Assembly: GCA_903860975.1 (NCBI GenBank)
Contig: CAIOSI010000040.1
Coordinates: forward strand, 1-64,000
Length of the DNA stretch: 64,000 nucleotides
Reading direction: 5' to 3'
From: an uncultured Alphaproteobacteria bacterium
Lineage (GTDB): Bacteria > Pseudomonadota > Alphaproteobacteria > Caulobacterales > Caulobacteraceae
The notes under the pieces: generated by a model
What the model was told of the DNA's origin: nothing
The model's database searches: none
What the model saw: only the letters and a program-made list of their open reading frames with translations
Program-made: the position numbers and the translations under genes
Shown: piece by piece, positions 1 through 64,000 of the stretch
Layout of the letters: each line of letters opens with the position of its first letter
How positions within the stretch are numbered: position 1 is the stretch's first letter

Positions 1-136
1 CCCTGCGCCGTCAGGACATCAACCTGCCGCAGCTTGGCGACGATCTCTTCGGGCTTGTGGTGCTTCCTTGCCATCGTTCCATCCATCCAAATGGTCCTCG
101 GACCAACATAAGGGATGGATCACTTCAAGGGGGTCA
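1..136 (-). mobile_element. IS3-family insertion sequence, partial: OrfA N-terminus (1..74) plus terminal region, truncated by window edge
   Basis: Reverse complement of 1..74 reads MARKHHKPEEIVAKLRQVDVLTAQG, typical IS3-family OrfA start; putative IS end TGACCCCCTTGAAG (rc of ~123..136) abuts a truncated SulP reading frame. Confidence 0.8.
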
Positions 137-378
137 GGCCATCGGCTCTGGACGGCCTCGACGCCCTCAACTTGCGCCTTAGCGGCGGGGGGGTGCTGTT
201 GCATCTTTCGGACGTGAAGGAACTGGTGATGGATCGCCTGCAGCGCTCATCATTCATCGAAGGTATCAGCGGGCGGGTCTTCCAGAACGCCTACGACGCC
301 TTCCGGGCCCTTGCACCGGCCGCCTGCGACAGTGGCAGCGCCGAAAGCGAAGACAATTTCGCAGGGGCGGGTATCTGA
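137..378 (+). pseudogene. C-terminal (STAS domain) fragment of a SulP-family anion/sulfate permease
   Basis: ALDGLDALNLRLSGGGVLLHLSDVKELVMDRLQRSSFIEGISGRVFQNAYDAFRALAP matches the SulP STAS C-terminus pattern; no upstream membrane domain, an IS end sits at its 5' side. Confidence 0.7.
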
Positions 379-403
379 AATTTCCGCCCCTCAGACGCGA
401 TCC

Positions 404-585
404 TCAGACACCAGGTGACGCGGAACCGGTTTCCATCGGGAGTTTGCGATCGCAGCTCCATTCCGACATGGAGCCATCGTAGACCGCCACGGACGGGTGG
501 CCGAGCCGTGTCCGTGCGAGCGCGTCCATCGTCGCGGAAATCCCGCCGCTGCAGTCGCAGATGACCCTCGCCCGCTCGAGCGCTC
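404..585 (-). pseudogene. C-terminal fragment of a rhodanese/thiosulfate sulfurtransferase
   Basis: Minus frame ERARVICDCSGGISATMDALARTRLGHPSVAVYDGSMSEWSCDRKLPMETG resembles the catalytic rhodanese C-terminus; rest of gene missing. Confidence 0.65.
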
Positions 586-749
586 CAACGCCTACACGTG
601 TTGGTAAATGCGCTGGTATCCGGCGTCCGAAATCACGAATCTCCCTCGAGAGTTCGAGTCTTGGCGGCCCCGCCACGCTGGCACAGCAACTCGTCTCTTC
701 TCCGAAACGACCCCGTCGAAACCCCACAACGCCGGGGCGTTCCGGTGAT

Positions 750-915
750 CCGCCGAGCCCTGGCCGCGGGGATGGTGGCGGAGCCGTGGATTCGATCTCT
801 GCTCGAGCGCAAACCCGCCCGAGCGGTCACCGTCGCCATGGCCAACAAGACGGCGCTCACAGCCTGGGCTGTGCTGACACGCGGTGAAGTCTACCAAGCA
901 CCAGCCATGGCCTAA
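750..915 (+). pseudogene. IS110-family-like transposase C-terminal fragment
   Basis: VAEPWIRSLLERKPARAVTVAMANKTALTAWAVLTRGEVYQAPA resembles the IS110 transposase C-terminus (LLERKP..VTVALANKMARTAWALL); no intact N-terminus. Confidence 0.6.
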
Positions 916-1563
916 TCAAGATCGCCGCGGCCCACGGCCGCAGCTCAGAACTGTAGGGGTACAAAAGGGTTGATGATGACGATCCGAACGCGGCCGCAGG
1001 CCAGGACACCCTCAGGTGCTGTCGCAGCTTCGTGCTCGATGGACGCAAAGCGACCTGATCAGCAGGCTCCATCAGGGCCAGCGGCCATCAGTGCCACGCC
1101 GACAGGCCGGAAAGATGACCGCACCCCGATAGATCGCAAATTCTTCCCAACCTTACCCTTGCCGCGCAGGTGCCGTGTAAATGAAACCTGCCGCGTTCAA
1201 TTTGCCAGGATGATCGTCACCAAGCTTCCAGCAGGATGGTCAGAGCGCGCGCTGGCCTCGATTGACGAACAAGTCCAAGACTCCTGGCTTTCCGGAGGGC
1301 ACTCAGTGTCACTAAAGTTGCAACTCGGAATCGAAATGACCCATCAGGGTCGCGCCCCTACTGAATGTCTCATGCTCATCGAGGCGCGCACGCGCCAACC
1401 GATGGGGGTCTGGGCCGTGGTGGGGCTGGCCCAGACGCTGGCGAGAACCGCAACCGTCGCGCGGCTTGCCGGCCTCAATTGAGGCGTTTGGAAGCGCCTT
1501 TCGTTGTTCGCCATGAGCCGCTCTGCGCGGCAATAGGAAGATCTCTGCTCACATGTTGGATGT

Positions 1564-3192
1564 TTGTCAGTGACCGCTACCACCCAGGCTGTGACCGGGC
1601 TCAAAACCGGCCCGCGTAATTCGTTTATCGGATCGATCGCTGAGGTTGAGGCCGCGATTTGGCTGATCGCGGCTTTCACGATTTTGCGTCTGGTTTCCAT
1701 TGGCTTGGTAGGATTGGGGGTGGATGAGACCTATTCCCTGGCCATCGCCCGTCACCTGCATCTGTCCTATTTCGATCATCCGCCGATGCATTTGTGGATT
1801 GTCCACGCGTTCAGCCCTGTCCTTGGATATGGCCGCCTTGCGCGGCTTCCGTTCATCTTTCTCTTTGTGGGCTCGTCGTGGCTTCTATTCGATCTGACGC
1901 GCCAGCTATTTGGCTCAAGGCCCGCGCTTTGGGCGCTGTTATCATTCAATCTTTGCGGCTTCTTCACAGTTGCAGCCAGCTCCTGGGTCTTGCCTGACGG
2001 CCCGTTGATTTTTTTCCTCCTGATGGGCGCAGTCGAGCTCTCGCGGTTGACCTTTCCTCGGAATGGCCAGGCGTCAGGTGTGACGTCGCAGACCTTCACC
2101 TGGCTGCGCATCGGTCTTTGGATCGGATTGGCAGGTCTTTCGAAGTACCAAGCGGTGATCTTCGGCCTCGGCGTCGCGTTGTTCCTCGTGAGCACGGTAA
2201 GCGGCCGAGCCTGGCTCAAGCAGCCGGGGCCTTACCTGGCATCGGTCCTGGCGGCGGCAGTCATCTCGCCAGTCATATTTTGGAACGCGCAAAACCAGTG
2301 GGCTTCGTTCGTCTTCCAAGGTGGCCGCGCGACGTCTTCGCACGGCGCGCGGCCTGGTGCGGTGCTGAGTGCGCTTGCGGGGCAAATGGTCCTGCTCCTG
2401 CCTTGGATGTTCGCGCCATTGGCCGTGGCTGCCCATGGCGCGGTGCGAGCCGGCCCAGCCGATCCGCGCCGCTGGCTCTGCGTCACGCTGGGCGTTCCGG
2501 GTGTTCTATTGTTCGCCTTGACGCCGATCTGGGGGCAGACGGCGCTTCCCCACTGGTCGATGCCGAGCTGGCTATTCCTGCTGCCTCTGTGTGGTGATTT
2601 ACTGGCCAGATCTGCGGAGCGTCATCGCTGGCCAAAAACCTTTGCGCTTCTGGTCACACTGCTGCTTTTCGCCCTCTGGGGGCTGCTGATCAGCGATGCT
2701 GCGACAGGCTGGTTCGGCGCGGCCTGGCCCAAGACCTTCACCAAAGGCGATCCGACCTTGGAGACTGTGGAATGGGGGCGCCTGCCGCGCTCGCCCGACG
2801 TGGCGGCACTGCTTGCGAAGCCTGGAAATTTCATCGTCTCGATGAAATGGAATGAGGCAGGCCGCATTGTTGCAGCCGTGAGTGATCAGTTTCCGGTCGT
2901 GGTGCTGTCAAACGATCCGCGGGGCTTTGCAGACAACCTTTCGCTCACGCCGCGCACCGGACATGACGCCCTCATCGTGGTGAAGCGTGAAGACCTGAAG
3001 GATGGCCTTGGCCGCGCGAGGAAGTGCTTTGAGAAGGTGGAGCCTCTTCAGGTCATGACTGTTGGTCGTCTGAGGCGATCCGAGATGCAGCTCTATCTTT
3101 TTGCCGGCCGCCGCTTCTTGCCCGCGTGTAGCCAGATTGGTGACCGCAGTCCTGAAGCTCGCAGTCAGTCGGCGGCGCTTAAGGCTTCTTAG
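1564..3192 (+). CDS. Glycosyltransferase family 39 (ArnT/PMT-like) membrane protein
   Basis: 542 aa, multiple TM segments, early GVDETYSLAIARHLHLSYFDHPPMHLWIVHA acceptor/catalytic-loop motif typical of GT-C family 39. Confidence 0.8.
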   Translation: MSVTATTQAVTGLKTGPRNSFIGSIAEVEAAIWLIAAFTILRLVSIGLVGLGVDETYSLAIARHLHLSYFDHPPMHLWIVHAFSPVLGYGRLARLPFIFLFVGSSWLLFDLTRQLFGSRPALWALLSFNLCGFFTVAASSWVLPDGPLIFFLLMGAVELSRLTFPRNGQASGVTSQTFTWLRIGLWIGLAGLSKYQAVIFGLGVALFLVSTVSGRAWLKQPGPYLASVLAAAVISPVIFWNAQNQWASFVFQGGRATSSHGARPGAVLSALAGQMVLLLPWMFAPLAVAAHGAVRAGPADPRRWLCVTLGVPGVLLFALTPIWGQTALPHWSMPSWLFLLPLCGDLLARSAERHRWPKTFALLVTLLLFALWGLLISDAATGWFGAAWPKTFTKGDPTLETVEWGRLPRSPDVAALLAKPGNFIVSMKWNEAGRIVAAVSDQFPVVVLSNDPRGFADNLSLTPRTGHDALIVVKREDLKDGLGRARKCFEKVEPLQVMTVGRLRRSEMQLYLFAGRRFLPACSQIGDRSPEARSQSAALKAS

Positions 3193-3199
3193 GCCGCCC

Positions 3200-3769
3200 T
3201 TATCGACGCTGGGCCGGCCGAGGAGATTTCGACACGGGAGATGGGCATTCCTCGCTCAGCCGGTGGGCTGAAGTTGTTCCGACGCCCGACAGCGCCAGCC
3301 CCGCGATGCGCGTGCGTAAGTGCGCCGTGAGTTGGAACGCGGTGGGCCCATAGGTCCCCTGGGCGGTGATCTCGGCCACCTGTCCGTGCTTCTCCACACA
3401 CGTCCCCTCTAATGAAAGGCGACCGTCGTTGGCTTCGCGCACCGGGTAAGTGCAGGCGTAGTGTGCATTGCTCGGACCTTGAAGCACGCCGGAGACGTCG
3501 GCAGCTGTGAAGCACTTTCGGTCGACGGATTTGAAAGAGATGACGAAGGTCCAGGTGTTGGATAGCTCCCAATATCCCGGAAGCGGCGGAGCATCGGCTG
3601 CATGCACTTGGCGACTGCAGATTAGGGCTGCAAAAGCTTGCGATGCCACGGCAAAAACCCTGGATATTCTCAATCTGTCCTCTCGTGCGCCCAAAGACCC
3701 AAAGCCAATCTGGTCACCGCTGCTCAGGGATGGTTTTACAAGATCGACGGCGGCTTTGAATAGCACCAC
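3200..3769 (-). CDS. DUF3617-like exported protein
   Basis: GYWELSNTW...DRKCFTAADVSGVLQGP...YACTYPV...EC; Cys spacing and layout of DUF3617. Confidence 0.55.
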   Translation of the reverse strand: MVLFKAAVDLVKPSLSSGDQIGFGSLGAREDRLRISRVFAVASQAFAALICSRQVHAADAPPLPGYWELSNTWTFVISFKSVDRKCFTAADVSGVLQGPSNAHYACTYPVREANDGRLSLEGTCVEKHGQVAEITAQGTYGPTAFQLTAHLRTRIAGLALSGVGTTSAHRLSEECPSPVSKSPRPAQRR

Positions 3770-3936
3770 ATCGCGGGCACCTTAAGGTGCGGGCAATGGT
3801 GTTTTAGGTTGAGATGCAACCTGATCGCCCCGTTCGCGCCGCAGATCGTGGATGTTCAGCGCTTAAGCTAAACCAGGCCGTGAGACACCACCAGGTTCTG
3901 CCGGCCCATAATTTTTAGACGTTCGCTGGGCACGAC

Positions 3937-6306
3937 TTAGTGAGGTCGCGCCGTAGCTTTTAGATCGTCGAGATAGTTGGAAAGCTCGCCAACCCATCGG
4001 CGCGACATGGCCGCGTCCGATAGGTCCGCCGACTGCTCAAGTCCGGCGCCGATATCGGTAATCATCTGAAAGCCAAAACCGCCGCCTGACCCACGCAGAT
4101 TGTGTCCAAGGATCGTGACAGCTTCAAAGTCGTCACAGTCGAGCGCCGCCAGCAAGGCGATCACATTCAACCGACAATTTTCCAGATAGGCCGGCGTTCT
4201 CTCAATCACCCGGCTGGCGGCCCGAGAGACGCTGAGATTTGGCGCCGTGGCCGGGGCAGACAAGGTCTTGACCCTCGAGTGATCCCTGATCGCCTGCAGT
4301 AGCACGTCTTGTTTGATCGGCTTGGTGAGATAGGCGGTGCACCCGGCGGCGAGGCAGCTCTCCCGGTCACCCTTCAACGCCGAGGCCGTCAGCGCGATGA
4401 TCGGCGTCATTGGGCAATCGTTGGCCTTCTCCCAGGCCCTTATCGTGCGCGTCGCCGTCAGACCGTCCATCGCCGGCATCTGGCGGTCCATGAGCACAAG
4501 GTCGTAGCAGCCTGCCTTGAACATCTCGCACGCCAGCACGCCGGTCTCGGCCACATCAACCCGGTAGGGCGTATCCTCGAGGTAGGCGAGCGCGATCGTG
4601 CAGTTGTCGGGGGAGTCCTCGGCCATGAGGATGCGCAGGGGATGAAGCGCGGCTTCCGAACCGGCGCCGACGGGGGCCGCGATCGGTCGCTCGCGCTTGA
4701 CCGAAACCTCGAAGGGCACGGCGAACGCAAAAAGGCTGCCCGCGTCGACCTGGCTCTGCACCCAGATGCGTCCGCCCATGAGCTCGACCAGCCGCCGCGA
4801 GATCGTGAGCCCAAGGCCCGAACCGCCGAACCGTCGAGTGGTCGAGGAGTCAGCTTGGGTGAAGCGTTCGAAAACGCGATCCAACTTGTCGTCTGAGATG
4901 CCGATTCCGGTGTCGGTAACCGTAAAGCGCAGGGCGGTTGGGACCGTTACGTCTCCGTCGGGGCCCACAGTGAGGCAGACCCGACCTGACTCCGTAAATT
5001 TGATGGCGTTACCCAACAGGTTCAGCAGCACTTGGCGTAGCCGCGTGGGGTCGCCCATCAGGTCGTTGCTTACCCCCTGCGCGATCTCGCAGACCAGCGC
5101 CAGGGATTTTTCATGCGCCCGGGGCGCGACCATCTCCATCACCTTCTCCAGATGGTCGCTCAGCGAAAAATGAGTCCGCTCGAGATCAAGCTGCGAGGCC
5201 TCTACCTTGGAGAGGTCAAGAATGTCGTTAATCAGGTTGAGCAGATTGTCGCCCGAGCGGCGGAAGATTTGAATATATCTGTCCTGCTCCGGCGTCAGTT
5301 GAGTTTTCGCCAGTAGATCGGCGATCCCCATGATTGCATTCATTGGCGTGCGGATCTCGTGGCTCATGCTGGCCAGGAAGTCCGACTTGGTGCGACTGGC
5401 GCTCTCAGCGGCTGCCTTAGCCAGCTGTAGTTCGACCTGGACGCGCTTGGCCTCGGTAATGTCGCGGGCGGCCGCAAAGACGCCCTTCAGGTTGCGGTGG
5501 CGGTCATAGAAGGTGGTGGCATTGTAGGAAACCACGGTCTGTTTGCCGTCTAGGGCACGCGCGGTGAGCTCGTAGTCGGTGATCGACTTCTCGGCGAGCA
5601 CCCGTTTGATCCCGGCCTCGGCGCGGTTGGGATCGGTGAAGCAGTCCTTGAACGGCGCCCCGATCAGTTCGTCGCGAGTGCAGCCGGTCAGGGCCTCCAT
5701 TTGCTTATTCACATCGGTGATGATGCCCATGGGATCGGTGGTCATCAGGGCGTCGATGTTCGATTCGATCAGCGAGCGCGTGTAGAATTGTTGATCACGC
5801 AGCCGCTGGTCGGAAGCCTTCTGCTCCTCCTCGACCAGCTTTCGCGCGGTGTTGTCAGTGCCGATCAGCAGGTATCCGATGATCGCACCCGACACGTCTC
5901 GCAACGCCGTCACAGACACCACCGCTGGAAGCCGGGTCCCGTCTTTGCGGATATAAGTCAGCTCATAGATGTCCTCGATGCCACGAGAGGCCTTGAACAC
6001 AAGCGCTTCGAAGCCGGGCGTGATCGGTGTGCCCAGCTCAGCGCTAAGCGCCTCTGCCCGGGAAATCAGTTCCTGCGGATCGGAAATGTCGGCCGGAGTG
6101 ATGGTGTTCATCACCTCGGACGCTGCGTAACCGAGCATCCGCTCGGCGCCGACGTTGAAGATCTGGATCACACCTTTGGCGTCGGTGGCGATCGAGGAGA
6201 AGTTCGCGCTATTGAATATTGCGCTCTGCAGCGCGCCAGTCTTCACTATGGGCTCTTCCGACTGACGTGCGCGATCGGCTTCAAAATTCTCGGCCGTCGG
6301 GAGCAC
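3937..6306 (-). CDS. PAS-PAS hybrid sensor histidine kinase with receiver and Hpt-like domains
   Basis: H-box FLASMSHEIRTPMNAIMG, HATPase GLTISRRLVELMGG, receiver LVLMDRQMPAMDGL, C-terminal HNLRGSGGGFG. Confidence 0.93.
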   Translation of the reverse strand: MLPTAENFEADRARQSEEPIVKTGALQSAIFNSANFSSIATDAKGVIQIFNVGAERMLGYAASEVMNTITPADISDPQELISRAEALSAELGTPITPGFEALVFKASRGIEDIYELTYIRKDGTRLPAVVSVTALRDVSGAIIGYLLIGTDNTARKLVEEEQKASDQRLRDQQFYTRSLIESNIDALMTTDPMGIITDVNKQMEALTGCTRDELIGAPFKDCFTDPNRAEAGIKRVLAEKSITDYELTARALDGKQTVVSYNATTFYDRHRNLKGVFAAARDITEAKRVQVELQLAKAAAESASRTKSDFLASMSHEIRTPMNAIMGIADLLAKTQLTPEQDRYIQIFRRSGDNLLNLINDILDLSKVEASQLDLERTHFSLSDHLEKVMEMVAPRAHEKSLALVCEIAQGVSNDLMGDPTRLRQVLLNLLGNAIKFTESGRVCLTVGPDGDVTVPTALRFTVTDTGIGISDDKLDRVFERFTQADSSTTRRFGGSGLGLTISRRLVELMGGRIWVQSQVDAGSLFAFAVPFEVSVKRERPIAAPVGAGSEAALHPLRILMAEDSPDNCTIALAYLEDTPYRVDVAETGVLACEMFKAGCYDLVLMDRQMPAMDGLTATRTIRAWEKANDCPMTPIIALTASALKGDRESCLAAGCTAYLTKPIKQDVLLQAIRDHSRVKTLSAPATAPNLSVSRAASRVIERTPAYLENCRLNVIALLAALDCDDFEAVTILGHNLRGSGGGFGFQMITDIGAGLEQSADLSDAAMSRRWVGELSNYLDDLKATARPH

Positions 6307-6396
6307 CTGGTCCGTCTCTGTGTCGGAAATGTCGATCGGATATCCTGACTAGACAAACCCGCTCACGATCAGGCGCGCGCTAATTAACGGAGTGCC

Positions 6397-6759
6397 TCAG
6401 CTGAGAAGTTGTTCCAGGGACGCCCCTAATTGTTCTGTGGAATAAGGCTTTAGGAGGAATTGGCCGCCCGGTACAAATCGATCCGCGATATCTGCCCTAA
6501 GTGGCGTGCCGGAGGTGTAGAGCACGCGCAGGTGAGGCTGTAGTGTGATCGCCTGGCTGGCGACAGCGAGGCCGCCAAATGGCAATGCGCTCAGACGCAT
6601 GTCTACGAAGAGCGCGTCAATCTTCTCTGTCGCCGATATGTGAGCGATGGCTTGGGCAAAATCGCAGGCGATCAAGGTGGTGTGTCCCAGATCTTCCATC
6701 GTCCATTCGGCAGCCTGCCGAATGAATATCTCGTCTTCGACGATCAAAACCAAAGCCAT
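6397..6759 (-). CDS. Single-domain response regulator
   Basis: 120 aa, VLIVEDEIFIR...ALFVDMRL...LYTSGT...LLKPYS receiver layout; upstream of and co-directional with the hybrid kinase. Confidence 0.88.
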   Translation of the reverse strand: MALVLIVEDEIFIRQAAEWTMEDLGHTTLIACDFAQAIAHISATEKIDALFVDMRLSALPFGGLAVASQAITLQPHLRVLYTSGTPLRADIADRFVPGGQFLLKPYSTEQLGASLEQLLS

Positions 6760-7450
6760 AATTATGCATTCTTAATCTTGAGCATATTGGATCGTTTTTT
6801 CGAAATATTTAGAAACGTCTTTTGCGCATAAACGAGGTGATGTGCTGCGAATAATTCTAGATCAAAACAGGTTATTACACATGAATTGTTCTCGAAATCT
6901 GCATCTAACGTCGACTAGATAACGTGAATAATAATGCGCTCTAAAATCTTGCGTAGCTATGACGATCTGGCGTGGGCTGGAGATCGGCCCCCAAACGCAA
7001 CGCCCGTTCAATTCCAGGCCAAAGGTCAGACGATGTCGGCATAAGCGCGGGACCGGAAGGCCGACCCCAAAGTCTTGGTTCGGGAATTATCTTAGTGGTA
7101 TGCGCGTCGCTGGGATTGCCAAGCTCCGCCGGGCGCAAGCTTGAGTTGCGGCGATCGCACGAGCGACGTGCGCGATGTCATAAACGGCTGGAAGACGACG
7201 GCTTTGCCGTCCATTTGTGTCCCAACGTGGACAATGTGCGGGATCATTCACCGACAATTGGCGCATGTCAGCCTGGAGCAATGGAACGCTTGCCGTGCAC
7301 TGCCCCCCCCATGCCAGCGGTTTATTTCGACGACACCAACACATTGCTGAGCGACGTGCCCGACGAGAGCGGCAAAATAAGGATTGTCCGGACGCCCGGG
7401 CGCAGGAACTGACTGGCTCGCGTGGCCGCGTCGAATGATGAGGGAAGAAC

Positions 7451-8803
7451 ATGCCCGACACCGTGGCTCCGCATCCTGCGGTCGCAAACGATGAACCGCC
7501 GGCCGGCCGGCTGCTCAGAACGTGGTGGCGATTAATGGATGTTCGGGTCGGGCTCGTCCCTGCACCGGTGTTTGTCACGGTCATCGCGCTTACGGCCTAC
7601 TTTGTCAGTCAGGGCAAAGTCCCCTCGGACATTTTGATGAACATCGCCGTTTTGGCCGTCGGCGGCTTTGCCTGCGCTGAGGTCGGCAAGCGCCTGCCGG
7701 TGATCCGCAACATCGGGGCCGGAGCGATCTTTGCGACCTTCATTCCGTCCTATCTCGTTTTCGCTCACGCGCTCCCTGCGCCGCTCGTGATCTCGATCAC
7801 GAGCTTCACCAAGCAGAGCAACTTTCTCTATCTGTTTATCTGCTCGATCGTTGTGGGCTCCATACTGGGTATGGATCGCCGCCTACTCGTGGGCGGTTTC
7901 CTGAAGATCTTTGTGCCCTTGGTGCTGGGCTCGTTGATTGCCGGCGCAGTCGGCTGCGCAGTCGGCTCGGCGCTGGGGCTTGGCTTGCACCATACCCTCT
8001 TTAACATTGTCATTCCGATCATGGCTGGGGGTGTGGGCGAAGGTGCAATGCCGCTATCCATCGGCTATGGCCTGATCAGCCACCAGCCGCAGGGCGACCT
8101 TTTCGCCGAAATTCTACCGTCGGTGATGCTTGGTAGCCTCACGGCGATCATCATTGCGGGCGGCCTAAATTATCTAGGTAAGCTTCGCCCCGATCTTACG
8201 GGTGAGGGTCGGCTTCAAATCGGTGAAAACGACGTCGAGCTATCTGGCGACCCGGCGGTGAGGCCTCGCCCGGCCGCCGAGGTTCTTGCCGGTGCAACGA
8301 TCCTGGCGGTGACCCTCTACCTGCTGGGTACAGTCGCCCAGAAACTCTGGGATTTCCCCGCGCCTGTGGTGATGCTGCTGCTAACCGTAATCCTGAAGCT
8401 CGGCAGATTGGTCTCGCCCGACCTCGAACAAGGGGCCTACGGTCTCTACCAATTCTTCCGCACCGCGGTGACCTATCCGCTGCTGTTTGCGATCGGCGTG
8501 GCCATGACGCCTTGGGATAAGTTGATCGCCGCGTTCAACGCATCAACTCTGATCACCATCGTCGCCACCGTGTCGACCCTGATCGGGACGGGCTTTCTGC
8601 TGGCCCGGTTCCTGAAGATGCATCCGATCGATGTGGCGATCGTCAACGCGTGCCACTCTGGCCAGGGCGGTACGGGCGACGTGGCGATCCTGACCGCCGC
8701 CAACCGGCTGCAGTTGATGCCTTTCGCACAGATCGCCACGCGCATCGGCGGCGCGATTACGGTGACGTTGGCGCTGATCGCTTTTAGGGCCTTCGCGGGA
8801 TGA
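7451..8803 (+). CDS. 2-hydroxycarboxylate transporter family (CitS-like Na+/citrate or malate symporter)
   Basis: MAGGVGEGAMPLSIGYG and CHSGQGGTGDVAILTAANRLQLMPFAQIATRIGGA reentrant-loop GGxG motifs. Confidence 0.88.
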   Translation: MPDTVAPHPAVANDEPPAGRLLRTWWRLMDVRVGLVPAPVFVTVIALTAYFVSQGKVPSDILMNIAVLAVGGFACAEVGKRLPVIRNIGAGAIFATFIPSYLVFAHALPAPLVISITSFTKQSNFLYLFICSIVVGSILGMDRRLLVGGFLKIFVPLVLGSLIAGAVGCAVGSALGLGLHHTLFNIVIPIMAGGVGEGAMPLSIGYGLISHQPQGDLFAEILPSVMLGSLTAIIIAGGLNYLGKLRPDLTGEGRLQIGENDVELSGDPAVRPRPAAEVLAGATILAVTLYLLGTVAQKLWDFPAPVVMLLLTVILKLGRLVSPDLEQGAYGLYQFFRTAVTYPLLFAIGVAMTPWDKLIAAFNASTLITIVATVSTLIGTGFLLARFLKMHPIDVAIVNACHSGQGGTGDVAILTAANRLQLMPFAQIATRIGGAITVTLALIAFRAFAG

Positions 8804-9260
8804 TCGGGCAGATAGACCGATCCCCAATCATCGGGGCCGTTCGGTGGCCCGACCTGTTGAAGAGCTGCGAACGCCCCGGCCAGAACGCGTAGCGCCGCCT
8901 GTCGCAAGCGCGATAAGAGGCCTCGAACTGTCGCAGACCTTTTTCCCTGCGCCGCTCCGCGCACTTTAATTTTACTCTGAAGGGTTCGACCACGCAGACT
9001 TCACGATGGCAGGGCGCGCACCGGGCGGCGCGCATGCCCCTTCGGTATCGACCCGTCGTGATGGCGGCCAACAAGGCCCGCAGGGCTGATGTCGGCGCGG
9101 TTTAACCCGATGCGACACTCCAGAGTTTGAGCCAGCCCTCGAAAATGACGGCCGCTTCCGCCGCCATCAGCTGCGTTCGCCAGCCCAGCAGGGCTGAGCC
9201 TCGATGGAGGAGGGTGCGCCTGGCTGGCGACGTCAGGAACCGTAAATGAGGCCGCCGCCA

Positions 9261-11000
9261 CTACGCGGCAGGAACGCCTGAATTTACCAGCGCTTCGGCC
9301 ACCGCTTTTGCATTTGGCCCGAGCAGTAGATGCACACTGTTTGCCCCCGGTCGCGCGATCCCCCGGACGCCCAGGCCGCCCAGTGAGATTTCATCAATGG
9401 CCTCGACGCTGGCCATCTCGATGTAGATCCGGCTTGCGCAAAGGCCGCAGCCTTTCAAATTGTCCCGGCCGCCAAGCGCTTTCAGCCAGGGTAGGGCGTC
9501 CAAGTTGGCGACTGCCGGCTCGGCGACTAAGGCTGCGTCATTGTCTGCGGCTGCCTTCTGCAGCGCGCCAACGGCATCGCGGATTTCGCCTGCGACCTGA
9601 TCGGCAAGCGGCCCCAGCACCACCTGGAGGCTATTGGCGGAGGGGCGTACGAGCCCCTTTGCGCCGAGCGCCTTTAGCCTGGGCTCGTCGATGGCGGCCT
9701 GATCTGCAATCACCAGGCGCAGGCGCGTCGTGCAGGCGTCGACACTGACGAGGTTCTGAGCGCCGCCGAGCGCGGCGACAAACGCCTGCGCCCGATCACT
9801 CGCGCTCGCCGGCGTGGCGGCCGTCTGGCCCTCAATGTCGCGCCCGGGCGTCTTCAGGTCGAAGCGGACGATCGCCCAACGAAAGACCCCGTAATAAAGC
9901 GCGAAATAAGCCAGGCCGACGGGGGCCAGCAGCAGCGGCTTCGTCGCCTTGCTGAAGTTCAAGACGTAGTCGAAGAGGCCTGCAGAGAAGCCAAACCCCA
10001 GCTTTACGCCGAGGATGTCCATCACAACAAAAGCCAAACCCGTAAGGCCGGCGTGCAGGGCGAAGAGCAGAGGCGCCAAGAAGATGAAACTGAACTCGAT
10101 GGGCTCGGTGACGCCGGTCAGAAACGAGGTCAGGGCCATTGACAGCAGCATGCCGCCAACGGCCTTGCGCCGCCCCTGAGGGGCGGCGTGATACATCGCC
10201 AGGCAAGCTGCCGGCAGGCCGAACATCATCACCGGGAAGAAGCCAGCCATAAACACGCCGGCGCTTGGATCGCCGGCGAAGAACCGCTTCAAGTCTCCGG
10301 TTGCCCCGTGAAAATCGCCGACGATGAACCAGGCGACATTGTTGAGGATATGGTGCAGGCCAGTGACGATCAGGATGCGGTTTGCAAGGCCATAGGCGAA
10401 GAGGCCCAGGCGGCCGGATCCGACGATGGCGTGGCTCAATCCATCGAGCCCGCCGCTCAAGGCATCGTACGCGCCGCCGATCAGGCCGGCCATAACCAGG
10501 CCGCCTAGGCCCGCCAAAATTGGCACGAACCGGCGTCCGCCGAAGAAGGCGAGATATTCGGGCAGCTTTATATTGGAAAATCGATTGTAGAAGAGTCCGC
10601 CGACGAGGCCTGACGCGATGCCGATCGGCACGCCGAGCTTGCCCACGGCCTTGGTTTTGAATGCCGCTTTCGCGAGATCTACAGCGTCACCGGCCAGGCC
10701 CTTCAAGGCATCTGCAGGGACGTGCAGCAGGCTCTGAGCGCCTTGTGTCGCGATCAGGAAACACACAACACCGGCGAGGCTGGCAGCGCCGTTGTTGCTT
10801 TGGGCTAATCCCACGGCGACGCCTGCAGCGAACAGCAAGCCGAGGTTGGAGAAGATCGCATCGCCCGCGGCGGCAACGAAGGGGATGTTCAGAAGATCAG
10901 GCTGACCCAGTCTTAGAAGCAAGCCTGCCACGGGCAGCACCGCGATCGGCAGCATCAGGGCCCGACCCAGCGACTGCAAGGCTTCAAGCGGCGAGCGCAT
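9261..11000 (-). CDS. nagE: PTS N-acetylglucosamine-type EIICB with two tandem EIIB-like domains
   Basis: EIIC glucose-family region; EIIB motif SVDACTTRLRL then a second EIIB-like repeat LKGCGLCASRIYIEM; linked to nagA, GH20 and a fused PTS protein. Confidence 0.85.
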   Translation of the reverse strand: MRSPLEALQSLGRALMLPIAVLPVAGLLLRLGQPDLLNIPFVAAAGDAIFSNLGLLFAAGVAVGLAQSNNGAASLAGVVCFLIATQGAQSLLHVPADALKGLAGDAVDLAKAAFKTKAVGKLGVPIGIASGLVGGLFYNRFSNIKLPEYLAFFGGRRFVPILAGLGGLVMAGLIGGAYDALSGGLDGLSHAIVGSGRLGLFAYGLANRILIVTGLHHILNNVAWFIVGDFHGATGDLKRFFAGDPSAGVFMAGFFPVMMFGLPAACLAMYHAAPQGRRKAVGGMLLSMALTSFLTGVTEPIEFSFIFLAPLLFALHAGLTGLAFVVMDILGVKLGFGFSAGLFDYVLNFSKATKPLLLAPVGLAYFALYYGVFRWAIVRFDLKTPGRDIEGQTAATPASASDRAQAFVAALGGAQNLVSVDACTTRLRLVIADQAAIDEPRLKALGAKGLVRPSANSLQVVLGPLADQVAGEIRDAVGALQKAAADNDAALVAEPAVANLDALPWLKALGGRDNLKGCGLCASRIYIEMASVEAIDEISLGGLGVRGIARPGANSVHLLLGPNAKAVAEALVNSGVPAA

Positions 11001-11002
11001 GG

Positions 11003-13507
11003 TTAGGCCCCTCCGTTGAGGAACGTATAACTGAGCGCGCGAACCTCCTGGGCAGACGTTGCACCCAGCGCCGATTGAGCGAGCTGTTGGCAGGCTTGCG
11101 CGGACAAAGTGCGGATCAACGCCTTGGCCTCGGGGATTGTGGCGGATGTCATCGACAGCTGGCTGACGCCCAGGCCAATCAGAATCGGGATCGCGGCAAG
11201 GTCACCCGCCAGCCCGCCGCAGACGCTTATCCTGAGCCCTTGGCTCGAGCCGCCGATACAGGTTTGATGGACCAACCGCAGCACAGAGGGATCCAGACCA
11301 TCGGCTTCGGCCGCCAGCTGCGGATGAGCGCGGTCCATCGCCAGCGCGTACTGAGTGAGGTCGTTGGTGCCGATGGAGAGGAAGTCAGCTTCCTTCGCCA
11401 ACTTGTCGGCTATCACCGCCGCAGCGGGCGTCTCGATCATAACCCCGAGTTCGAGACGAGCCTGGATGCCTAGGTCGCTTTGCGCCGCGACGAGAGCTGC
11501 ACGCACAGCGCGCACTTGCGAGGGGTTAGACACCATTGGGATCATGATGCTGCATTTGCCAGGCGGCATGACCCTCAAAATGGCGCGCAGCTGCGTCTGC
11601 AGCATCTGTGGGTGACGCAGCAACAGGCGCACGCCTCGCAGGCCGAGGGCAGGATTTTCCTCCATCGCCTGCGGCAGGTAGGCGACGGGCTTGTCGCCGC
11701 CAATGTCCAATAATCGGATGACGATCGGCCGGGTGCCCAGAGCATCGGCAATCGCTTGATAGTCTCTGGTTTGCTCGTCCTCGTCGGGTGCCGTCTCGCG
11801 GTCCAGGAACAGAAACTCGGTGCGCAACAGGCCCGAGCCTTCAGCGCCACTTGCGACTGCGGCCTGCGCCTCTGAGAGAGAGCCAAGGTTGGCCAATATC
11901 GGTATGGCCGTTCCATCTGCCAGCTTTGCGGGATCACCAGCTGCGGCACGTGCAGCTTGTCCCTGCGCTGCGCGAGCCGTCAACTGACCGTGTGCGGCCG
12001 CGAGCTCGGCGGCGTTGGGCGAAACCTGCAAGACCCCTGAATCGGCGTCGAGGATCAGGGTTGCGCCATCGGGGATCGCCGCCAGCCTTGCCCCCATCGC
12101 GACCAGAGCGGGAAGCCCCATCGCGCTGGCCAATATCGCGACGTGAGAGGTCGGCCCGCCACCGCCGGTACAGATTCCCGCCAGCCGGCCTGGCAGGATA
12201 TTCATAAGCTGAGAGGGGAACAGCTCATCGGCCAAAAGGATGGCGCCAGCTGGAAGCTCTGCCTCAAGGTCTGTTTCCCCGGCCAGCGCTAACAACACCC
12301 GCCGCTCAAGATCGAGAAGGTCATCGATCCGTTCGGCGATCCGCCGGTCGGCCAGGCTCTGCAAGGCCTCGACGAAACCGCCAACGGCGGCCTTCCAAGC
12401 AAAGCCGGCGGATTTGCCCTCCTCGATCAGACAATCAGCTTTGCCTTTGAGTATCGGATCATCCAGGAAGGCGGCGTGTGCGCCCAAGATTGCGCGGTGG
12501 GTCGTCTCGGGAGCGTGGGCGATGGCCGAGGCGACCTGGGCGGCGACCTCACTTAAGGCGGCTCTGAGGGCAAGCCGCTCATGGTCCACGCCTTGGCCTT
12601 CTTCGGGCGTCACAATCTCCAGGCGGGCCAGGCGCGCGGCGACGCCGATGGCGAGGCCTGGCGCGGCCATCAATCCACGCAGAGGACCGCCGTTGGTCAC
12701 AGGAGACGCCTTTGGCGGTCGCCGTGTGGGGGCCAGAGCCTTCGTCTCATCCATGCCGCTCTCAATCAGCGCGACGATGGCAGACAGCGCGGCCTCAGCG
12801 TCGGGGCCCAAGGCGGAGAGCACGGCGGTGTCGCCGTGTTGCAGGCCAAGCGCCATCACCCCAACCGGGCTGCGCGCGCTGGCCGTTCGGCCGGCCCAGG
12901 CAAATGTAACCTCGGCGTTGAACGCGGCGGCGCACTGCGCCAGGCGTGCGGCTGGCCGAGCGTGTAAGCCATGAGCCAGGGGGATGATGACGACCCGGGT
13001 GGCGCCAGGACTGGCAGATCGCAACGGTGTTGCTGCGGCCTCTTGGCCTGGGCTCAGCCGCATCAGGATATCGCCTGCCGATACCCGTCGATCGGCTTGA
13101 CTCATCACAATTCTGAAGCCGGCGGCCTGCGTGATGATCATCGTGGAAACGAGACTGACGGCCCGCCGCGCAAGCAGATCCAGGTCGAAGCTAATCAGCC
13201 GATCGCCTGCTTTTACCGACTGCCCGTTGGCGACATGCGGTTCGAACCCTGTGCCACCCAGGGCGACGGTCTCAAGGCCGATATGCAGCAAGATCTCGAT
13301 ACCAGCCGTGGTCCGCAAGCTGACGGCATGATGCGCAGCATGCAGGCTCATCACCATCCCGTCGCAAGGCGCTTTGAGCACGCCGCTGGTTGGATCGATG
13401 GCGATACCTTCGCCCAGCATGGCTTGAGCGAAGACCGGGTCCGGCACTTCCGCCAGGCTGCAGGACCAGCCGGCCAGTGGTGAAAGCAGGACAAGGTCAG
13501 CGGCCAA
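11003..13507 (-). CDS. Fused PTS protein EIIA(Glc-type)-HPr-EI (phosphoenolpyruvate--protein phosphotransferase)
   Basis: EIIA IEILLHIGLETVAL; HPr LAHGLHARPAARLAQ; EI GGGGPTSHVAILASAMGLPALV and SIGTNDLTQYALAMDR. Confidence 0.93.
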   Translation of the reverse strand: MAADLVLLSPLAGWSCSLAEVPDPVFAQAMLGEGIAIDPTSGVLKAPCDGMVMSLHAAHHAVSLRTTAGIEILLHIGLETVALGGTGFEPHVANGQSVKAGDRLISFDLDLLARRAVSLVSTMIITQAAGFRIVMSQADRRVSAGDILMRLSPGQEAAATPLRSASPGATRVVIIPLAHGLHARPAARLAQCAAAFNAEVTFAWAGRTASARSPVGVMALGLQHGDTAVLSALGPDAEAALSAIVALIESGMDETKALAPTRRPPKASPVTNGGPLRGLMAAPGLAIGVAARLARLEIVTPEEGQGVDHERLALRAALSEVAAQVASAIAHAPETTHRAILGAHAAFLDDPILKGKADCLIEEGKSAGFAWKAAVGGFVEALQSLADRRIAERIDDLLDLERRVLLALAGETDLEAELPAGAILLADELFPSQLMNILPGRLAGICTGGGGPTSHVAILASAMGLPALVAMGARLAAIPDGATLILDADSGVLQVSPNAAELAAAHGQLTARAAQGQAARAAAGDPAKLADGTAIPILANLGSLSEAQAAVASGAEGSGLLRTEFLFLDRETAPDEDEQTRDYQAIADALGTRPIVIRLLDIGGDKPVAYLPQAMEENPALGLRGVRLLLRHPQMLQTQLRAILRVMPPGKCSIMIPMVSNPSQVRAVRAALVAAQSDLGIQARLELGVMIETPAAAVIADKLAKEADFLSIGTNDLTQYALAMDRAHPQLAAEADGLDPSVLRLVHQTCIGGSSQGLRISVCGGLAGDLAAIPILIGLGVSQLSMTSATIPEAKALIRTLSAQACQQLAQSALGATSAQEVRALSYTFLNGGA

Positions 13508-15848
13508 CGGAGGCTCCGGATGCTACGAGGGTCACGCGGCCGAGCGCCCACATCGGGTCCAGGCTCGTTTCAGTGAACATAAAGCAAAGGTCGTGAAGGC
13601 CAGCGGCGGTGGCTATTGGGCCTTTCAGGACGGTGGACCCAAGGGACACGCTGGCGGGCGCCAAAGGCAGACGGGCGACAACTGGGCCCGTGCAGCTACC
13701 CTGGCGAACTTCCAACTCACCCTTCGCCGTTGTTGGTGGATGCAGCACGATCTTCTGGCGATCGTCGCCGATCTGGAAGTTGAACGGGAGCTGGCCGACC
13801 GCGGCTTCGATCGATTTTACGCCCGTCAGGTCAGCGGCTTCGAAGGTCCAGCACGGGTTCATGATGTCGATCAGGTAGCGCGCGCGTGCTCCACGTATCG
13901 GGGCCTGCCCCTCGAGATTCAATGCGATCTTGTGGGTGCAAAGCTTGAGTTCCTGGCTCGTCCGCGTCCGCATTGACCGACTGTCGACACGGATTTCGCT
14001 GGCGGCCGCCAATTGCTCTCCGTTGCGGAAGGCTGCTGCGTGCACGGTGACCGGTGCCGGGATGTCGATCGGTGTCTCGTAATGTGCCGACGCCACCGTC
14101 GGCAGCTTGCCGTCGAGCGTGTAATGGATTTCGCCTAAGCCCTCTGCGCCAGCAAGTGTCAGCCGAGCACCGGCACCCTGAGGGGACGCCAGACCGTAGA
14201 CGGACATCGGGACGGGATCATAGATTTCTCCAAGGGCGCGCTCCCGGGCGAGCTCGGCGGGAAGTCGGTCCGCGAAGTCGCTCCAGCTTCGGCGGGCGGT
14301 CGGTGTCCATGCACTTTCGGCAAGCGCCAGAGCACGTGGGAACATCATCAAGCTCATGCGTTCCTCGGTACGCATGTGCTCGGTCCAGAGGTTGGCCTGA
14401 AGGCCCAGGATGTGGGCCCGATCGGCTGCGTTCAGTCCGCCAGGAATTGGATCGAAGTTGTAAACGTCCTTTAGAGAAATCACGGCACCACGACCTGGAG
14501 GCTCCTGGGGCGAGGCGCTGGCCCGGTTGTCCAGATAGAACACCGGGGCAGGCGACAGCACGGCATCGTGACCGAACTTGGCGGCGATGAAAGCGCCATC
14601 TGCGCCCCGCCATGAGGTGATCGCTGCGCCCTGCGGCGCACCGCCCAGAAGAATCTCATCCCAGCCGATCAATTTGCGTCCATGCGCCGCCAGAAAATGC
14701 CCGATGCGTCCGGTGAACCATCCCTGCAGGGCATCCTCATCGCCGATCCATAGCGACTTCATTCGCGCCTGGACGTCGCGATTGGATCGCCATTGGAGCT
14801 TTACCACCTCGTCGCCGCCGACGTGGATGAACTTGGACGGGAAGAGGTCCATGACCTCAACGAGCACGTCCTCAAGTATGGTGAAGCTCTTGTCGTCGAC
14901 GTTGTAGATATTGGGATTGATCCCCCAGTCTGAAGACGGTGCGGCCGGCGGAGGTATCGTCGAGGTCAATACAGGAAGGGCCGCGATGGCGGCCTGCGCG
15001 TGACCCGGCATCTCAATCTCCGGGACGATGGTGATGTGGTGCGCGGCGGCGTAGGCCACGATGTGGCGAACCTGGTCCTGGGTGTAGAAACCACCAATGC
15101 GCCGAGGCGCTTTGGTCTTCGGATCGATGTCGGCCGCCGCCGCCGCGCCAGCCGGAACGCGCCAGGCCCCAATGTCCGTAAGACGTGGATATTTCTTGAT
15201 CTCCAGCCGCCAGGCTTGGTCGTCCGTCAAATGCCATTGCAGGACATTCAGTTTGGCACGCGCCATCCGGTCGATCAGCGCCTCGATGAATGCGGGGCTC
15301 TGGAAGTGGCGTGCCGAGTCCAACAGCAGACCTCGCCACGCGAATAGCGGATGATCCTCGATCTTCATTGCAGCAAGGGTGATCGGTCCAGGCTGAGCGT
15401 TGGGCGTTAGCAACTGCCACAACGTCACTGCGCCATAGAATAGGCCAGCGTCGCTCGTCGCCGCGACCCGTGCCTGACCGCCTTCAATATCGACAGTGTA
15501 GGCCTCATCGCTCAAGCCGCTTGCACGCGAAAGAACGATGGACGCAGCGCCGATTGGCGCAACCTCGCTCGCGACGATTTTCAAATGCATCCCGCGCGTC
15601 TTGAGCACGAGGTCGCTCAGTTCATTGGCGATATGCAAGGCAGCCTGATCGCCTTGCGGCGCAACGATCGTGTCGCCATCGGAGACGACGACCGGGGTCG
15701 AGCCTTGCAAAGAGGTCACCAAAACGGGTGCCGGAATCACCTTGATGGCAAGAGCCGGCTGCGAGGTCTGGGCAGAGGTGGCCCCGGGGCTACCAATCAG
15801 CAACGCCAGGCCAAGCAAGATCTCAAGTCCGCGGCTGGCCCTAGCCAT
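13497..15848 (-). CDS. Exported beta-N-acetylhexosaminidase, GH20
   Basis: Signal peptide; WRGLLLDSARHF, LNVLQWHLTDDQAWRLEIKKYP, KFIHVGGDEV catalytic motif. Confidence 0.94.
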   Translation of the reverse strand: MARASRGLEILLGLALLIGSPGATSAQTSQPALAIKVIPAPVLVTSLQGSTPVVVSDGDTIVAPQGDQAALHIANELSDLVLKTRGMHLKIVASEVAPIGAASIVLSRASGLSDEAYTVDIEGGQARVAATSDAGLFYGAVTLWQLLTPNAQPGPITLAAMKIEDHPLFAWRGLLLDSARHFQSPAFIEALIDRMARAKLNVLQWHLTDDQAWRLEIKKYPRLTDIGAWRVPAGAAAAADIDPKTKAPRRIGGFYTQDQVRHIVAYAAAHHITIVPEIEMPGHAQAAIAALPVLTSTIPPPAAPSSDWGINPNIYNVDDKSFTILEDVLVEVMDLFPSKFIHVGGDEVVKLQWRSNRDVQARMKSLWIGDEDALQGWFTGRIGHFLAAHGRKLIGWDEILLGGAPQGAAITSWRGADGAFIAAKFGHDAVLSPAPVFYLDNRASASPQEPPGRGAVISLKDVYNFDPIPGGLNAADRAHILGLQANLWTEHMRTEERMSLMMFPRALALAESAWTPTARRSWSDFADRLPAELARERALGEIYDPVPMSVYGLASPQGAGARLTLAGAEGLGEIHYTLDGKLPTVASAHYETPIDIPAPVTVHAAAFRNGEQLAAASEIRVDSRSMRTRTSQELKLCTHKIALNLEGQAPIRGARARYLIDIMNPCWTFEAADLTGVKSIEAAVGQLPFNFQIGDDRQKIVLHPPTTAKGELEVRQGSCTGPVVARLPLAPASVSLGSTVLKGPIATAAGLHDLCFMFTETSLDPMWALGRVTLVASGASVGR

Positions 15849-17025
15849 GGCTCACCCGGCCCTCGAGGTGTTGGCCGTCGCTCGCTGAAGATGTGTCCTG
15901 GCCGCCGATCCAAGTGTCGAGCACTTGGATATCGTCGTCGACCAGCACCAAGTCCGCGCGGTAACCCGGTGCGATCCGCCCCACCTCATCACCCAAACGC
16001 AGGAATTCCGCCGGATTGCGGCTCGCCATGCGCGAAGCCTCGGACAGACTGAGGCCAAGCAGCTTCATGGCATTTCGTACGGCGCTGGCCATGTCGAGAT
16101 CAGAACCTGCCAAGGTCCCGTGTTCGTCGAGGCAGATGCCTTGCTTTACGGTGATCACCTTTCCCTGGAGGACGAAGGTGCCGATGTCAGTGCCCACCGA
16201 AGGCATAGCGTCGCTGACCAGGATGAACCGGTCGTGCGGTTTGCAGCGGAGCGCTATGCCGAGCACGACCGGGTCGACGTGGTGGCCGTCGACGATCACG
16301 CTGCACCAGCTGGCTTGGTCGTCGAGCGCGGCGCCGACGACGCCGGGCTCACGACTGGTGAGCGGTGACATGGCGTTGAACAGGTGTGTGAAGCCAGACA
16401 ACCCGTGATCCAGAGCCGATCTTACAGTTGCGTAGGTCGCATTTGAGTGACCGGCGCAAACGATGAGGCCCGCTTTGACCAGCCGACGGATCATGTTCGG
16501 ATTGGTTATTTCCGGCGCGAGGGTCAGAAGCGTGCGTCCAGTCCCCAGCGAGGTCAGCAGGTCGAACGCGGCCTCGTCGATCCCTCGAAGCTTGGTGAGT
16601 TCATGAATTCCCTTCCGCTTTGGGTTGAGGAAGGGCCCCTCAATGTGAACGCCCAGGACGCCAGGCACACCTTCAGCGATCGAATTGCGCGTCGCAGCGA
16701 TCGCATCGGCGACCGCTAAAAGGTCGTCGCTGATTAGGGTCGGCAGGAAGCCCGTGGTGCCAAATTTGCGGTGAGCTTGGCCAATCGCAGCGATGGTCTT
16801 TGCCGTGGGTGCGTCGTTGAACAGAGCGCCGCCGCCGCCATTGACCTGGATATCAATGAATCCCGGAAGCAGGATCGCGCCCTTCAAATCGCGCTGATGT
16901 GTTTGCGTACCAAAGCTCGCCACCGGCCCGATTGCCGTAATTCGCGAACCGTTCAGCCGCACGGCGAGCCCGTCTTCGAGCCCGCTTTCGGTCATCACGC
17001 GGCCGTTTGCGAGTACGACGTCCAT
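15841..17025 (-). CDS. nagA: N-acetylglucosamine-6-phosphate deacetylase
   Basis: LPGFIDIQVNGGGG, HIEGPFLNPKRKGIH, AGHSNATY, THLFNAMSPL, LVSDAMP. Confidence 0.95.
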   Translation of the reverse strand: MDVVLANGRVMTESGLEDGLAVRLNGSRITAIGPVASFGTQTHQRDLKGAILLPGFIDIQVNGGGGALFNDAPTAKTIAAIGQAHRKFGTTGFLPTLISDDLLAVADAIAATRNSIAEGVPGVLGVHIEGPFLNPKRKGIHELTKLRGIDEAAFDLLTSLGTGRTLLTLAPEITNPNMIRRLVKAGLIVCAGHSNATYATVRSALDHGLSGFTHLFNAMSPLTSREPGVVGAALDDQASWCSVIVDGHHVDPVVLGIALRCKPHDRFILVSDAMPSVGTDIGTFVLQGKVITVKQGICLDEHGTLAGSDLDMASAVRNAMKLLGLSLSEASRMASRNPAEFLRLGDEVGRIAPGYRADLVLVDDDIQVLDTWIGGQDTSSASDGQHLEGRVSHG

Positions 17026-17038
17026 CGGGTGTTTTCGG

Positions 17039-18586
17039 TCAATTTGGAGGCGCGCGGCGGGCAGTCCAGTCCGGCTTGGCCTCGGCGTCGGCCACGCTTT
17101 CTGCGAACGTGTAGAAGAAGCGGTTGAACTTTCCGGCCGCGTCGAAATCCATCGGTTGGGTCAAGTCGTCCTGCGGGCGATGATAGCGGACCTGGTACCA
17201 TTCGCGATAGCGCTGCTCGGCCTCGGTTCCCGGCACATAGCCGAAGATGAAGCCGGTTGCGGGAATCCCTGCCTGCATGAAGGGCCAGTGGTCGGCGCGC
17301 TGCAGAAGGCCGCGCTCTGGCTCTGGATCGGACTGGATCCGGATCGCCATGGAGGCCGCCACTTCGCGCGCCGTGCTCCCCAGCGTCGTGTCGTTCACAG
17401 CCAGCTCGGTCATGATGTCCAGAGCGAACAAGGGACGCAGCTGGTCAAGGTTGATGTCGGCGACAATGGAGGCTTTGGGTACGCTCGGGTGATCGACAAA
17501 CCAGTGCGCGCCCAAAAGACCCTTTTCCTCTCCTGTGAAGGCCGCCAGCAGCACACTGCGGCGGAGCGGATGGCCCTTATGCTTGTCGGCAAAGCGGATC
17601 AGCGTTCCCACATAGGCCGCGTCGTCCAAGGTGCCGTTGTAGAGCCCGTCGCCCGCCACCGGCTCGCCATAGCCATAGCCGTCGAGGTGGGCGGAAAGCG
17701 CAAGATACTGGTTCTTCAGCGCGGGGTCGCGGCCAGGTAGCAAGGCCAGCACGTTCTCCGCCTTGAAGTCGCGCATGGTCACGCGGAACTGCGCCTGGAG
17801 GCGGCCGGGAATTTCGAACGCTGCCAGAGGCTGCTTCGCACCGCCCGTCTTCAGGATTGTTTCGCCATCCTGACCGGACCCCACGAGCATCGCTCGAAAG
17901 GCGTCAGCACTCAGCCGCATGACAGGTAAGTTCGACGCTGCCGACGGCGCGGATCCCGCGATAGCGACAGACCGCGCATAGGCGTCTGGCCAACGCGAAG
18001 GCTCGATGGTGAAATAGGGATCGTCGACCTGCAGTAAGCCTGCTGCACCAGCCGCAAACGCGGCCTGCACCCGCTGGCCGGCGCTCGGAAGGCCGGTCCG
18101 TCGCGTGTTGAAGCAGACGACCACCTTTCCCTTCGCGTCGGCCAGTTCCTTGCTGTCGCAGTAACCGCGGAAGGTCAGCGGAGCGTCGAGCCTCGAGGGC
18201 AGGTCGTCCGTGGCGCGGACGGTGATCTGATGGAGGAATTCCAGCTTCAATGGCGCTGCGTCTGCGCGGGTGACCTGGAACGAAGTCCCGGCCTTTTCCA
18301 CGCGACTTTCGTGCACGGCGAAGGTCTGGATGTAGGTCCCTTTATCACCCGCCGGCTTCAGCCCGGCGGCTTTGAAGCGGGCCGCCACGACCAAGGCAGC
18401 GCGATGGTGGCCAGGCGAGCCGATGTCGCGTCCCTCCATCGCGTCCGACGACAGCGTCTCGGCGATTTGCCACCAGGCTTTGGTGTCGGGATCCTTGATT
18501 CCAAGCGATCGGAGAGGTGTGGCCTGAGCCCCGCCAGCGATCAGGCCGGCCAGGAGTAGCGTAGTGAGTGCTGTCGCGGTCCTCAT
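17039..18586 (-). CDS. M28-family metallopeptidase, exported
   Basis: Signal peptide; EGRDIGSPGHHRAA, LSAHLDGYGYG, DDAAYVGTLI, FTGEEKGLLGAHWF. Confidence 0.9.
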   Translation of the reverse strand: MRTATALTTLLLAGLIAGGAQATPLRSLGIKDPDTKAWWQIAETLSSDAMEGRDIGSPGHHRAALVVAARFKAAGLKPAGDKGTYIQTFAVHESRVEKAGTSFQVTRADAAPLKLEFLHQITVRATDDLPSRLDAPLTFRGYCDSKELADAKGKVVVCFNTRRTGLPSAGQRVQAAFAAGAAGLLQVDDPYFTIEPSRWPDAYARSVAIAGSAPSAASNLPVMRLSADAFRAMLVGSGQDGETILKTGGAKQPLAAFEIPGRLQAQFRVTMRDFKAENVLALLPGRDPALKNQYLALSAHLDGYGYGEPVAGDGLYNGTLDDAAYVGTLIRFADKHKGHPLRRSVLLAAFTGEEKGLLGAHWFVDHPSVPKASIVADINLDQLRPLFALDIMTELAVNDTTLGSTAREVAASMAIRIQSDPEPERGLLQRADHWPFMQAGIPATGFIFGYVPGTEAEQRYREWYQVRYHRPQDDLTQPMDFDAAGKFNRFFYTFAESVADAEAKPDWTARRAPPN

Positions 18587-20625
18587 TTGTAACGATCGAA
18601 CCAGGCGAGGATTGCGTTGGCCTTAGCCGCGGCTTGAGAGGGGCGCTCAGCGAGGCCGCCGTGCGAGGCGCCCGGCACCTGAATCATTGCAGACGGCACG
18701 TTGAGGATCTGGAGCGCATCGTAGAACTGTTCGGCTTCGGACGGCGGCGTACGGTGGTCCTCAGTGCCGACAATGACCAGCGTCGGCGTCTTCACATTGG
18801 CGACCAGCGATAGCGGTGAGCGCTTCCAATAGGAGTCTGGATCCTCCCAGGGCATCTTCCCGAACCAGGAGAGGGCCATGAAGTTGTAGCCATCGGTCGT
18901 GAGAACCTCGCTGGTCCAGTTGATTACCGGCTTCTGGGCCGCTGCGGCCCTGAAGCGGCTGGTCTTTCCGACGATCCAGGCGGTGAGCGCACCGCCACCT
19001 GAGCCGCCCGTGACATAGAGGTGGCCTGGATCGACCGAGCCCTTGGCGATGACGGCGTCTACGACGCTCATCAGGTCGTCGTAGTCGTGGCTGGGGTAGT
19101 TTTTGTCGATCGTGTTGGCGAACTCATCGCCATAGGATGTCGAGCCGCGCGGGTTTGAATAGACGACGATGTAGCCGGCCGACGCATAGAGCTGGTCATC
19201 GGTAGAAAATACCGGGCCGTAGGCTGAGAACGGGCCGCCGTGGATCTCCAGGATTAGGGGATAGGTCTTCGACGGATCGAAATTGGGCGGCGTAACAACC
19301 CAGGCGTCGATCGATTTCTTGTCAAAGGATGAGGTCACCGACAGGGGCTCAACCTTGCCGAGGGTCTTATCTGAAAAGAGGTCGCCGTTCAGGTTGGTCA
19401 GGCGTTTCGTCTTGCCGCCACTGGCAACAGAAATGTCGGACGGCGAGGTCGCATCGCCTGAGGTGAAGGCCACGAGACCGTTTTTGCCGACTGAGAATTC
19501 GCCACCGGTGTAGGGCCGGTCCATCTCGGCGCTGCTGGTCAGGCCGGTGGCGACGGTTTCCATCTTTCCGTCCAGGGTGATGCGCGCCACCTTCGTGACG
19601 CCGTGATCGGCGTAGTCGACGTAGATACTCTTGCCGTCTGCGGCCCAGGTCGGAGCGCCCACGCTGCGATCGAGGGAGCCGGTGAGGACGTGGCTGTTCT
19701 TGCCATCGCGATCCATCACGTAGAGGCGGGTGTTCTCATAGCCGCGATGGCCGTGATCGTCGAAGCCGACATAGGCGATCTTCGTTCCGTCCGGCGAAGG
19801 TGTCGGGGCTTGGTCGGGTCCGATGCGGTTGGTCAGCCGGGTGGTCGCCCCGTCTGCGAGGGACAGCTGATAGATGTCGCTTTCCTGAGCCTCGCGCTCC
19901 CAATCTGCAGACCGGTTGGTCGAGTACAAAAGGGCTTTGCCGTCCGGGGTGAAAGCGACCTGACCGCCTTCATCGAACTTGCCAAACGTCAGCTGGCGCG
20001 GCTGACCGCCGTCCGCCGAGACAATGAACAGGTGGCGGTAGCCAGGCCTCACATAGCCCGCTCCGTCGCGGCGATAAGTGACTCGGTCGATGATCTTGAG
20101 CGGTTCGGCCCATTTCGCGCCCGGCGGTGGCGCCATGGGTGCGCCCAGCGCTCGCGTCGGGGCCGGCGTGAGCATGACCATAACGATGGACTTGCCGTCA
20201 GGAGACCAGGTGATGGAACTCGGCGCTTGCTCGAGATTGGCGACCTTCGCCGAGCGGCCTGAGGCCATCCAGCGCACGTAGAGCTGCGCGCCGCTTGGGC
20301 CTGCGCCGACATAGGCCAGGCGCGTGCCGTCTGGCGACCATCGCGGATGCAGGTTCGCCGCCTCTTCGGTCGCTAGCGGCGTCTGAGCGCCGGTCACCGG
20401 ATCAGCCAGCCAGATGGAGGGGTGGCCGCTGTCAGTCATGATGTCTTGGGTGGTGCGAACGTAGGCGATGGCTCCGCCGTCGGGCCGCACCTGCGGATCG
20501 CTGGCCGCCCGCAGCGAGAAAATGTCGCGACCCTGGAAGCTTCGGCTGGGGCCTTCCGCAACCTGGGCAAGGGATGGCGCAGCGCAAGCCAAGGATAGCG
20601 CGGAAACGAGCAAGGCAAGACGCAT
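18583..20625 (-). CDS. S9-family prolyl oligopeptidase-like serine peptidase, exported
   Basis: Beta-propeller TolB-like repeats; IHGGPFSAYG and VTGGSGGGALTAW (Ser), GTEDHRTPPSEAEQFYDAL, ASHGG. Confidence 0.92.
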   Translation of the reverse strand: MRLALLVSALSLACAAPSLAQVAEGPSRSFQGRDIFSLRAASDPQVRPDGGAIAYVRTTQDIMTDSGHPSIWLADPVTGAQTPLATEEAANLHPRWSPDGTRLAYVGAGPSGAQLYVRWMASGRSAKVANLEQAPSSITWSPDGKSIVMVMLTPAPTRALGAPMAPPPGAKWAEPLKIIDRVTYRRDGAGYVRPGYRHLFIVSADGGQPRQLTFGKFDEGGQVAFTPDGKALLYSTNRSADWEREAQESDIYQLSLADGATTRLTNRIGPDQAPTPSPDGTKIAYVGFDDHGHRGYENTRLYVMDRDGKNSHVLTGSLDRSVGAPTWAADGKSIYVDYADHGVTKVARITLDGKMETVATGLTSSAEMDRPYTGGEFSVGKNGLVAFTSGDATSPSDISVASGGKTKRLTNLNGDLFSDKTLGKVEPLSVTSSFDKKSIDAWVVTPPNFDPSKTYPLILEIHGGPFSAYGPVFSTDDQLYASAGYIVVYSNPRGSTSYGDEFANTIDKNYPSHDYDDLMSVVDAVIAKGSVDPGHLYVTGGSGGGALTAWIVGKTSRFRAAAAQKPVINWTSEVLTTDGYNFMALSWFGKMPWEDPDSYWKRSPLSLVANVKTPTLVIVGTEDHRTPPSEAEQFYDALQILNVPSAMIQVPGASHGGLAERPSQAAAKANAILAWFDRYK

Positions 20626-20652
20626 GGAAGCTCCCCGAAACTGAAGGTGAGT

Positions 20653-20678
20653 AAAAAGCCCCGCCGCCGGGGTTTGTC
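20653..20678 (-). terminator. Intrinsic terminator-like hairpin in the leader of the S9-led operon
   Basis: Minus strand acaaaCCCCGgcggCGGGGcttttt: GC stem followed by T-run, about 30 nt upstream of the S9 start codon. Confidence 0.5.
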
Positions 20679-20710
20679 CAGCGCGCCGCTGACCGCTACA
20701 GGCTCAATTC

Positions 20711-21208
20711 ATGGCCGAAATGTTCAATGATGTCGTTCTTCCGTCGGCCAAGGCCGAGCGTTATGCCGCCTTGGCCCAAGAAATTGCCTCGGTTCTCGAG
20801 GGCGAGCCCAACCTCACAGCCCGGATGGCGACGGTGGCTTCGATGATGGCTGCAAGTTTCGATCATTTCTTTTGGACCGGATTTTACGTCGTCGATCCCG
20901 ACAAACACGAAGAGCTGGTGGTCGGGCCCTATCAAGGCACGCTCGGTTGCCTGCGGATCGCCTTTGGGCAAGGTGTTTGCGGATCTGCAGCCCGTCGTCG
21001 CCAGACCCATGTTGTTGATGACGTCAACGCCTTCCCTGGCCACATCAGCTGCGACAGCCGCTCTGCGAGCGAGATCGTCGTCCCCGTCTTCGACGCGAAG
21101 GGAAGGCTCATTGCGGTCTTCGACGTGGATTCAGAGGCGCCCGCAGCATTCGATGGCGTCGACGTCGAATGGCTCGAGCAGATTTTGCAAGACAGCTTTG
21201 CGGGCTAG
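20711..21208 (+). CDS. GAF-domain free methionine-(R)-sulfoxide reductase-like protein
   Basis: FFWTGFYVVD, VVGPYQGTLGCLRIAFGQGVCGSAA, DVNAFPGHISCDSRSASEIVVPV with the three fRMsr Cys. Confidence 0.88.
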   Translation: MAEMFNDVVLPSAKAERYAALAQEIASVLEGEPNLTARMATVASMMAASFDHFFWTGFYVVDPDKHEELVVGPYQGTLGCLRIAFGQGVCGSAARRRQTHVVDDVNAFPGHISCDSRSASEIVVPVFDAKGRLIAVFDVDSEAPAAFDGVDVEWLEQILQDSFAG

Positions 21209-21313
21209 TTGCCGTTAACGTCAACCGGACTTGTCTTACCTTGCGGCGCCTTCATAGACTGATTTTGACGCGTCTTTTGAATGGCGCTTGGATCTTCATC
21301 AGGGAGCACGGCC

Positions 21314-22495
21314 ATGGCCGAAGCCTATATTGTAGCAGCGACGCGGACCGCTGGCGGGCGCAAGGGTGGACGCCTTCGGGAATGGCACCCAGCCGACCTC
21401 GGCGCGGTCGTGCTGAACGAACTCGTTGATCGTACCGGCATCGACCCTTCCGTCATCGAAGACGTGGTCATGGGCTGCGTCATGCAGGTCGGCGAACAGG
21501 CCACCAACATCGCACGTGGCGCGGTGCTGGCGTCTAAGCTTCCGGAAAGCGTGCCGGCCACCAGTGTTGACCGGCAATGCGGTTCGTCTCAGCAGGCCCT
21601 GCACTTCGCGGCCCAGGCTGTGATGAGCGGGACGATGGACGTCGTGATCGCCTCGGGCGTTGAAAGCATGACACGCGTGCCCATGGGCCTGTCTGTCGCG
21701 CTGCCGGCGAAGGAGGGCTTCGGCACACCGATGAGCCCGAAGCAGCAGGCGCGCTATCCGAATATCCAGTTCAGCCAGTTCATGGGCGCCGAGATGATGG
21801 CCGCCAAGTATGGCCTGACCAAGGATCAGCTGGACGAGTACGCCTACAACTCTCACCAGCGCGCGATCGCCGCTACTCAGGCCGGCGCATTCAAGAACGA
21901 AATCATCGCCATCGACGGCAAGGACGGCAAGGGCGACGAAGGCTCGCTCGTCCGTCACGATAGCGATGAGGGCATCCGCTACGACTCCAGTCTCGATGCG
22001 ATCAAGGGTGTGAAGTTGTTGCGCGAAGGCGGCGCCATCACGGCGGCGACCTCCAGCCAGATCTGCGACGGAGCCTCCGGTGTGATGGTCGTCTCGGAAA
22101 AGGCGCTCAAGGCGTATGGCCTGACGCCCCTGGCTCGCATCCACAACCTGACGCTCATCGGACATGACCCGGTGATCATGCTGGAGGCCCCGCTTCCGGC
22201 GACTGAGCGCGCGCTGAAGAAGGCCGGTATGTCGATCGACGACATCGATCTTTTCGAAGTGAACGAGGCCTTCGCCTCGGTACCGGTCGCGTGGCTGCAG
22301 GCCACCAAGGCCGACCCGTCCAAGCTCAACGTCAATGGTGGGGCCATCGCGCTGGGCCACCCGCTTGGCGCATCTGGCACCAAGCTGATGACCACGCTGC
22401 TGCACGCCCTTACGGCGCGCAACAAGAAGTGGGGTCTGCAAACCATGTGCGAAGGTGGCGGGCTCGCCAACGTGACCATCGTCGAACGCCTCTAG
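21314..22495 (+). CDS. Acetyl-CoA C-acyltransferase (thiolase)
   Basis: SVDRQCGSSQQALHFAAQAVMSG, NVNGGAIALGHPLGASGTK, MCEGGGLANVTIVE. Confidence 0.95.
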   Translation: MAEAYIVAATRTAGGRKGGRLREWHPADLGAVVLNELVDRTGIDPSVIEDVVMGCVMQVGEQATNIARGAVLASKLPESVPATSVDRQCGSSQQALHFAAQAVMSGTMDVVIASGVESMTRVPMGLSVALPAKEGFGTPMSPKQQARYPNIQFSQFMGAEMMAAKYGLTKDQLDEYAYNSHQRAIAATQAGAFKNEIIAIDGKDGKGDEGSLVRHDSDEGIRYDSSLDAIKGVKLLREGGAITAATSSQICDGASGVMVVSEKALKAYGLTPLARIHNLTLIGHDPVIMLEAPLPATERALKKAGMSIDDIDLFEVNEAFASVPVAWLQATKADPSKLNVNGGAIALGHPLGASGTKLMTTLLHALTARNKKWGLQTMCEGGGLANVTIVERL

Positions 22496-22506
22496 GGATC
22501 GAGGTC

Positions 22507-23196
22507 ATGACCGGACGCGTCATCGCCATTACCGGCGCGTCCGGCTTTCTGGGTTCCGCGGTCGCCCAGGCGGCGTGGGACCGCGGCGCGCGCGTGGCTT
22601 TGATTGATTATGCCAAGACCCCGCCGGTTGCGCCCACGGGACCCGGCGTGTTCTTTCAGGGCGGCGTTGATCTGACGGATGCCAACGCCGCCCGCTCAGC
22701 TATCGATGCAGCAGCAGACCATTTCGGCAGCCTCGACGCCCTTTTCAACATCGCCGGCGGCTTTGCCTGGGAAAAACATGAAGGTGGCGAGGGGAACACC
22801 TGGCAACGGCTGTTCCTGATGAACGTCCAGACTGCGTCAAACACCAGTCGTGCAGCGATTCCGCACCTGCGCGCTTCTGCGGCCGGGCGCATCGTCAATG
22901 TGGGTGCAAATGCCGCTTTCAAAGCGGGCCCCGGCATGGGCCCATATGCTGCCTCCAAGGCAGGCGTGCACAGTTTGACGCAGGCGCTGGCCGAAGAGCT
23001 CAAGTCTGACGCGGTGACCGTCAATGCGGTCCTGCCCTCTATCCTCGACACGCCGATCAACAGAGCCGATATGCCCGAGGCGGACTTCGTGAGCTGGGTG
23101 CGCACTGACGAACTCGCAGCCGTCATGCTTTTCCTTGCCAGCCCCGAGGCCAGCGCAGTCACGGGCGCGCTTGTCCCAGTCACGGGCCGCCTCTAA
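22507..23196 (+). CDS. SDR-family oxidoreductase
   Basis: MTGRVIAITGASGFLGSAVA, NIAGGF, YAASKAGVHSL. Confidence 0.9.
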   Translation: MTGRVIAITGASGFLGSAVAQAAWDRGARVALIDYAKTPPVAPTGPGVFFQGGVDLTDANAARSAIDAAADHFGSLDALFNIAGGFAWEKHEGGEGNTWQRLFLMNVQTASNTSRAAIPHLRASAAGRIVNVGANAAFKAGPGMGPYAASKAGVHSLTQALAEELKSDAVTVNAVLPSILDTPINRADMPEADFVSWVRTDELAAVMLFLASPEASAVTGALVPVTGRL

Positions 23197-23197
23197 G

Positions 23198-23245
23198 GCG
23201 CAACGCTTCGCGAGCGTCAGCAAAGGTCAGGCACGGGCGTTGCGC
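23198..23245. repeat. Perfect 9-bp inverted repeat (gcgcaacgc ... gcgttgcgc) between convergent genes
   Basis: Arms at 23198..23206 and 23237..23245 in the SDR/penicillin-acylase convergent intergenic space; possible terminator or mRNA structure, no clear T-run. Confidence 0.35.
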
Positions 23246-23260
23246 TCCAAGCCAGAGCGG

Positions 23261-25657
23261 TCACCTTTGCGGCTCCAAGCTCATCACCAGCTCCGCATCA
23301 CGGTCTACCGCTGCGCGGCTGAAATCGAGCGGTACGTAGGCACCCGTCGCCCATAGGGGAAACAGGTCCCGGTAGTGGACGTTGAAAGGGTCGCCCGACT
23401 GGCCGGGGGTGTTGATGGCCACCGAATTGTCCCAGGCTCCCACGTCCATCACCAGTCGCACCGATGCGCCGGCGGTTTGCGTATAATCCGAAGGCCGGAA
23501 CGTGGCCGCCCGCGGGCTCTGGGCTGAGCCAGGGATCTCGAGTGCGCCGGTTCCCATCTGCTGCGCGAGCTGGCGATCGGCAAGCGCGGCGGCGGCGGGT
23601 CTGAAGTCGGCGTGATGCAGCCGGCCCCAGGTCCAGTTCGCCATGTTTGGCCCCAGTCCCGTCTTCAGGTCGGCGACAGCGGCGGCGAGGCTGGCGAGCA
23701 GCAAGGCATCGCGGTTCGAGGCTTGCGGGGTCTCCAGATAGGTCACGACCGCATCCAATCCCCCGGAGCCCACGAGCGTGCGTGCGGCCTGTGGTGTCAC
23801 CGATTGCACCACGGTTTGCCCCAGGTGATTGCTGGTCCAGACCTGGTAGATTGCCGCAGCGACGCTATCGGTCGTTTCGTTGTTATCCCAAGTCCTCAGA
23901 ATCGAAAGGGCCTTGAGCACGTCAGGGTCTGGCGACGAGACATGTGCCAAGAGCGCGATGGTCCGGCGCGATAGAGCGTCGTGGCTGTCGGTCTGGAGCG
24001 CCATGGAGTCGGCCAGCGTCGCCTTGGGGAGCTTGGCCAGAACCTCCTCAATGCGGGTTATCCGCGAGCGGTCAGCCCACTCGTAGCTAATCGTCCGATC
24101 GACGGGATAGTCGGCCGGCAGGTTCATCTGATTGGCGGTTGCCACGAAGCCCTTGGGGGGATTGTGGAGCGCCGGAAGCTGGCTTTCCGGCATCATGCCG
24201 CTCCACTCGTAACGCCCGTCGCCAGGCACCGGAAGCAGGCCGTCCCAGTTGGGCCGCAGCGGCGTCAGGCCTGCAGCGGACCAGCCGATGTCTCCGGTCG
24301 TGTCAGCGAAGACCAAATTGAGCGGTGGCGTGCCCCAGGCCTCTTGGCCGCCCTTGAAGTCAGCCCACGATTTGGCGCGCCACATTCGCGATGAGCCGAA
24401 ATATCCAGATGCGCCAGGCAGGTTCCAGACCGTACGCATTGCGAAGGCGTGTCCCGCGGTCTCGGCCAAGACCGGTCCGTGGCGGGTGAACTTCAGAACA
24501 ACTTCGCGGGACGGCTCGCCCTTCACATCAATGGCCTCATGGACCACCTTCATCGGCTCATAGCCGGACTTATAACGGTAGGAGTCGGCCTTGGTCTCGT
24601 AGACGTAGAGGTCCTCCTGATCGATGTAGAAAATCGTCAGTCCCCAGGCCATCTGGTCGTTATGGCCGAACGAAACGCCGGGCAGGGCTGGCTCGCCGGC
24701 TCCAATGATATCCAGGTCCGGCGCGTTCAGGTGGACGATGTAGCGTAAGGAAGGAACACCCACTGGCCGGTGAGGGTCGTTGGCCAGGATCGGCCGACCC
24801 GTGGCTGTGCGCGAGGGCGCGATCACCCAATTGTTGGACCCCTCGTTCTGGTAGGCGTCCAGGGCTTGGGCGAGCTTGGTCTGCGGTGTGGTTTCTGTGC
24901 GCTTCCCAGCGGCTGTCATAGGCTGGAAGTCCACCGCGCCTGTCCCCAGCAGATAGTCTTTCAGCACGTCGGCAGGGATCACGCACGGGTCAAGTCCTGT
25001 GGGCACGACGGTCGTGTGCGGCGGCTCCAACTTTCGGCGCAGCAGGTCGGCGGGAAGCCCCGCCGCGCAGGCGATTTGGGCGCGGGCGACCTCGGAGCTT
25101 ACGTTTGAGACCAGGGCATGGCTTCGAATGCGCAACACATCTTCCGGGCTCCAGATCTCCGGCTTACTGGCCGAGAGCTTGAACTCCACCGGCAAAGGCC
25201 GCTTGTCGGCCTGAACCTGGGCAACATAGGCGTTAATACCGGCTGTGAAGGCCGTGACCGCCTCATGGCTGCCTGCGCCGTAGGCCGCCCACTCCGTCGC
25301 CATATCTCCACGGTACAGAAATAGGCGCGCGGCCCGATCTTGGGCGACATAGGCCGGACCGAAGCTGGCGGACAGCCGCCCAAGGCCGCGCTTGCGCCAG
25401 AGGTCGATCTGCCAAAGCCGATCGCGCGCGGCGTTATAGCCCTGCAGGAAGAAGGCATCGCGGCTGCTGGCGGCATAGATATGCGCCACGCCCCAGTGAT
25501 CGACGACAATCTTGGCCGGCGCGTTGAGGCCCTCGATGGACCAAGCCTCCTGCTTTACCGCCGTGGAGGCTGGCGCAACTTGCGCCATAGCGCCGCTCGC
25601 CAGCATTGCGGCCAACGTCAAACTCGTCAGGAACCCGGAAACTGCGTGCATATCCAC
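23261..25657 (-). CDS. Penicillin/AHL acylase family (Ntn hydrolase), exported
   Basis: Signal peptide; DHWGVAHIYA, RLWQIDLWRKRGLGRLS, nucleophile GSNNWVIAPSRTATGRPILANDPHR. Confidence 0.93.
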   Translation of the reverse strand: MDMHAVSGFLTSLTLAAMLASGAMAQVAPASTAVKQEAWSIEGLNAPAKIVVDHWGVAHIYAASSRDAFFLQGYNAARDRLWQIDLWRKRGLGRLSASFGPAYVAQDRAARLFLYRGDMATEWAAYGAGSHEAVTAFTAGINAYVAQVQADKRPLPVEFKLSASKPEIWSPEDVLRIRSHALVSNVSSEVARAQIACAAGLPADLLRRKLEPPHTTVVPTGLDPCVIPADVLKDYLLGTGAVDFQPMTAAGKRTETTPQTKLAQALDAYQNEGSNNWVIAPSRTATGRPILANDPHRPVGVPSLRYIVHLNAPDLDIIGAGEPALPGVSFGHNDQMAWGLTIFYIDQEDLYVYETKADSYRYKSGYEPMKVVHEAIDVKGEPSREVVLKFTRHGPVLAETAGHAFAMRTVWNLPGASGYFGSSRMWRAKSWADFKGGQEAWGTPPLNLVFADTTGDIGWSAAGLTPLRPNWDGLLPVPGDGRYEWSGMMPESQLPALHNPPKGFVATANQMNLPADYPVDRTISYEWADRSRITRIEEVLAKLPKATLADSMALQTDSHDALSRRTIALLAHVSSPDPDVLKALSILRTWDNNETTDSVAAAIYQVWTSNHLGQTVVQSVTPQAARTLVGSGGLDAVVTYLETPQASNRDALLLASLAAAVADLKTGLGPNMANWTWGRLHHADFRPAAAALADRQLAQQMGTGALEIPGSAQSPRAATFRPSDYTQTAGASVRLVMDVGAWDNSVAINTPGQSGDPFNVHYRDLFPLWATGAYVPLDFSRAAVDRDAELVMSLEPQR

Positions 25658-25775
25658 CTCGCTCGCCTTGATTGCGCAGAGTTGACGACAGATCGAAGCT
25701 TTCGTCCACGCGGGGTTGCAGACACCCCTACGTCACAGCTTAGACTGTTGGCTTGAACAAAAAGGGGAAAATACC

Positions 25776-26147
25776 ATGATCGGCTATGTGACCATCGGCA
25801 CGAATGACCTTGAGCGGGCGAAGGTCTTCTACGACGCGGTGCTTGAGCCGCTCGGTGGCAAGCGTACGTTCGCCAACGGCGAGCGGATGCAGTTCTACGC
25901 CGCCAGCGACACGCCTGGCATGATCGCCATCAGCAAGCCTTATGATGAGCAGAAGGCCACCGTGGGTAACGGCACCATGTTCGGCCTACCTGCGGCAAGC
26001 AAGGAACTTGTCGACGCCGCCTATGCGGCCGCGATCGCCGCGGGCGCGACCAGCGATGGCGAGCCTGGCCAGCGGATGCCAACCTTCTACGGCGCTTACT
26101 TCCGCGATCTCGATGGCAACAAGGTCTGCATCTTCAAGCTGGGCTGA
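25776..26147 (+). CDS. VOC (glyoxalase/bleomycin-resistance fold) family protein
   Basis: MIGYVTIGTNDLERAKVFYDAVLEPLG...FYGAYFRDLDGNKVCIFKLG. Confidence 0.92.
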   Translation: MIGYVTIGTNDLERAKVFYDAVLEPLGGKRTFANGERMQFYAASDTPGMIAISKPYDEQKATVGNGTMFGLPAASKELVDAAYAAAIAAGATSDGEPGQRMPTFYGAYFRDLDGNKVCIFKLG

Positions 26148-26149
26148 GG

Positions 26150-26517
26150 ATAATCGGCTACACGACCATCGGGACCAATAATCTCGAACGCGCCAGGGCC
26201 TTTTATGACGCGGCGCTCGCCTCCTTGGGTGGGCGCCGAACCCTGACTTATGAGCGTTCACAGAACTATGGCAGCCCACAACGGGGCCCGATGCGGGGGC
26301 TTGCCTTTCGGCGGCGCCGTGGCGACGACAGGCAATGGCGTGATGGTCGCCTTGTCGGCAGACTCATCTGCGGTCGTCGATTAGGTTTATGCCGCCGCAC
26401 GGGTTGCCGGAGCCACCCATTGAAGGCCCGCCAGGGCAGCGTATGGATAATTTCTGCGGTGCCTGTTTCCGCGATTTGGACGACAGCAGGCTCTGCGTCT
26501 TTCGGATGGCAACATAG
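26150..26517 (+). pseudogene. Decayed tandem paralogue of the upstream VOC gene (frameshifts, internal stop, ATA in place of ATG)
   Basis: Frame pieces IIGYTTIGTNNLERARAFYDAALASLGGRRTL / FGGAVATTGNGVMVALSADSSAVVD*VYAAARVAGATH / EGPPGQRMDNFCGACFRDLDDSRLCVFRMAT* align colinearly to VOC fold proteins. Confidence 0.88.
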
Positions 26518-26523
26518 GCCTGC

Positions 26524-27867
26524 CTAGGTTGCGGGCCGCGTTCCTGCCAGCGTTGGCGTGACGCGCCAGATGATCCCGCCGACGTCATCAGCGACAAGCA
26601 GCGCGCCGGTCTTGTCGACCACCACGCCGACTGGCCGACCCTGGATCTTGTCGTGCTTGTCCAGGAAGCCTGTCAGAAAAGCCTGTGGCGCGTTCTGCGG
26701 ACGCCCGCCCGCGAAGGGCACGAAGACGACTTGATAGCCGTTCAGTGGCTTGCGGTTCCACGACCCATGCTGGCCGATGAAGGCACCTCCACGATAGGAC
26801 ATTGGAAAGGCCGCGCCTGTGTAGAACGCCAGACCCAAGGAGGCTGTATGGGCGCCCATGCCAAAGTCCGGGGCGATCGCCTTGGCGACCATTTCCGGGT
26901 TCGCTGGCTTCACACGTTCATCGACATTGTGGCCCCAATAGCTCCAGGGCCAGCCGTAGAAGGCACCATCCCTTACGCCGGTCAGGAAGTCAGGTGGTAG
27001 GTCGTTGCCGATCTCGTCCCGCTCGTTGGAGACCGTCCACATCACCCCGGTCTCCGGCTCGAAATCGATGCCGTTGGGGTTGCGGATGCCCGAGGCGTAG
27101 ATCCGAGCCTTAGCGGTCGCGATGTCGAATTCCCAGATCGCTGCGCGCCCGACCTCGTTCTCCAGCCCGTTATCACCGATATTCGAGTTGGACCCGACGG
27201 TGGCATAGAGCCTCGTCCCGTCGCGGCTGGCGACGACGTTCTTCGTCCAGTGATGGTTGATCGGCGGGCCTGGAAGGTCGAACACCTTCTGGCCGATGCC
27301 ACTCTCGGAGGTCTGACCCGTGGCGTACGGAAAACTCACCACTCCGTTGTCGTTGGCGACGTAGAGCGTGCTTCCCACCAGGGCCATGCCGAACGGTCGG
27401 GTCAGGCCCTGTGCGAACAGCATGCGGCTTTCCGCGACCCCGTTCCCGTCGCTGTCGCGCAGCAGGAAGATTTTGTTGGGACTGGGTTTGGCGGCACCCA
27501 CCTTCTTCATCACCAGTTTTTGGACGAAGCCCTTGATGCCCTGGTTGGATTTGTCTGCGGCCGAAACTTCTGACGCCGATTCTGCGACCAGGACGTCGTT
27601 GTTTGGAAGGACATAGAGCCAGCGCGGATGGTCGAGGCCTTCGGCATAGCGGGTGACGGTGAAGCCGGGGGGCGCCTTGGGCGCGGCGCCATCGGCCCAG
27701 CCGACAATCTTCGGGGTGTCGAGCGTCGGGATCAGCACGTGCTGCGGCTTCGGCAGCGGCGGATTGGGGCCATAGCCGGTCCAGGGGCTAGGTGATCCTG
27801 CCGGCAGACAGCCCGCGAGCCCCAGCGCGGCGAACGCGGAGGCAGCAAAAATTGGCTTGCGGCTCAT
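26524..27867 (-). CDS. PQQ-dependent sugar dehydrogenase/sorbosone dehydrogenase-like beta-propeller lipoprotein
   Basis: Lipobox LAGC; GFTVTRYAEGLDHPRWLYV, GIRNPNGIDFEPETGVMWTVSNERDEIG, FIGQHGSWNRKPLNGY. Confidence 0.88.
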   Translation of the reverse strand: MSRKPIFAASAFAALGLAGCLPAGSPSPWTGYGPNPPLPKPQHVLIPTLDTPKIVGWADGAAPKAPPGFTVTRYAEGLDHPRWLYVLPNNDVLVAESASEVSAADKSNQGIKGFVQKLVMKKVGAAKPSPNKIFLLRDSDGNGVAESRMLFAQGLTRPFGMALVGSTLYVANDNGVVSFPYATGQTSESGIGQKVFDLPGPPINHHWTKNVVASRDGTRLYATVGSNSNIGDNGLENEVGRAAIWEFDIATAKARIYASGIRNPNGIDFEPETGVMWTVSNERDEIGNDLPPDFLTGVRDGAFYGWPWSYWGHNVDERVKPANPEMVAKAIAPDFGMGAHTASLGLAFYTGAAFPMSYRGGAFIGQHGSWNRKPLNGYQVVFVPFAGGRPQNAPQAFLTGFLDKHDKIQGRPVGVVVDKTGALLVADDVGGIIWRVTPTLAGTRPAT

Positions 27868-27994
27868 CGGTCAGTCTCTCCAACTCGGTTCTATAACCTA
27901 GGCTTGGCCTCTATTGTTGCATTCGCCAGTTCTCTGACGCCAGGGCGCTGTTGCGCGAACGCTGGAAAACGGCTCACCTGACGGCTAGGGAGCG

Positions 27995-29179
27995 ATGAAA
28001 ATGGACCTCAATGAAACGCCCGAGATGACGGCGTTCCGCGGCCAGGTGAGGGATTTCCTCAAGGCCCGCCGAGACGACTACGCAGATGGCGCGGCTCGGG
28101 ATCCGTTGGCCTGGCAGCTTCTGTTGATCGAGCACGGATACGCAGCGCGGACCATCCCGCGTGAATACGGCGGCTTTGGCGCCGAGCCCGACGTTTTGAA
28201 GGGTCGCATCATCGCCGAGGAATTCATCGCCGCCAGCGCGCCACGCGGCCTGACGGGGCAGGGCATTTCGATGTTGGTCCCAACGCTTCTGGAGGTCGGA
28301 TCAGACGAGCAAAAGAAGCGTTGGATCGGACCGACCCTGCGCGGTGAAATTGTCTGGTGTCAGGGCTATTCCGAGCCGGGTGCAGGGTCCGATCTCGCAA
28401 ACCTCCAGACCAAGGCCGTCGAGGACGGCGATGACTTTGTCATTTCGGGCTCGAAGATTTGGACGAGCACGGCGCATCTTGCCCAGATGATGTTTTGCTT
28501 GGTCAGGACCGAGCCGCAAGCTGCCAAGCACGAGGGCATCTCCTACGTCCTGATCCCGATGGATACGCCCGGGATTGATGTCCGGCCGCTGAAGACCATG
28601 ACCGGCGGATCTGAGTTCAACGAGATCTTCTTCAGCGACGTCAGGGTGCCGCAAAGCCAGGTCGTTGGGGGGCGCGGGCGCGGCTGGTTCGTGGCCAATA
28701 CAACGCTCAAACATGAGCGCGGAATGCTCGGTGATCCAAACGCTACAGAAGCGCGGCTCAATGCTTTGATCGAGTTGATGAAATCGGAGTCTGTCGACGG
28801 GCAAAGGATCATTGAAAATCCCATCTTCCGCGATCGCCTAATGCAGCTTCAGGGCCGAGTTTTATCCATGAGATGCAACGGGTTAAGACTCCTTACTTCA
28901 CAAATCACTGGAGAGTCTGCAGGGATTGCTGCGCTCATCGTCAAACTGCAGGGCTGCGAACTCAACCACCAGCTCGCGGCCTTAGCGATCGATGCGCTTG
29001 GCGAGCTCGGCATTCTCTACCATGACGGCTCGCATCTTCGCGCGAAAGGCCGATGGCAGTGGAATTATATGTTCGACCTTGGCCTGATCATTGGCGGCGG
29101 CACCGCCCAAATCCAGAAAAACATCATCTCCGAACGTGGCCTCGGCATGCCGCGCGAACCCAAGCCTGCGGTGCTTTGA
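27995..29179 (+). CDS. Acyl-CoA dehydrogenase
   Basis: WCQGYSEPGAGSDLANLQTKA, SGSKIWTSTAH, MTGGSEFNEIFFSDVRVP. Confidence 0.93.
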   Translation: MKMDLNETPEMTAFRGQVRDFLKARRDDYADGAARDPLAWQLLLIEHGYAARTIPREYGGFGAEPDVLKGRIIAEEFIAASAPRGLTGQGISMLVPTLLEVGSDEQKKRWIGPTLRGEIVWCQGYSEPGAGSDLANLQTKAVEDGDDFVISGSKIWTSTAHLAQMMFCLVRTEPQAAKHEGISYVLIPMDTPGIDVRPLKTMTGGSEFNEIFFSDVRVPQSQVVGGRGRGWFVANTTLKHERGMLGDPNATEARLNALIELMKSESVDGQRIIENPIFRDRLMQLQGRVLSMRCNGLRLLTSQITGESAGIAALIVKLQGCELNHQLAALAIDALGELGILYHDGSHLRAKGRWQWNYMFDLGLIIGGGTAQIQKNIISERGLGMPREPKPAVL

Positions 29180-29182
29180 GCC

Positions 29183-30265
29183 ATGGATTTCTCGCTTACC
29201 CAAGACCAACGGATGATGCAGGAGAGTTTGGGCCGTACGCTTGCCGAGGCAAGCTCTTTGGGCCGGGTCCGCAAGTTTGCCGGCGACCTCACCGATAGGG
29301 GTGACGACATCTGGAAGGCGCTGGCCGATTTCGGTCTGGCAGGGATGGTGATTCCCGAAGCGTTCGGCGGACTAGGCTTGACGCTGCTTGATGCGGCGCT
29401 GGCCTCGGAGGCTCTGGGCGCTGCCGTAGCGCCTGCGCCTTTCCTGGGCACGGTGCTCGCAAGCTTGGCGCTGTTGCGTGGGGGCTCGCCTGAGCAACAG
29501 GCACAGTGGTTGGCGAAAATGGCGTCTGGCGACGTCGTCGCGGTGGCGGTGATTTCGGAACAGATCGCAGGCGCGCGGGATGACGCGGGCGTCGTCGCCG
29601 TTGGTGGCAAGCTCAACGGCAAGGCGCTGTTCGTACCTGGCGGCATGGCGGCCGGTTTGCTGATCGTCGCAGACACGGCCGATCGGCTGCATTTGGTGCA
29701 GGGCGAGACTGCGGGTCTGACGCGAACGTTCATGCCAGGTCTCGATGAGACCCGACGCCTCACCGAGTTGACCTTCGTCGATGTCGTCGCAGAGCCGTTG
29801 GGAGCTGGACCGCAGCTGCTAACTGCGCTGCGCGACGCCGGATGGATCTTGATCGCCGCTGACAGCCTGGGCGCATCCCAAGCTATGCTCGACAGGGCTG
29901 TTGCCTATGCCAAGGAGCGGCGCCAATTCGATCGCGTGATCGGATCTTTTCAGGCCGTTAAGCACATGTGCGCCGAAATGGCCGCAGAGCTTGAGCCCTG
30001 CCGATCACTGATCTGGTACGCCGCCTATGCTTTTGACGCCGCACCGGCCGAGGCTTCGCTGATGGCCGCCCACGCCAAGGCGCTCACGTCCGAGGTTGGC
30101 CGGTTCATCGCGCGCACCTCGACCGAGGTCCATGGCGGTATGGGCATCACCGACCTTCTGGGACTTCATTTCTGGTTCAAACGCCTCGGCCTCAACCGCC
30201 AACTGCTTGGCGGACCCGAGCGCGTGCGCGAGATCGCAGCGAAGCTGCAGGGGTTGGCGGCCTAG
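29183..30265 (+). CDS. Acyl-CoA dehydrogenase (second subunit-like partner)
   Basis: MDFSLTQDQRMMQESLGR, YAKERRQFDRVIGSFQAVKHMCAEM, EVHGGMGITDLLGLHFWFKR; 3 bp downstream of the previous acyl-CoA dehydrogenase. Confidence 0.92.
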   Translation: MDFSLTQDQRMMQESLGRTLAEASSLGRVRKFAGDLTDRGDDIWKALADFGLAGMVIPEAFGGLGLTLLDAALASEALGAAVAPAPFLGTVLASLALLRGGSPEQQAQWLAKMASGDVVAVAVISEQIAGARDDAGVVAVGGKLNGKALFVPGGMAAGLLIVADTADRLHLVQGETAGLTRTFMPGLDETRRLTELTFVDVVAEPLGAGPQLLTALRDAGWILIAADSLGASQAMLDRAVAYAKERRQFDRVIGSFQAVKHMCAEMAAELEPCRSLIWYAAYAFDAAPAEASLMAAHAKALTSEVGRFIARTSTEVHGGMGITDLLGLHFWFKRLGLNRQLLGGPERVREIAAKLQGLAA

Positions 30266-30298
30266 GCGTCGAGGCCGGTCTTTTGTGTTCCCCGCGCT

Positions 30299-31798
30299 TC
30301 AGGCGTGAGTTGGTGGGATGCGATGGGCCCAGGGCTGTGCGGCCTCGAGTTCATAGGCCAGTTCGAAAAGCGTGCGCTCGTTGCCAGCGCGGGCTGAGAT
30401 CATGGTTCCGATCGGCAACCCGGCCTGGCTCCAGCTGAGCGGGATGCTCATCGACGGAGCGCCGGCGATATTGTGGATGGGCGGGTAGCCGACGTATGCC
30501 TTCAGCCGCGCGACCAAAGTCTCGAAGGGGACGCCAGGCGCGACCTCGCCCAATAACGGCGGTCCTGACGATACCACCGGTGAGACGACGACGTCGAAAC
30601 GGTAGGCTGGGAACCAGGTGTCATAGGCTAGCGCATTGGCGTTCAATCGTTGGAGCGCAGCGCCAAGCGCCTCGGGCGACGTCGCGTGGGCCATCTCGAC
30701 CAGTCCAAGGCTGAACGGTTCAAGCTCACGGTGATCGGGCGCACGAGAAATGGTGCGCCCAATGTTGTCAGCGAAGTCCTTTGCGCCCATCGCCCAAAGC
30801 GTCAGGAAATCATCGATGAACTGGGTGCCGTCAAAGGGAAGGTGGGTGTAGTCGATGTGGTGTCCAAGGCCGGCCAGAAGCTTAATGGCGTTATCCGTCG
30901 CCGCCATCACATCGGGTTGTGGTCGATGGCCGAGCCCATTTTCCACAAGGACTCCAATACGCAACCGGCGTTTCGAAGGTGAGCTCACCAGACCGACCGG
31001 AGGTCGCTGCGCATGGGCACCGGTATCTTCATTGACGGCGAAGAAGGCTGCGCTGTCGCGCACGCTGCGGGTCAGAACGTGCCGCGTACCGATGTCGCTG
31101 ATCCTGGTTTCGTCCATCGTGCCGAGCATCCGCCCGCGCGAAGGTTTCAGGCCGAAAAGGCCACAGTGGGACGCTGGAATGCGGATCGAGCCACCGCTAT
31201 CCGTCGCTTCGCTGGCGGCAACGATTCCAGCTGCAACGGCGACGGCTGCCCCGCCGGAGGATCCGCCGCAGGAGCGGTTCAAGTCCCACGGATTGCGAGT
31301 GAGGCCCGTGGCCAAAGGCTCGGTCGTGGGAAGGAAGGCCGCCTCCGGCGTCGCCGATTTGCCGATGACGATAACGCCGGCGCGATCGAAGGCGTCGATG
31401 AAGGCTGACTGCGTCGTGGCCCGAGGCGCGTTTCGTCCCGCCTGAGACCCGAAGCGGGTCGGCAGACCGACGTAGTCGTCGATATCCTTGATCAGAAACG
31501 GCAAGCCCCCGAACGGCCCTGCAGGGGTGCCCGCCCGCGCCCGCGTCAATGCCCGATCGAAGTCGGAATTGACGATGCAGTTGAGGGTTCCCTGCAGGGC
31601 TTCTGCCCGGTTAATCGCGGTCTCAACTGCCTCAGCCGCAGTAAGCTCGCCGCGCCGGATACTGGCTGCGAGCGCGGTGGCGTCCGGCCACGGTGAGGTC
31701 GCAGCAGGTGTGGGGAGGGACTTTGCGGCTGCCAGCACATGACCGCTCGCCAGTCCTGCCGGCACCGCAGCCAGAGCCCGGCGAGTGATTTGGGTCAT
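30299..31798 (-). CDS. Amidase signature family protein
   Basis: GLPFLIKDIDDYVG, NPWDLNRSCGGSSGGAAVAVAAGIVAASEATDSGGSIRIPASHCGLFGLKPSRGR; start placed at MTQITRRALAAV, longer ORF would overlap the upstream gene. Confidence 0.92.
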   Translation of the reverse strand: MTQITRRALAAVPAGLASGHVLAAAKSLPTPAATSPWPDATALAASIRRGELTAAEAVETAINRAEALQGTLNCIVNSDFDRALTRARAGTPAGPFGGLPFLIKDIDDYVGLPTRFGSQAGRNAPRATTQSAFIDAFDRAGVIVIGKSATPEAAFLPTTEPLATGLTRNPWDLNRSCGGSSGGAAVAVAAGIVAASEATDSGGSIRIPASHCGLFGLKPSRGRMLGTMDETRISDIGTRHVLTRSVRDSAAFFAVNEDTGAHAQRPPVGLVSSPSKRRLRIGVLVENGLGHRPQPDVMAATDNAIKLLAGLGHHIDYTHLPFDGTQFIDDFLTLWAMGAKDFADNIGRTISRAPDHRELEPFSLGLVEMAHATSPEALGAALQRLNANALAYDTWFPAYRFDVVVSPVVSSGPPLLGEVAPGVPFETLVARLKAYVGYPPIHNIAGAPSMSIPLSWSQAGLPIGTMISARAGNERTLFELAYELEAAQPWAHRIPPTHA

Positions 31799-31904
31799 GA
31801 CGCCTCTCTCATTTACCCCCACTTGGCCGGCGTTGGGCTGACTAGGCAATGGGCAAGGCGGCTGCCGTGGTCGCCACGCAAGCTCGAGAGGCCAAGCTCG
31901 GGGC

Positions 31905-33995
31905 CTAGCCAGACAGGCTGCGGCGCCAAAGGTTGTCACCGATGTGTTCGAACCCATTGTCGCTGTAGATGTGACGCACCGGGGTGTTGCGCGATGTTTC
32001 GATGATCCGCGCGCGGACTTCGGTGTGGTCTTCGCCCAACGTTTCCAGAATGAATTGGACGAACCGGTGCTCGACACCCAGGCCAAGCACCCGGCAACTG
32101 AGCGCCAGACCCGTAATTTCACCGTCTTCGATCACCGCCGCGCCGACCAGTCCGTGGTCTCCGAAGCGGTCGGACACCTGCATGGCGTAGATCATGGCGT
32201 CGGGTCGACGCAAAAGTGCATCGAGTTCTGCAGCGGAATACTTCGCGCCCGTGGCGTTGAACTGGGTGGTGCGATTGAAGAGCTCTTCCACGCGACGCAG
32301 TGATGCGGCCCCTGCGTCCAAGCGCGCGATGGTCGTCTGGACATTGAGCGAGGCTAGGAATTCGTTCTGATCTGAGGCGTTGGCTTGCGTCTGTTGCCGC
32401 TGGAGCTGGGCTTGAGTCATGGCTGTGCGTGAGGCCGACTCCTGCGTCACCCGAGGCGCCTGCAGGCGCGGGTCTGTCAGGAGACGCCGCCGCAGGCTGA
32501 ATAGCTCCTCGCCCCAGACTTCCACCTCAGGCAACCGCTGCAGGACATTTTCCCGCTCGATGGGATTGTCATCGATGAACAGGAAAGTCTCGAGCGCAAA
32601 GCCCAGTTCATTGGCGATGGAACTGATATTCTCGACCTTGTCTCCCCAGTTGACCCGCCAAGTGACGAAGTCGTCGGGGGTGAGCAGACGCTCATGCGGG
32701 TAGTGATCTTCGTAGGTCCAGAGTTCGCGGACCGTCGCCTCGTCGTTCTTGCTCACACAGGCCAGCAGGATGCCCCGCTGCTTCAAGGCCAGCAACGCTT
32801 CATGCAGACCGAAGAACAGGCCGATGTAGGAAAACGGGCCGCTGATCTCTGGCGTCCAGGCGAACGGAGTTCCGGTCTCGGCCAGTACGCCCGGCCAGAG
32901 CACGCCGTCCAGGTCAACAATAACGCACTTTTTGCGGCCAAGACCGCTGACGATCATCAGGGCGTCGACGTGGGCCTTCGCCATAACCGCCTCGCGGCCG
33001 TACGGATCTCCTGCGAGCAATTGGGCGAGTGGCGCGGTGTCGGGGAAAATATGGTGCACGGCGGACTTCTCGTCATCCGGACGCTGCAACATCCAGCCTG
33101 GAGAGCCGAAATGGGTGAAGCCAACCTGGCCGTCATCCAGCAGGCGTTCCGATCCTGTCGCGGCTAACCCGGCGGCGACGTCGACGACGTGAACGTCTGA
33201 ATAGTTTTCCGCCAGGTCGGACAAGAGCACATTGGCCAAACGGAAGCGGTTGCGGTGCCCATAGGCGCCACGATCAGCCAGTCCCAGCGGTTGCACGGTG
33301 GGCTCTGGAAGGTTGTCGATGAGGATCGGGGCCGCGGTCTGTTCTCGCAGGCCTTCGATCATCTGACGCGCCTGAGCGATGTAGGGGGCACACGGCGGTG
33401 CTGTGCTGTCGGGCAGCAGGGGATCGGTTATCGCGTAACGCGCCGAAAGGGCGCCGATAATGATGGCGTCATGTTTGCGCTCGCCGGCCAGGCGCAGGTC
33501 ATCAGGGAAGGTCGCCGCAATCCGCAGGTCAATCCCGCGGGCGGCGGCCTCCCGACGCATGAAGTCGGCCTCCATTTGGATGTCGCAATCGCCGAACAGG
33601 AGAACCTCGAGGCGCGGGCCATCGACGGTGAGATCCTCAGTCCCCAAGGCTGCGCCCGCCGACCAATAGGCCTCCACGCCTTCCTTGGCCTTCCTTCGGA
33701 ACCGTTCCAAAGCTTCGGCCGGGTCGCGGCCGTAGTAGCTGCCGAGCGCCTGCGTCTGTTCTGCAAGTTCTTCTGCCGGTGTTTTGTTGGTCAGAATTCC
33801 GCGCTCGATCAGCGCGGCAAAACCGGCCTCGCCTGGACCATCGGCGGAGAGGTCTCGTGGGGTGCGAAAGAACTCGATCATTTCCGCAAGCTCGGCGTCG
33901 GCCACCAAGCGTGTGTGGGTGATCGCATGGATGACCAGCACGCGGCTCTCGCCGACCGGCAGGAGGTGCACGAACTGCGAGAGGCGCAAGGTCAT
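31905..33995 (-). CDS. HAD-IIIC (FkbH-like) phosphatase-type protein with an N-terminal extension
   Basis: KCVIVDLDGVLWPGVLAE, CVSKNDEATVRELW, FLFIDDNPIERENV, C-terminal RVEELFNRTTQFNATGAKYS ... GNAT-like VLGLGVEHRFVQFIL. Confidence 0.88.
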   Translation of the reverse strand: MTLRLSQFVHLLPVGESRVLVIHAITHTRLVADAELAEMIEFFRTPRDLSADGPGEAGFAALIERGILTNKTPAEELAEQTQALGSYYGRDPAEALERFRRKAKEGVEAYWSAGAALGTEDLTVDGPRLEVLLFGDCDIQMEADFMRREAAARGIDLRIAATFPDDLRLAGERKHDAIIIGALSARYAITDPLLPDSTAPPCAPYIAQARQMIEGLREQTAAPILIDNLPEPTVQPLGLADRGAYGHRNRFRLANVLLSDLAENYSDVHVVDVAAGLAATGSERLLDDGQVGFTHFGSPGWMLQRPDDEKSAVHHIFPDTAPLAQLLAGDPYGREAVMAKAHVDALMIVSGLGRKKCVIVDLDGVLWPGVLAETGTPFAWTPEISGPFSYIGLFFGLHEALLALKQRGILLACVSKNDEATVRELWTYEDHYPHERLLTPDDFVTWRVNWGDKVENISSIANELGFALETFLFIDDNPIERENVLQRLPEVEVWGEELFSLRRRLLTDPRLQAPRVTQESASRTAMTQAQLQRQQTQANASDQNEFLASLNVQTTIARLDAGAASLRRVEELFNRTTQFNATGAKYSAAELDALLRRPDAMIYAMQVSDRFGDHGLVGAAVIEDGEITGLALSCRVLGLGVEHRFVQFILETLGEDHTEVRARIIETSRNTPVRHIYSDNGFEHIGDNLWRRSLSG

Positions 33996-34063
33996 CGACT
34001 GCGTTCCATGAGGCCCACCATCAAGGCCCGAGTCCCAGGTTTTACCGAGGCGGCTTTGACAGA

Positions 34064-36163
34064 TTACTTCGGCAGGTGACTGTCATACCAAGCGAGCCAG
34101 CGCTCCATGCGGTCCTTCAGAAAGCTAGGCCGCGTAAGGCCGTGAAACTGGCCCGGATAGATAATCAGGCCGGTATCGATGCCCCGGCTGCGCAGCGCCT
34201 CATACATCTGCTCGCTGTTCTGCAGCGGGACGTTGAAATCTTTGTCGCCCGCCATGAATAGGGTCGGGGTGGTGATTCGAGCGTTCTGGTAGAACGGGTA
34301 ACTGAGCTTCATCCAGACGCTGGGGTTCTCCCAGGGCCGACCGAGTTCGGTCTCGTAATCTAAGGCGTATTGGTCGGTGCCGTAGCCGGCTAACAAATTG
34401 GAGATTGAGGCTCCGCTGACCGCGGCCTTGAAGCGCTTGTCGCTTGCGATCAGGTAGTTGGTCAGGATGCCGCCATAGCTCCAGCCGCCGACCACGAGCC
34501 GGTTCGGGTCTGCGACGCCGCGCGCGACGGCATCGTCCACAGCGCTCAAGGCGTCCTGCACATCGACCGTGCCCCATTTCGCGTAGATCGCGCTGGAGTA
34601 GGCCTGGCCACGGCCCGTGCCGCCTCGGAAGTTGGAGGCGGCGACGGCATAGCCGTGACCCGCGTAGATCTGCCAATCCAGAGAGAAGGCGGCGGGCAGT
34701 TGCGACTGCGGGCCGCCATGATTGAACAGCATAGTGGGCAGGCGCACGCCGGCCTTCGCGTGGGGCGGTGTGACGAGGAAGCCATGTACCTCTGTACCGT
34801 CCTGACTTTTGAAGCTCGTGCGCACGGTGGGCGCGATATCAACCTGTCTCAACCATGTATCGTTTTGGTGGCTGAGTTGTCGCACAGCGCCTGATGCTTC
34901 CACGGCGTAGACTTCTGGGGGTGCTGTGGGCGTCGACAGCAACGCGGCGATGGCGGTGCCAACCGCAGGCGAGGGCGCGCTGAAGGTGCGCCAGCCACCG
35001 ACGAAGGTTTTCACGGGGCCGCCGGCTCCAGGGACCTCGGCGATCACCGCGGCCTCGTCATCTTCCTCGATAAAGCGGATCGTTCGGCCGTCGCTTGACC
35101 ACCGGGGATGGGACACATTGCGGTCCAGCGTGGCGGTCAGGATCCTTGCCCCGCCCCCTGAGGCAGGAACAACCGCAAGGCTGCGCACGCCATAGCCGAT
35201 CAACTTTACAGGGCCGCCTTGCAGATAAGCGATCTGGCGACCGTCGGGACTCCAGGCGGGATAACTGCCGGACTGGGCCGAATTGTTCTCACCTTCGAAG
35301 GTCGTCAGCGCCACTGGCTCTGACGCGGCGGGCCCGATTTTCACGACATAGAGATTGCTGTTGTAGCTTCGATCGGGATCGGCGGCGTGGTTGGAGACGA
35401 AGGCGAGGCTCTCGCCATCTGGCGACCAGGCCGGCAGCGCCTCAACATAGTCGCCGGTCGTCACCCGCGAGGCCGTCTCCTTCGCGACGTTGTAGAGCCA
35501 CAGGCGCTGCCGCTTGGCGCCGAGGTAGCCTTCGCGATCCTCCTTGAAATGGAAACGGTCGATCACGATTGGCTTGGGCGGCTTGTCCCTGGCGACGGCG
35601 AGGGTCGCGGCCGGCGAGGTCGCGCCAGCGCCCGGTTTTGGTGCCGCCGCATCGGGCTTGGTGACGGTGAGCGTTGTGGTTTTGGCGGCGTCGGCCTCGG
35701 GATCGGGGTCTTCAAGCACCAAGGCGATCCATTTTGAGTCTGGCGACCAGGCGTAGTCACTGACCGAGCCTTTGATCCCCGACAGCTTGCGGCCCTCGCC
35801 GCCGGCACGATCCATGATCCAGAGTTGGGCCTCGCCGCCCTCAGAGCCGCGGCCAGATACAAACGCCAGCCAATGGCCGTCAGGGCTGAAACGCGGTGTG
35901 GTTTCGCTCTCGCCATGGCGGTTGGTCAGCTGGATCGCGCGCAACCCGTCCCACGATGTCATCCATATGTGGCTGTAGCCCTTGTCGGCGGCCACATCGG
36001 TCCCGGCGACCGTGTAGGCCACCCACTGACCGTCGGGGGCGACTTGCGGATCGCTGACGCGCATCAGGCGCGCGATATCGTCGGGTGTGATGGGCCGGCC
36101 GTACGCCGTCGTCCCAAGCGCCGCAAGGGCCAATGCCACCGCGCCGGTCATCCGTCTCGCCAT
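34064..36163 (-). CDS. S9-family peptidase (acylaminoacyl/dipeptidyl-peptidase-like), exported
   Basis: TolB-like propeller; NHGGPQSQLP, VVGGWSYGGILTNYLIASDKRF, AGDKDFNVPLQNSEQMYEALRSRG, PGQFHG. Confidence 0.92.
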   Translation of the reverse strand: MARRMTGAVALALAALGTTAYGRPITPDDIARLMRVSDPQVAPDGQWVAYTVAGTDVAADKGYSHIWMTSWDGLRAIQLTNRHGESETTPRFSPDGHWLAFVSGRGSEGGEAQLWIMDRAGGEGRKLSGIKGSVSDYAWSPDSKWIALVLEDPDPEADAAKTTTLTVTKPDAAAPKPGAGATSPAATLAVARDKPPKPIVIDRFHFKEDREGYLGAKRQRLWLYNVAKETASRVTTGDYVEALPAWSPDGESLAFVSNHAADPDRSYNSNLYVVKIGPAASEPVALTTFEGENNSAQSGSYPAWSPDGRQIAYLQGGPVKLIGYGVRSLAVVPASGGGARILTATLDRNVSHPRWSSDGRTIRFIEEDDEAAVIAEVPGAGGPVKTFVGGWRTFSAPSPAVGTAIAALLSTPTAPPEVYAVEASGAVRQLSHQNDTWLRQVDIAPTVRTSFKSQDGTEVHGFLVTPPHAKAGVRLPTMLFNHGGPQSQLPAAFSLDWQIYAGHGYAVAASNFRGGTGRGQAYSSAIYAKWGTVDVQDALSAVDDAVARGVADPNRLVVGGWSYGGILTNYLIASDKRFKAAVSGASISNLLAGYGTDQYALDYETELGRPWENPSVWMKLSYPFYQNARITTPTLFMAGDKDFNVPLQNSEQMYEALRSRGIDTGLIIYPGQFHGLTRPSFLKDRMERWLAWYDSHLPK

Positions 36164-36229
36164 GAAGATTCTCCCCGATCCGCCTTGCCTATCAGGCAAT
36201 GCGGGGCTGCGGGAATGGCGAAGCTCTGG

Positions 36230-37318
36230 TTAGGCTGGCCTCGGGGCTTTGGCTTTCACGCGCGGCTGTACCTTCGCCACGGAAAGCAGCGATTCTACGC
36301 AGTCTCGGATGGAGTCGTCCAAGGAGCGAAACCTTACGCCCGTCACGGCGCAGATGCGGTCGTTGCGCAGGTCGCTTTGGGCCCAGATGGCGCGGAAATC
36401 TGCCTCACGGGCCTGAATTCGCTCAGGGAAGGGGTCAACGACCTGCGGCCTGTCATATCCCAACTCCGGCAGCAGCCTGTCGATGTCGGCGCAAATATCC
36501 TCGACGTTCCGCATGTCCGTAGACCATGCGATGTAGCGTTCGCCGTTCTGAACTTCAGTGCTTTCCAAGAGTCGGACGTGACACTCAGCATCGTCACGAA
36601 CGTCCACGGTCATCCACGGCCGATAGACGTCGTTTTGGCGATAATCACCCAGCAGCATGGTCTCGATATTGTGCTGCCAGGGCCCCATGTCCTTCTGGTG
36701 GGCTGACTGAATCGGCCCGACATTATCGCCGGGGCAGCAGGTGATGGCGTCCCATGAAGCGCTTCCAGATCCGCTTTGGATCGCAGCTTCGGCGAAGGCG
36801 CGTTCAGCGATCAGCTTGGACATGGAATAGCCCTGACCGCGCTCCGGCGTGCGCTTGGGGTTCATTTCATCGGGATAGCGGTCTTCGTAGAAGACCGGCC
36901 GCCGGACGATCTCTTGCAGATCCATCTCGGAGATCACCGCGGCAATGCTGGAGGTCACGACCACGCGATTGACACTGCCCGATCCGTTCACGCTGGCGAT
37001 GATGTGATCGCAGGTGGAGCGAATATAGTCAGTGTCGGTGTAGCCGCTGACATGGCTGATGTGAGCAACGCCATGGCAGCCTTTGAAGATCTCGTCGAAA
37101 CAGCCCGGCTGGTCGAGGTCGGCGCTGTGGAGCGTCAGGCGGCCCGAGGCATAGCCTGGCATCGCCTTCAGAAAATCCGTCCGCGCGCCATCGTCGGCGT
37201 TGCGCACGCAAGCGCGAACACGGTAGCCCTTGTCCAGCAACAGGCGCACCACCCAGCCGCCGAGAAAACCCGCGGCTCCCGTGACGGCCACCACGCCACG
37301 CCTTGGAATTGGGGCCAT
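36230..37318 (-). CDS. NAD(P)-dependent epimerase/dehydratase (dihydroflavonol-4-reductase-like extended SDR)
   Basis: VVAVTGAAGFLGGWVVRLLLDKGYRVRACVRN, VVTSSIAAV, YSMSKLIAERAF. Confidence 0.9.
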   Translation of the reverse strand: MAPIPRRGVVAVTGAAGFLGGWVVRLLLDKGYRVRACVRNADDGARTDFLKAMPGYASGRLTLHSADLDQPGCFDEIFKGCHGVAHISHVSGYTDTDYIRSTCDHIIASVNGSGSVNRVVVTSSIAAVISEMDLQEIVRRPVFYEDRYPDEMNPKRTPERGQGYSMSKLIAERAFAEAAIQSGSGSASWDAITCCPGDNVGPIQSAHQKDMGPWQHNIETMLLGDYRQNDVYRPWMTVDVRDDAECHVRLLESTEVQNGERYIAWSTDMRNVEDICADIDRLLPELGYDRPQVVDPFPERIQAREADFRAIWAQSDLRNDRICAVTGVRFRSLDDSIRDCVESLLSVAKVQPRVKAKAPRPA

Positions 37319-37655
37319 GATCTGTTCCTCCCGTTGTTTGGTTGCGAAGTTCTAGACGCTGCCAAGCGTTCGCAGGAACGAAATTGTCAGGGACCTGGCC
37401 GGGCCCATCCGGTGGCCCCTCAGCTGGGCCGCTGCAGGCGCCTTCAAGGCAATGTCGGAAAGCCCGCTTGGAGGCCAAATTCCAAGGCCTCCTCAGAATT
37501 TGCCGCCCGCCGCTGCACGCCCTGGCGAATCGTCTGCGAGCCGGGCACGCCGCTCCAGCACTCTGCGTCGACCTCCTGTCTCGCCAGGACGACGCAGCAT
37601 CGCTAGGGTTGATCAGCTTAGACGTCGAAAAGGCGCACGGGCATGGGAGAACGAT

Positions 37656-38720
37656 ATGAAAATCAAGATGACACGCTGGACCACAGCGCTGGCGCTGGGA
37701 ACGGCCACGCTGTGCGCCTCGGGCGCGGCCAACGCTAAGGATGTCATGGGGGTGGCCTGCAAAAGCCCGCCGCCGGCGCATTGCTCGGGAGAGGCTTGTT
37801 CGCCACTGCTGGGCGATCTTGGCAATGCCACCGATCCAAAGACAGGCCGCAAGTTCTGGCTCGATTATCCTTGCGACCTTAAGCCCGGCGACAAGGTCGT
37901 CTTCATTCTGAACATCCACGGCGCGGGCTCAGTCGGTCAGTGGCAGCGACACTATTTTCCGGCCATGGACTACAAGGACAAATACAAATTGGTGGTGGCG
38001 ACGCCGACGGCGGCGACCTCGCCGGTGCGGACACCGGGCCAATCGGGGGTCCGCGTCTGGGTCCCTGAGGCCGACGATGCACACCTGCAGAGCATTTCGA
38101 CCGCCGTTTTCGATGCCTTCGGAAAGCAAAACATCAAGTCGTTCTGGCTGGCTGGTCATAGCCAGGGCGGGGCGACCTCGCACAGGATCGTCTGTTCCGA
38201 ATTCTTCAAGGATAAGGTCGATGGCCTGTTGAGCCTGTCGGGTGGCCGCGTCGGCCGCGCTGAGATCAACCCGCGGTTCGGGCCCCCAAAGGCCGACGGC
38301 TCGCCGCCGGATCCGCGTCCGCCAGGCGCTGGTGGTCTATTGGGTGGGGCCAACACACCGACCTGCCAGTTCAGCCATATCTTCGAGACCGGTGAGCACG
38401 AGATCGTAAGCCTGCCTTCGACCTCGCCTTTGGCCGATGAATTCGGCTGTGCCGCGCGGGTCGAGGAAAAAGACATCAGCGACGATCAGCCTGGCTACGT
38501 CTGGGACTACGCACGTCAAGGCTATCCGGTCTGGGGGATGAAGGCTCGGCCTGGCAAGGCCAAGGCGTGGATTTATCCCAACTGCAAGGCCGGCCGCGTG
38601 GTCGCCGACTTTGAGCGCTTGGACAAGGGCCACACCGAGGGTCTCGAGCCACATGTCACGGAGGCGATCTTAAAGCTCATGGTCTCAGCGCCGGGCGGAA
38701 AGCTGCAACACGCCAGCTGA
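37656..38720 (+). CDS. Exported alpha/beta hydrolase, PHB-depolymerase/esterase-like
   Basis: Signal peptide MKIKMTRWTTALALGTATLCASGAANA; LNIHGAGSVGQWQ, LAGHSQGGATSHRI. Confidence 0.75.
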   Translation: MKIKMTRWTTALALGTATLCASGAANAKDVMGVACKSPPPAHCSGEACSPLLGDLGNATDPKTGRKFWLDYPCDLKPGDKVVFILNIHGAGSVGQWQRHYFPAMDYKDKYKLVVATPTAATSPVRTPGQSGVRVWVPEADDAHLQSISTAVFDAFGKQNIKSFWLAGHSQGGATSHRIVCSEFFKDKVDGLLSLSGGRVGRAEINPRFGPPKADGSPPDPRPPGAGGLLGGANTPTCQFSHIFETGEHEIVSLPSTSPLADEFGCAARVEEKDISDDQPGYVWDYARQGYPVWGMKARPGKAKAWIYPNCKAGRVVADFERLDKGHTEGLEPHVTEAILKLMVSAPGGKLQHAS

Positions 38721-38797
38721 GGGTGATGAGGCGACGCCCAATCTCTAGCGGCGTCGCCTGCGTCATGGTCTAGTCGTCTGTCGCTGGGGAGAGCTGC

Positions 38798-41080
38798 GTG
38801 ACCGACACCGTCGTGAAGACCCATATTCCAAAGGCCGCAAAGCCGGCTTTCCGCCCGTTCATTCCGGCGAGCGTCATTCTGCCGGAACTGACCATCTTTC
38901 ATCTGATCATGGGCGCGCTGCTGGGCGTGATCTTTGGCGCCTCGTCGCTTTATCTGGTGCTTAAGGTGGGCCTCACGGTCTCGGCTTCGATCCCTGTGGC
39001 GGTGATTTCGATCACGTTTTTCCGTCTCTTGCAGCGGCTTGGGATCGCAAAGGCCTCGATCCTTCAGAACAACATTGTCCAGACCGCCGGCTCCGCAGGC
39101 GAATCTATTGCCTTCGGCCTGGGCGTCACCATGCCTGCGATCATGATCCTGGGCTTCGATATGGAAATCGCCCGGGTCATGCTGGTGGCGATCCTGGGTG
39201 GCCTGCTGGGCATCCTGATGATGATCCCGTTACGTCGCGCCCTGATTGTTGAGCAACACGGCACCCTCAAATATCCCGAGGGCACGGCGTGCGCTGAGGT
39301 GCTGAAAGCCGGCGCCACACGCGAAGAGCATGCCATGGGTCTGGAGGCCAGCCAGGCGCAAACCGAGGCCGAGGTGGCTCGCGGTGCGCGGACCATTGTC
39401 ACGGGCTTTGGGCTGGGGCTGGTTTACAAGCTTGCCGAGGGTGCCTTCAAACTTTGGAAGGATACGCCCGAGACCGTTTTCGGCGCGCCGCTCGCCAAGG
39501 CGTCATTGGCCGCAGAAATCTCGCCAGAGCTCCTGGGCGTCGGCTACATTATCGGCCCGCGGATTGCGGCGACCATGGCTGCGGGCGGGGTGCTCGCCTA
39601 CATGGTGCTCATCCCGGCGATCCAATTTTTCGGCTCCGTCGCGACCGGGATCATTCCGCCCGGCAAGATCCTTATCAGCGCAATGTCGCCGGGTGATATC
39701 CGCAGCGCATACATTCTCTACATCGGCGCCGGCGCCGTCACCGCCGGCGGCCTGATTAGCCTCGCGCGCGCCTTGCCGACCATCTGGCGCGGGTTGCAGG
39801 GCGGATTGGCTGACTTCGGACGAAATCGCGACGCCAAGGCCGCATCGGCCGAGGTTCCGCGGACGGACCGTGACCTATCCATGAAGTGGGTCGCGCTGGG
39901 CATAGTGGTGCTGATCGGTGGAATCCTCATGGCGCATTCGCTGCGCATGAACATCGCTGGTGCTCTTCTGATCGTGTTGTTTGGCTTCCTGTTTGTAACG
40001 GTGTCATCACGACTGACAGGAGAGTTGGGATCATCTTCGAACCCGATCTCGGGCATGACCGTGGCGACCTTGCTGCTGACTTGCTTGATCTTTCTGGCGT
40101 TGGGCTGGACAGGCCCCACCTACTACGTGACGGCCCTGTCTCTGGGCGGAATTGTCTGCATCGCGGCCTCAAACGGCGGGACGACATCGCAGGACCTGAA
40201 GACGGGCTTCCTGATCGGAGCCACGCCGCGCTCACAGCAGTTAGCGATCATGGTCGGCGCACTCGCCTCAGCGATCGCGCTTGGACCGATCTTGCTGGCG
40301 CTGAATCAAGCGGCCACCGTCTACGTACCCCAGGCGGCTGGGCCTGCTGTCCTGCCACCCGCCTCCGTCGCCGCTCTGCCGACTGAAACCTTGAAGGGGT
40401 CGCAACATGTTCAGGACGGCGGTGTTTATCATGTCTGGCAAAAGGCTGATCCATCGGGCGGAGCTGCGAGCCGATACCTGATCCGCAATGACGGCACGCT
40501 CGCCTATCTCGTCGACCCTGGCATCAATGGCCATGTGAAGGTGCGACCGGACGGCACGACCGTCACCAAGTTCGACGCACCAAAGGCCACCCTGATGAGC
40601 TACATCATCAAAGGTATCCTAAATCGGCAGCTGCCCTGGGCTTTGGTTCTGCTGGGCGTGATGATCGCCGTGGTACTGGAAATGTGCGCCATCCCATCGC
40701 TTGCCTTTGCGGTCGGAGTCTATCTGCCGATTTCGTCCTCGCTGCCGATCTTTATCGGCGGCGGCGTGCGCTGGCTGGTGGATCGGCGCAGCCGCCGACT
40801 GGCGCAGTCCGAAGCTCTGTCCGAAGCTGAGCTCTCAGCGGAGTCCGACCGCAGTCCGGGGGTCTTGATGGCCTCGGGCTACATCGCCGGCGGTGCCATC
40901 GCAGGGATCGGCATCGCGTTTTCGGCCGGTGTGCTTGGGAATTTCGATCGCGACATCACCAAGCTGATGGAACAGGTCAATCCGTTCCTGGGGGGACCCT
41001 ACGCTGATCTGCTCTCGGTACTGCCGTTTTTGGCTCTCATGGCGCTCCTCTACCGGGCAGGCGCGGCAAAGAAAATCTAG
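38798..41080 (+). CDS. OPT-family oligopeptide/metal transporter
   Basis: GTG start; 760 aa, many TM; GTACAEVLKAG, NNIVQTAGSAGESIAFG, GGTTSQDLKTGFLIGATPRSQQ, signature OPT motifs. Confidence 0.93.
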   Translation: MTDTVVKTHIPKAAKPAFRPFIPASVILPELTIFHLIMGALLGVIFGASSLYLVLKVGLTVSASIPVAVISITFFRLLQRLGIAKASILQNNIVQTAGSAGESIAFGLGVTMPAIMILGFDMEIARVMLVAILGGLLGILMMIPLRRALIVEQHGTLKYPEGTACAEVLKAGATREEHAMGLEASQAQTEAEVARGARTIVTGFGLGLVYKLAEGAFKLWKDTPETVFGAPLAKASLAAEISPELLGVGYIIGPRIAATMAAGGVLAYMVLIPAIQFFGSVATGIIPPGKILISAMSPGDIRSAYILYIGAGAVTAGGLISLARALPTIWRGLQGGLADFGRNRDAKAASAEVPRTDRDLSMKWVALGIVVLIGGILMAHSLRMNIAGALLIVLFGFLFVTVSSRLTGELGSSSNPISGMTVATLLLTCLIFLALGWTGPTYYVTALSLGGIVCIAASNGGTTSQDLKTGFLIGATPRSQQLAIMVGALASAIALGPILLALNQAATVYVPQAAGPAVLPPASVAALPTETLKGSQHVQDGGVYHVWQKADPSGGAASRYLIRNDGTLAYLVDPGINGHVKVRPDGTTVTKFDAPKATLMSYIIKGILNRQLPWALVLLGVMIAVVLEMCAIPSLAFAVGVYLPISSSLPIFIGGGVRWLVDRRSRRLAQSEALSEAELSAESDRSPGVLMASGYIAGGAIAGIGIAFSAGVLGNFDRDITKLMEQVNPFLGGPYADLLSVLPFLALMALLYRAGAAKKI

Positions 41081-42522
41081 GGTATTGGCCTCGTCGGGAC
41101 GTGGATGACGCTCCAGCGGTCGGCGCGCAGACGTCGCCATCCCGGCCTGTGGTCCATCGCCTGGGCTATTGCCGAACCGGGGACGAGAAGAGTCCAGCCG
41201 ATGTTGCGTTCGGTGAGCACCTTGGACAAGGCCTCCTCATCGGGCTCCAGCAGACGGCTGTAAGTCTGCAAAAAGGCGTCGCCGTAGAAATCGCCTCGAC
41301 CGTCGATGTAGGGGGCGATGTGCTGGCCGATGAGGTAGCCGCCAAAGCTGTAGTCATTCAGAACGTGCCTCGAGGCGATCTGGGGCGGTAAGGCTGCAAT
41401 CGCCGAGACCGGCGCTGTCGGTCCATCGTGCAGGGTTACAGGCCAAGTCAGGCGGATTGCGACCAAGACAATCGCAGCGATGCTGCCTGCAAGGCCGACG
41501 AGCAGCCCAGTGGCGGGTTTTCGACCGCAAGCCGGCCAGGGTTTCTGGCCGAAAGCCCCGGCCAGGGGCTGGGCCAGGACTAAGGCGCCTACGACGCCCA
41601 GCATCTGGGCGTAACGCGCGTGCTGCAGAGCCAGGTGCAGCAGCAACAGCAGCAAGGCGGCGCGAACGACGGACATTTGCACAGGTCTTGTCAGCGCCAC
41701 GAACAAGGCCGCCAGCAGTCCAATTTCCAGCGTTCCAATTCTGCCAAAATCCGCCGGCCCCCATTCGCCGATATTGGCCAGGCTGGTCATTTGTATCTCG
41801 TAGAACGGGAAGAAAAGGATCTGCACGCCGTGCGGATTGATCAACGACACCAACGTCGCAGCGATGCCAAAGCCTCCCCATCGAAGGCAAACGTTGAGCC
41901 GCTCCCCTGGTTTGGCATCCAGGAGCGCTTCAAGCGCGAAGGGACCAATCAAGGCGAGCCCGAAAACGAAGCTTCCATGCAGGTTGGTCCAAAGGACCAT
42001 CAGCGGCAGCATCAGCCAATGCGGGGCGCGAGCCTGTGAGCGCGCACTGATCAGTTCGGCGGCCCAAACCTCTAGGATCGGCAACACAAGCATGTGTGGT
42101 CTGGCAAGCAGGCTTCCACTCCACAGCATGAGGCCAAAGACCAGCAGCTTGACCCATGGTGCGCCGCTCAACCAGCGCCCGAGGTCTCGAGCCAACAACC
42201 ACGCCGTCAGGCCTGCTGCCATGGCGGTAAGGATCACCACACCGCTCAAGCCGGCAAGGTTGAACGCTGTGCCCAGAACGACTTGTGAAAGCCATTCATA
42301 GGTCAGCCAAGGCGCGCCATGGAATGTGTAAGAAAAGGGGTCGGTCCTCAGCAATGCGCGTTGGGCGATCATCATCCGCCCGGCTGCAATCTGCCACCAC
42401 GTATCCCCGTCGTTCAGGACCTTGGGCGACATAGCGACCATCGCCGTAAGCAGGGCAGCTACGGCTGGAATTAGCCCGCGCAGGGCTGGGGGTGATCTTA
42501 AGGCGCTCGAGGTCTCGCTCAT
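41077..42522 (-). CDS. Polytopic membrane protein, GT-C-like
   Basis: 481 aa, multiple TM; NDGDTWWQIAAGRMMIAQRALLRTDPFSYTFHGAPWLTYEWLSQV resembles GT-C first-loop sequences. Confidence 0.6.
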   Translation of the reverse strand: MSETSSALRSPPALRGLIPAVAALLTAMVAMSPKVLNDGDTWWQIAAGRMMIAQRALLRTDPFSYTFHGAPWLTYEWLSQVVLGTAFNLAGLSGVVILTAMAAGLTAWLLARDLGRWLSGAPWVKLLVFGLMLWSGSLLARPHMLVLPILEVWAAELISARSQARAPHWLMLPLMVLWTNLHGSFVFGLALIGPFALEALLDAKPGERLNVCLRWGGFGIAATLVSLINPHGVQILFFPFYEIQMTSLANIGEWGPADFGRIGTLEIGLLAALFVALTRPVQMSVVRAALLLLLLHLALQHARYAQMLGVVGALVLAQPLAGAFGQKPWPACGRKPATGLLVGLAGSIAAIVLVAIRLTWPVTLHDGPTAPVSAIAALPPQIASRHVLNDYSFGGYLIGQHIAPYIDGRGDFYGDAFLQTYSRLLEPDEEALSKVLTERNIGWTLLVPGSAIAQAMDHRPGWRRLRADRWSVIHVPTRPIP

Positions 42523-42627
42523 GAGGCTTACCCTGCGCGAGGTTGATGAGCTTTAGGTATACGCCGCTGTCGGCCTGGACATTGCTGAAATCTGGCAGAT
42601 GCTCGCGCCTGAAACCGGGAGCAACCC

Positions 42628-43173
42628 ATGCGGTTCACCAACGCTGGCCTGCTGGCGCTCGTGATTTGCATCACGGGGGCCGGTTTTGTGCACGCCCAAG
42701 CGGGGTCTAGGCCCCGGTCAGTGTCCGGCGGGGTGGCGATCGGTATGTCGTTGGGGGACATGCTTGACGCTCAGAGGCGCGCGCGGCTGGAGAGTATCTC
42801 TTACATTGAAGTCCGCGACGAGGTGGATGCCGGGCGCCGCCCTGCCTCCGATCTGGAGACCGCCCGCCAGTCCCTGAGAGCCGCCCAGGTCATCGTTTAT
42901 GACCAGATCGACGCCCTGAGGAAGTCCAACGTCGTAACGATGGAGAAACTTCGCAACAACGCCGATCGGCACGTCAGGGACCTGGAAATCCGGGTCCAGA
43001 GCCAGGAGAAGGCGCTTGCGTCGCTAGATTCTGAGGCGCGTTTGGGAGCGGAATACCGGCTGCGCATGACCCGAGAGGTCCTCGAAAGCTACAGGGAGAG
43101 TGCGATGCGATCGACCCGTATGCGCGCCCTGCCGCTGCGGCCGGAACTCCCGATCCTTCCGCCCAGCCGCTGA
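42628..43173 (+). CDS. Hypothetical exported protein
   Basis: Signal peptide MRFTNAGLLALVICITGAGFVHAQA, charged helical remainder. Confidence 0.65.
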   Translation: MRFTNAGLLALVICITGAGFVHAQAGSRPRSVSGGVAIGMSLGDMLDAQRRARLESISYIEVRDEVDAGRRPASDLETARQSLRAAQVIVYDQIDALRKSNVVTMEKLRNNADRHVRDLEIRVQSQEKALASLDSEARLGAEYRLRMTREVLESYRESAMRSTRMRALPLRPELPILPPSR

Positions 43174-43284
43174 AACGGAACCTGGCCTGTTGTCGGGCCG
43201 CCCGGCGGCCGAAGTCGCGATCCTATTGACCCCCGCCTGAATCGCGTAGAGCCTCGTCTTCTACAGCCTGGGAGGAACTATAAA

Positions 43285-43680
43285 ATGTTCAAAGAATTCA
43301 AAGATTTCATTGCGCGCGGAAACGTCGTCGATCTGGCCGTCGGCGTCATCGTCGGCGCAGCATTCGGCGCTGTCGTCAAAAGTCTTGTCGAGCAGGTCAT
43401 CATGCCGCCCATCGGTTTGGCGACGGGGGGGCTCGACTTCTCTCAGCTGAAATACGTCCTGAAGCCTGCAGACTTGGCAGCCAAGACGGCCGAGGTTGCG
43501 ATCAGCTATGGTGCCTTCGTCAACACGGTGATCAACTTCGTGATCATCGCCTTCGTGATTTTCCTGGTGGTCAAGGCCGTAAACAGCCTCAAGCGCCAGG
43601 AAGCTGCTGCGCCGCCTGCGCCGCCGAGCCAGAGCGAAATTCTGCTGACCGAGATCCGTGATCTCTTGAAGAAAGGTTAG
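43285..43680 (+). CDS. mscL: Large-conductance mechanosensitive channel
   Basis: MFKEFKDFIARGNVVDLAVGVIVGAAFGAVVKSLVEQVIMPPIGL. Confidence 0.97.
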   Translation: MFKEFKDFIARGNVVDLAVGVIVGAAFGAVVKSLVEQVIMPPIGLATGGLDFSQLKYVLKPADLAAKTAEVAISYGAFVNTVINFVIIAFVIFLVVKAVNSLKRQEAAAPPAPPSQSEILLTEIRDLLKKG

Positions 43681-44714
43681 GTTGCGCCCTTATTCCGCGC
43701 CGGTTCGTTGATCACCGCGTCAGCGAACCGCTCCATCTCCTCGTACTGTGGGCTCATCTGCAGCAGAAGCAGGTCGAGACCTGCGGTCTCGTAGGCTGCG
43801 ATCCTTTCGCGGATTTGCACGGCTGTGCCGACCAGATTGGGTCGCAGTCCACGGTTGGAGACGGAGTATTCCTGCCGTTTCATATCGCGCTCGAGCTGGG
43901 TGCCCGAAAGCCATTGGTCGTAGTTGTCGAACCCGGGGGCTTTGGGGTCGAGCGTCGTGATCCGAGCAACTTCAGCTTGGGCGTCTTCCTCGGTGTCGCG
44001 AACGATTGCGTAGGCCGCCATGCCGAAGGTCATCGGCGGCTTGCCGGCCTTTTCGCGCCGAGCTTTCATGTCGATGATTTTCTCGGCGACGACCTGAACG
44101 GTGTCGCCATGCATGACATAGGCGTCACACTGATTGGCGATCAGGGTCTTGGCCGCTTCGGACTCGCCGCCGGCATAGACGACGGGCTTGCGCACGGGCT
44201 TTGGCTCGCAGATGGCGTCCTTCAGCTGATAGCGCTGACCTTGGTGGGTAAACTTCGGCTCTCGCCAGAGGCCATCGACCACGTCTAACCATTCCGATGT
44301 TCGACCATAGCGGTCGTCGTGCTGGTCGAACGGAAGGCCGTAGCTGGTGGCTTCTTCCTGCCACCAGGAAGAGACGACGTTCAGAGCCAGTCGTCCGCCT
44401 GAGATGTTGTCGATGTTTGCAGCCTGTTTGGCGAGCAGCGCAGGGTGATGGAAATTCGGTCGCACGGCCACCATGAGCTCAAGCTTTTCGGTGACGGCGG
44501 CGAGCGCTGCAGCCGTCGACCAGGCGTCCAGCGCTGGCTGGTCGGTGCCCTTGATGTCGTTGAGGTTGAGTTCAGCGACCAAGGTCAGGTCGTAGCCGAT
44601 CTGTTCGGCGCGTTGGCAGAGCTTCTTGGTGTAGTCCCACGTGGCCGCCATATGCTCGTCTGGAATGTTACGCAGCCAGCCGCCAAACACCGGTGTCCAG
44701 AACCCGTACCTCAA
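43677..44714 (-). CDS. LLM-class flavin-dependent monooxygenase (SfnG/alkanesulfonate-monooxygenase-like)
   Basis: TTG start; FGGWLRNIPDEHMAATWDYTKKLCQRAEQIGYDLTLVAEL, NIDNISGGRLALNVVSSWWQEEATSYGL. Confidence 0.9.
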   Translation of the reverse strand: MRYGFWTPVFGGWLRNIPDEHMAATWDYTKKLCQRAEQIGYDLTLVAELNLNDIKGTDQPALDAWSTAAALAAVTEKLELMVAVRPNFHHPALLAKQAANIDNISGGRLALNVVSSWWQEEATSYGLPFDQHDDRYGRTSEWLDVVDGLWREPKFTHQGQRYQLKDAICEPKPVRKPVVYAGGESEAAKTLIANQCDAYVMHGDTVQVVAEKIIDMKARREKAGKPPMTFGMAAYAIVRDTEEDAQAEVARITTLDPKAPGFDNYDQWLSGTQLERDMKRQEYSVSNRGLRPNLVGTAVQIRERIAAYETAGLDLLLLQMSPQYEEMERFADAVINEPARNKGAT

Positions 44715-45634
44715 GCGGCTATCTTCTGTTGTGTGGCGATCAATCCAAGAAGGTAGTCGACCAGGTTTTCGTGTGGATCAAAGCCCAGCACCTCCGACGG
44801 CTTGGCGACGAAATTCGACATGGCGTTAAGGTCGTAGAACTTTGGCCGGCCGTCCCGGTCGTCAATCATATATTCGATGCCGCCCACGTCGAGACCGCTC
44901 ATTGACGCCACGCGCTCTACGGCCTTTGCGACCTCGGCCGGCGGGTTGAATTGGCTGACCGTGATCGTGGGCTTGTCCACCATGCAGACGTCGGCCGGGC
45001 AAAGGTCGAACGTCGAGCCTGCGCCGTCCAACGCCAGCGCATAGAGCAGCTTGCCGTCCAGAACCTCGCAACGGATCACGCGAGCATCGCGGGCCGGGAC
45101 GTACTCCTGGATGAGAGCCACACCATCGACTCCGACCGGTGTCAGCTTGTCAGCGACAGCGGCTTCCAGTTCCTGGGCGCTGTCATACCGGATCATGCCC
45201 GTGCCGGAGCCGCCCACATTCACCTTCACCATCAAAGGATAGCCGACCTCGGCGGCGAGCCTCGGCACGTCAGCGCGGCGGTGGGCGATGCGTGTCTTGG
45301 GAATATCGAGCCCGGCTTTGCGAAAGAGGCTGAGCTGGCGAGCCTTGTTCGTGTCATAGGCGAGCACGCCTGGCCCGTTGATCACGCGTGCGCCAAGGGT
45401 CTGCCAGTGATCCAGCGCTGCCATCGAATAAAACAGAGCATGCTCTTCCTGCCGCAGGAATGACGACATCGCGAGCCGGTTCAGAATGACCGGGGCGGGC
45501 GTTGTCGTGTCGGCCGGGTCAAAGGTGTGATCTTGAATTTCAATCGGGATCCAGCTGAGGCCGCGCCGGTCGAGCGTGCGGAACAGCGATTCAAACCACT
45601 GTGGGTGTTCATAGAACACAGCAAGGTCGGCCAA
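44711..45634 (-). CDS. ATP-grasp (RimK-like) ligase
   Basis: YPLMVKVNVGGSGTGMIRYDS, ALIQEYVPARDARVIRCEVLDGKLLYAL, KFYDLNAMSNF; stop overlaps the TTG start of the LLM gene (TTGA). Confidence 0.85.
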   Translation of the reverse strand: MADLAVFYEHPQWFESLFRTLDRRGLSWIPIEIQDHTFDPADTTTPAPVILNRLAMSSFLRQEEHALFYSMAALDHWQTLGARVINGPGVLAYDTNKARQLSLFRKAGLDIPKTRIAHRRADVPRLAAEVGYPLMVKVNVGGSGTGMIRYDSAQELEAAVADKLTPVGVDGVALIQEYVPARDARVIRCEVLDGKLLYALALDGAGSTFDLCPADVCMVDKPTITVSQFNPPAEVAKAVERVASMSGLDVGGIEYMIDDRDGRPKFYDLNAMSNFVAKPSEVLGFDPHENLVDYLLGLIATQQKIAA

Positions 45635-45764
45635 GGCGCTACTCCGGACGCAAACGGGGCGTGGCTGGCACCACGTCAGCGATCAGATAGATGAACCTTG
45701 CGACTTTGACATCCCCAATGGCTCCGGCTGTCGGCCACGAATGAAAGGGATTGCCATTGCGTCA

Positions 45765-45796
45765 GTGATATAGTTAAGTAAATCACCGTATCGGTG
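45765..45796. promoter_or_regulatory. Palindromic elements in the divergent promoter region upstream of the GntR regulator
   Basis: GTGAT-N12-ATCAC (45765..45786) and CACCGtatCGGTG (45784..45796), about 70-100 bp upstream of the GntR start. Confidence 0.45.
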
Positions 45797-45863
45797 TTTC
45801 ACCTCGCACGATGCGTCTTTGGGCGTGAAGCATTCTCATGGGGCAGGGCCCCTGGAACAAACG

Positions 45864-46253
45864 ATGGATCATGAGTGGAATGACAATCAGCCGATCTACC
45901 GCCAGCTTCGGGACCGGGTCGTCGCGATGATCCTTGATGGCGTGCTGGGTGAGGGCGATCCGTTGCCATCGGTGCGCAACGTTGCCGCAGAAAGCCGGAT
46001 CAATCCGCTGACGGTCTTAAAGGCCTACGAGCACCTCGTGGACGAGGGCCTGGTCGAAAAGCGGCGAGGGCTGGGATTATTCATCAACAGCGGCGCGCCG
46101 GATCAACTGCGGCAGACCGAGCGGCAGCGCTTCCTCAACGAACAGTGGCCCGCGATCTATGCAACCATCCAGCGTCTTGGGCTCACGCCACAGGATCTGG
46201 TGATTGCGACTGCCAAATCCGGCGGCGCTTCGAAGTCCGGCAAGGAGGGCTGA
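45864..46253 (+). CDS. GntR-family transcriptional regulator, YtrA subfamily
   Basis: QPIYRQLRDRVVAMILDGVLGEGDPLPSVRNVAAESRINPLTVLKAYEHLVDEGLVEKRRGLGLFI; short C-terminus and adjacent ABC genes. Confidence 0.92.
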   Translation: MDHEWNDNQPIYRQLRDRVVAMILDGVLGEGDPLPSVRNVAAESRINPLTVLKAYEHLVDEGLVEKRRGLGLFINSGAPDQLRQTERQRFLNEQWPAIYATIQRLGLTPQDLVIATAKSGGASKSGKEG

Positions 46254-46257
46254 CCCG

Positions 46258-47133
46258 ATGGCCTGCATCGACGCGCGACGCCTGCGCAAAGTCTACGGAT
46301 CGACGGTCGCCCTCGACGGCGTGAACCTGAGGGTCGAAGAGGGTCGCATCCTGGGTCTTATCGGGCCGAACGGCGCCGGCAAGAGCACGGCGCTCGGCGC
46401 AATCCTTGGGCTCCTGCCCTACGAAGGCGACCTCAAGGTCTTGGGGCGCGATCCCTGGACCGAGCGCGACAAGCTGATGACCGACGTCTGCTTCATTGCC
46501 GACGTTGCCGTGCTACCGCGCTGGATGCGAGTCGCTCAGGCGCTTGACTATGTCGGTGGCGTCCATCCGCGGTTCGACCGCGCGAAGGCCGAAGCCTTCT
46601 TGGCCAAGACTGACATCAAGCGCAGCAGCCGAGTTCGCGAACTGTCAAAGGGTATGGTGACCCAGTTGCACCTGGCGCTGGTGATGGCGATCGACGCAAA
46701 GCTCCTGGTTCTCGACGAGCCGACGCTCGGCCTCGACATCCTCTTTCGCAAGGCCTTCTACGATACCCTGCTGAACGACTACTTCGACAAGAGCCGCACC
46801 ATTGTAGTGACCACCCACCAGGTCGAAGAGATCCAACACATCCTAACCGACGTGATGTTCATCGATCACGGCAAGATCGTGCTCGAGTCGAGCATGGAGG
46901 ATTTCGAAAACCGCTACGTCGAGGTGATGGTGAACCCGGAACACTTGGCTGAGGCGCGAACGTTTCAGCCCATCCATGAGCGGCAGGTCTTCGGACGCAG
47001 TATCCTGCTCTTTGATGGCGTCGATCGAGGCCGCCTCGCGCCGCTTGGAGAGGTGCGCACGCCCAGCATCGCCGACCTGTTCGTCGCTGTGATCGGCGGC
47101 CAGTCTGCCGAAACCCAAGGGGTCGCCGCATGA
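46258..47133 (+). CDS. ABC transporter ATP-binding protein
   Basis: Walker A IGPNGAGKSTALGAI, ABC signature variant ELSKGMVTQLHLAL, Walker B KLLVLDEPTLGLD. Confidence 0.95.
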   Translation: MACIDARRLRKVYGSTVALDGVNLRVEEGRILGLIGPNGAGKSTALGAILGLLPYEGDLKVLGRDPWTERDKLMTDVCFIADVAVLPRWMRVAQALDYVGGVHPRFDRAKAEAFLAKTDIKRSSRVRELSKGMVTQLHLALVMAIDAKLLVLDEPTLGLDILFRKAFYDTLLNDYFDKSRTIVVTTHQVEEIQHILTDVMFIDHGKIVLESSMEDFENRYVEVMVNPEHLAEARTFQPIHERQVFGRSILLFDGVDRGRLAPLGEVRTPSIADLFVAVIGGQSAETQGVAA

Positions 47134-48239
47134 GCGCTTGGACTGACGTCACGTCAGAAACCCCTAATCAAACCGTCCCTGCGACCCGGACGCGCCCGTT
47201 TTTCTGGTCTGTGCGCCGGGAACTTTGGGAAAACCACGCCATCTGGGTCGCGCCTTTGGTTGTTGCGGCAATCGTCATCTTCGGTTTCTCGGTCGGTTTG
47301 TTCACGCCTCACAGCCTGACCACCGTCGATCGCACCACGGTGGTCAGTCAATCGAAGACCGTAAATGGCGTGGTGGTCAGCAAAACTGTCAGGCGAGGGG
47401 GTGGCGAATTCGTGATTTCCGCGGGGCCAGATGCGGACACCATGACGCAAGCCGACCCTGCTCCGGGAGCGAATGAAGCCGTCGCAAGGGTCGCAAAGCC
47501 CGCCGTGATGACCCAGGCGCAACGGCTCCAGATGGCCGTCCTGCCCTATGACTTCGTCGCTTTGGCGATGATCGTGACAATGTTCCTGGTCGCGGTTTTC
47601 TATTGCCTGGGCGCGATGCACAATGAACGACGCGATCGCAGCATCCTGTTCTGGAAATCGCTGCCGGTGCCGGACCTGATCACAGTGCTCGCCAAGGCGA
47701 GCATCCCGATGGCCGTACTCCCCGCGGTTACCATTGGGGTCACATTGGCGACCCAGCTGGTCATGCTGATGCTCAACGCCGCCGAATGGATGGGCCACGG
47801 TCGAGAGCTTACCGCTCTATGGCCACGCATTCCGCTAGGCGAAATGTCTGTGGTGCTGGTCTACGGCATGGTCACGCTGACGCTGTGGTGGGCCCCGGTC
47901 TATGCGTGGCTTCTGCTGGTCTCGGTGTGGGCGCGGCGCGCGCCGTTCCTCTGGGCCCTTCTGCCGCCCCTCGGCTTGGCGCTGGCGGAAAAGCTCGCCT
48001 TCAATACGACCAATGTCATCAGCGCGCTGTCGTCGCGGATCATGGGCTCCTACGAGGACGCCTTTGTCGTGCCCGCAAAGAGCGCTGTGCGAACGCCCGA
48101 TACGATCGCGACCATCACGATCTCGCAGATCGATGCCGGCAAGTTCCTCACCACGCCTGGGCTATGGACGGGATTGATTGTCGCTGCTGGGTTGGGGGCC
48201 GCAATAATCTGGCTTCGGCGAAACCGCGAGCCGCTCTGA
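47130..48239 (+). CDS. ABC transporter permease
   Basis: Polytopic, 4-bp overlap with ATPase gene; HNERRDRSILFWKSLPVPD typical of ABC-2-type permeases. Confidence 0.88.
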   Translation: MSAWTDVTSETPNQTVPATRTRPFFWSVRRELWENHAIWVAPLVVAAIVIFGFSVGLFTPHSLTTVDRTTVVSQSKTVNGVVVSKTVRRGGGEFVISAGPDADTMTQADPAPGANEAVARVAKPAVMTQAQRLQMAVLPYDFVALAMIVTMFLVAVFYCLGAMHNERRDRSILFWKSLPVPDLITVLAKASIPMAVLPAVTIGVTLATQLVMLMLNAAEWMGHGRELTALWPRIPLGEMSVVLVYGMVTLTLWWAPVYAWLLLVSVWARRAPFLWALLPPLGLALAEKLAFNTTNVISALSSRIMGSYEDAFVVPAKSAVRTPDTIATITISQIDAGKFLTTPGLWTGLIVAAGLGAAIIWLRRNREPL

Positions 48240-48557
48240 GGCCATAGGGTCGGGTTGGCGCAATCGAGCAGGCTGTTGCCGACAGGCCAGGACGTACGCG
48301 CGCCGACTATCGCCGCAGCCGCTGCAGGCCAGGTTTGCCACATGAGCGCGGGGCTCGCCTTGGCGTCCGGCGGTGCGGCCTTGGCTCTATGCAGGGTGCG
48401 ACGGTGCCGGCTGGTCATCTGATCCTTCCACGGGCACGCGCCGGCAAGCCTGAATGCCGCAAGGCGCCGATATCGCTTGAGGGGCGGCTGAACGCGGAGG
48501 ATACCGGGTGAGCCTCGCGTGTTTGCTCGAGGCCGTCGGAATGGGGAGCCAAGCCTG

Positions 48558-49793
48558 GTGTCGACCTTCGATATGGCGACCCTGTTTCTATGCGCGGTGT
48601 CGCTTGGAGCCTGGCTGAACGCCCGGACCGCACGTCTGCCGCATGGGGTGGCGATGCTGTTCGTGGGCCTCGCTGGAGCCCTGGTCATTCTGGCGCTGAA
48701 AGCGCTTCGACCAGACCTCGCCTCAGGCGTTATCGCCACCATCGGCCGTATCGATTTTGCTCAGACCGTACTGGGCTACATGCTGGCATTTCTGCTGTTT
48801 GCGGGCGCCATGCAGGTCGATCTGGCGGAACTTCGCCGCCGTCGCTTTTCGGTCTGGACGCTGGCGACCGTCGGCGTCGTCGCCTCGACCGTCATCGTGG
48901 GCGTGGGCCTATGGCTAGCCGCGCGGGGGCTCGGGTTCGACCTGCCGCTTCCCTGGGCGCTGGTTTTTGGCGCACTCGTTAGCCCGACGGATCCGATCGC
49001 TGTCATTGCGACGGTCAGACGTGGACACCTATCGAAGCGCCTGCAGGTGATTTTGCAAGGCGAAGCGCTGTTCAATGACGGTGTCGGCATCGTCGTTTTC
49101 ACAGCGCTTGTGGCCTTCGCCAGTGGTGTCGCGCCCAGTCCATCTGAGGCGTTGTGGCAGGTGTTCGTGCAAGCCGCGGGCGGCCTTGCGCTCGGCACTG
49201 CGGGCGGCTTCATCGTGTTGCGCGCCATGCGCGGGGTCGATGAGTTCGTGGCCGAGGTCAGTCTGACCCTGGTGCTCGCCATGGCGGTTTATGCGGGCGC
49301 CCAGGCTCTGCATTTGAGCGGACCGATCGCTGCGGTGGGAGCGGGTCTGATGATTGGTGACAGACACACCAAGAGGGTGACGAGCGAAGCGACGGAAGCC
49401 TATCTCCGGAGCTTTTGGACCCTGGTCGACGAGATCCTCAACGCCTTGTTGTTCGTGATGCTGGGCTTGCAGCTCGTCGTCGTTCCCGTCGCGATACGCG
49501 AAGCCGGGCTTTGCGCCATTGCAGTCCTCCTGGTGTTGGTCGCACGTTTCCTTGTCGTGCTTCCCTGGGGCGGCTTCCTTCGCCTCCGACACCAGGAAAA
49601 AGGTGCTAGCCTCATCCTGGCCTGGGGCGGGCTACATGGCGCACTGTGCCTAGCCCTTGCCTTAAGTGTTCCGCCTGGACCCCATCGCCCGCTCATCCTG
49701 GCTGCAGCCTATTTTGTGGCGATCTTCTCGGTGGCGGTGCAGGGCCTGACGTTTGGCCCCCTCACAAAGATCCTTCACCGGCGCAACCCTTGA
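48558..49793 (+). CDS. Na+/H+ antiporter, CPA1 family
   Basis: ALVFGALVSPTDPIAVIATVRRGHLSKRLQVILQGEALFNDGVGIVVF; GTG start proposed. Confidence 0.92.
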   Translation: MSTFDMATLFLCAVSLGAWLNARTARLPHGVAMLFVGLAGALVILALKALRPDLASGVIATIGRIDFAQTVLGYMLAFLLFAGAMQVDLAELRRRRFSVWTLATVGVVASTVIVGVGLWLAARGLGFDLPLPWALVFGALVSPTDPIAVIATVRRGHLSKRLQVILQGEALFNDGVGIVVFTALVAFASGVAPSPSEALWQVFVQAAGGLALGTAGGFIVLRAMRGVDEFVAEVSLTLVLAMAVYAGAQALHLSGPIAAVGAGLMIGDRHTKRVTSEATEAYLRSFWTLVDEILNALLFVMLGLQLVVVPVAIREAGLCAIAVLLVLVARFLVVLPWGGFLRLRHQEKGASLILAWGGLHGALCLALALSVPPGPHRPLILAAAYFVAIFSVAVQGLTFGPLTKILHRRNP

Positions 49794-50007
49794 TGTTCCC
49801 GTCGTGCCGGACGAGCGGGCGGCGACGTCGTTCAAGCCATCACCGGGGCGACGTCCGATCGGGCCTGGCGGGGCGTTTCCACGTTGGCGAGGCCCGCCGT
49901 TCCCGCTTGAACCTATCGCCGTCGCTCCAGGGTCTTCTGATCTGACAGCCGCGTTGGTTTTTGAGCCCATTCAGGATCGATGAGGAATTTGGAGCAAGAA
50001 GGCGGTG

Positions 50008-50484
50008 TTATCGCCCGATGGGCAGCTGGGTCGTGGATTTGACCTCTTCGAGGACGGCATAGGTCCGCGTTTCACGAACACCCGGTATGCGAACCAGGAC
50101 TTCGCCCAGGAATTTTCGATACTCGCCGAAGTCCCGTACGCGCGCCTTGATCAGGTAGTCGAAACCGCCAGCGACCATGTGACATTCTAAGACGTCGGGG
50201 GCGCGTCGTGCGGCGGCGGCGAAGGTTTCGAAAACCTCAGGTGTCGTTCGGTCCAATACGACCTCAACGAAGATCAGTAGGGCGCGGCCCACTTTTTGAG
50301 GATCAAGTATGGCGGCAAAGCCTGTGATGAAGCCATTGTCCTTCAACCTGCGGACACGATCGGAGCAGGCCGACGGCGATAGGCTGCAACGTTCCGCCAG
50401 TTCGCCGTTGCTGATGCGCCCTTCCGACTGCAGCACGTTCAGTAAGCGGCGATCCGTGTCGTCCAGCCGGTTATTATTCGGCAT
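50008..50484 (-). CDS. Lrp/AsnC-family regulator, probably of putA
   Basis: LDDTDRRLLNVLQSEGRISNGELAERCSLSPSACSDRVRRLKDNGFITGFAAILD; divergent from putA. Confidence 0.93.
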   Translation of the reverse strand: MPNNNRLDDTDRRLLNVLQSEGRISNGELAERCSLSPSACSDRVRRLKDNGFITGFAAILDPQKVGRALLIFVEVVLDRTTPEVFETFAAAARRAPDVLECHMVAGGFDYLIKARVRDFGEYRKFLGEVLVRIPGVRETRTYAVLEEVKSTTQLPIGR

Positions 50485-50588
50485 ATTTCAAATATTCCAA
50501 CTTTCGACGTTCTTTTGTGGATTTAATCCGTAGCACATTCGGATCTTCTATCTCTACCCCGGATCGTATCTGATAGGGAGTTCGGGCC

Positions 50589-53500
50589 GTGGCGTTCAAT
50601 CACCTCGATCACGTGAAATTCGTCGACGAACGCGGTGCTGTGGCGACGAACCTTGCGGCAGCGCCGCTGAGTGCAGAGGACCGCGAAGCGGTGAGCCAGG
50701 AAGCGATCGCGCTTGTGCGGGCGGCGCGGCGCGGCGCTCGACGTCAGGGCGTGGTGGAAAGCTTTCTCCAGGAGTTCAGCCTTTCCACCCGCGAAGGCCT
50801 GGCGCTGATGTGCCTGGCGGAGGCTCTGCTGCGGACACCTGACGAAGAAGCCCGCGCCCGGTTGATTGCGGAGAAGATCGCTTCGGCAGATTGGTCACGC
50901 CACGCGGGAGCCTCAGACTCGATCCTGGTCAACGCTTCGACCTGGAGCCTGATGCTCACCGGCAAACTGATCGACCCGGACGCGCAAGCCGGCGCCGATC
51001 TGCCGGGATTTATCCGCCGCCTCGCTGGCCGGCTCGGGGAGCCCGTCATTCGCCGGGCCGTCGGTGCGGCTGTCCGGATCATGGGCGAACAGTTTGTGCT
51101 CGGCGCGACAATTGAAAAAGCCATTCGCCGCGCCGCGCAGGACGGCTTCGTCTGTTCCTTCGATATGCTGGGCGAGGGCGCCCGTACCGAAGCTGACGCT
51201 GACCGCTATGAGGCCGCCTACGCCGACGCCATCACGGTCATCGGCAAACAGGGTGCCAACCATGGCCCTGAAACCGGTCACGGCGTCTCCGTAAAGCTAT
51301 CTGCGCTTTCGCCGCGCTTTGAAGCCCGCGAGCCCGACCGCGTCTGGGGTGAGCTTTATCCGCGCATCAAGCGCCTGGCAGTTCTGGCCGCTGCGGCCGA
51401 CATCAATCTCACCCTAGATGCCGAGGAGGCTGACCGGCTGGTGATCTCTTTAGACCTCCTCGAAAAGCTCGCGGGGGAGGTCGATCTGGGGGACTGGGCG
51501 GGTCTTGGCCTTGCCGTCCAGGCCTACCAGAAGCGCGCGCCGCAGGTGATCGAGGCCGTGGCCGGGATCGCGAGAGCGAGCGGACGGCGGCTCATGGTCC
51601 GTCTGGTGAAAGGCGCCTATTGGGATTCAGAGGTGAAGCGCGCCCAAGTGGCTGGGTTATCTGGCTATCCGGTCTATACGACCAAGGCGGCGACGGATCT
51701 TTCCTACCTGGTCTGCGCGCGCAGGCTCTTGGGCGCTGCGCCTGCGCTTTACGGTCAGTTCGCAACCCACAACGCTCATACGTTTGCCGCTATCCGTCAG
51801 ATGGCGACGCAGGCTGGCCTATCGCCAGAATTTCAACGCCTGCATGGCATGGGCGAGGCGCTCTATGCCGGCGCCGGCGAGCGCTATGGCGCCTTTCCTC
51901 TTCGGGTCTATGCGCCTGTGGGAAGTCATGAAGACCTCCTGCCTTATCTGGTTCGTCGGCTGCTGGAGAACGGGGCCAACACCTCCTTCGTCCATGCGCT
52001 GCTCGATGAGCGCACCCCCGTGGAGAAGGTGGTCACCGACCCGATCTCTGCGGTTGAGGCGACAGGGGGGGCACCACACCCTCGCATTCCATTGCCTGTG
52101 GACCTTTACGGCCCGAGCCGCCGAAACTCGCAGGGTCTGGATCTCTCCATCGCCGCGACGCGCGAGGGCATCGCCGACACCATCGCTGCGCTGCCTGTGC
52201 TTGAGGCCGGTCCAATCGTCAGCGGCAGGGCCGGAACCGGCGCGGCGAGCCCGAGGTTCTCGCCCTCAGACCTTTCCAAGATCATCGGCCGAGCTTGCGA
52301 CTCGACGACGGGCGAAATCGATTTGGCCTATGCCGCGGCCCGTACTGCGCAGCCTGCATGGAACGCGCTTGGCGGAGAAGGCCGCGCGCCTGTGCTCAGA
52401 GCGATGGCCGAGACGCTCGAAGCCAACCGCGAACGACTGATCGCCATCTGCGCAGCCGAGGCGGGAAAGACCCTTTCGGATGGCCTCGCCGAGGTCCGTG
52501 AAGCCGCCGACTTCTGTCGCTACTATGCAAGTCTTGCCGAACGCCAGTTCGGCGCGCCGGAGATCCTGCATGGACCGGTTGGCGAGACCAACCAACTCTC
52601 TTTGCACGGACGCGGCGTCTTCGCCTGCATTAGCCCTTGGAACTTCCCGCTGGCCATATTTACAGGCCAGATCGCCGCGGCTCTGGCCGCGGGCAACGCC
52701 GTGCTCGCAAAACCCGCGGAGCAGACGCCTCTGATCGCAGCCGAGGCCGTGCGACTGTTCCACGACGCGGGGCTTGATCCGAACCTGCTGCATCTGCTGC
52801 CGGGAGGTGGCGAAACGATCGGTCAGGCCTTGGTTTTACACTCTGCCTGCTCCGGAGTCGCCTTTACGGGCGCCGCCGAGACGGCCTGGGCGATCAATCG
52901 GACGCTCGCCGCGCGAAGCGGCCCGATCCTGCCGCTTATCGCCGAGACCGGCGGCCTCAACGCGATGTTCGTCGACACCACAGCCTTGCGTGAACAGGTG
53001 ATCGACGACGTGATCGCCTCGGCTTTTGGGTCCGCTGGCCAGCGGTGTTCGGCCTTGCGCGTATTGTTCTTGCCGCATGAGACCGCCGAGGCCCTGATTG
53101 AAGGGTTGGCGGGCGCGATGGAAGCATTGGTTTTCGGTGATCCGGCCGATCCGCGAACCGACATTGGTCCCGTCATTGATGAAGAGGCTCGCGCCGCGCT
53201 GATCGCCCACCGCACGCGCCTCGTCCAAGAGGCCAAGATCGTGCATGAGCTGGCCTCTTTGGACGAAGGGTATTTTTTCGGGCCGATCTTGGCCGAGATT
53301 GCCTCCGCAGCCTTTCTAAGGAAGGAGGTGTTCGGACCCATCCTGCATGTGGTCCGTTACGATCCTTCCGATCTGGAGGCTGCAGCCGCTCCACTGGCCG
53401 CCACGGGCTATGGTCTGACGCTTGGCGTGCACAGTCGCATTGAGGCTTTCGCCGCTCAGGTCCTGGCCGCCGTCCCAGCGGGTAATGCCTATGTGAACCG

Positions 53501-53669
53501 CTCCATGATCGGGGCGGTGGTCGGCGTTCAGCCGTTCGGCGGCGAGGGACTTTCGGGGACGGGCCCAAAGGCTGGCGGTCCCCATAGTCTGTTGCGCTAT
53601 GCGCTCGAGCGCGCGGTGAGCGTCAATATAGCCGCTCAAGGGGGGGATCCGGCGCTGCTCAACCTCTAA
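50589..53669 (+). CDS. putA: Bifunctional proline dehydrogenase / L-glutamate gamma-semialdehyde dehydrogenase
   Basis: GTG start; PRODH region GHGVSVKLSALSPRFE, RLVKGAYWDSEVKRAQVAG; ALDH ACISPWNFPLAIFTGQIAAALAAGNAVLAKPAEQTP, FGSAGQRCSALRVLFL. Confidence 0.97.
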   Translation: MAFNHLDHVKFVDERGAVATNLAAAPLSAEDREAVSQEAIALVRAARRGARRQGVVESFLQEFSLSTREGLALMCLAEALLRTPDEEARARLIAEKIASADWSRHAGASDSILVNASTWSLMLTGKLIDPDAQAGADLPGFIRRLAGRLGEPVIRRAVGAAVRIMGEQFVLGATIEKAIRRAAQDGFVCSFDMLGEGARTEADADRYEAAYADAITVIGKQGANHGPETGHGVSVKLSALSPRFEAREPDRVWGELYPRIKRLAVLAAAADINLTLDAEEADRLVISLDLLEKLAGEVDLGDWAGLGLAVQAYQKRAPQVIEAVAGIARASGRRLMVRLVKGAYWDSEVKRAQVAGLSGYPVYTTKAATDLSYLVCARRLLGAAPALYGQFATHNAHTFAAIRQMATQAGLSPEFQRLHGMGEALYAGAGERYGAFPLRVYAPVGSHEDLLPYLVRRLLENGANTSFVHALLDERTPVEKVVTDPISAVEATGGAPHPRIPLPVDLYGPSRRNSQGLDLSIAATREGIADTIAALPVLEAGPIVSGRAGTGAASPRFSPSDLSKIIGRACDSTTGEIDLAYAAARTAQPAWNALGGEGRAPVLRAMAETLEANRERLIAICAAEAGKTLSDGLAEVREAADFCRYYASLAERQFGAPEILHGPVGETNQLSLHGRGVFACISPWNFPLAIFTGQIAAALAAGNAVLAKPAEQTPLIAAEAVRLFHDAGLDPNLLHLLPGGGETIGQALVLHSACSGVAFTGAAETAWAINRTLAARSGPILPLIAETGGLNAMFVDTTALREQVIDDVIASAFGSAGQRCSALRVLFLPHETAEALIEGLAGAMEALVFGDPADPRTDIGPVIDEEARAALIAHRTRLVQEAKIVHELASLDEGYFFGPILAEIASAAFLRKEVFGPILHVVRYDPSDLEAAAAPLAATGYGLTLGVHSRIEAFAAQVLAAVPAGNAYVNRSMIGAVVGVQPFGGEGLSGTGPKAGGPHSLLRYALERAVSVNIAAQGGDPALLNL

Positions 53670-53797
53670 GGTCAGGCGCAGGCGCTTCGGCGGCGCGTGA
53701 GGCGACGTGGCGCGTTTACGTCATGCGTTGGCCAACGCGCCGGGTCATGTCTCATGAAGGCTGGAGCGGTCGCCAGGGTCGTGTAGAACATCGCGTG

Positions 53798-56365
53798 ATG
53801 ATCGACGGACGTTGGCATAGCTCGCATAATAAGAGATCCGGGTTCGCCGTAGCGGTTCTCTTCCTTTTGGTGACAGGGGTCCCGCGAGCGGTCCAGGCCG
53901 AAACGGGGCAAGGTGCGACCGTAAGCGGCGTGGTGGTCGTTGGCACGCCCCTGGACGCCGCCGGCGTTCCACTTTCCCGAACCCCCGCAAACGCCCAGGC
54001 GCTGGACGCGCGCGACCCTGCGCAGCAGGGCGCAACAAATCTGGCCGACCTGCTCAACAACAATTTGGCATCGGTGAGTGTCAGCGATGGGACCGGCAAC
54101 CCCTACCAGAACGACGTCAGTTACCGTGGCTTCCAGGCGACCTCTCTGCTGGGGGCCTCCGTCGGTCTAGCCGTCTATTTTGACGGCGCACGGGTCAACG
54201 AACCGTTCGGCTCGATCGTGAACTGGGATCTCATTCCCATGAACGCGGTTGCCAGCATCAACGTTCAACCCGGGTCCAATCCCATTTTCGGTTTGAACGC
54301 ATTGGGCGGAGCCTTGGTGGTCAATTCCCGGACGGGTCAGGACAGTCCTGGGTTTGCCGCAAGCCTCCTTGGCGGCTCGTTCGGGCGCAGAGCATTGACC
54401 TTCGAGGCGGGTGGAGCCGAGGCGAGCTCGGGGCTCGACTATTTCTTCGCCGGCAACTTCGACGAGCAGGATGGCTATCGTGACGCCTCGGGGTCCGAGG
54501 TCAAGCAGCTCTACGGCAAGGCCCGCTGGCGCAGTCCAGGCGACCGGACCCTCCTTGAGCTTTCCGGGATCTATGCTGACGCCGCCTTACATGCGACCCA
54601 ATCGCTGCCAGTGGACATGCTTGCGAACCCCAGGGCGGCCTACACTGCGCCAGACTCTATCGCCAACCGCGCGGGCCTCATCAACTTCAAGGCCAGCCTA
54701 GGGTTGGATGAGACAAACCATCTGTCGGCCCAAGTCTATGCCCGGCGCTCCAATGCCCAGAGCGTCAATAGCAACGCTGGGCTGGACGATGGTTGTTTCA
54801 ACGCCGATGGCTCGCTCGCGACCGATGCGGCGGGCTTCAAGTGCGCAAACCAGGCGCCCGGCGGGACTGCGGTCAATTCCGTCACGGGCGTAAACGCGCT
54901 GTCCTTGGACTACGGCGACTGGGGACGCGCGATCAACACGAGCCTGGTCGCCTCATCTGTGCGCCAAGATACGATCGGGGTCTCGGCGCAGTGGGCAAGC
55001 TCCACCCCCGTCATCGGTCACAAGAACGCTTTTGTTCTGGGCGGAGCCTTCGATCGATCCGACGTCAGCTACCGGCAGCACACATTCCTGGCGCGCCTGG
55101 AAGACTTCCGGGCCATGGTGATCCCCAACCAGCAGTACGGCTTCACCGCCAACGGATTGCCTCCCTCGACGCTCAATCGACCCGCGTTTTCGGGCAGCAA
55201 TATCGTCTCAGCTGTCAACCTCGGCGCGCAGATGAAGGAAGCGACCGTATTTGTCACAGACACCTTTGATCTCACGCCGAGTCTGAGCCTCACCGCGTCG
55301 GGAAGTTTTGAATACACTTCGATCAATCAATCGGGGGCCAACAGCCGGTTTCTGAACGCCGACGGGGGCTTTGCGTTTACCGACGCCGTCACCGGCGTCA
55401 CCTTCTACAATCCAGCTTTTTCGGGCGCCTTCAAATTCTCAAACTCGGGTTCAGGCTCTGCGGCGACGCCCAATGGCGCGCCGGCCGGTGCGGTCGCGGG
55501 GCCCGAAACCAATAGTCTTGATGGGGCGCATACCTACCAGCGGTTCAATCCGCGGATCGGCTTGAACTACAATTTCGCCAGCGGAACGGGCCTATTCGGC
55601 GGCTATAGCGAAGCCATGCGTGCGCCAACCTCCATCGAGTTGTCCTGCGCCAACCCGAACAGCCCATGCTCTTTGCCGACAGGGTTCAATGGAGATCCGG
55701 ACCTGAAGGCCGTCACGGCGCGCACACTCGAGCTAGGCGCGCGTGGCGTCTTGTTTGGGACGGTCGTCTGGAACGCTGCGGTCTATGACTCGCGGCTGCG
55801 TAACGACATCCAGTTCATCGCCAGTTCCACCACCTTCGGCTATTTCTTCAACGTCGGCGATACGGAGCGGCGCGGCTTCGAACTTGGCGGACGGACCCAG
55901 ATCGACAAGCTCACGCTGTCAGCCAACTATGGCTACGTGGATGCGGTCTATCGGACGGGCTTCACCACGGCCGGCGGGGAAGATGTCGCCAACGGCGATC
56001 ACATTCCGGGTATTCCCAGCCGCTCATTCAAGCTGCGGGCCGGCTATTCGGTGACCGAGAATTTACGTCTCGGCGCAGCGGTGGTCGTCGCAAGCGACCA
56101 GTATGCGCATGGCAACGAGAGCAATGCCGATCCCCAGGGTCGGCTTGCGGGCTACAGGCTTGTTAACCTCGACGCCCAGTACCGGATCGGCAAGGCGCTT
56201 ACGGTGTCGCTTGAGGTCGACAACCTGTTTGACCGGACCTACGCGACCTACGGGCTGTCTGGGGTGACCAGCATCTACACTTTGGCGACGCAGCAATTCA
56301 GGACGCCCGCGCCGCCGCGCGGCCTCTGGTTGAAAGTCACCTATGCCTTTGGCCGCACAGGCTAA
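53798..56365 (+). CDS. TonB-dependent receptor
   Basis: Signal peptide; plug domain NAQALDARDPAQQGATNLADLLNNNLASVSVSD...; C-terminal VDNLFDRTYATYG...WLKVTYAF. Confidence 0.93.
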   Translation: MIDGRWHSSHNKRSGFAVAVLFLLVTGVPRAVQAETGQGATVSGVVVVGTPLDAAGVPLSRTPANAQALDARDPAQQGATNLADLLNNNLASVSVSDGTGNPYQNDVSYRGFQATSLLGASVGLAVYFDGARVNEPFGSIVNWDLIPMNAVASINVQPGSNPIFGLNALGGALVVNSRTGQDSPGFAASLLGGSFGRRALTFEAGGAEASSGLDYFFAGNFDEQDGYRDASGSEVKQLYGKARWRSPGDRTLLELSGIYADAALHATQSLPVDMLANPRAAYTAPDSIANRAGLINFKASLGLDETNHLSAQVYARRSNAQSVNSNAGLDDGCFNADGSLATDAAGFKCANQAPGGTAVNSVTGVNALSLDYGDWGRAINTSLVASSVRQDTIGVSAQWASSTPVIGHKNAFVLGGAFDRSDVSYRQHTFLARLEDFRAMVIPNQQYGFTANGLPPSTLNRPAFSGSNIVSAVNLGAQMKEATVFVTDTFDLTPSLSLTASGSFEYTSINQSGANSRFLNADGGFAFTDAVTGVTFYNPAFSGAFKFSNSGSGSAATPNGAPAGAVAGPETNSLDGAHTYQRFNPRIGLNYNFASGTGLFGGYSEAMRAPTSIELSCANPNSPCSLPTGFNGDPDLKAVTARTLELGARGVLFGTVVWNAAVYDSRLRNDIQFIASSTTFGYFFNVGDTERRGFELGGRTQIDKLTLSANYGYVDAVYRTGFTTAGGEDVANGDHIPGIPSRSFKLRAGYSVTENLRLGAAVVVASDQYAHGNESNADPQGRLAGYRLVNLDAQYRIGKALTVSLEVDNLFDRTYATYGLSGVTSIYTLATQQFRTPAPPRGLWLKVTYAFGRTG

Positions 56366-56454
56366 GGCTCACGGCCAGGGGTATCCTTCCGGGAAGGGTT
56401 TCGAAAGCGTCGAGGCGAGCTCTGCGCGGTTGCCGTTCTTCCGCGCGGTGCGCG

Positions 56455-57666
56455 TCAGTTAAAGCGACCCGATGCGTCCTGCGCCCGATGTCCCTCGCCG
56501 CTGCCGTTCGCGTCCTCTTCGCCCTTTGGCGGAACGGGCGGCGGATTGCACGGACCGCGCTCGGGTTCCTTGGGGTTGACGGGCACCCGGGTCGGCGCGC
56601 CAGCAGGTTTCAGGAAGCGATCGAACCAGTCGATGGTGACCATCATCGCCCGCTTCCGCTCGACGTCGTAGATGCCGTAATGGGTGATGTCGGGGATCAT
56701 CACCAGCTTGCGTGGCCCCATCACCCGCTCGCAGGCCAGTTGGCCGTTGTTGGCATTTGCAAACAGCTCTTCCTTCTGAGCCAAGACGAACAGCGCGGGC
56801 GTGGTGACTTGGATCGCCTCTTCGACCGGCGCCCAGCGCACCACCTTGGCGCCCACAGCGGCACCCACCTTGGCGCCCAAAGGGGCACCGTCGATGCGCG
56901 CACGCTCGGCCGGATACGGCTCCTGACCCGTTGCGATACGCGAGGCTGCGGCGTTGGCCTGGGCGATCACATTGGCGGGATCCAGCTGGTAGGGCTTATA
57001 GGGCCGGGTATCGACACTGCTCACCTGGCTGACCAGTGCCTTGATCCGAGGTTCATGGGCCGCCACAGCGATGACGTGGCCTCCGGCAAGGTCGGAGCCG
57101 AGAATGCCGATTCGGCCAGCGTCGACCATCGGATCGGTCACCGCATAGCTGATCGCGTTGAACCAGTCCTCAACCTGCTCTGAAGGGTCGACATAGCCGC
57201 GCAGCTCGCGCACTTGCGCCGTGAAATCCCCTCCCGCGCCGGGTTTCTGGCCGGTGAGCATGACCCGCCCTTCGCTGTCGCCCCATCCCCGGTAATCGAA
57301 CAGCATGACCAGAAATCCGGCGCGTGCCAGGTCGAGGGCGTCCTTGTGCAGCATAACCGCCGTACCGCCCCAGCCAGGCGCGATGATGACGGTGGGCAGC
57401 TTGCGACCTTGGTTCTCGGCGGCATAGAACCATTGTCCCTTCAGGCGGACGTTTTCGCTGATGAAGTCTGCAGCCCTGACGTCGATGTCCGGGGGCGGAC
57501 GGTCATCGCCAGCCGAGGTCAAGCCTTGCGCAGTGGCGGGATCGACGGCCACAACCTTAGGGGCGTCGCGACCAATTTGCGCCACCGGGGCCTGCGCGAA
57601 GGCGGGTTTTGGAAATGCAACGACGACGGCGCCGCAACAAGCCAATATTGCAAAAACTGATCTCAT
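56455..57666 (-). CDS. Exported alpha/beta hydrolase (dienelactone-hydrolase/DltD-like Xaa-Pro type)
   Basis: PTVIIAPGWGGTAVMLHKDALDLARAGFLVMLFDYRGWGDSEG, RIGILGSDLAGGHVIAVAAHEPR. Confidence 0.8.
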   Translation of the reverse strand: MRSVFAILACCGAVVVAFPKPAFAQAPVAQIGRDAPKVVAVDPATAQGLTSAGDDRPPPDIDVRAADFISENVRLKGQWFYAAENQGRKLPTVIIAPGWGGTAVMLHKDALDLARAGFLVMLFDYRGWGDSEGRVMLTGQKPGAGGDFTAQVRELRGYVDPSEQVEDWFNAISYAVTDPMVDAGRIGILGSDLAGGHVIAVAAHEPRIKALVSQVSSVDTRPYKPYQLDPANVIAQANAAASRIATGQEPYPAERARIDGAPLGAKVGAAVGAKVVRWAPVEEAIQVTTPALFVLAQKEELFANANNGQLACERVMGPRKLVMIPDITHYGIYDVERKRAMMVTIDWFDRFLKPAGAPTRVPVNPKEPERGPCNPPPVPPKGEEDANGSGEGHRAQDASGRFN

Positions 57667-57714
57667 CGGTTGCTCGATCGCTTTTATTCGCTTTAATGAC
57701 CGAAAATGTTCAAC

Positions 57715-58356
57715 TTAATGAAAGTAATCATCGTATATACCTAGTATTTTATACTGCATTTCGATCTTGGAATCGCCTTCCTTTTTGTGAAGGACGACAG
57801 ATCCACTATATAAATCTTTAGATATCCTCTTCAGGTCTCCTGTTTCTGTTGCTGACTCCCAATGATCTCCTGAAGCAGAAAGCCCGCATGGCTGGAAGCT
57901 TCGAAGAAGATCGTGCTGTGCCGCGGTCGGAATGTCAGCCTCTCCGATAGGCGGCATCCAGGCGGTGCTGAGATTGCTGCGCAACCACACGGTATTGATA
58001 CAGACCCCGTTCGCCGCCCGAAACACCCGAACCGTGCGCGAGTAGGTCCAGTCTGCGTCAGCAACTTCGGGTCTCTGATAGATATTGAAGACGATACCTA
58101 AGCGGAACGCCGGCTGGTCGGGTGTGCTTTTAGGGGCCGCATCGAGCTTGGCCTGCGTCTGCTGAATCTGCTCAGACATCGTCTGAGTTTCCACCTCTTC
58201 TCTCTGGGCGGCCTCCTGGTTCATCAGCATGAGGGCGGCCACCAGGATCAGGAAAAGAAATAGGATCCCGATGAACAGGTCGGTGAAGGACACGAACGGT
58301 CCCTCATCACGGGCCAGCTCCCCAGACCGGGAATGTCGCCGTAACCGTCCAGACAT
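57715..58356 (-). CDS. MotB/ZorB-like single-TM stator subunit without an OmpA peptidoglycan-binding domain
   Basis: N-terminal FVSFTDLFIGILFLFLILVAALML with Asp in TM entry, as in MotB/ZorB/ExbD-type subunits; remaining ~150 aa shows no OmpA motif; overlaps upstream gene by TAATG. Confidence 0.7.
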   Translation of the reverse strand: MSGRLRRHSRSGELARDEGPFVSFTDLFIGILFLFLILVAALMLMNQEAAQREEVETQTMSEQIQQTQAKLDAAPKSTPDQPAFRLGIVFNIYQRPEVADADWTYSRTVRVFRAANGVCINTVWLRSNLSTAWMPPIGEADIPTAAQHDLLRSFQPCGLSASGDHWESATETGDLKRISKDLYSGSVVLHKKEGDSKIEMQYKILGIYDDYFH

Positions 58357-59336
58357 TACGCGCCGCTCCTGCGCGGCAGGGCCGGTCCAAATGAGATGAC
58401 AGAGTCCTTGGCGTTGGTTTTGATGGCCGCGGCCGTCTCGGCGATGGCTTCGTTGAGGGACGCCAGATCCAGCTTCGATATCCGATCGAAGACGGCTTCT
58501 CTGACGAAGTGAAGGTCGATTTCATCCTGGCTCGCCGGGCCGGCGTCCGGCGGGCACCAGGCGGCGGCGATGTCGGGATCGGTGAGTGCGCGGTCGAAGG
58601 CGTCGCCCAGGCGCACGATGTGCTGAGCTGCCTCCGAGCCGGAGCGATAGATCTGCACCAGCAAGGCGCAACCGACACCCACTGCAGATATCCAGAACTT
58701 GTTGGCGGCGGTCGCCAGCAGGACCTGGATGAAGTCGCGCATGTGCGCGCTTTGTGCGGCAGCCGATCCTTGTGCCAGGCCGATGTTCGCACTGGCGATT
58801 GTGAGCGCTGCAATGAGGCCCATGAATGTCCCGAGAAGCGCCACGCGGATAATGAAATCGCCAAAGCCGCTCAGGCCCCTGTGAAGCCGCCTGTACTCGT
58901 CCTCCAGCATCGTTCTTGCGGGCCGCAGGCCTTCAAGGCTGTGGCGTTTCGCCGGGACCGCCGCCATCACCCCCAGATAGTTTGCGCTCGACCGTGCGGT
59001 CGCGGATTTGGGATTGCGCCAGACCTTGTGCTCTCCAAGGTCGTCTCTGCGGCACGCCTCATGCGTGAGAATGCGAGCGCCTGTCGACTCGTTCAACAAG
59101 AGCAATTGTGCGACCTTGCCGGAGGCGTCAAGCAAATGGGCGGCATCAACAAGTTTGATGATGTCGCGAGATACCTTGGTTTCTGCCATTATCGCCAAAT
59201 GATTTCGAACAATGGCAGTGATCGTTATTAATATAAGTAGTCCTGAATAAACAAAAATAAATGAACTCGACGCAAATATTCTAGATATATCCACGAAATA
59301 TTCCCCCGTTGCCCCGCGCAGTGTTCGATCAGACAA
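58356..59336 (-). CDS. MotA/TolQ/ExbB/ZorA-like proton-channel subunit
   Basis: N-terminal TM IFASSSFIFVYSGLLILITITAIV; LLGTFMGLIAALTIASANIG and FIQVLLATAANKFWISAVGVGCALLVQI TM pair typical of MotA/ExbB family. Confidence 0.75.
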   Translation of the reverse strand: MSDRTLRGATGEYFVDISRIFASSSFIFVYSGLLILITITAIVRNHLAIMAETKVSRDIIKLVDAAHLLDASGKVAQLLLLNESTGARILTHEACRRDDLGEHKVWRNPKSATARSSANYLGVMAAVPAKRHSLEGLRPARTMLEDEYRRLHRGLSGFGDFIIRVALLGTFMGLIAALTIASANIGLAQGSAAAQSAHMRDFIQVLLATAANKFWISAVGVGCALLVQIYRSGSEAAQHIVRLGDAFDRALTDPDIAAAWCPPDAGPASQDEIDLHFVREAVFDRISKLDLASLNEAIAETAAAIKTNAKDSVISFGPALPRRSGA

Positions 59337-59906
59337 AAATGCGTCCGCATTCAGCTAAAACGCTTCAAATTTCAAGGCTATACCTTTAGGTGCGGCCAAA
59401 TGTTCGCTGGACGGTCACAGCGGCCAACAAAACAGCATGATGACGACAATTCGGCCTTGATACTTTGGGCGGGCCGGATGGACGCCCACCACGGGGTCTG
59501 AAGTGGTCACCGGCGATGGCGTGAGACTAGGACACCGTCGGATGAGCTGCGGATGTCGTATTTGTAGCGTCGCGGCAATATCTCTTCAGGGCGCAATCGG
59601 CCACCCCCGTCTGGGCAAGCGAAATAGAACGACCGTGAAGCCGGCTTTGCAAACCTCCGTTGGAGGTGTCCGGTTTCGGCCCGTGACGGGCCTCAATGTG
59701 CCAGAGCTGCCAAGTTCTGCCCGCGCCGTCAGCCGCGGGTTCATCGACGCTTTGCAATGCCAATGGCGTCAGGACGCCGTGAACGACGCGTGCGTGATCC
59801 GATCAGATGGGGGCCGAAATTCATTGGCGTTGCGACGGCGCAATCATCTCTAAACCGTTCAGTGCTAGGCGAGCCCCCACGACGGCGAAGCAACGGAAGG
59901 GCACTG

Positions 59907-61415
59907 ATGTACAGTGGATCGGCGAAAGAGCGTGGGCGCTTGAGTTGGACGCCTGGCGCGGCGTTTGCTGCGCTGCTGTTCGGTCTTCTGGGGGCGTTTG
60001 CCCCGCACGAGGCGGCCGCCATGCCGCAGGCTGCGGCCGCTTTTTGCTCTGTCTATCCTGAGGCCAAGGCCTGCGCCTCCGGCGCTGCGCCTTGCGCGAT
60101 GTGTCACACAACGCCGCCGCAGCGGAATGCGTATGGCACCTCGCTTGCGGCGCGAATTGCACCCGGCCAGCCGCGGCCGCTGGCGGTCGATGTCTTCCTG
60201 TCCGGATTGCGCGACGCCTTGAAACTTACCGAACAGGATGACGCCGACGGCGACGGCTTCTCGAACATCTCCGAGATTTTCGCAGGCACCTTCCCGGGCG
60301 AGGCAGCCAGCTTCCCGGTGTCGCTCACCTGCAAACCCGGTGAGGCCCGCCAGGCCTCCCAGCAGCGCTGGAACGTCTGCGCCTATGACCCGATCTACGC
60401 CTTCAAGAAAGTCAGCCTCGATGTTTGCGGTCGCTCTGCGACACGGGCTGAGTTGTCAACCTTCCAGGGCCTCGCCTCGAACCGCAAGCGCTGGGAGCCG
60501 GCGCTGTCGGCGCAACTGGATCGCTGCCTGTCCACGCACTATTGGCTCGGCAAGGAGGGAGCGGTTTGGAACATCGCCAACGCCAAAATCCGCCCGTCCC
60601 ATACCGTCAAGGCCGGACAAAACCCCGGCCCGGTTCCGCTCGCCGACTACGAAGACGACTTTAATCTCTTCACCTGGGCCAATATCGGCGACCATGACGT
60701 CCGCGAGGAGCTGCTGGCCCAGTATTATGTGAAGCGGGTGAGCGATGACCCTGTGAAACTCGCCATCATGACCGAGGCTGAGGTCAAGGCCGTCTCCAGG
60801 CGCGCTTCCCAGAATGTGCCGCAGGAGCGGCGGGTGGGCCTGATCACGACGCGCTGGAACGGGGCGATCAACACGATGTTCACCGCGGTGCCGCGTACCA
60901 CGGCGGCGCAGGCTTATCGTGCCTTTTTGGGCTACGACATCGCCAAGATGCAGGGCATCTCGTCGGTTCCCCACGAGCCGATCGATTTCGACGCAAAGGG
61001 TGTCCAGGCGCCGCAATGCGCCGCCTGTCATGCGACGCTCGATCCGCTGACCTATCCCTTCACCCGATACAACGGCATCGGTCGCTACAACTACGAGGCG
61101 GGTCGTCTCCAGAACTTTGTCCGTTCCGACGGTAAACGCGTCACCGAAGCACCGGAAAACGGTATTCTGCTGGGCCACAAGGTCAAGGACCTGATGGAGT
61201 GGGGCCAGGTCGCGGCCAACAGCGACCCCTTCGCCCAGAAAGTGGTCGGCGATTACTGGAAGGTGCTGATCGGACGCGACCCTGAGACCCATGCCCAGGA
61301 CCAGGCGGAGTACACCAAGCTCTGGCAGGGACTGAAGTCGCCCGACGCCTACAACTACCGTGTGGAGAAGATGCTGCACGGGCTGATCCTTACCCAAGCC
61401 TACGGCCGGCCTTAG
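59907..61415 (+). CDS. Exported diheme-type protein, DUF1592/DUF1588-like (Planctomycete-type cytochrome)
   Basis: Signal region; CAMCH and CAACH heme motifs; DUF1588-like CAACHATLDPLTYPFTRYNGIGRYN. Confidence 0.7.
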   Translation: MYSGSAKERGRLSWTPGAAFAALLFGLLGAFAPHEAAAMPQAAAAFCSVYPEAKACASGAAPCAMCHTTPPQRNAYGTSLAARIAPGQPRPLAVDVFLSGLRDALKLTEQDDADGDGFSNISEIFAGTFPGEAASFPVSLTCKPGEARQASQQRWNVCAYDPIYAFKKVSLDVCGRSATRAELSTFQGLASNRKRWEPALSAQLDRCLSTHYWLGKEGAVWNIANAKIRPSHTVKAGQNPGPVPLADYEDDFNLFTWANIGDHDVREELLAQYYVKRVSDDPVKLAIMTEAEVKAVSRRASQNVPQERRVGLITTRWNGAINTMFTAVPRTTAAQAYRAFLGYDIAKMQGISSVPHEPIDFDAKGVQAPQCAACHATLDPLTYPFTRYNGIGRYNYEAGRLQNFVRSDGKRVTEAPENGILLGHKVKDLMEWGQVAANSDPFAQKVVGDYWKVLIGRDPETHAQDQAEYTKLWQGLKSPDAYNYRVEKMLHGLILTQAYGRP

Positions 61416-61426
61416 GAGACGCCCAG

Positions 61427-62047
61427 ATGATCCGTCATCCGCTTATCGTCCTTGCGGCTCTATTCGCCCTGGCGCTGCCTGCGGCGGCCGCTGCCGCAGG
61501 GCCGTCCGAGGTCCCCCGCAACTCGCTCGATCCGCGCGTGAAGCTCAAGGATGGGGATCGGTATTTGCGCGACCTGTCGGCGCAGCTGGAGATACCTCGT
61601 GAGGAGATCTGCAAGGAGCTCTTGCAATATGACTGCTTCCGAGACGCCTTCCGGATCGTGCTGGGCGGGGTCGATGCCGCTGATCTAGGCGTCAATGAAC
61701 CGCTGGAGCAGGAGGCGCTGACGGCGCCGATCGCGCTCGATCGTGTCGCCTTGCGTGTCTGCGTCACGCGGGTCGAGCGCGACCTGGCCGATCCTAAGCA
61801 TGCGGTCTTGTTGCGGGGAGCTGGCCCCAAGGGCACCTCGCCAAGCCCGGCTTGGGTAAAGCGCACCGTGCAGGGCCTTTACGACCGGATTTTGGCTCGC
61901 GACGCGACGCCTGCGGAGACTGCCCAGCTTATGGGCTTCTACCAGAAGGTCTCCGCCTCGGCTTCGCCCGCCGACACCAAGGTTAAGGACTGGGTGACGC
62001 TCGGTTGTTTCGCCGTCGCGTCCTCGGTCGAGAACGTCTTCTACTGA
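61427..62047 (+). CDS. Exported protein of the same cassette (DUF1549/1595-like helical region)
   Basis: Signal peptide MIRHPLIVLAALFALALPAAAAAA; VQGLYDRILARDATPAETAQLMGFYQKV; 11 bp after the diheme gene. Confidence 0.65.
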   Translation: MIRHPLIVLAALFALALPAAAAAAGPSEVPRNSLDPRVKLKDGDRYLRDLSAQLEIPREEICKELLQYDCFRDAFRIVLGGVDAADLGVNEPLEQEALTAPIALDRVALRVCVTRVERDLADPKHAVLLRGAGPKGTSPSPAWVKRTVQGLYDRILARDATPAETAQLMGFYQKVSASASPADTKVKDWVTLGCFAVASSVENVFY

Positions 62048-62069
62048 AATCGGACACGGGATCGGACAG

Positions 62070-63572
62070 ATGAACAGCCATTGGTCACGCCGCACTCTGC
62101 TTGGAGGCGGATTCAGTCTCGGCGCCATGCTGGCTGGCGCGCCGTTTGCGGCTCGCGCCCAGGCTGCTGCGAACGGACCGCCGCCGAAATTCCTGATCGT
62201 GCTGAGCGCCTTTGGGGGCGCAAACCTGATCGACTCCTTCATGGCGGTACGCGAAAGCGAGAGCCCCAACGCGGCGCAGTTGAACGCCTATCCCAACGAC
62301 CTCGTGCAGACGATCGGTGAGTTCCGCGCGATCGACCTGAAGTCCAAGGCGATCGGGGCGATCCCAGCCTCGTTCACCGCCAACCAGTCGAACTTCGTCA
62401 AGAAGCACGGCAGCGACATGATGGTGGTGACTCGTACCGGCAGCAGCGTGAACCACTTCGTGGGCCAGCAGCGCTCTATCAACGGCAACGCCGCGTGGAA
62501 GGGGCGCACGCTCCAGGAGGCGGTTGCTCTGACCTACGGCCAAGGCCATGCCATCCCCAATGTCCATTTGGTGAACGGCACCGGCTTCACTGAGCACGGC
62601 ACTGACAAGTCCATTCCGACCTATGCCTTCGGCGAACGCGCGCCGTCTCCCAATCTTTGGCCGCTTTCGCTCGATGGCTACAAGGGCGTGCGCGGCGCGC
62701 CTCAGCGCGACCTCTTTGAGGCGGCGCGGCGCTTGCGCAACGACCAGCTCGACCCGGGCTCGGACTTCTTCAGGACCTTCGGCCAGAGCGAGAAGGTCAA
62801 GCACTGGCAGGGCCTGCGCGAAGATTCCCTGCGCGGCGTCGAGGCCCAGGATCTGATCACCAAGCTAATGCTGTTCCCGGACTCGCCGAAGATGCCGCTG
62901 ACCGCCAGCGGACTGAAGGGCTCGGACCTTGGCCAGAAGGTGCGCGACGCCTTCCCCAACTACGACTTCGATCCCCTGGAAAGCCAGGCGGCGCTAGCGT
63001 TCCTGCTGCTGCGCTATGGCGTCTCGGTGACCGTCACTCTGGGGCCGGAAGGTGCAGCGGTATTCAAGAAGGGCGTTACCCTGGGGCAGGGTGGGCTAGG
63101 CGAGGGCGATATCGTCAACACACCGATTTCCTTCGACTTCTCCCATCAGGCCAACCGCGAGGTCCAGGCCGTGATGTGGGACCGGATCCTGAAGACGGCC
63201 GATCGGCTGATCACTCTGCTGAAGTCCGAGGAATACGCCGAAGGCAAGAGCTATTGGGATCACTCAATGATCTATGTGGCGACCGAATTTGGCCGCACCC
63301 GCAAACGCCCGGATAATGCCATGACCTTTGGCACTGGCCATGAGCTGAATAACGGTGCCCTGATCATCTCGCCTATGGCCAATGGTGGCCGGGTGCTGGG
63401 CGGTGTCGATCCTGAGACCTTGATGACCTATGGCTTCGATCCTGCGACCGGGCGTCCCGACAAGGGCCGGACCATGACCGAATCGGAGATCTACGGCGGC
63501 ATCGTTCAGGCCCTGGGCATCCCAACACCGGGCGCGGGACTGACGGACATGCGCGTGATGCGCCGGACTTAA
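62070..63572 (+). CDS. Tat-exported DUF1501-like protein
   Basis: Twin-Arg MNSHWSRRTLLGGGFSLGAMLAGAPFAARA; ATEFGRTRKRPDNAMTFGTGHELNNGALIISPMANGGRVLGG. Confidence 0.75.
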   Translation: MNSHWSRRTLLGGGFSLGAMLAGAPFAARAQAAANGPPPKFLIVLSAFGGANLIDSFMAVRESESPNAAQLNAYPNDLVQTIGEFRAIDLKSKAIGAIPASFTANQSNFVKKHGSDMMVVTRTGSSVNHFVGQQRSINGNAAWKGRTLQEAVALTYGQGHAIPNVHLVNGTGFTEHGTDKSIPTYAFGERAPSPNLWPLSLDGYKGVRGAPQRDLFEAARRLRNDQLDPGSDFFRTFGQSEKVKHWQGLREDSLRGVEAQDLITKLMLFPDSPKMPLTASGLKGSDLGQKVRDAFPNYDFDPLESQAALAFLLLRYGVSVTVTLGPEGAAVFKKGVTLGQGGLGEGDIVNTPISFDFSHQANREVQAVMWDRILKTADRLITLLKSEEYAEGKSYWDHSMIYVATEFGRTRKRPDNAMTFGTGHELNNGALIISPMANGGRVLGGVDPETLMTYGFDPATGRPDKGRTMTESEIYGGIVQALGIPTPGAGLTDMRVMRRT

Positions 63573-64000
63573 GGCGGTTCGATCTTCTGGGTCTTGACGT
63601 ACAGGTGATATCGAAACGCGGTCCAGCATGCGGGTGATGTCGCTCGCGCGCCTGGTCGGCGAGTTAGAGGCCAAGCCCGCGCGTTTGCGCGATGAGCCTT
63701 CAGCGATCGCCTCGTCGAGCCGGACGAGGCGACACCGCGCTGACCGGAGAAACGCGACGGCTTGATTGCGGCGCACGTCGTCCTGCGTCGGGAGCTGAAC
63801 AAACTTGAGCAAGCCCACATCGTCGAGGCCAAAATCTGAGCTTTCCAACGCGCGCGCGATCGCGTCGACGGGCGATTTGGCGGCAATCTGCCCAAGCGGA
63901 TGCGGGGCCAAGTTTGGCGCTGGGCTGGGACTTGCCGTGCCACCGACAAAAATCTCGGCATACGGTGCGCAACCCTTCTGCCGCGGCTCTAGGAGGTGTT

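Follow-up and report, generated by a model that had tools for sequence, protein, structure and literature searches.

A stretch of 64,000 nucleotides, referred to below as the window, carries on its minus strand three consecutive genes that encode, in order of transcription, a stator A-subunit with three transmembrane (TM) segments (gene A, 58356..59294, 312 aa), an axle subunit with a single TM segment (gene B, 57715..58356, 213 aa) and a secreted protein of the alpha/beta-hydrolase fold with an N-terminal signal peptide (gene C, 56455..57666, 403 aa). The anatomy of this module and the partnership between A-B and C are well supported, and from them we infer an output: A, B and C would constitute a single operon that encodes an accessory, ion-driven machine of the envelope acting through C, a reading for and against which we find the balance about even. 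Because the host genome already encodes tol, exb and mot stators, A-B is an extra one, and the trio, which occurs in Phenylobacterium and in one related genus, suggests a kind of energised envelope machine that has not been described before.

The two minus-strand genes A and B are coupled through TAATG, exactly as first described, in both the listing of open reading frames and the comparison with homologues. The longest open frame of A begins at TTG 59336 and spans 326 aa. Because a Shine-Dalgarno-like GGGGGAA followed by GTG or TTG recurs across the homologues further downstream (59287..59306, approximate, minus strand), we reset the start to GTG 59294, which is most likely the true start and gives the protein of 312 aa; the corresponding codon is TTG in one homologue and GTG otherwise. 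The first-pass annotation had also placed the pair between AT-rich flanks, and this description stood only in part. The dips are real, with a GC content of ~0.40 at 57.6-57.9 and 59.1-59.4 kb compared to 0.58-0.70 around them, but they do not lie wholly outside the coding sequence, as they include the 5' end of A and the 3' end of B. Given that the dips are partly coding and that weaker ones recur in the homologues, we rejected their interpretation as insertion scars.

The same annotation called A-B an orphan, two-gene module, and neither term survived the comparison of genome neighbourhoods. In the window, C lies on the same strand, separated from B by a spacer of 48 nt, and the search for a recurrent partner of A-B found C directly downstream, again on the same strand, in 11 of the 12 loci (the window, ten loci from one genome collection and one from a search of the genus); further flanking genes are not common to these loci. 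At four loci, C was recovered by tblastn, the greedy caller of open reading frames having given antisense artefacts over it. The copies of C are 58-74% identical to that of the window in a multiple alignment, and a search of 199 genomes of the family found C homologues with at least 60% identity solely in carriers of A-B, and beside A-B. The pairwise divergence of B and that of C are correlated (r = 0.87), with a contribution from shared ancestry, and both this correlation and the adjacency of the two genes can also reflect shared inheritance. A counterpoint to C as a dedicated partner is the locus L049, where C is missing; in the region 8945-10964 of this locus, A and B are followed by a low-complexity protein, putatively a lipoprotein, and by another B that has diverged, and a tRNA-like sequence was noticed by eye beyond the module, at about 11110-11180.

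Across the 12 independent loci, A is 71-86% and B 51-76% identical, and the median dN/dS is 0.22 for A, 0.25 for B and 0.43 for C. Conservation of this extent under purifying selection excludes a chance gene pair. A broader version of this explanation, under which A and B are decayed or have come together by chance and have no function of their own, could appeal to the restriction of the pair to two genera and to its absence from most of their members; given that the reading frames are open and strongly conserved at the 12 loci, with dN/dS well below 1, we consider it barely credible. The carriers of A-B belong to Phenylobacterium and other Caulobacteraceae. The C-terminal head of B, traced with its own profile (A4), was found in 9 of the 101 genomes of the genus, in three from a sister genus of the same family and, besides the window's own, in none of 384 genomes of the class and 298 of the phylum. 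The neighbours of A-B are, judged by eye, ordinary chromosomal genes. Carriage by mobile elements was considered and rejected, as A has no match in the plasmid, phage and viral collections and the 64,000 nt of the window contain no tRNA.

Several computational comparisons show that A carries the A-subunit fold of the ion-driven 5:2 stator superfamily (MotA/ExbB/TolQ/ZorA). The MotA/ExbB-type arrangement claimed for the first gene is borne out by three TM segments, which in the numbering of the 326-aa frame lie at about 25-44, 162-185 and 205-231 and of which only the first two pass the cut-off of the hydropathy scan. No Pfam family matches A, and the matches of PF01618 (MotA_ExbB) in this genome are TolQ, ExbB and MotA only. 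The sole significant family matches of A are to models of ZorA: the PADLOC ZorA1 models match A and all ten aligned relatives (best 4e-10; 3.8e-10 for the A of the window), and hhalign of A versus ZorA gives 7e-6. Invariant residues of A that are common to genuine ZorA include Thr170, Gln195, Lys213 and Ser217. Structure prediction for the first subunit also recovered a fold of the MotA/ExbB type, the AlphaFold2 model of A (mean pLDDT 71) returning TolQ, ZorA and ExbB as the top Foldseek hits, with a probability of up to 1.0 and a best E of 0.011. When profiles are ranked, short ZorAB-like pairs of Caulobacteraceae are the closest to A, followed by ZorA, with TolQ, ExbB and MotA undetectable. 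The protein ends ~95 residues past TM3, and the cytoplasmic tail of ZorA is missing.

In B, the TM segment occupies residues about 21-45, after an Arg-rich N-terminus. The single TM with an acidic residue that had been noted in the second gene is confirmed, with Asp26, in FTDLFIG within the TM, invariant in all 12 copies and aligned with the Asp of ZorB. The matches of B to the ZorB1 profile are confined to this TM part, which hhalign aligns with ZorB at an E of 1.4e-7 and which weakly matches two solved B chains of the ZorAB type. The C-terminal head (57718..58113, minus strand; residues about 82-213, ~130 aa) is predicted to be beta-rich and is specific to the A-B-C family; against ZorB, hhalign gives it a probability of 0.1 and no alignment. 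The earlier remark that the second subunit lacks an OmpA peptidoglycan-binding domain was equally well founded, as no OmpA domain was detected in any of the 12 B proteins, and the genuine ZorB proteins of the same bacterial family (L059 and L060), which served as controls, do score OmpA. The AlphaFold2 model of B is of low confidence (pLDDT 61) and gave no significant match in a fold search; a weak resemblance of the head to a lipocalin-like beta-barrel was disregarded. The head contains exactly two cysteines, Cys119 and Cys157, both invariant in 12 of the 12 copies, a pattern as would be expected of a periplasmic disulphide. Taken together, the ZorA and ZorB profiles, the fold match and the absence of OmpA support a ZorAB-like stator whose axle head is not of the peptidoglycan-binding type.

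The ZorAB proteins of Zorya types I and II are the named families nearest to A and to the TM part of B, with the same core residues, and this relationship, along with the patchy occurrence of the module (9 of 101 genomes), is what would favour a reduced Zorya-like anti-phage system. The differences are extensive. The ZorA of Zorya (650-662 aa in this bacterial family) has a long cytoplasmic tail, whereas A has none; ZorB has an OmpA-type peptidoglycan-binding domain that is absent from B; and, in place of the ZorC, ZorD and ZorE partners of Zorya, A-B is accompanied by the hydrolase-fold partner C. None of ZorC, ZorD and ZorE was found beside A-B, either in the window, by the listing of open reading frames, or at 10 homologous loci, by inspection; of the window proteins, A, B and C only were run through PADLOC. 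Zorya I and II depend on the tail of ZorA as well as on the peptidoglycan-binding domain of ZorB (PMC11890865). Because both are absent here, as are ZorC, ZorD and ZorE, we rejected membership of A-B in Zorya, and a defence function, one of the two roles first proposed, is disfavoured; the chromosomal appearance of the neighbours and the lack of copies in the plasmid, phage and viral collections likewise fail to support it.

The same family also has type I Zorya-like operons with the full set of ZorA, B, C and D (L059:7942-15879 and L060:880-8646), which provide a control: all four L060 proteins are PADLOC-positive, and at L059 ZorA and ZorB were tested, with ZorC and ZorD assigned by size and order. 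The nearest relatives of A-B that we found are the short, tail-less ZorAB-like pairs of other Caulobacteraceae (L055:6488-8136, L056:6208-7934, L057:6181-7889 and L062:7058-8706). In these pairs, an A of 254-283 aa, which is only 22-24% identical to the A of the A-B-C operon, lies beside a B of 290-294 aa that shows an OmpA-like signature by eye and no Pfam match; C is absent from these loci, and inspection revealed no ZorC or ZorD nearby. The two pairs tested, L055 and L062, reach 2e-45 on the PADLOC ZorA1 model and 4e-36 on ZorB1. Because these non-Zorya pairs score far better on ZorA1 than A itself, the model is not specific for defence. The short pairs accordingly pose a risk of false positives in defence annotation, and matches to ZorA or ZorB profiles do not by themselves signal phage defence. 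In view of these observations, we regard a reduced Zorya-like system as improbable.

Other known stators are more distant. The three-TM fold of A is common to TolQR and ExbBD, but the profile scores against the genome's own proteins are near zero, for A with TolQ and ExbB, which PF01618 does detect, and for B with TolR and ExbD, and inspection showed no tolA or tonB adjoining A-B. From the flagellar MotAB, the pair differs in that PF01618 does not match A, its MotA match being located elsewhere in the genome, and in that the OmpA domain of the MotB type is absent from B. Two works published in 2025 describe motors whose axle (transpore helix) carries a vWA domain (PMC12204202) and generic ion transporters (GIT), which are non-flagellar A-B pairs that vary in their appendages and heads (PMC12505986). 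With the vWA-bearing 5:2 motors (PMC12204202), the module has in common the concept of a transpore helix that bears a periplasmic domain other than a peptidoglycan-binding one; it differs in the hydrolase-fold partner and probably in the head, which is predicted to be beta-rich, as opposed to the Rossmann-like vWA fold. The low-confidence model of the B head is beta-rich without a Rossmann pattern, and Pfam returns no vWA match. The likeness to GIT (PMC12505986) is one of theme, that is, a non-flagellar pair with varied appendages and heads. The A-B-C family was not found in the portions of PMC12204202 and PMC12505986 consulted, which does not establish its absence from the literature. The A-B-C operon belongs to this broader theme of motors with varied heads, but its head is a different one and it has a soluble partner dedicated to it.

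C is a protein of the alpha/beta-hydrolase fold with a nucleophile elbow. Its Pfam matches above the cut-off are S15, DLH and AXE1, the elbow follows the pattern G-x-[D/S]-x-x-G-G, and the fold and the His and acid positions are common to C, UilS-family lactonases and hydrolases of the S15/AXE1 type. The resemblance to UilS lactonases is limited, given that the UilS model scores C below threshold (94 bits against a 400-bit cut-off) and that C differs in the substitution of Asp for Ser, the signal peptide and the C-terminal extension; UilS has been reported as cytoplasmic (PMC11633161). The changes in C can be read against its stand-alone relatives. At the nucleophile position, 192, 10 of the 11 motor-linked copies have Asp and one (L048) has Ser, and two stand-alone homologues (L075 and L076, 46-48% identical) have the elbow GSSFSGG with Ser at this position; Glu299, Glu300 and His329 have been retained. 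The motor-linked copies possess a C-terminal extension of ~50 aa (about 356-403), mostly terminating in GRFN. This extension, with Cys373, is missing from the stand-alone proteins, which have Ser in place of the Cys at 312. Cys312 in the core and Cys373 in the extension are the sole mature cysteines in 10 of the 10 aligned copies, and the presence of exactly two such cysteines in each copy suggests a disulphide that would hold the extension to the core. Tandem C-like hydrolases unlinked to A-B were observed at L079:1552-3383, one of them with Asp at the nucleophile position (GVDMGGG). Because this distant, unlinked relative has Asp too, the residue is not strictly motor-specific.

Asp serves as the nucleophile in haloalkane dehalogenases and epoxide hydrolases. 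C might be an active Asp-nucleophile hydrolase of this kind that acts on an envelope or imported substrate, with A-B aiding uptake or positioning, or merely co-transcribed. Under this explanation, Asp, His and Glu could constitute a working triad, as His329 and Glu299/Glu300 are invariant in 10 of the 10 aligned copies, and both the retention of Ser in the L048 copy and the purifying selection on the gene would be readily understood. The extension and the cysteine pair, both missing in the stand-alone relatives, suggest instead a specific partnership, and the dN/dS of C is the highest among the three genes. On balance, an active enzyme of this kind seems to us unlikely.

The reading that we favour is a machine that acts through C, and its presumed operation can be outlined as follows. 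We infer that five A subunits would surround a dimer of B, giving a 5:2 motor with the fold of ZorAB, TolQR and MotAB, and that ions passing Asp26 of B would rotate the axle or put it under strain. The periplasmic head of B, predicted to be beta-rich and to contain a disulphide, would replace the OmpA grip on peptidoglycan and would act on the dedicated periplasmic C and, through this protein, on a ligand or substrate in the envelope. C itself would be a reshaped hydrolase fold, with its nucleophile changed from Ser to Asp and its C-terminal extension probably stapled by Cys312-Cys373. The more specific proposal that ion flow turns the axle of B, so that the head pulls or cycles C in force-coupled envelope binding or catalysis, is tentative and, as it stands, rather unlikely; should the motor indeed drive C mechanically, the output would be of a class undescribed for Mot, Tol, Ton and Zorya.

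The flow of information could also run in the opposite direction. Envelope sensing by the A-B module, the other role first suggested, is possible, and in one version of it C would be the sensor, such that C, once bound to an envelope or foreign ligand, would act via the head of B to open the ion path of A5B2, and the ion influx would serve as a signal or depolarise the cell. Ten of the 11 copies of C have lost the Ser that is usual as the nucleophile and have kept the fold residues, as might be expected of a binding protein. Zorya is thought to run from envelope perturbation to a cytoplasmic effect, and this direction may be counted as a parallel by analogy. The module, however, has no gene for a cytoplasmic effector, and the ~95 residues of A after TM3 offer little for signalling, and we consider C as a sensor unlikely.

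Only a small number of outputs of 5:2 motors are known, namely, flagella, gliding and type 9 secretion, Ton, Tol and Zorya. To these, the machine acting through C would add a family whose periplasmic head is new and which, unusually, has a soluble partner in the periplasm that is tightly linked to it. In such a compact three-gene system, what 5:2 motors push on becomes directly testable.

The surroundings of the operon yielded additional observations. A divergent three-gene cluster that encodes PSCyt3/DUF1501-like proteins lies at 59757-63572 of the window and is sporadic in the genus; the neighbouring PSCyt gene was uninformative as a synteny anchor for A-B. An Rfam search found nothing, a sigma-70 scan was likewise negative, and terminator-like sites occurred at chance level. 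Between the cluster and A, blastn and alignment revealed a conserved non-coding leader (59461..59584, minus strand, about 170-290 nt upstream of A) that has a sharp outer edge, is kept in six loci and, in most copies, contains a CACCGGACGGTG-like palindrome. We considered whether the leader is a dispersed repeat and rejected this possibility, as the leader is present in single copy and is specific to the operon: among the 101 genomes of the genus, its core occurs, with 0-1 mismatch allowed, solely upstream of A-B-C.
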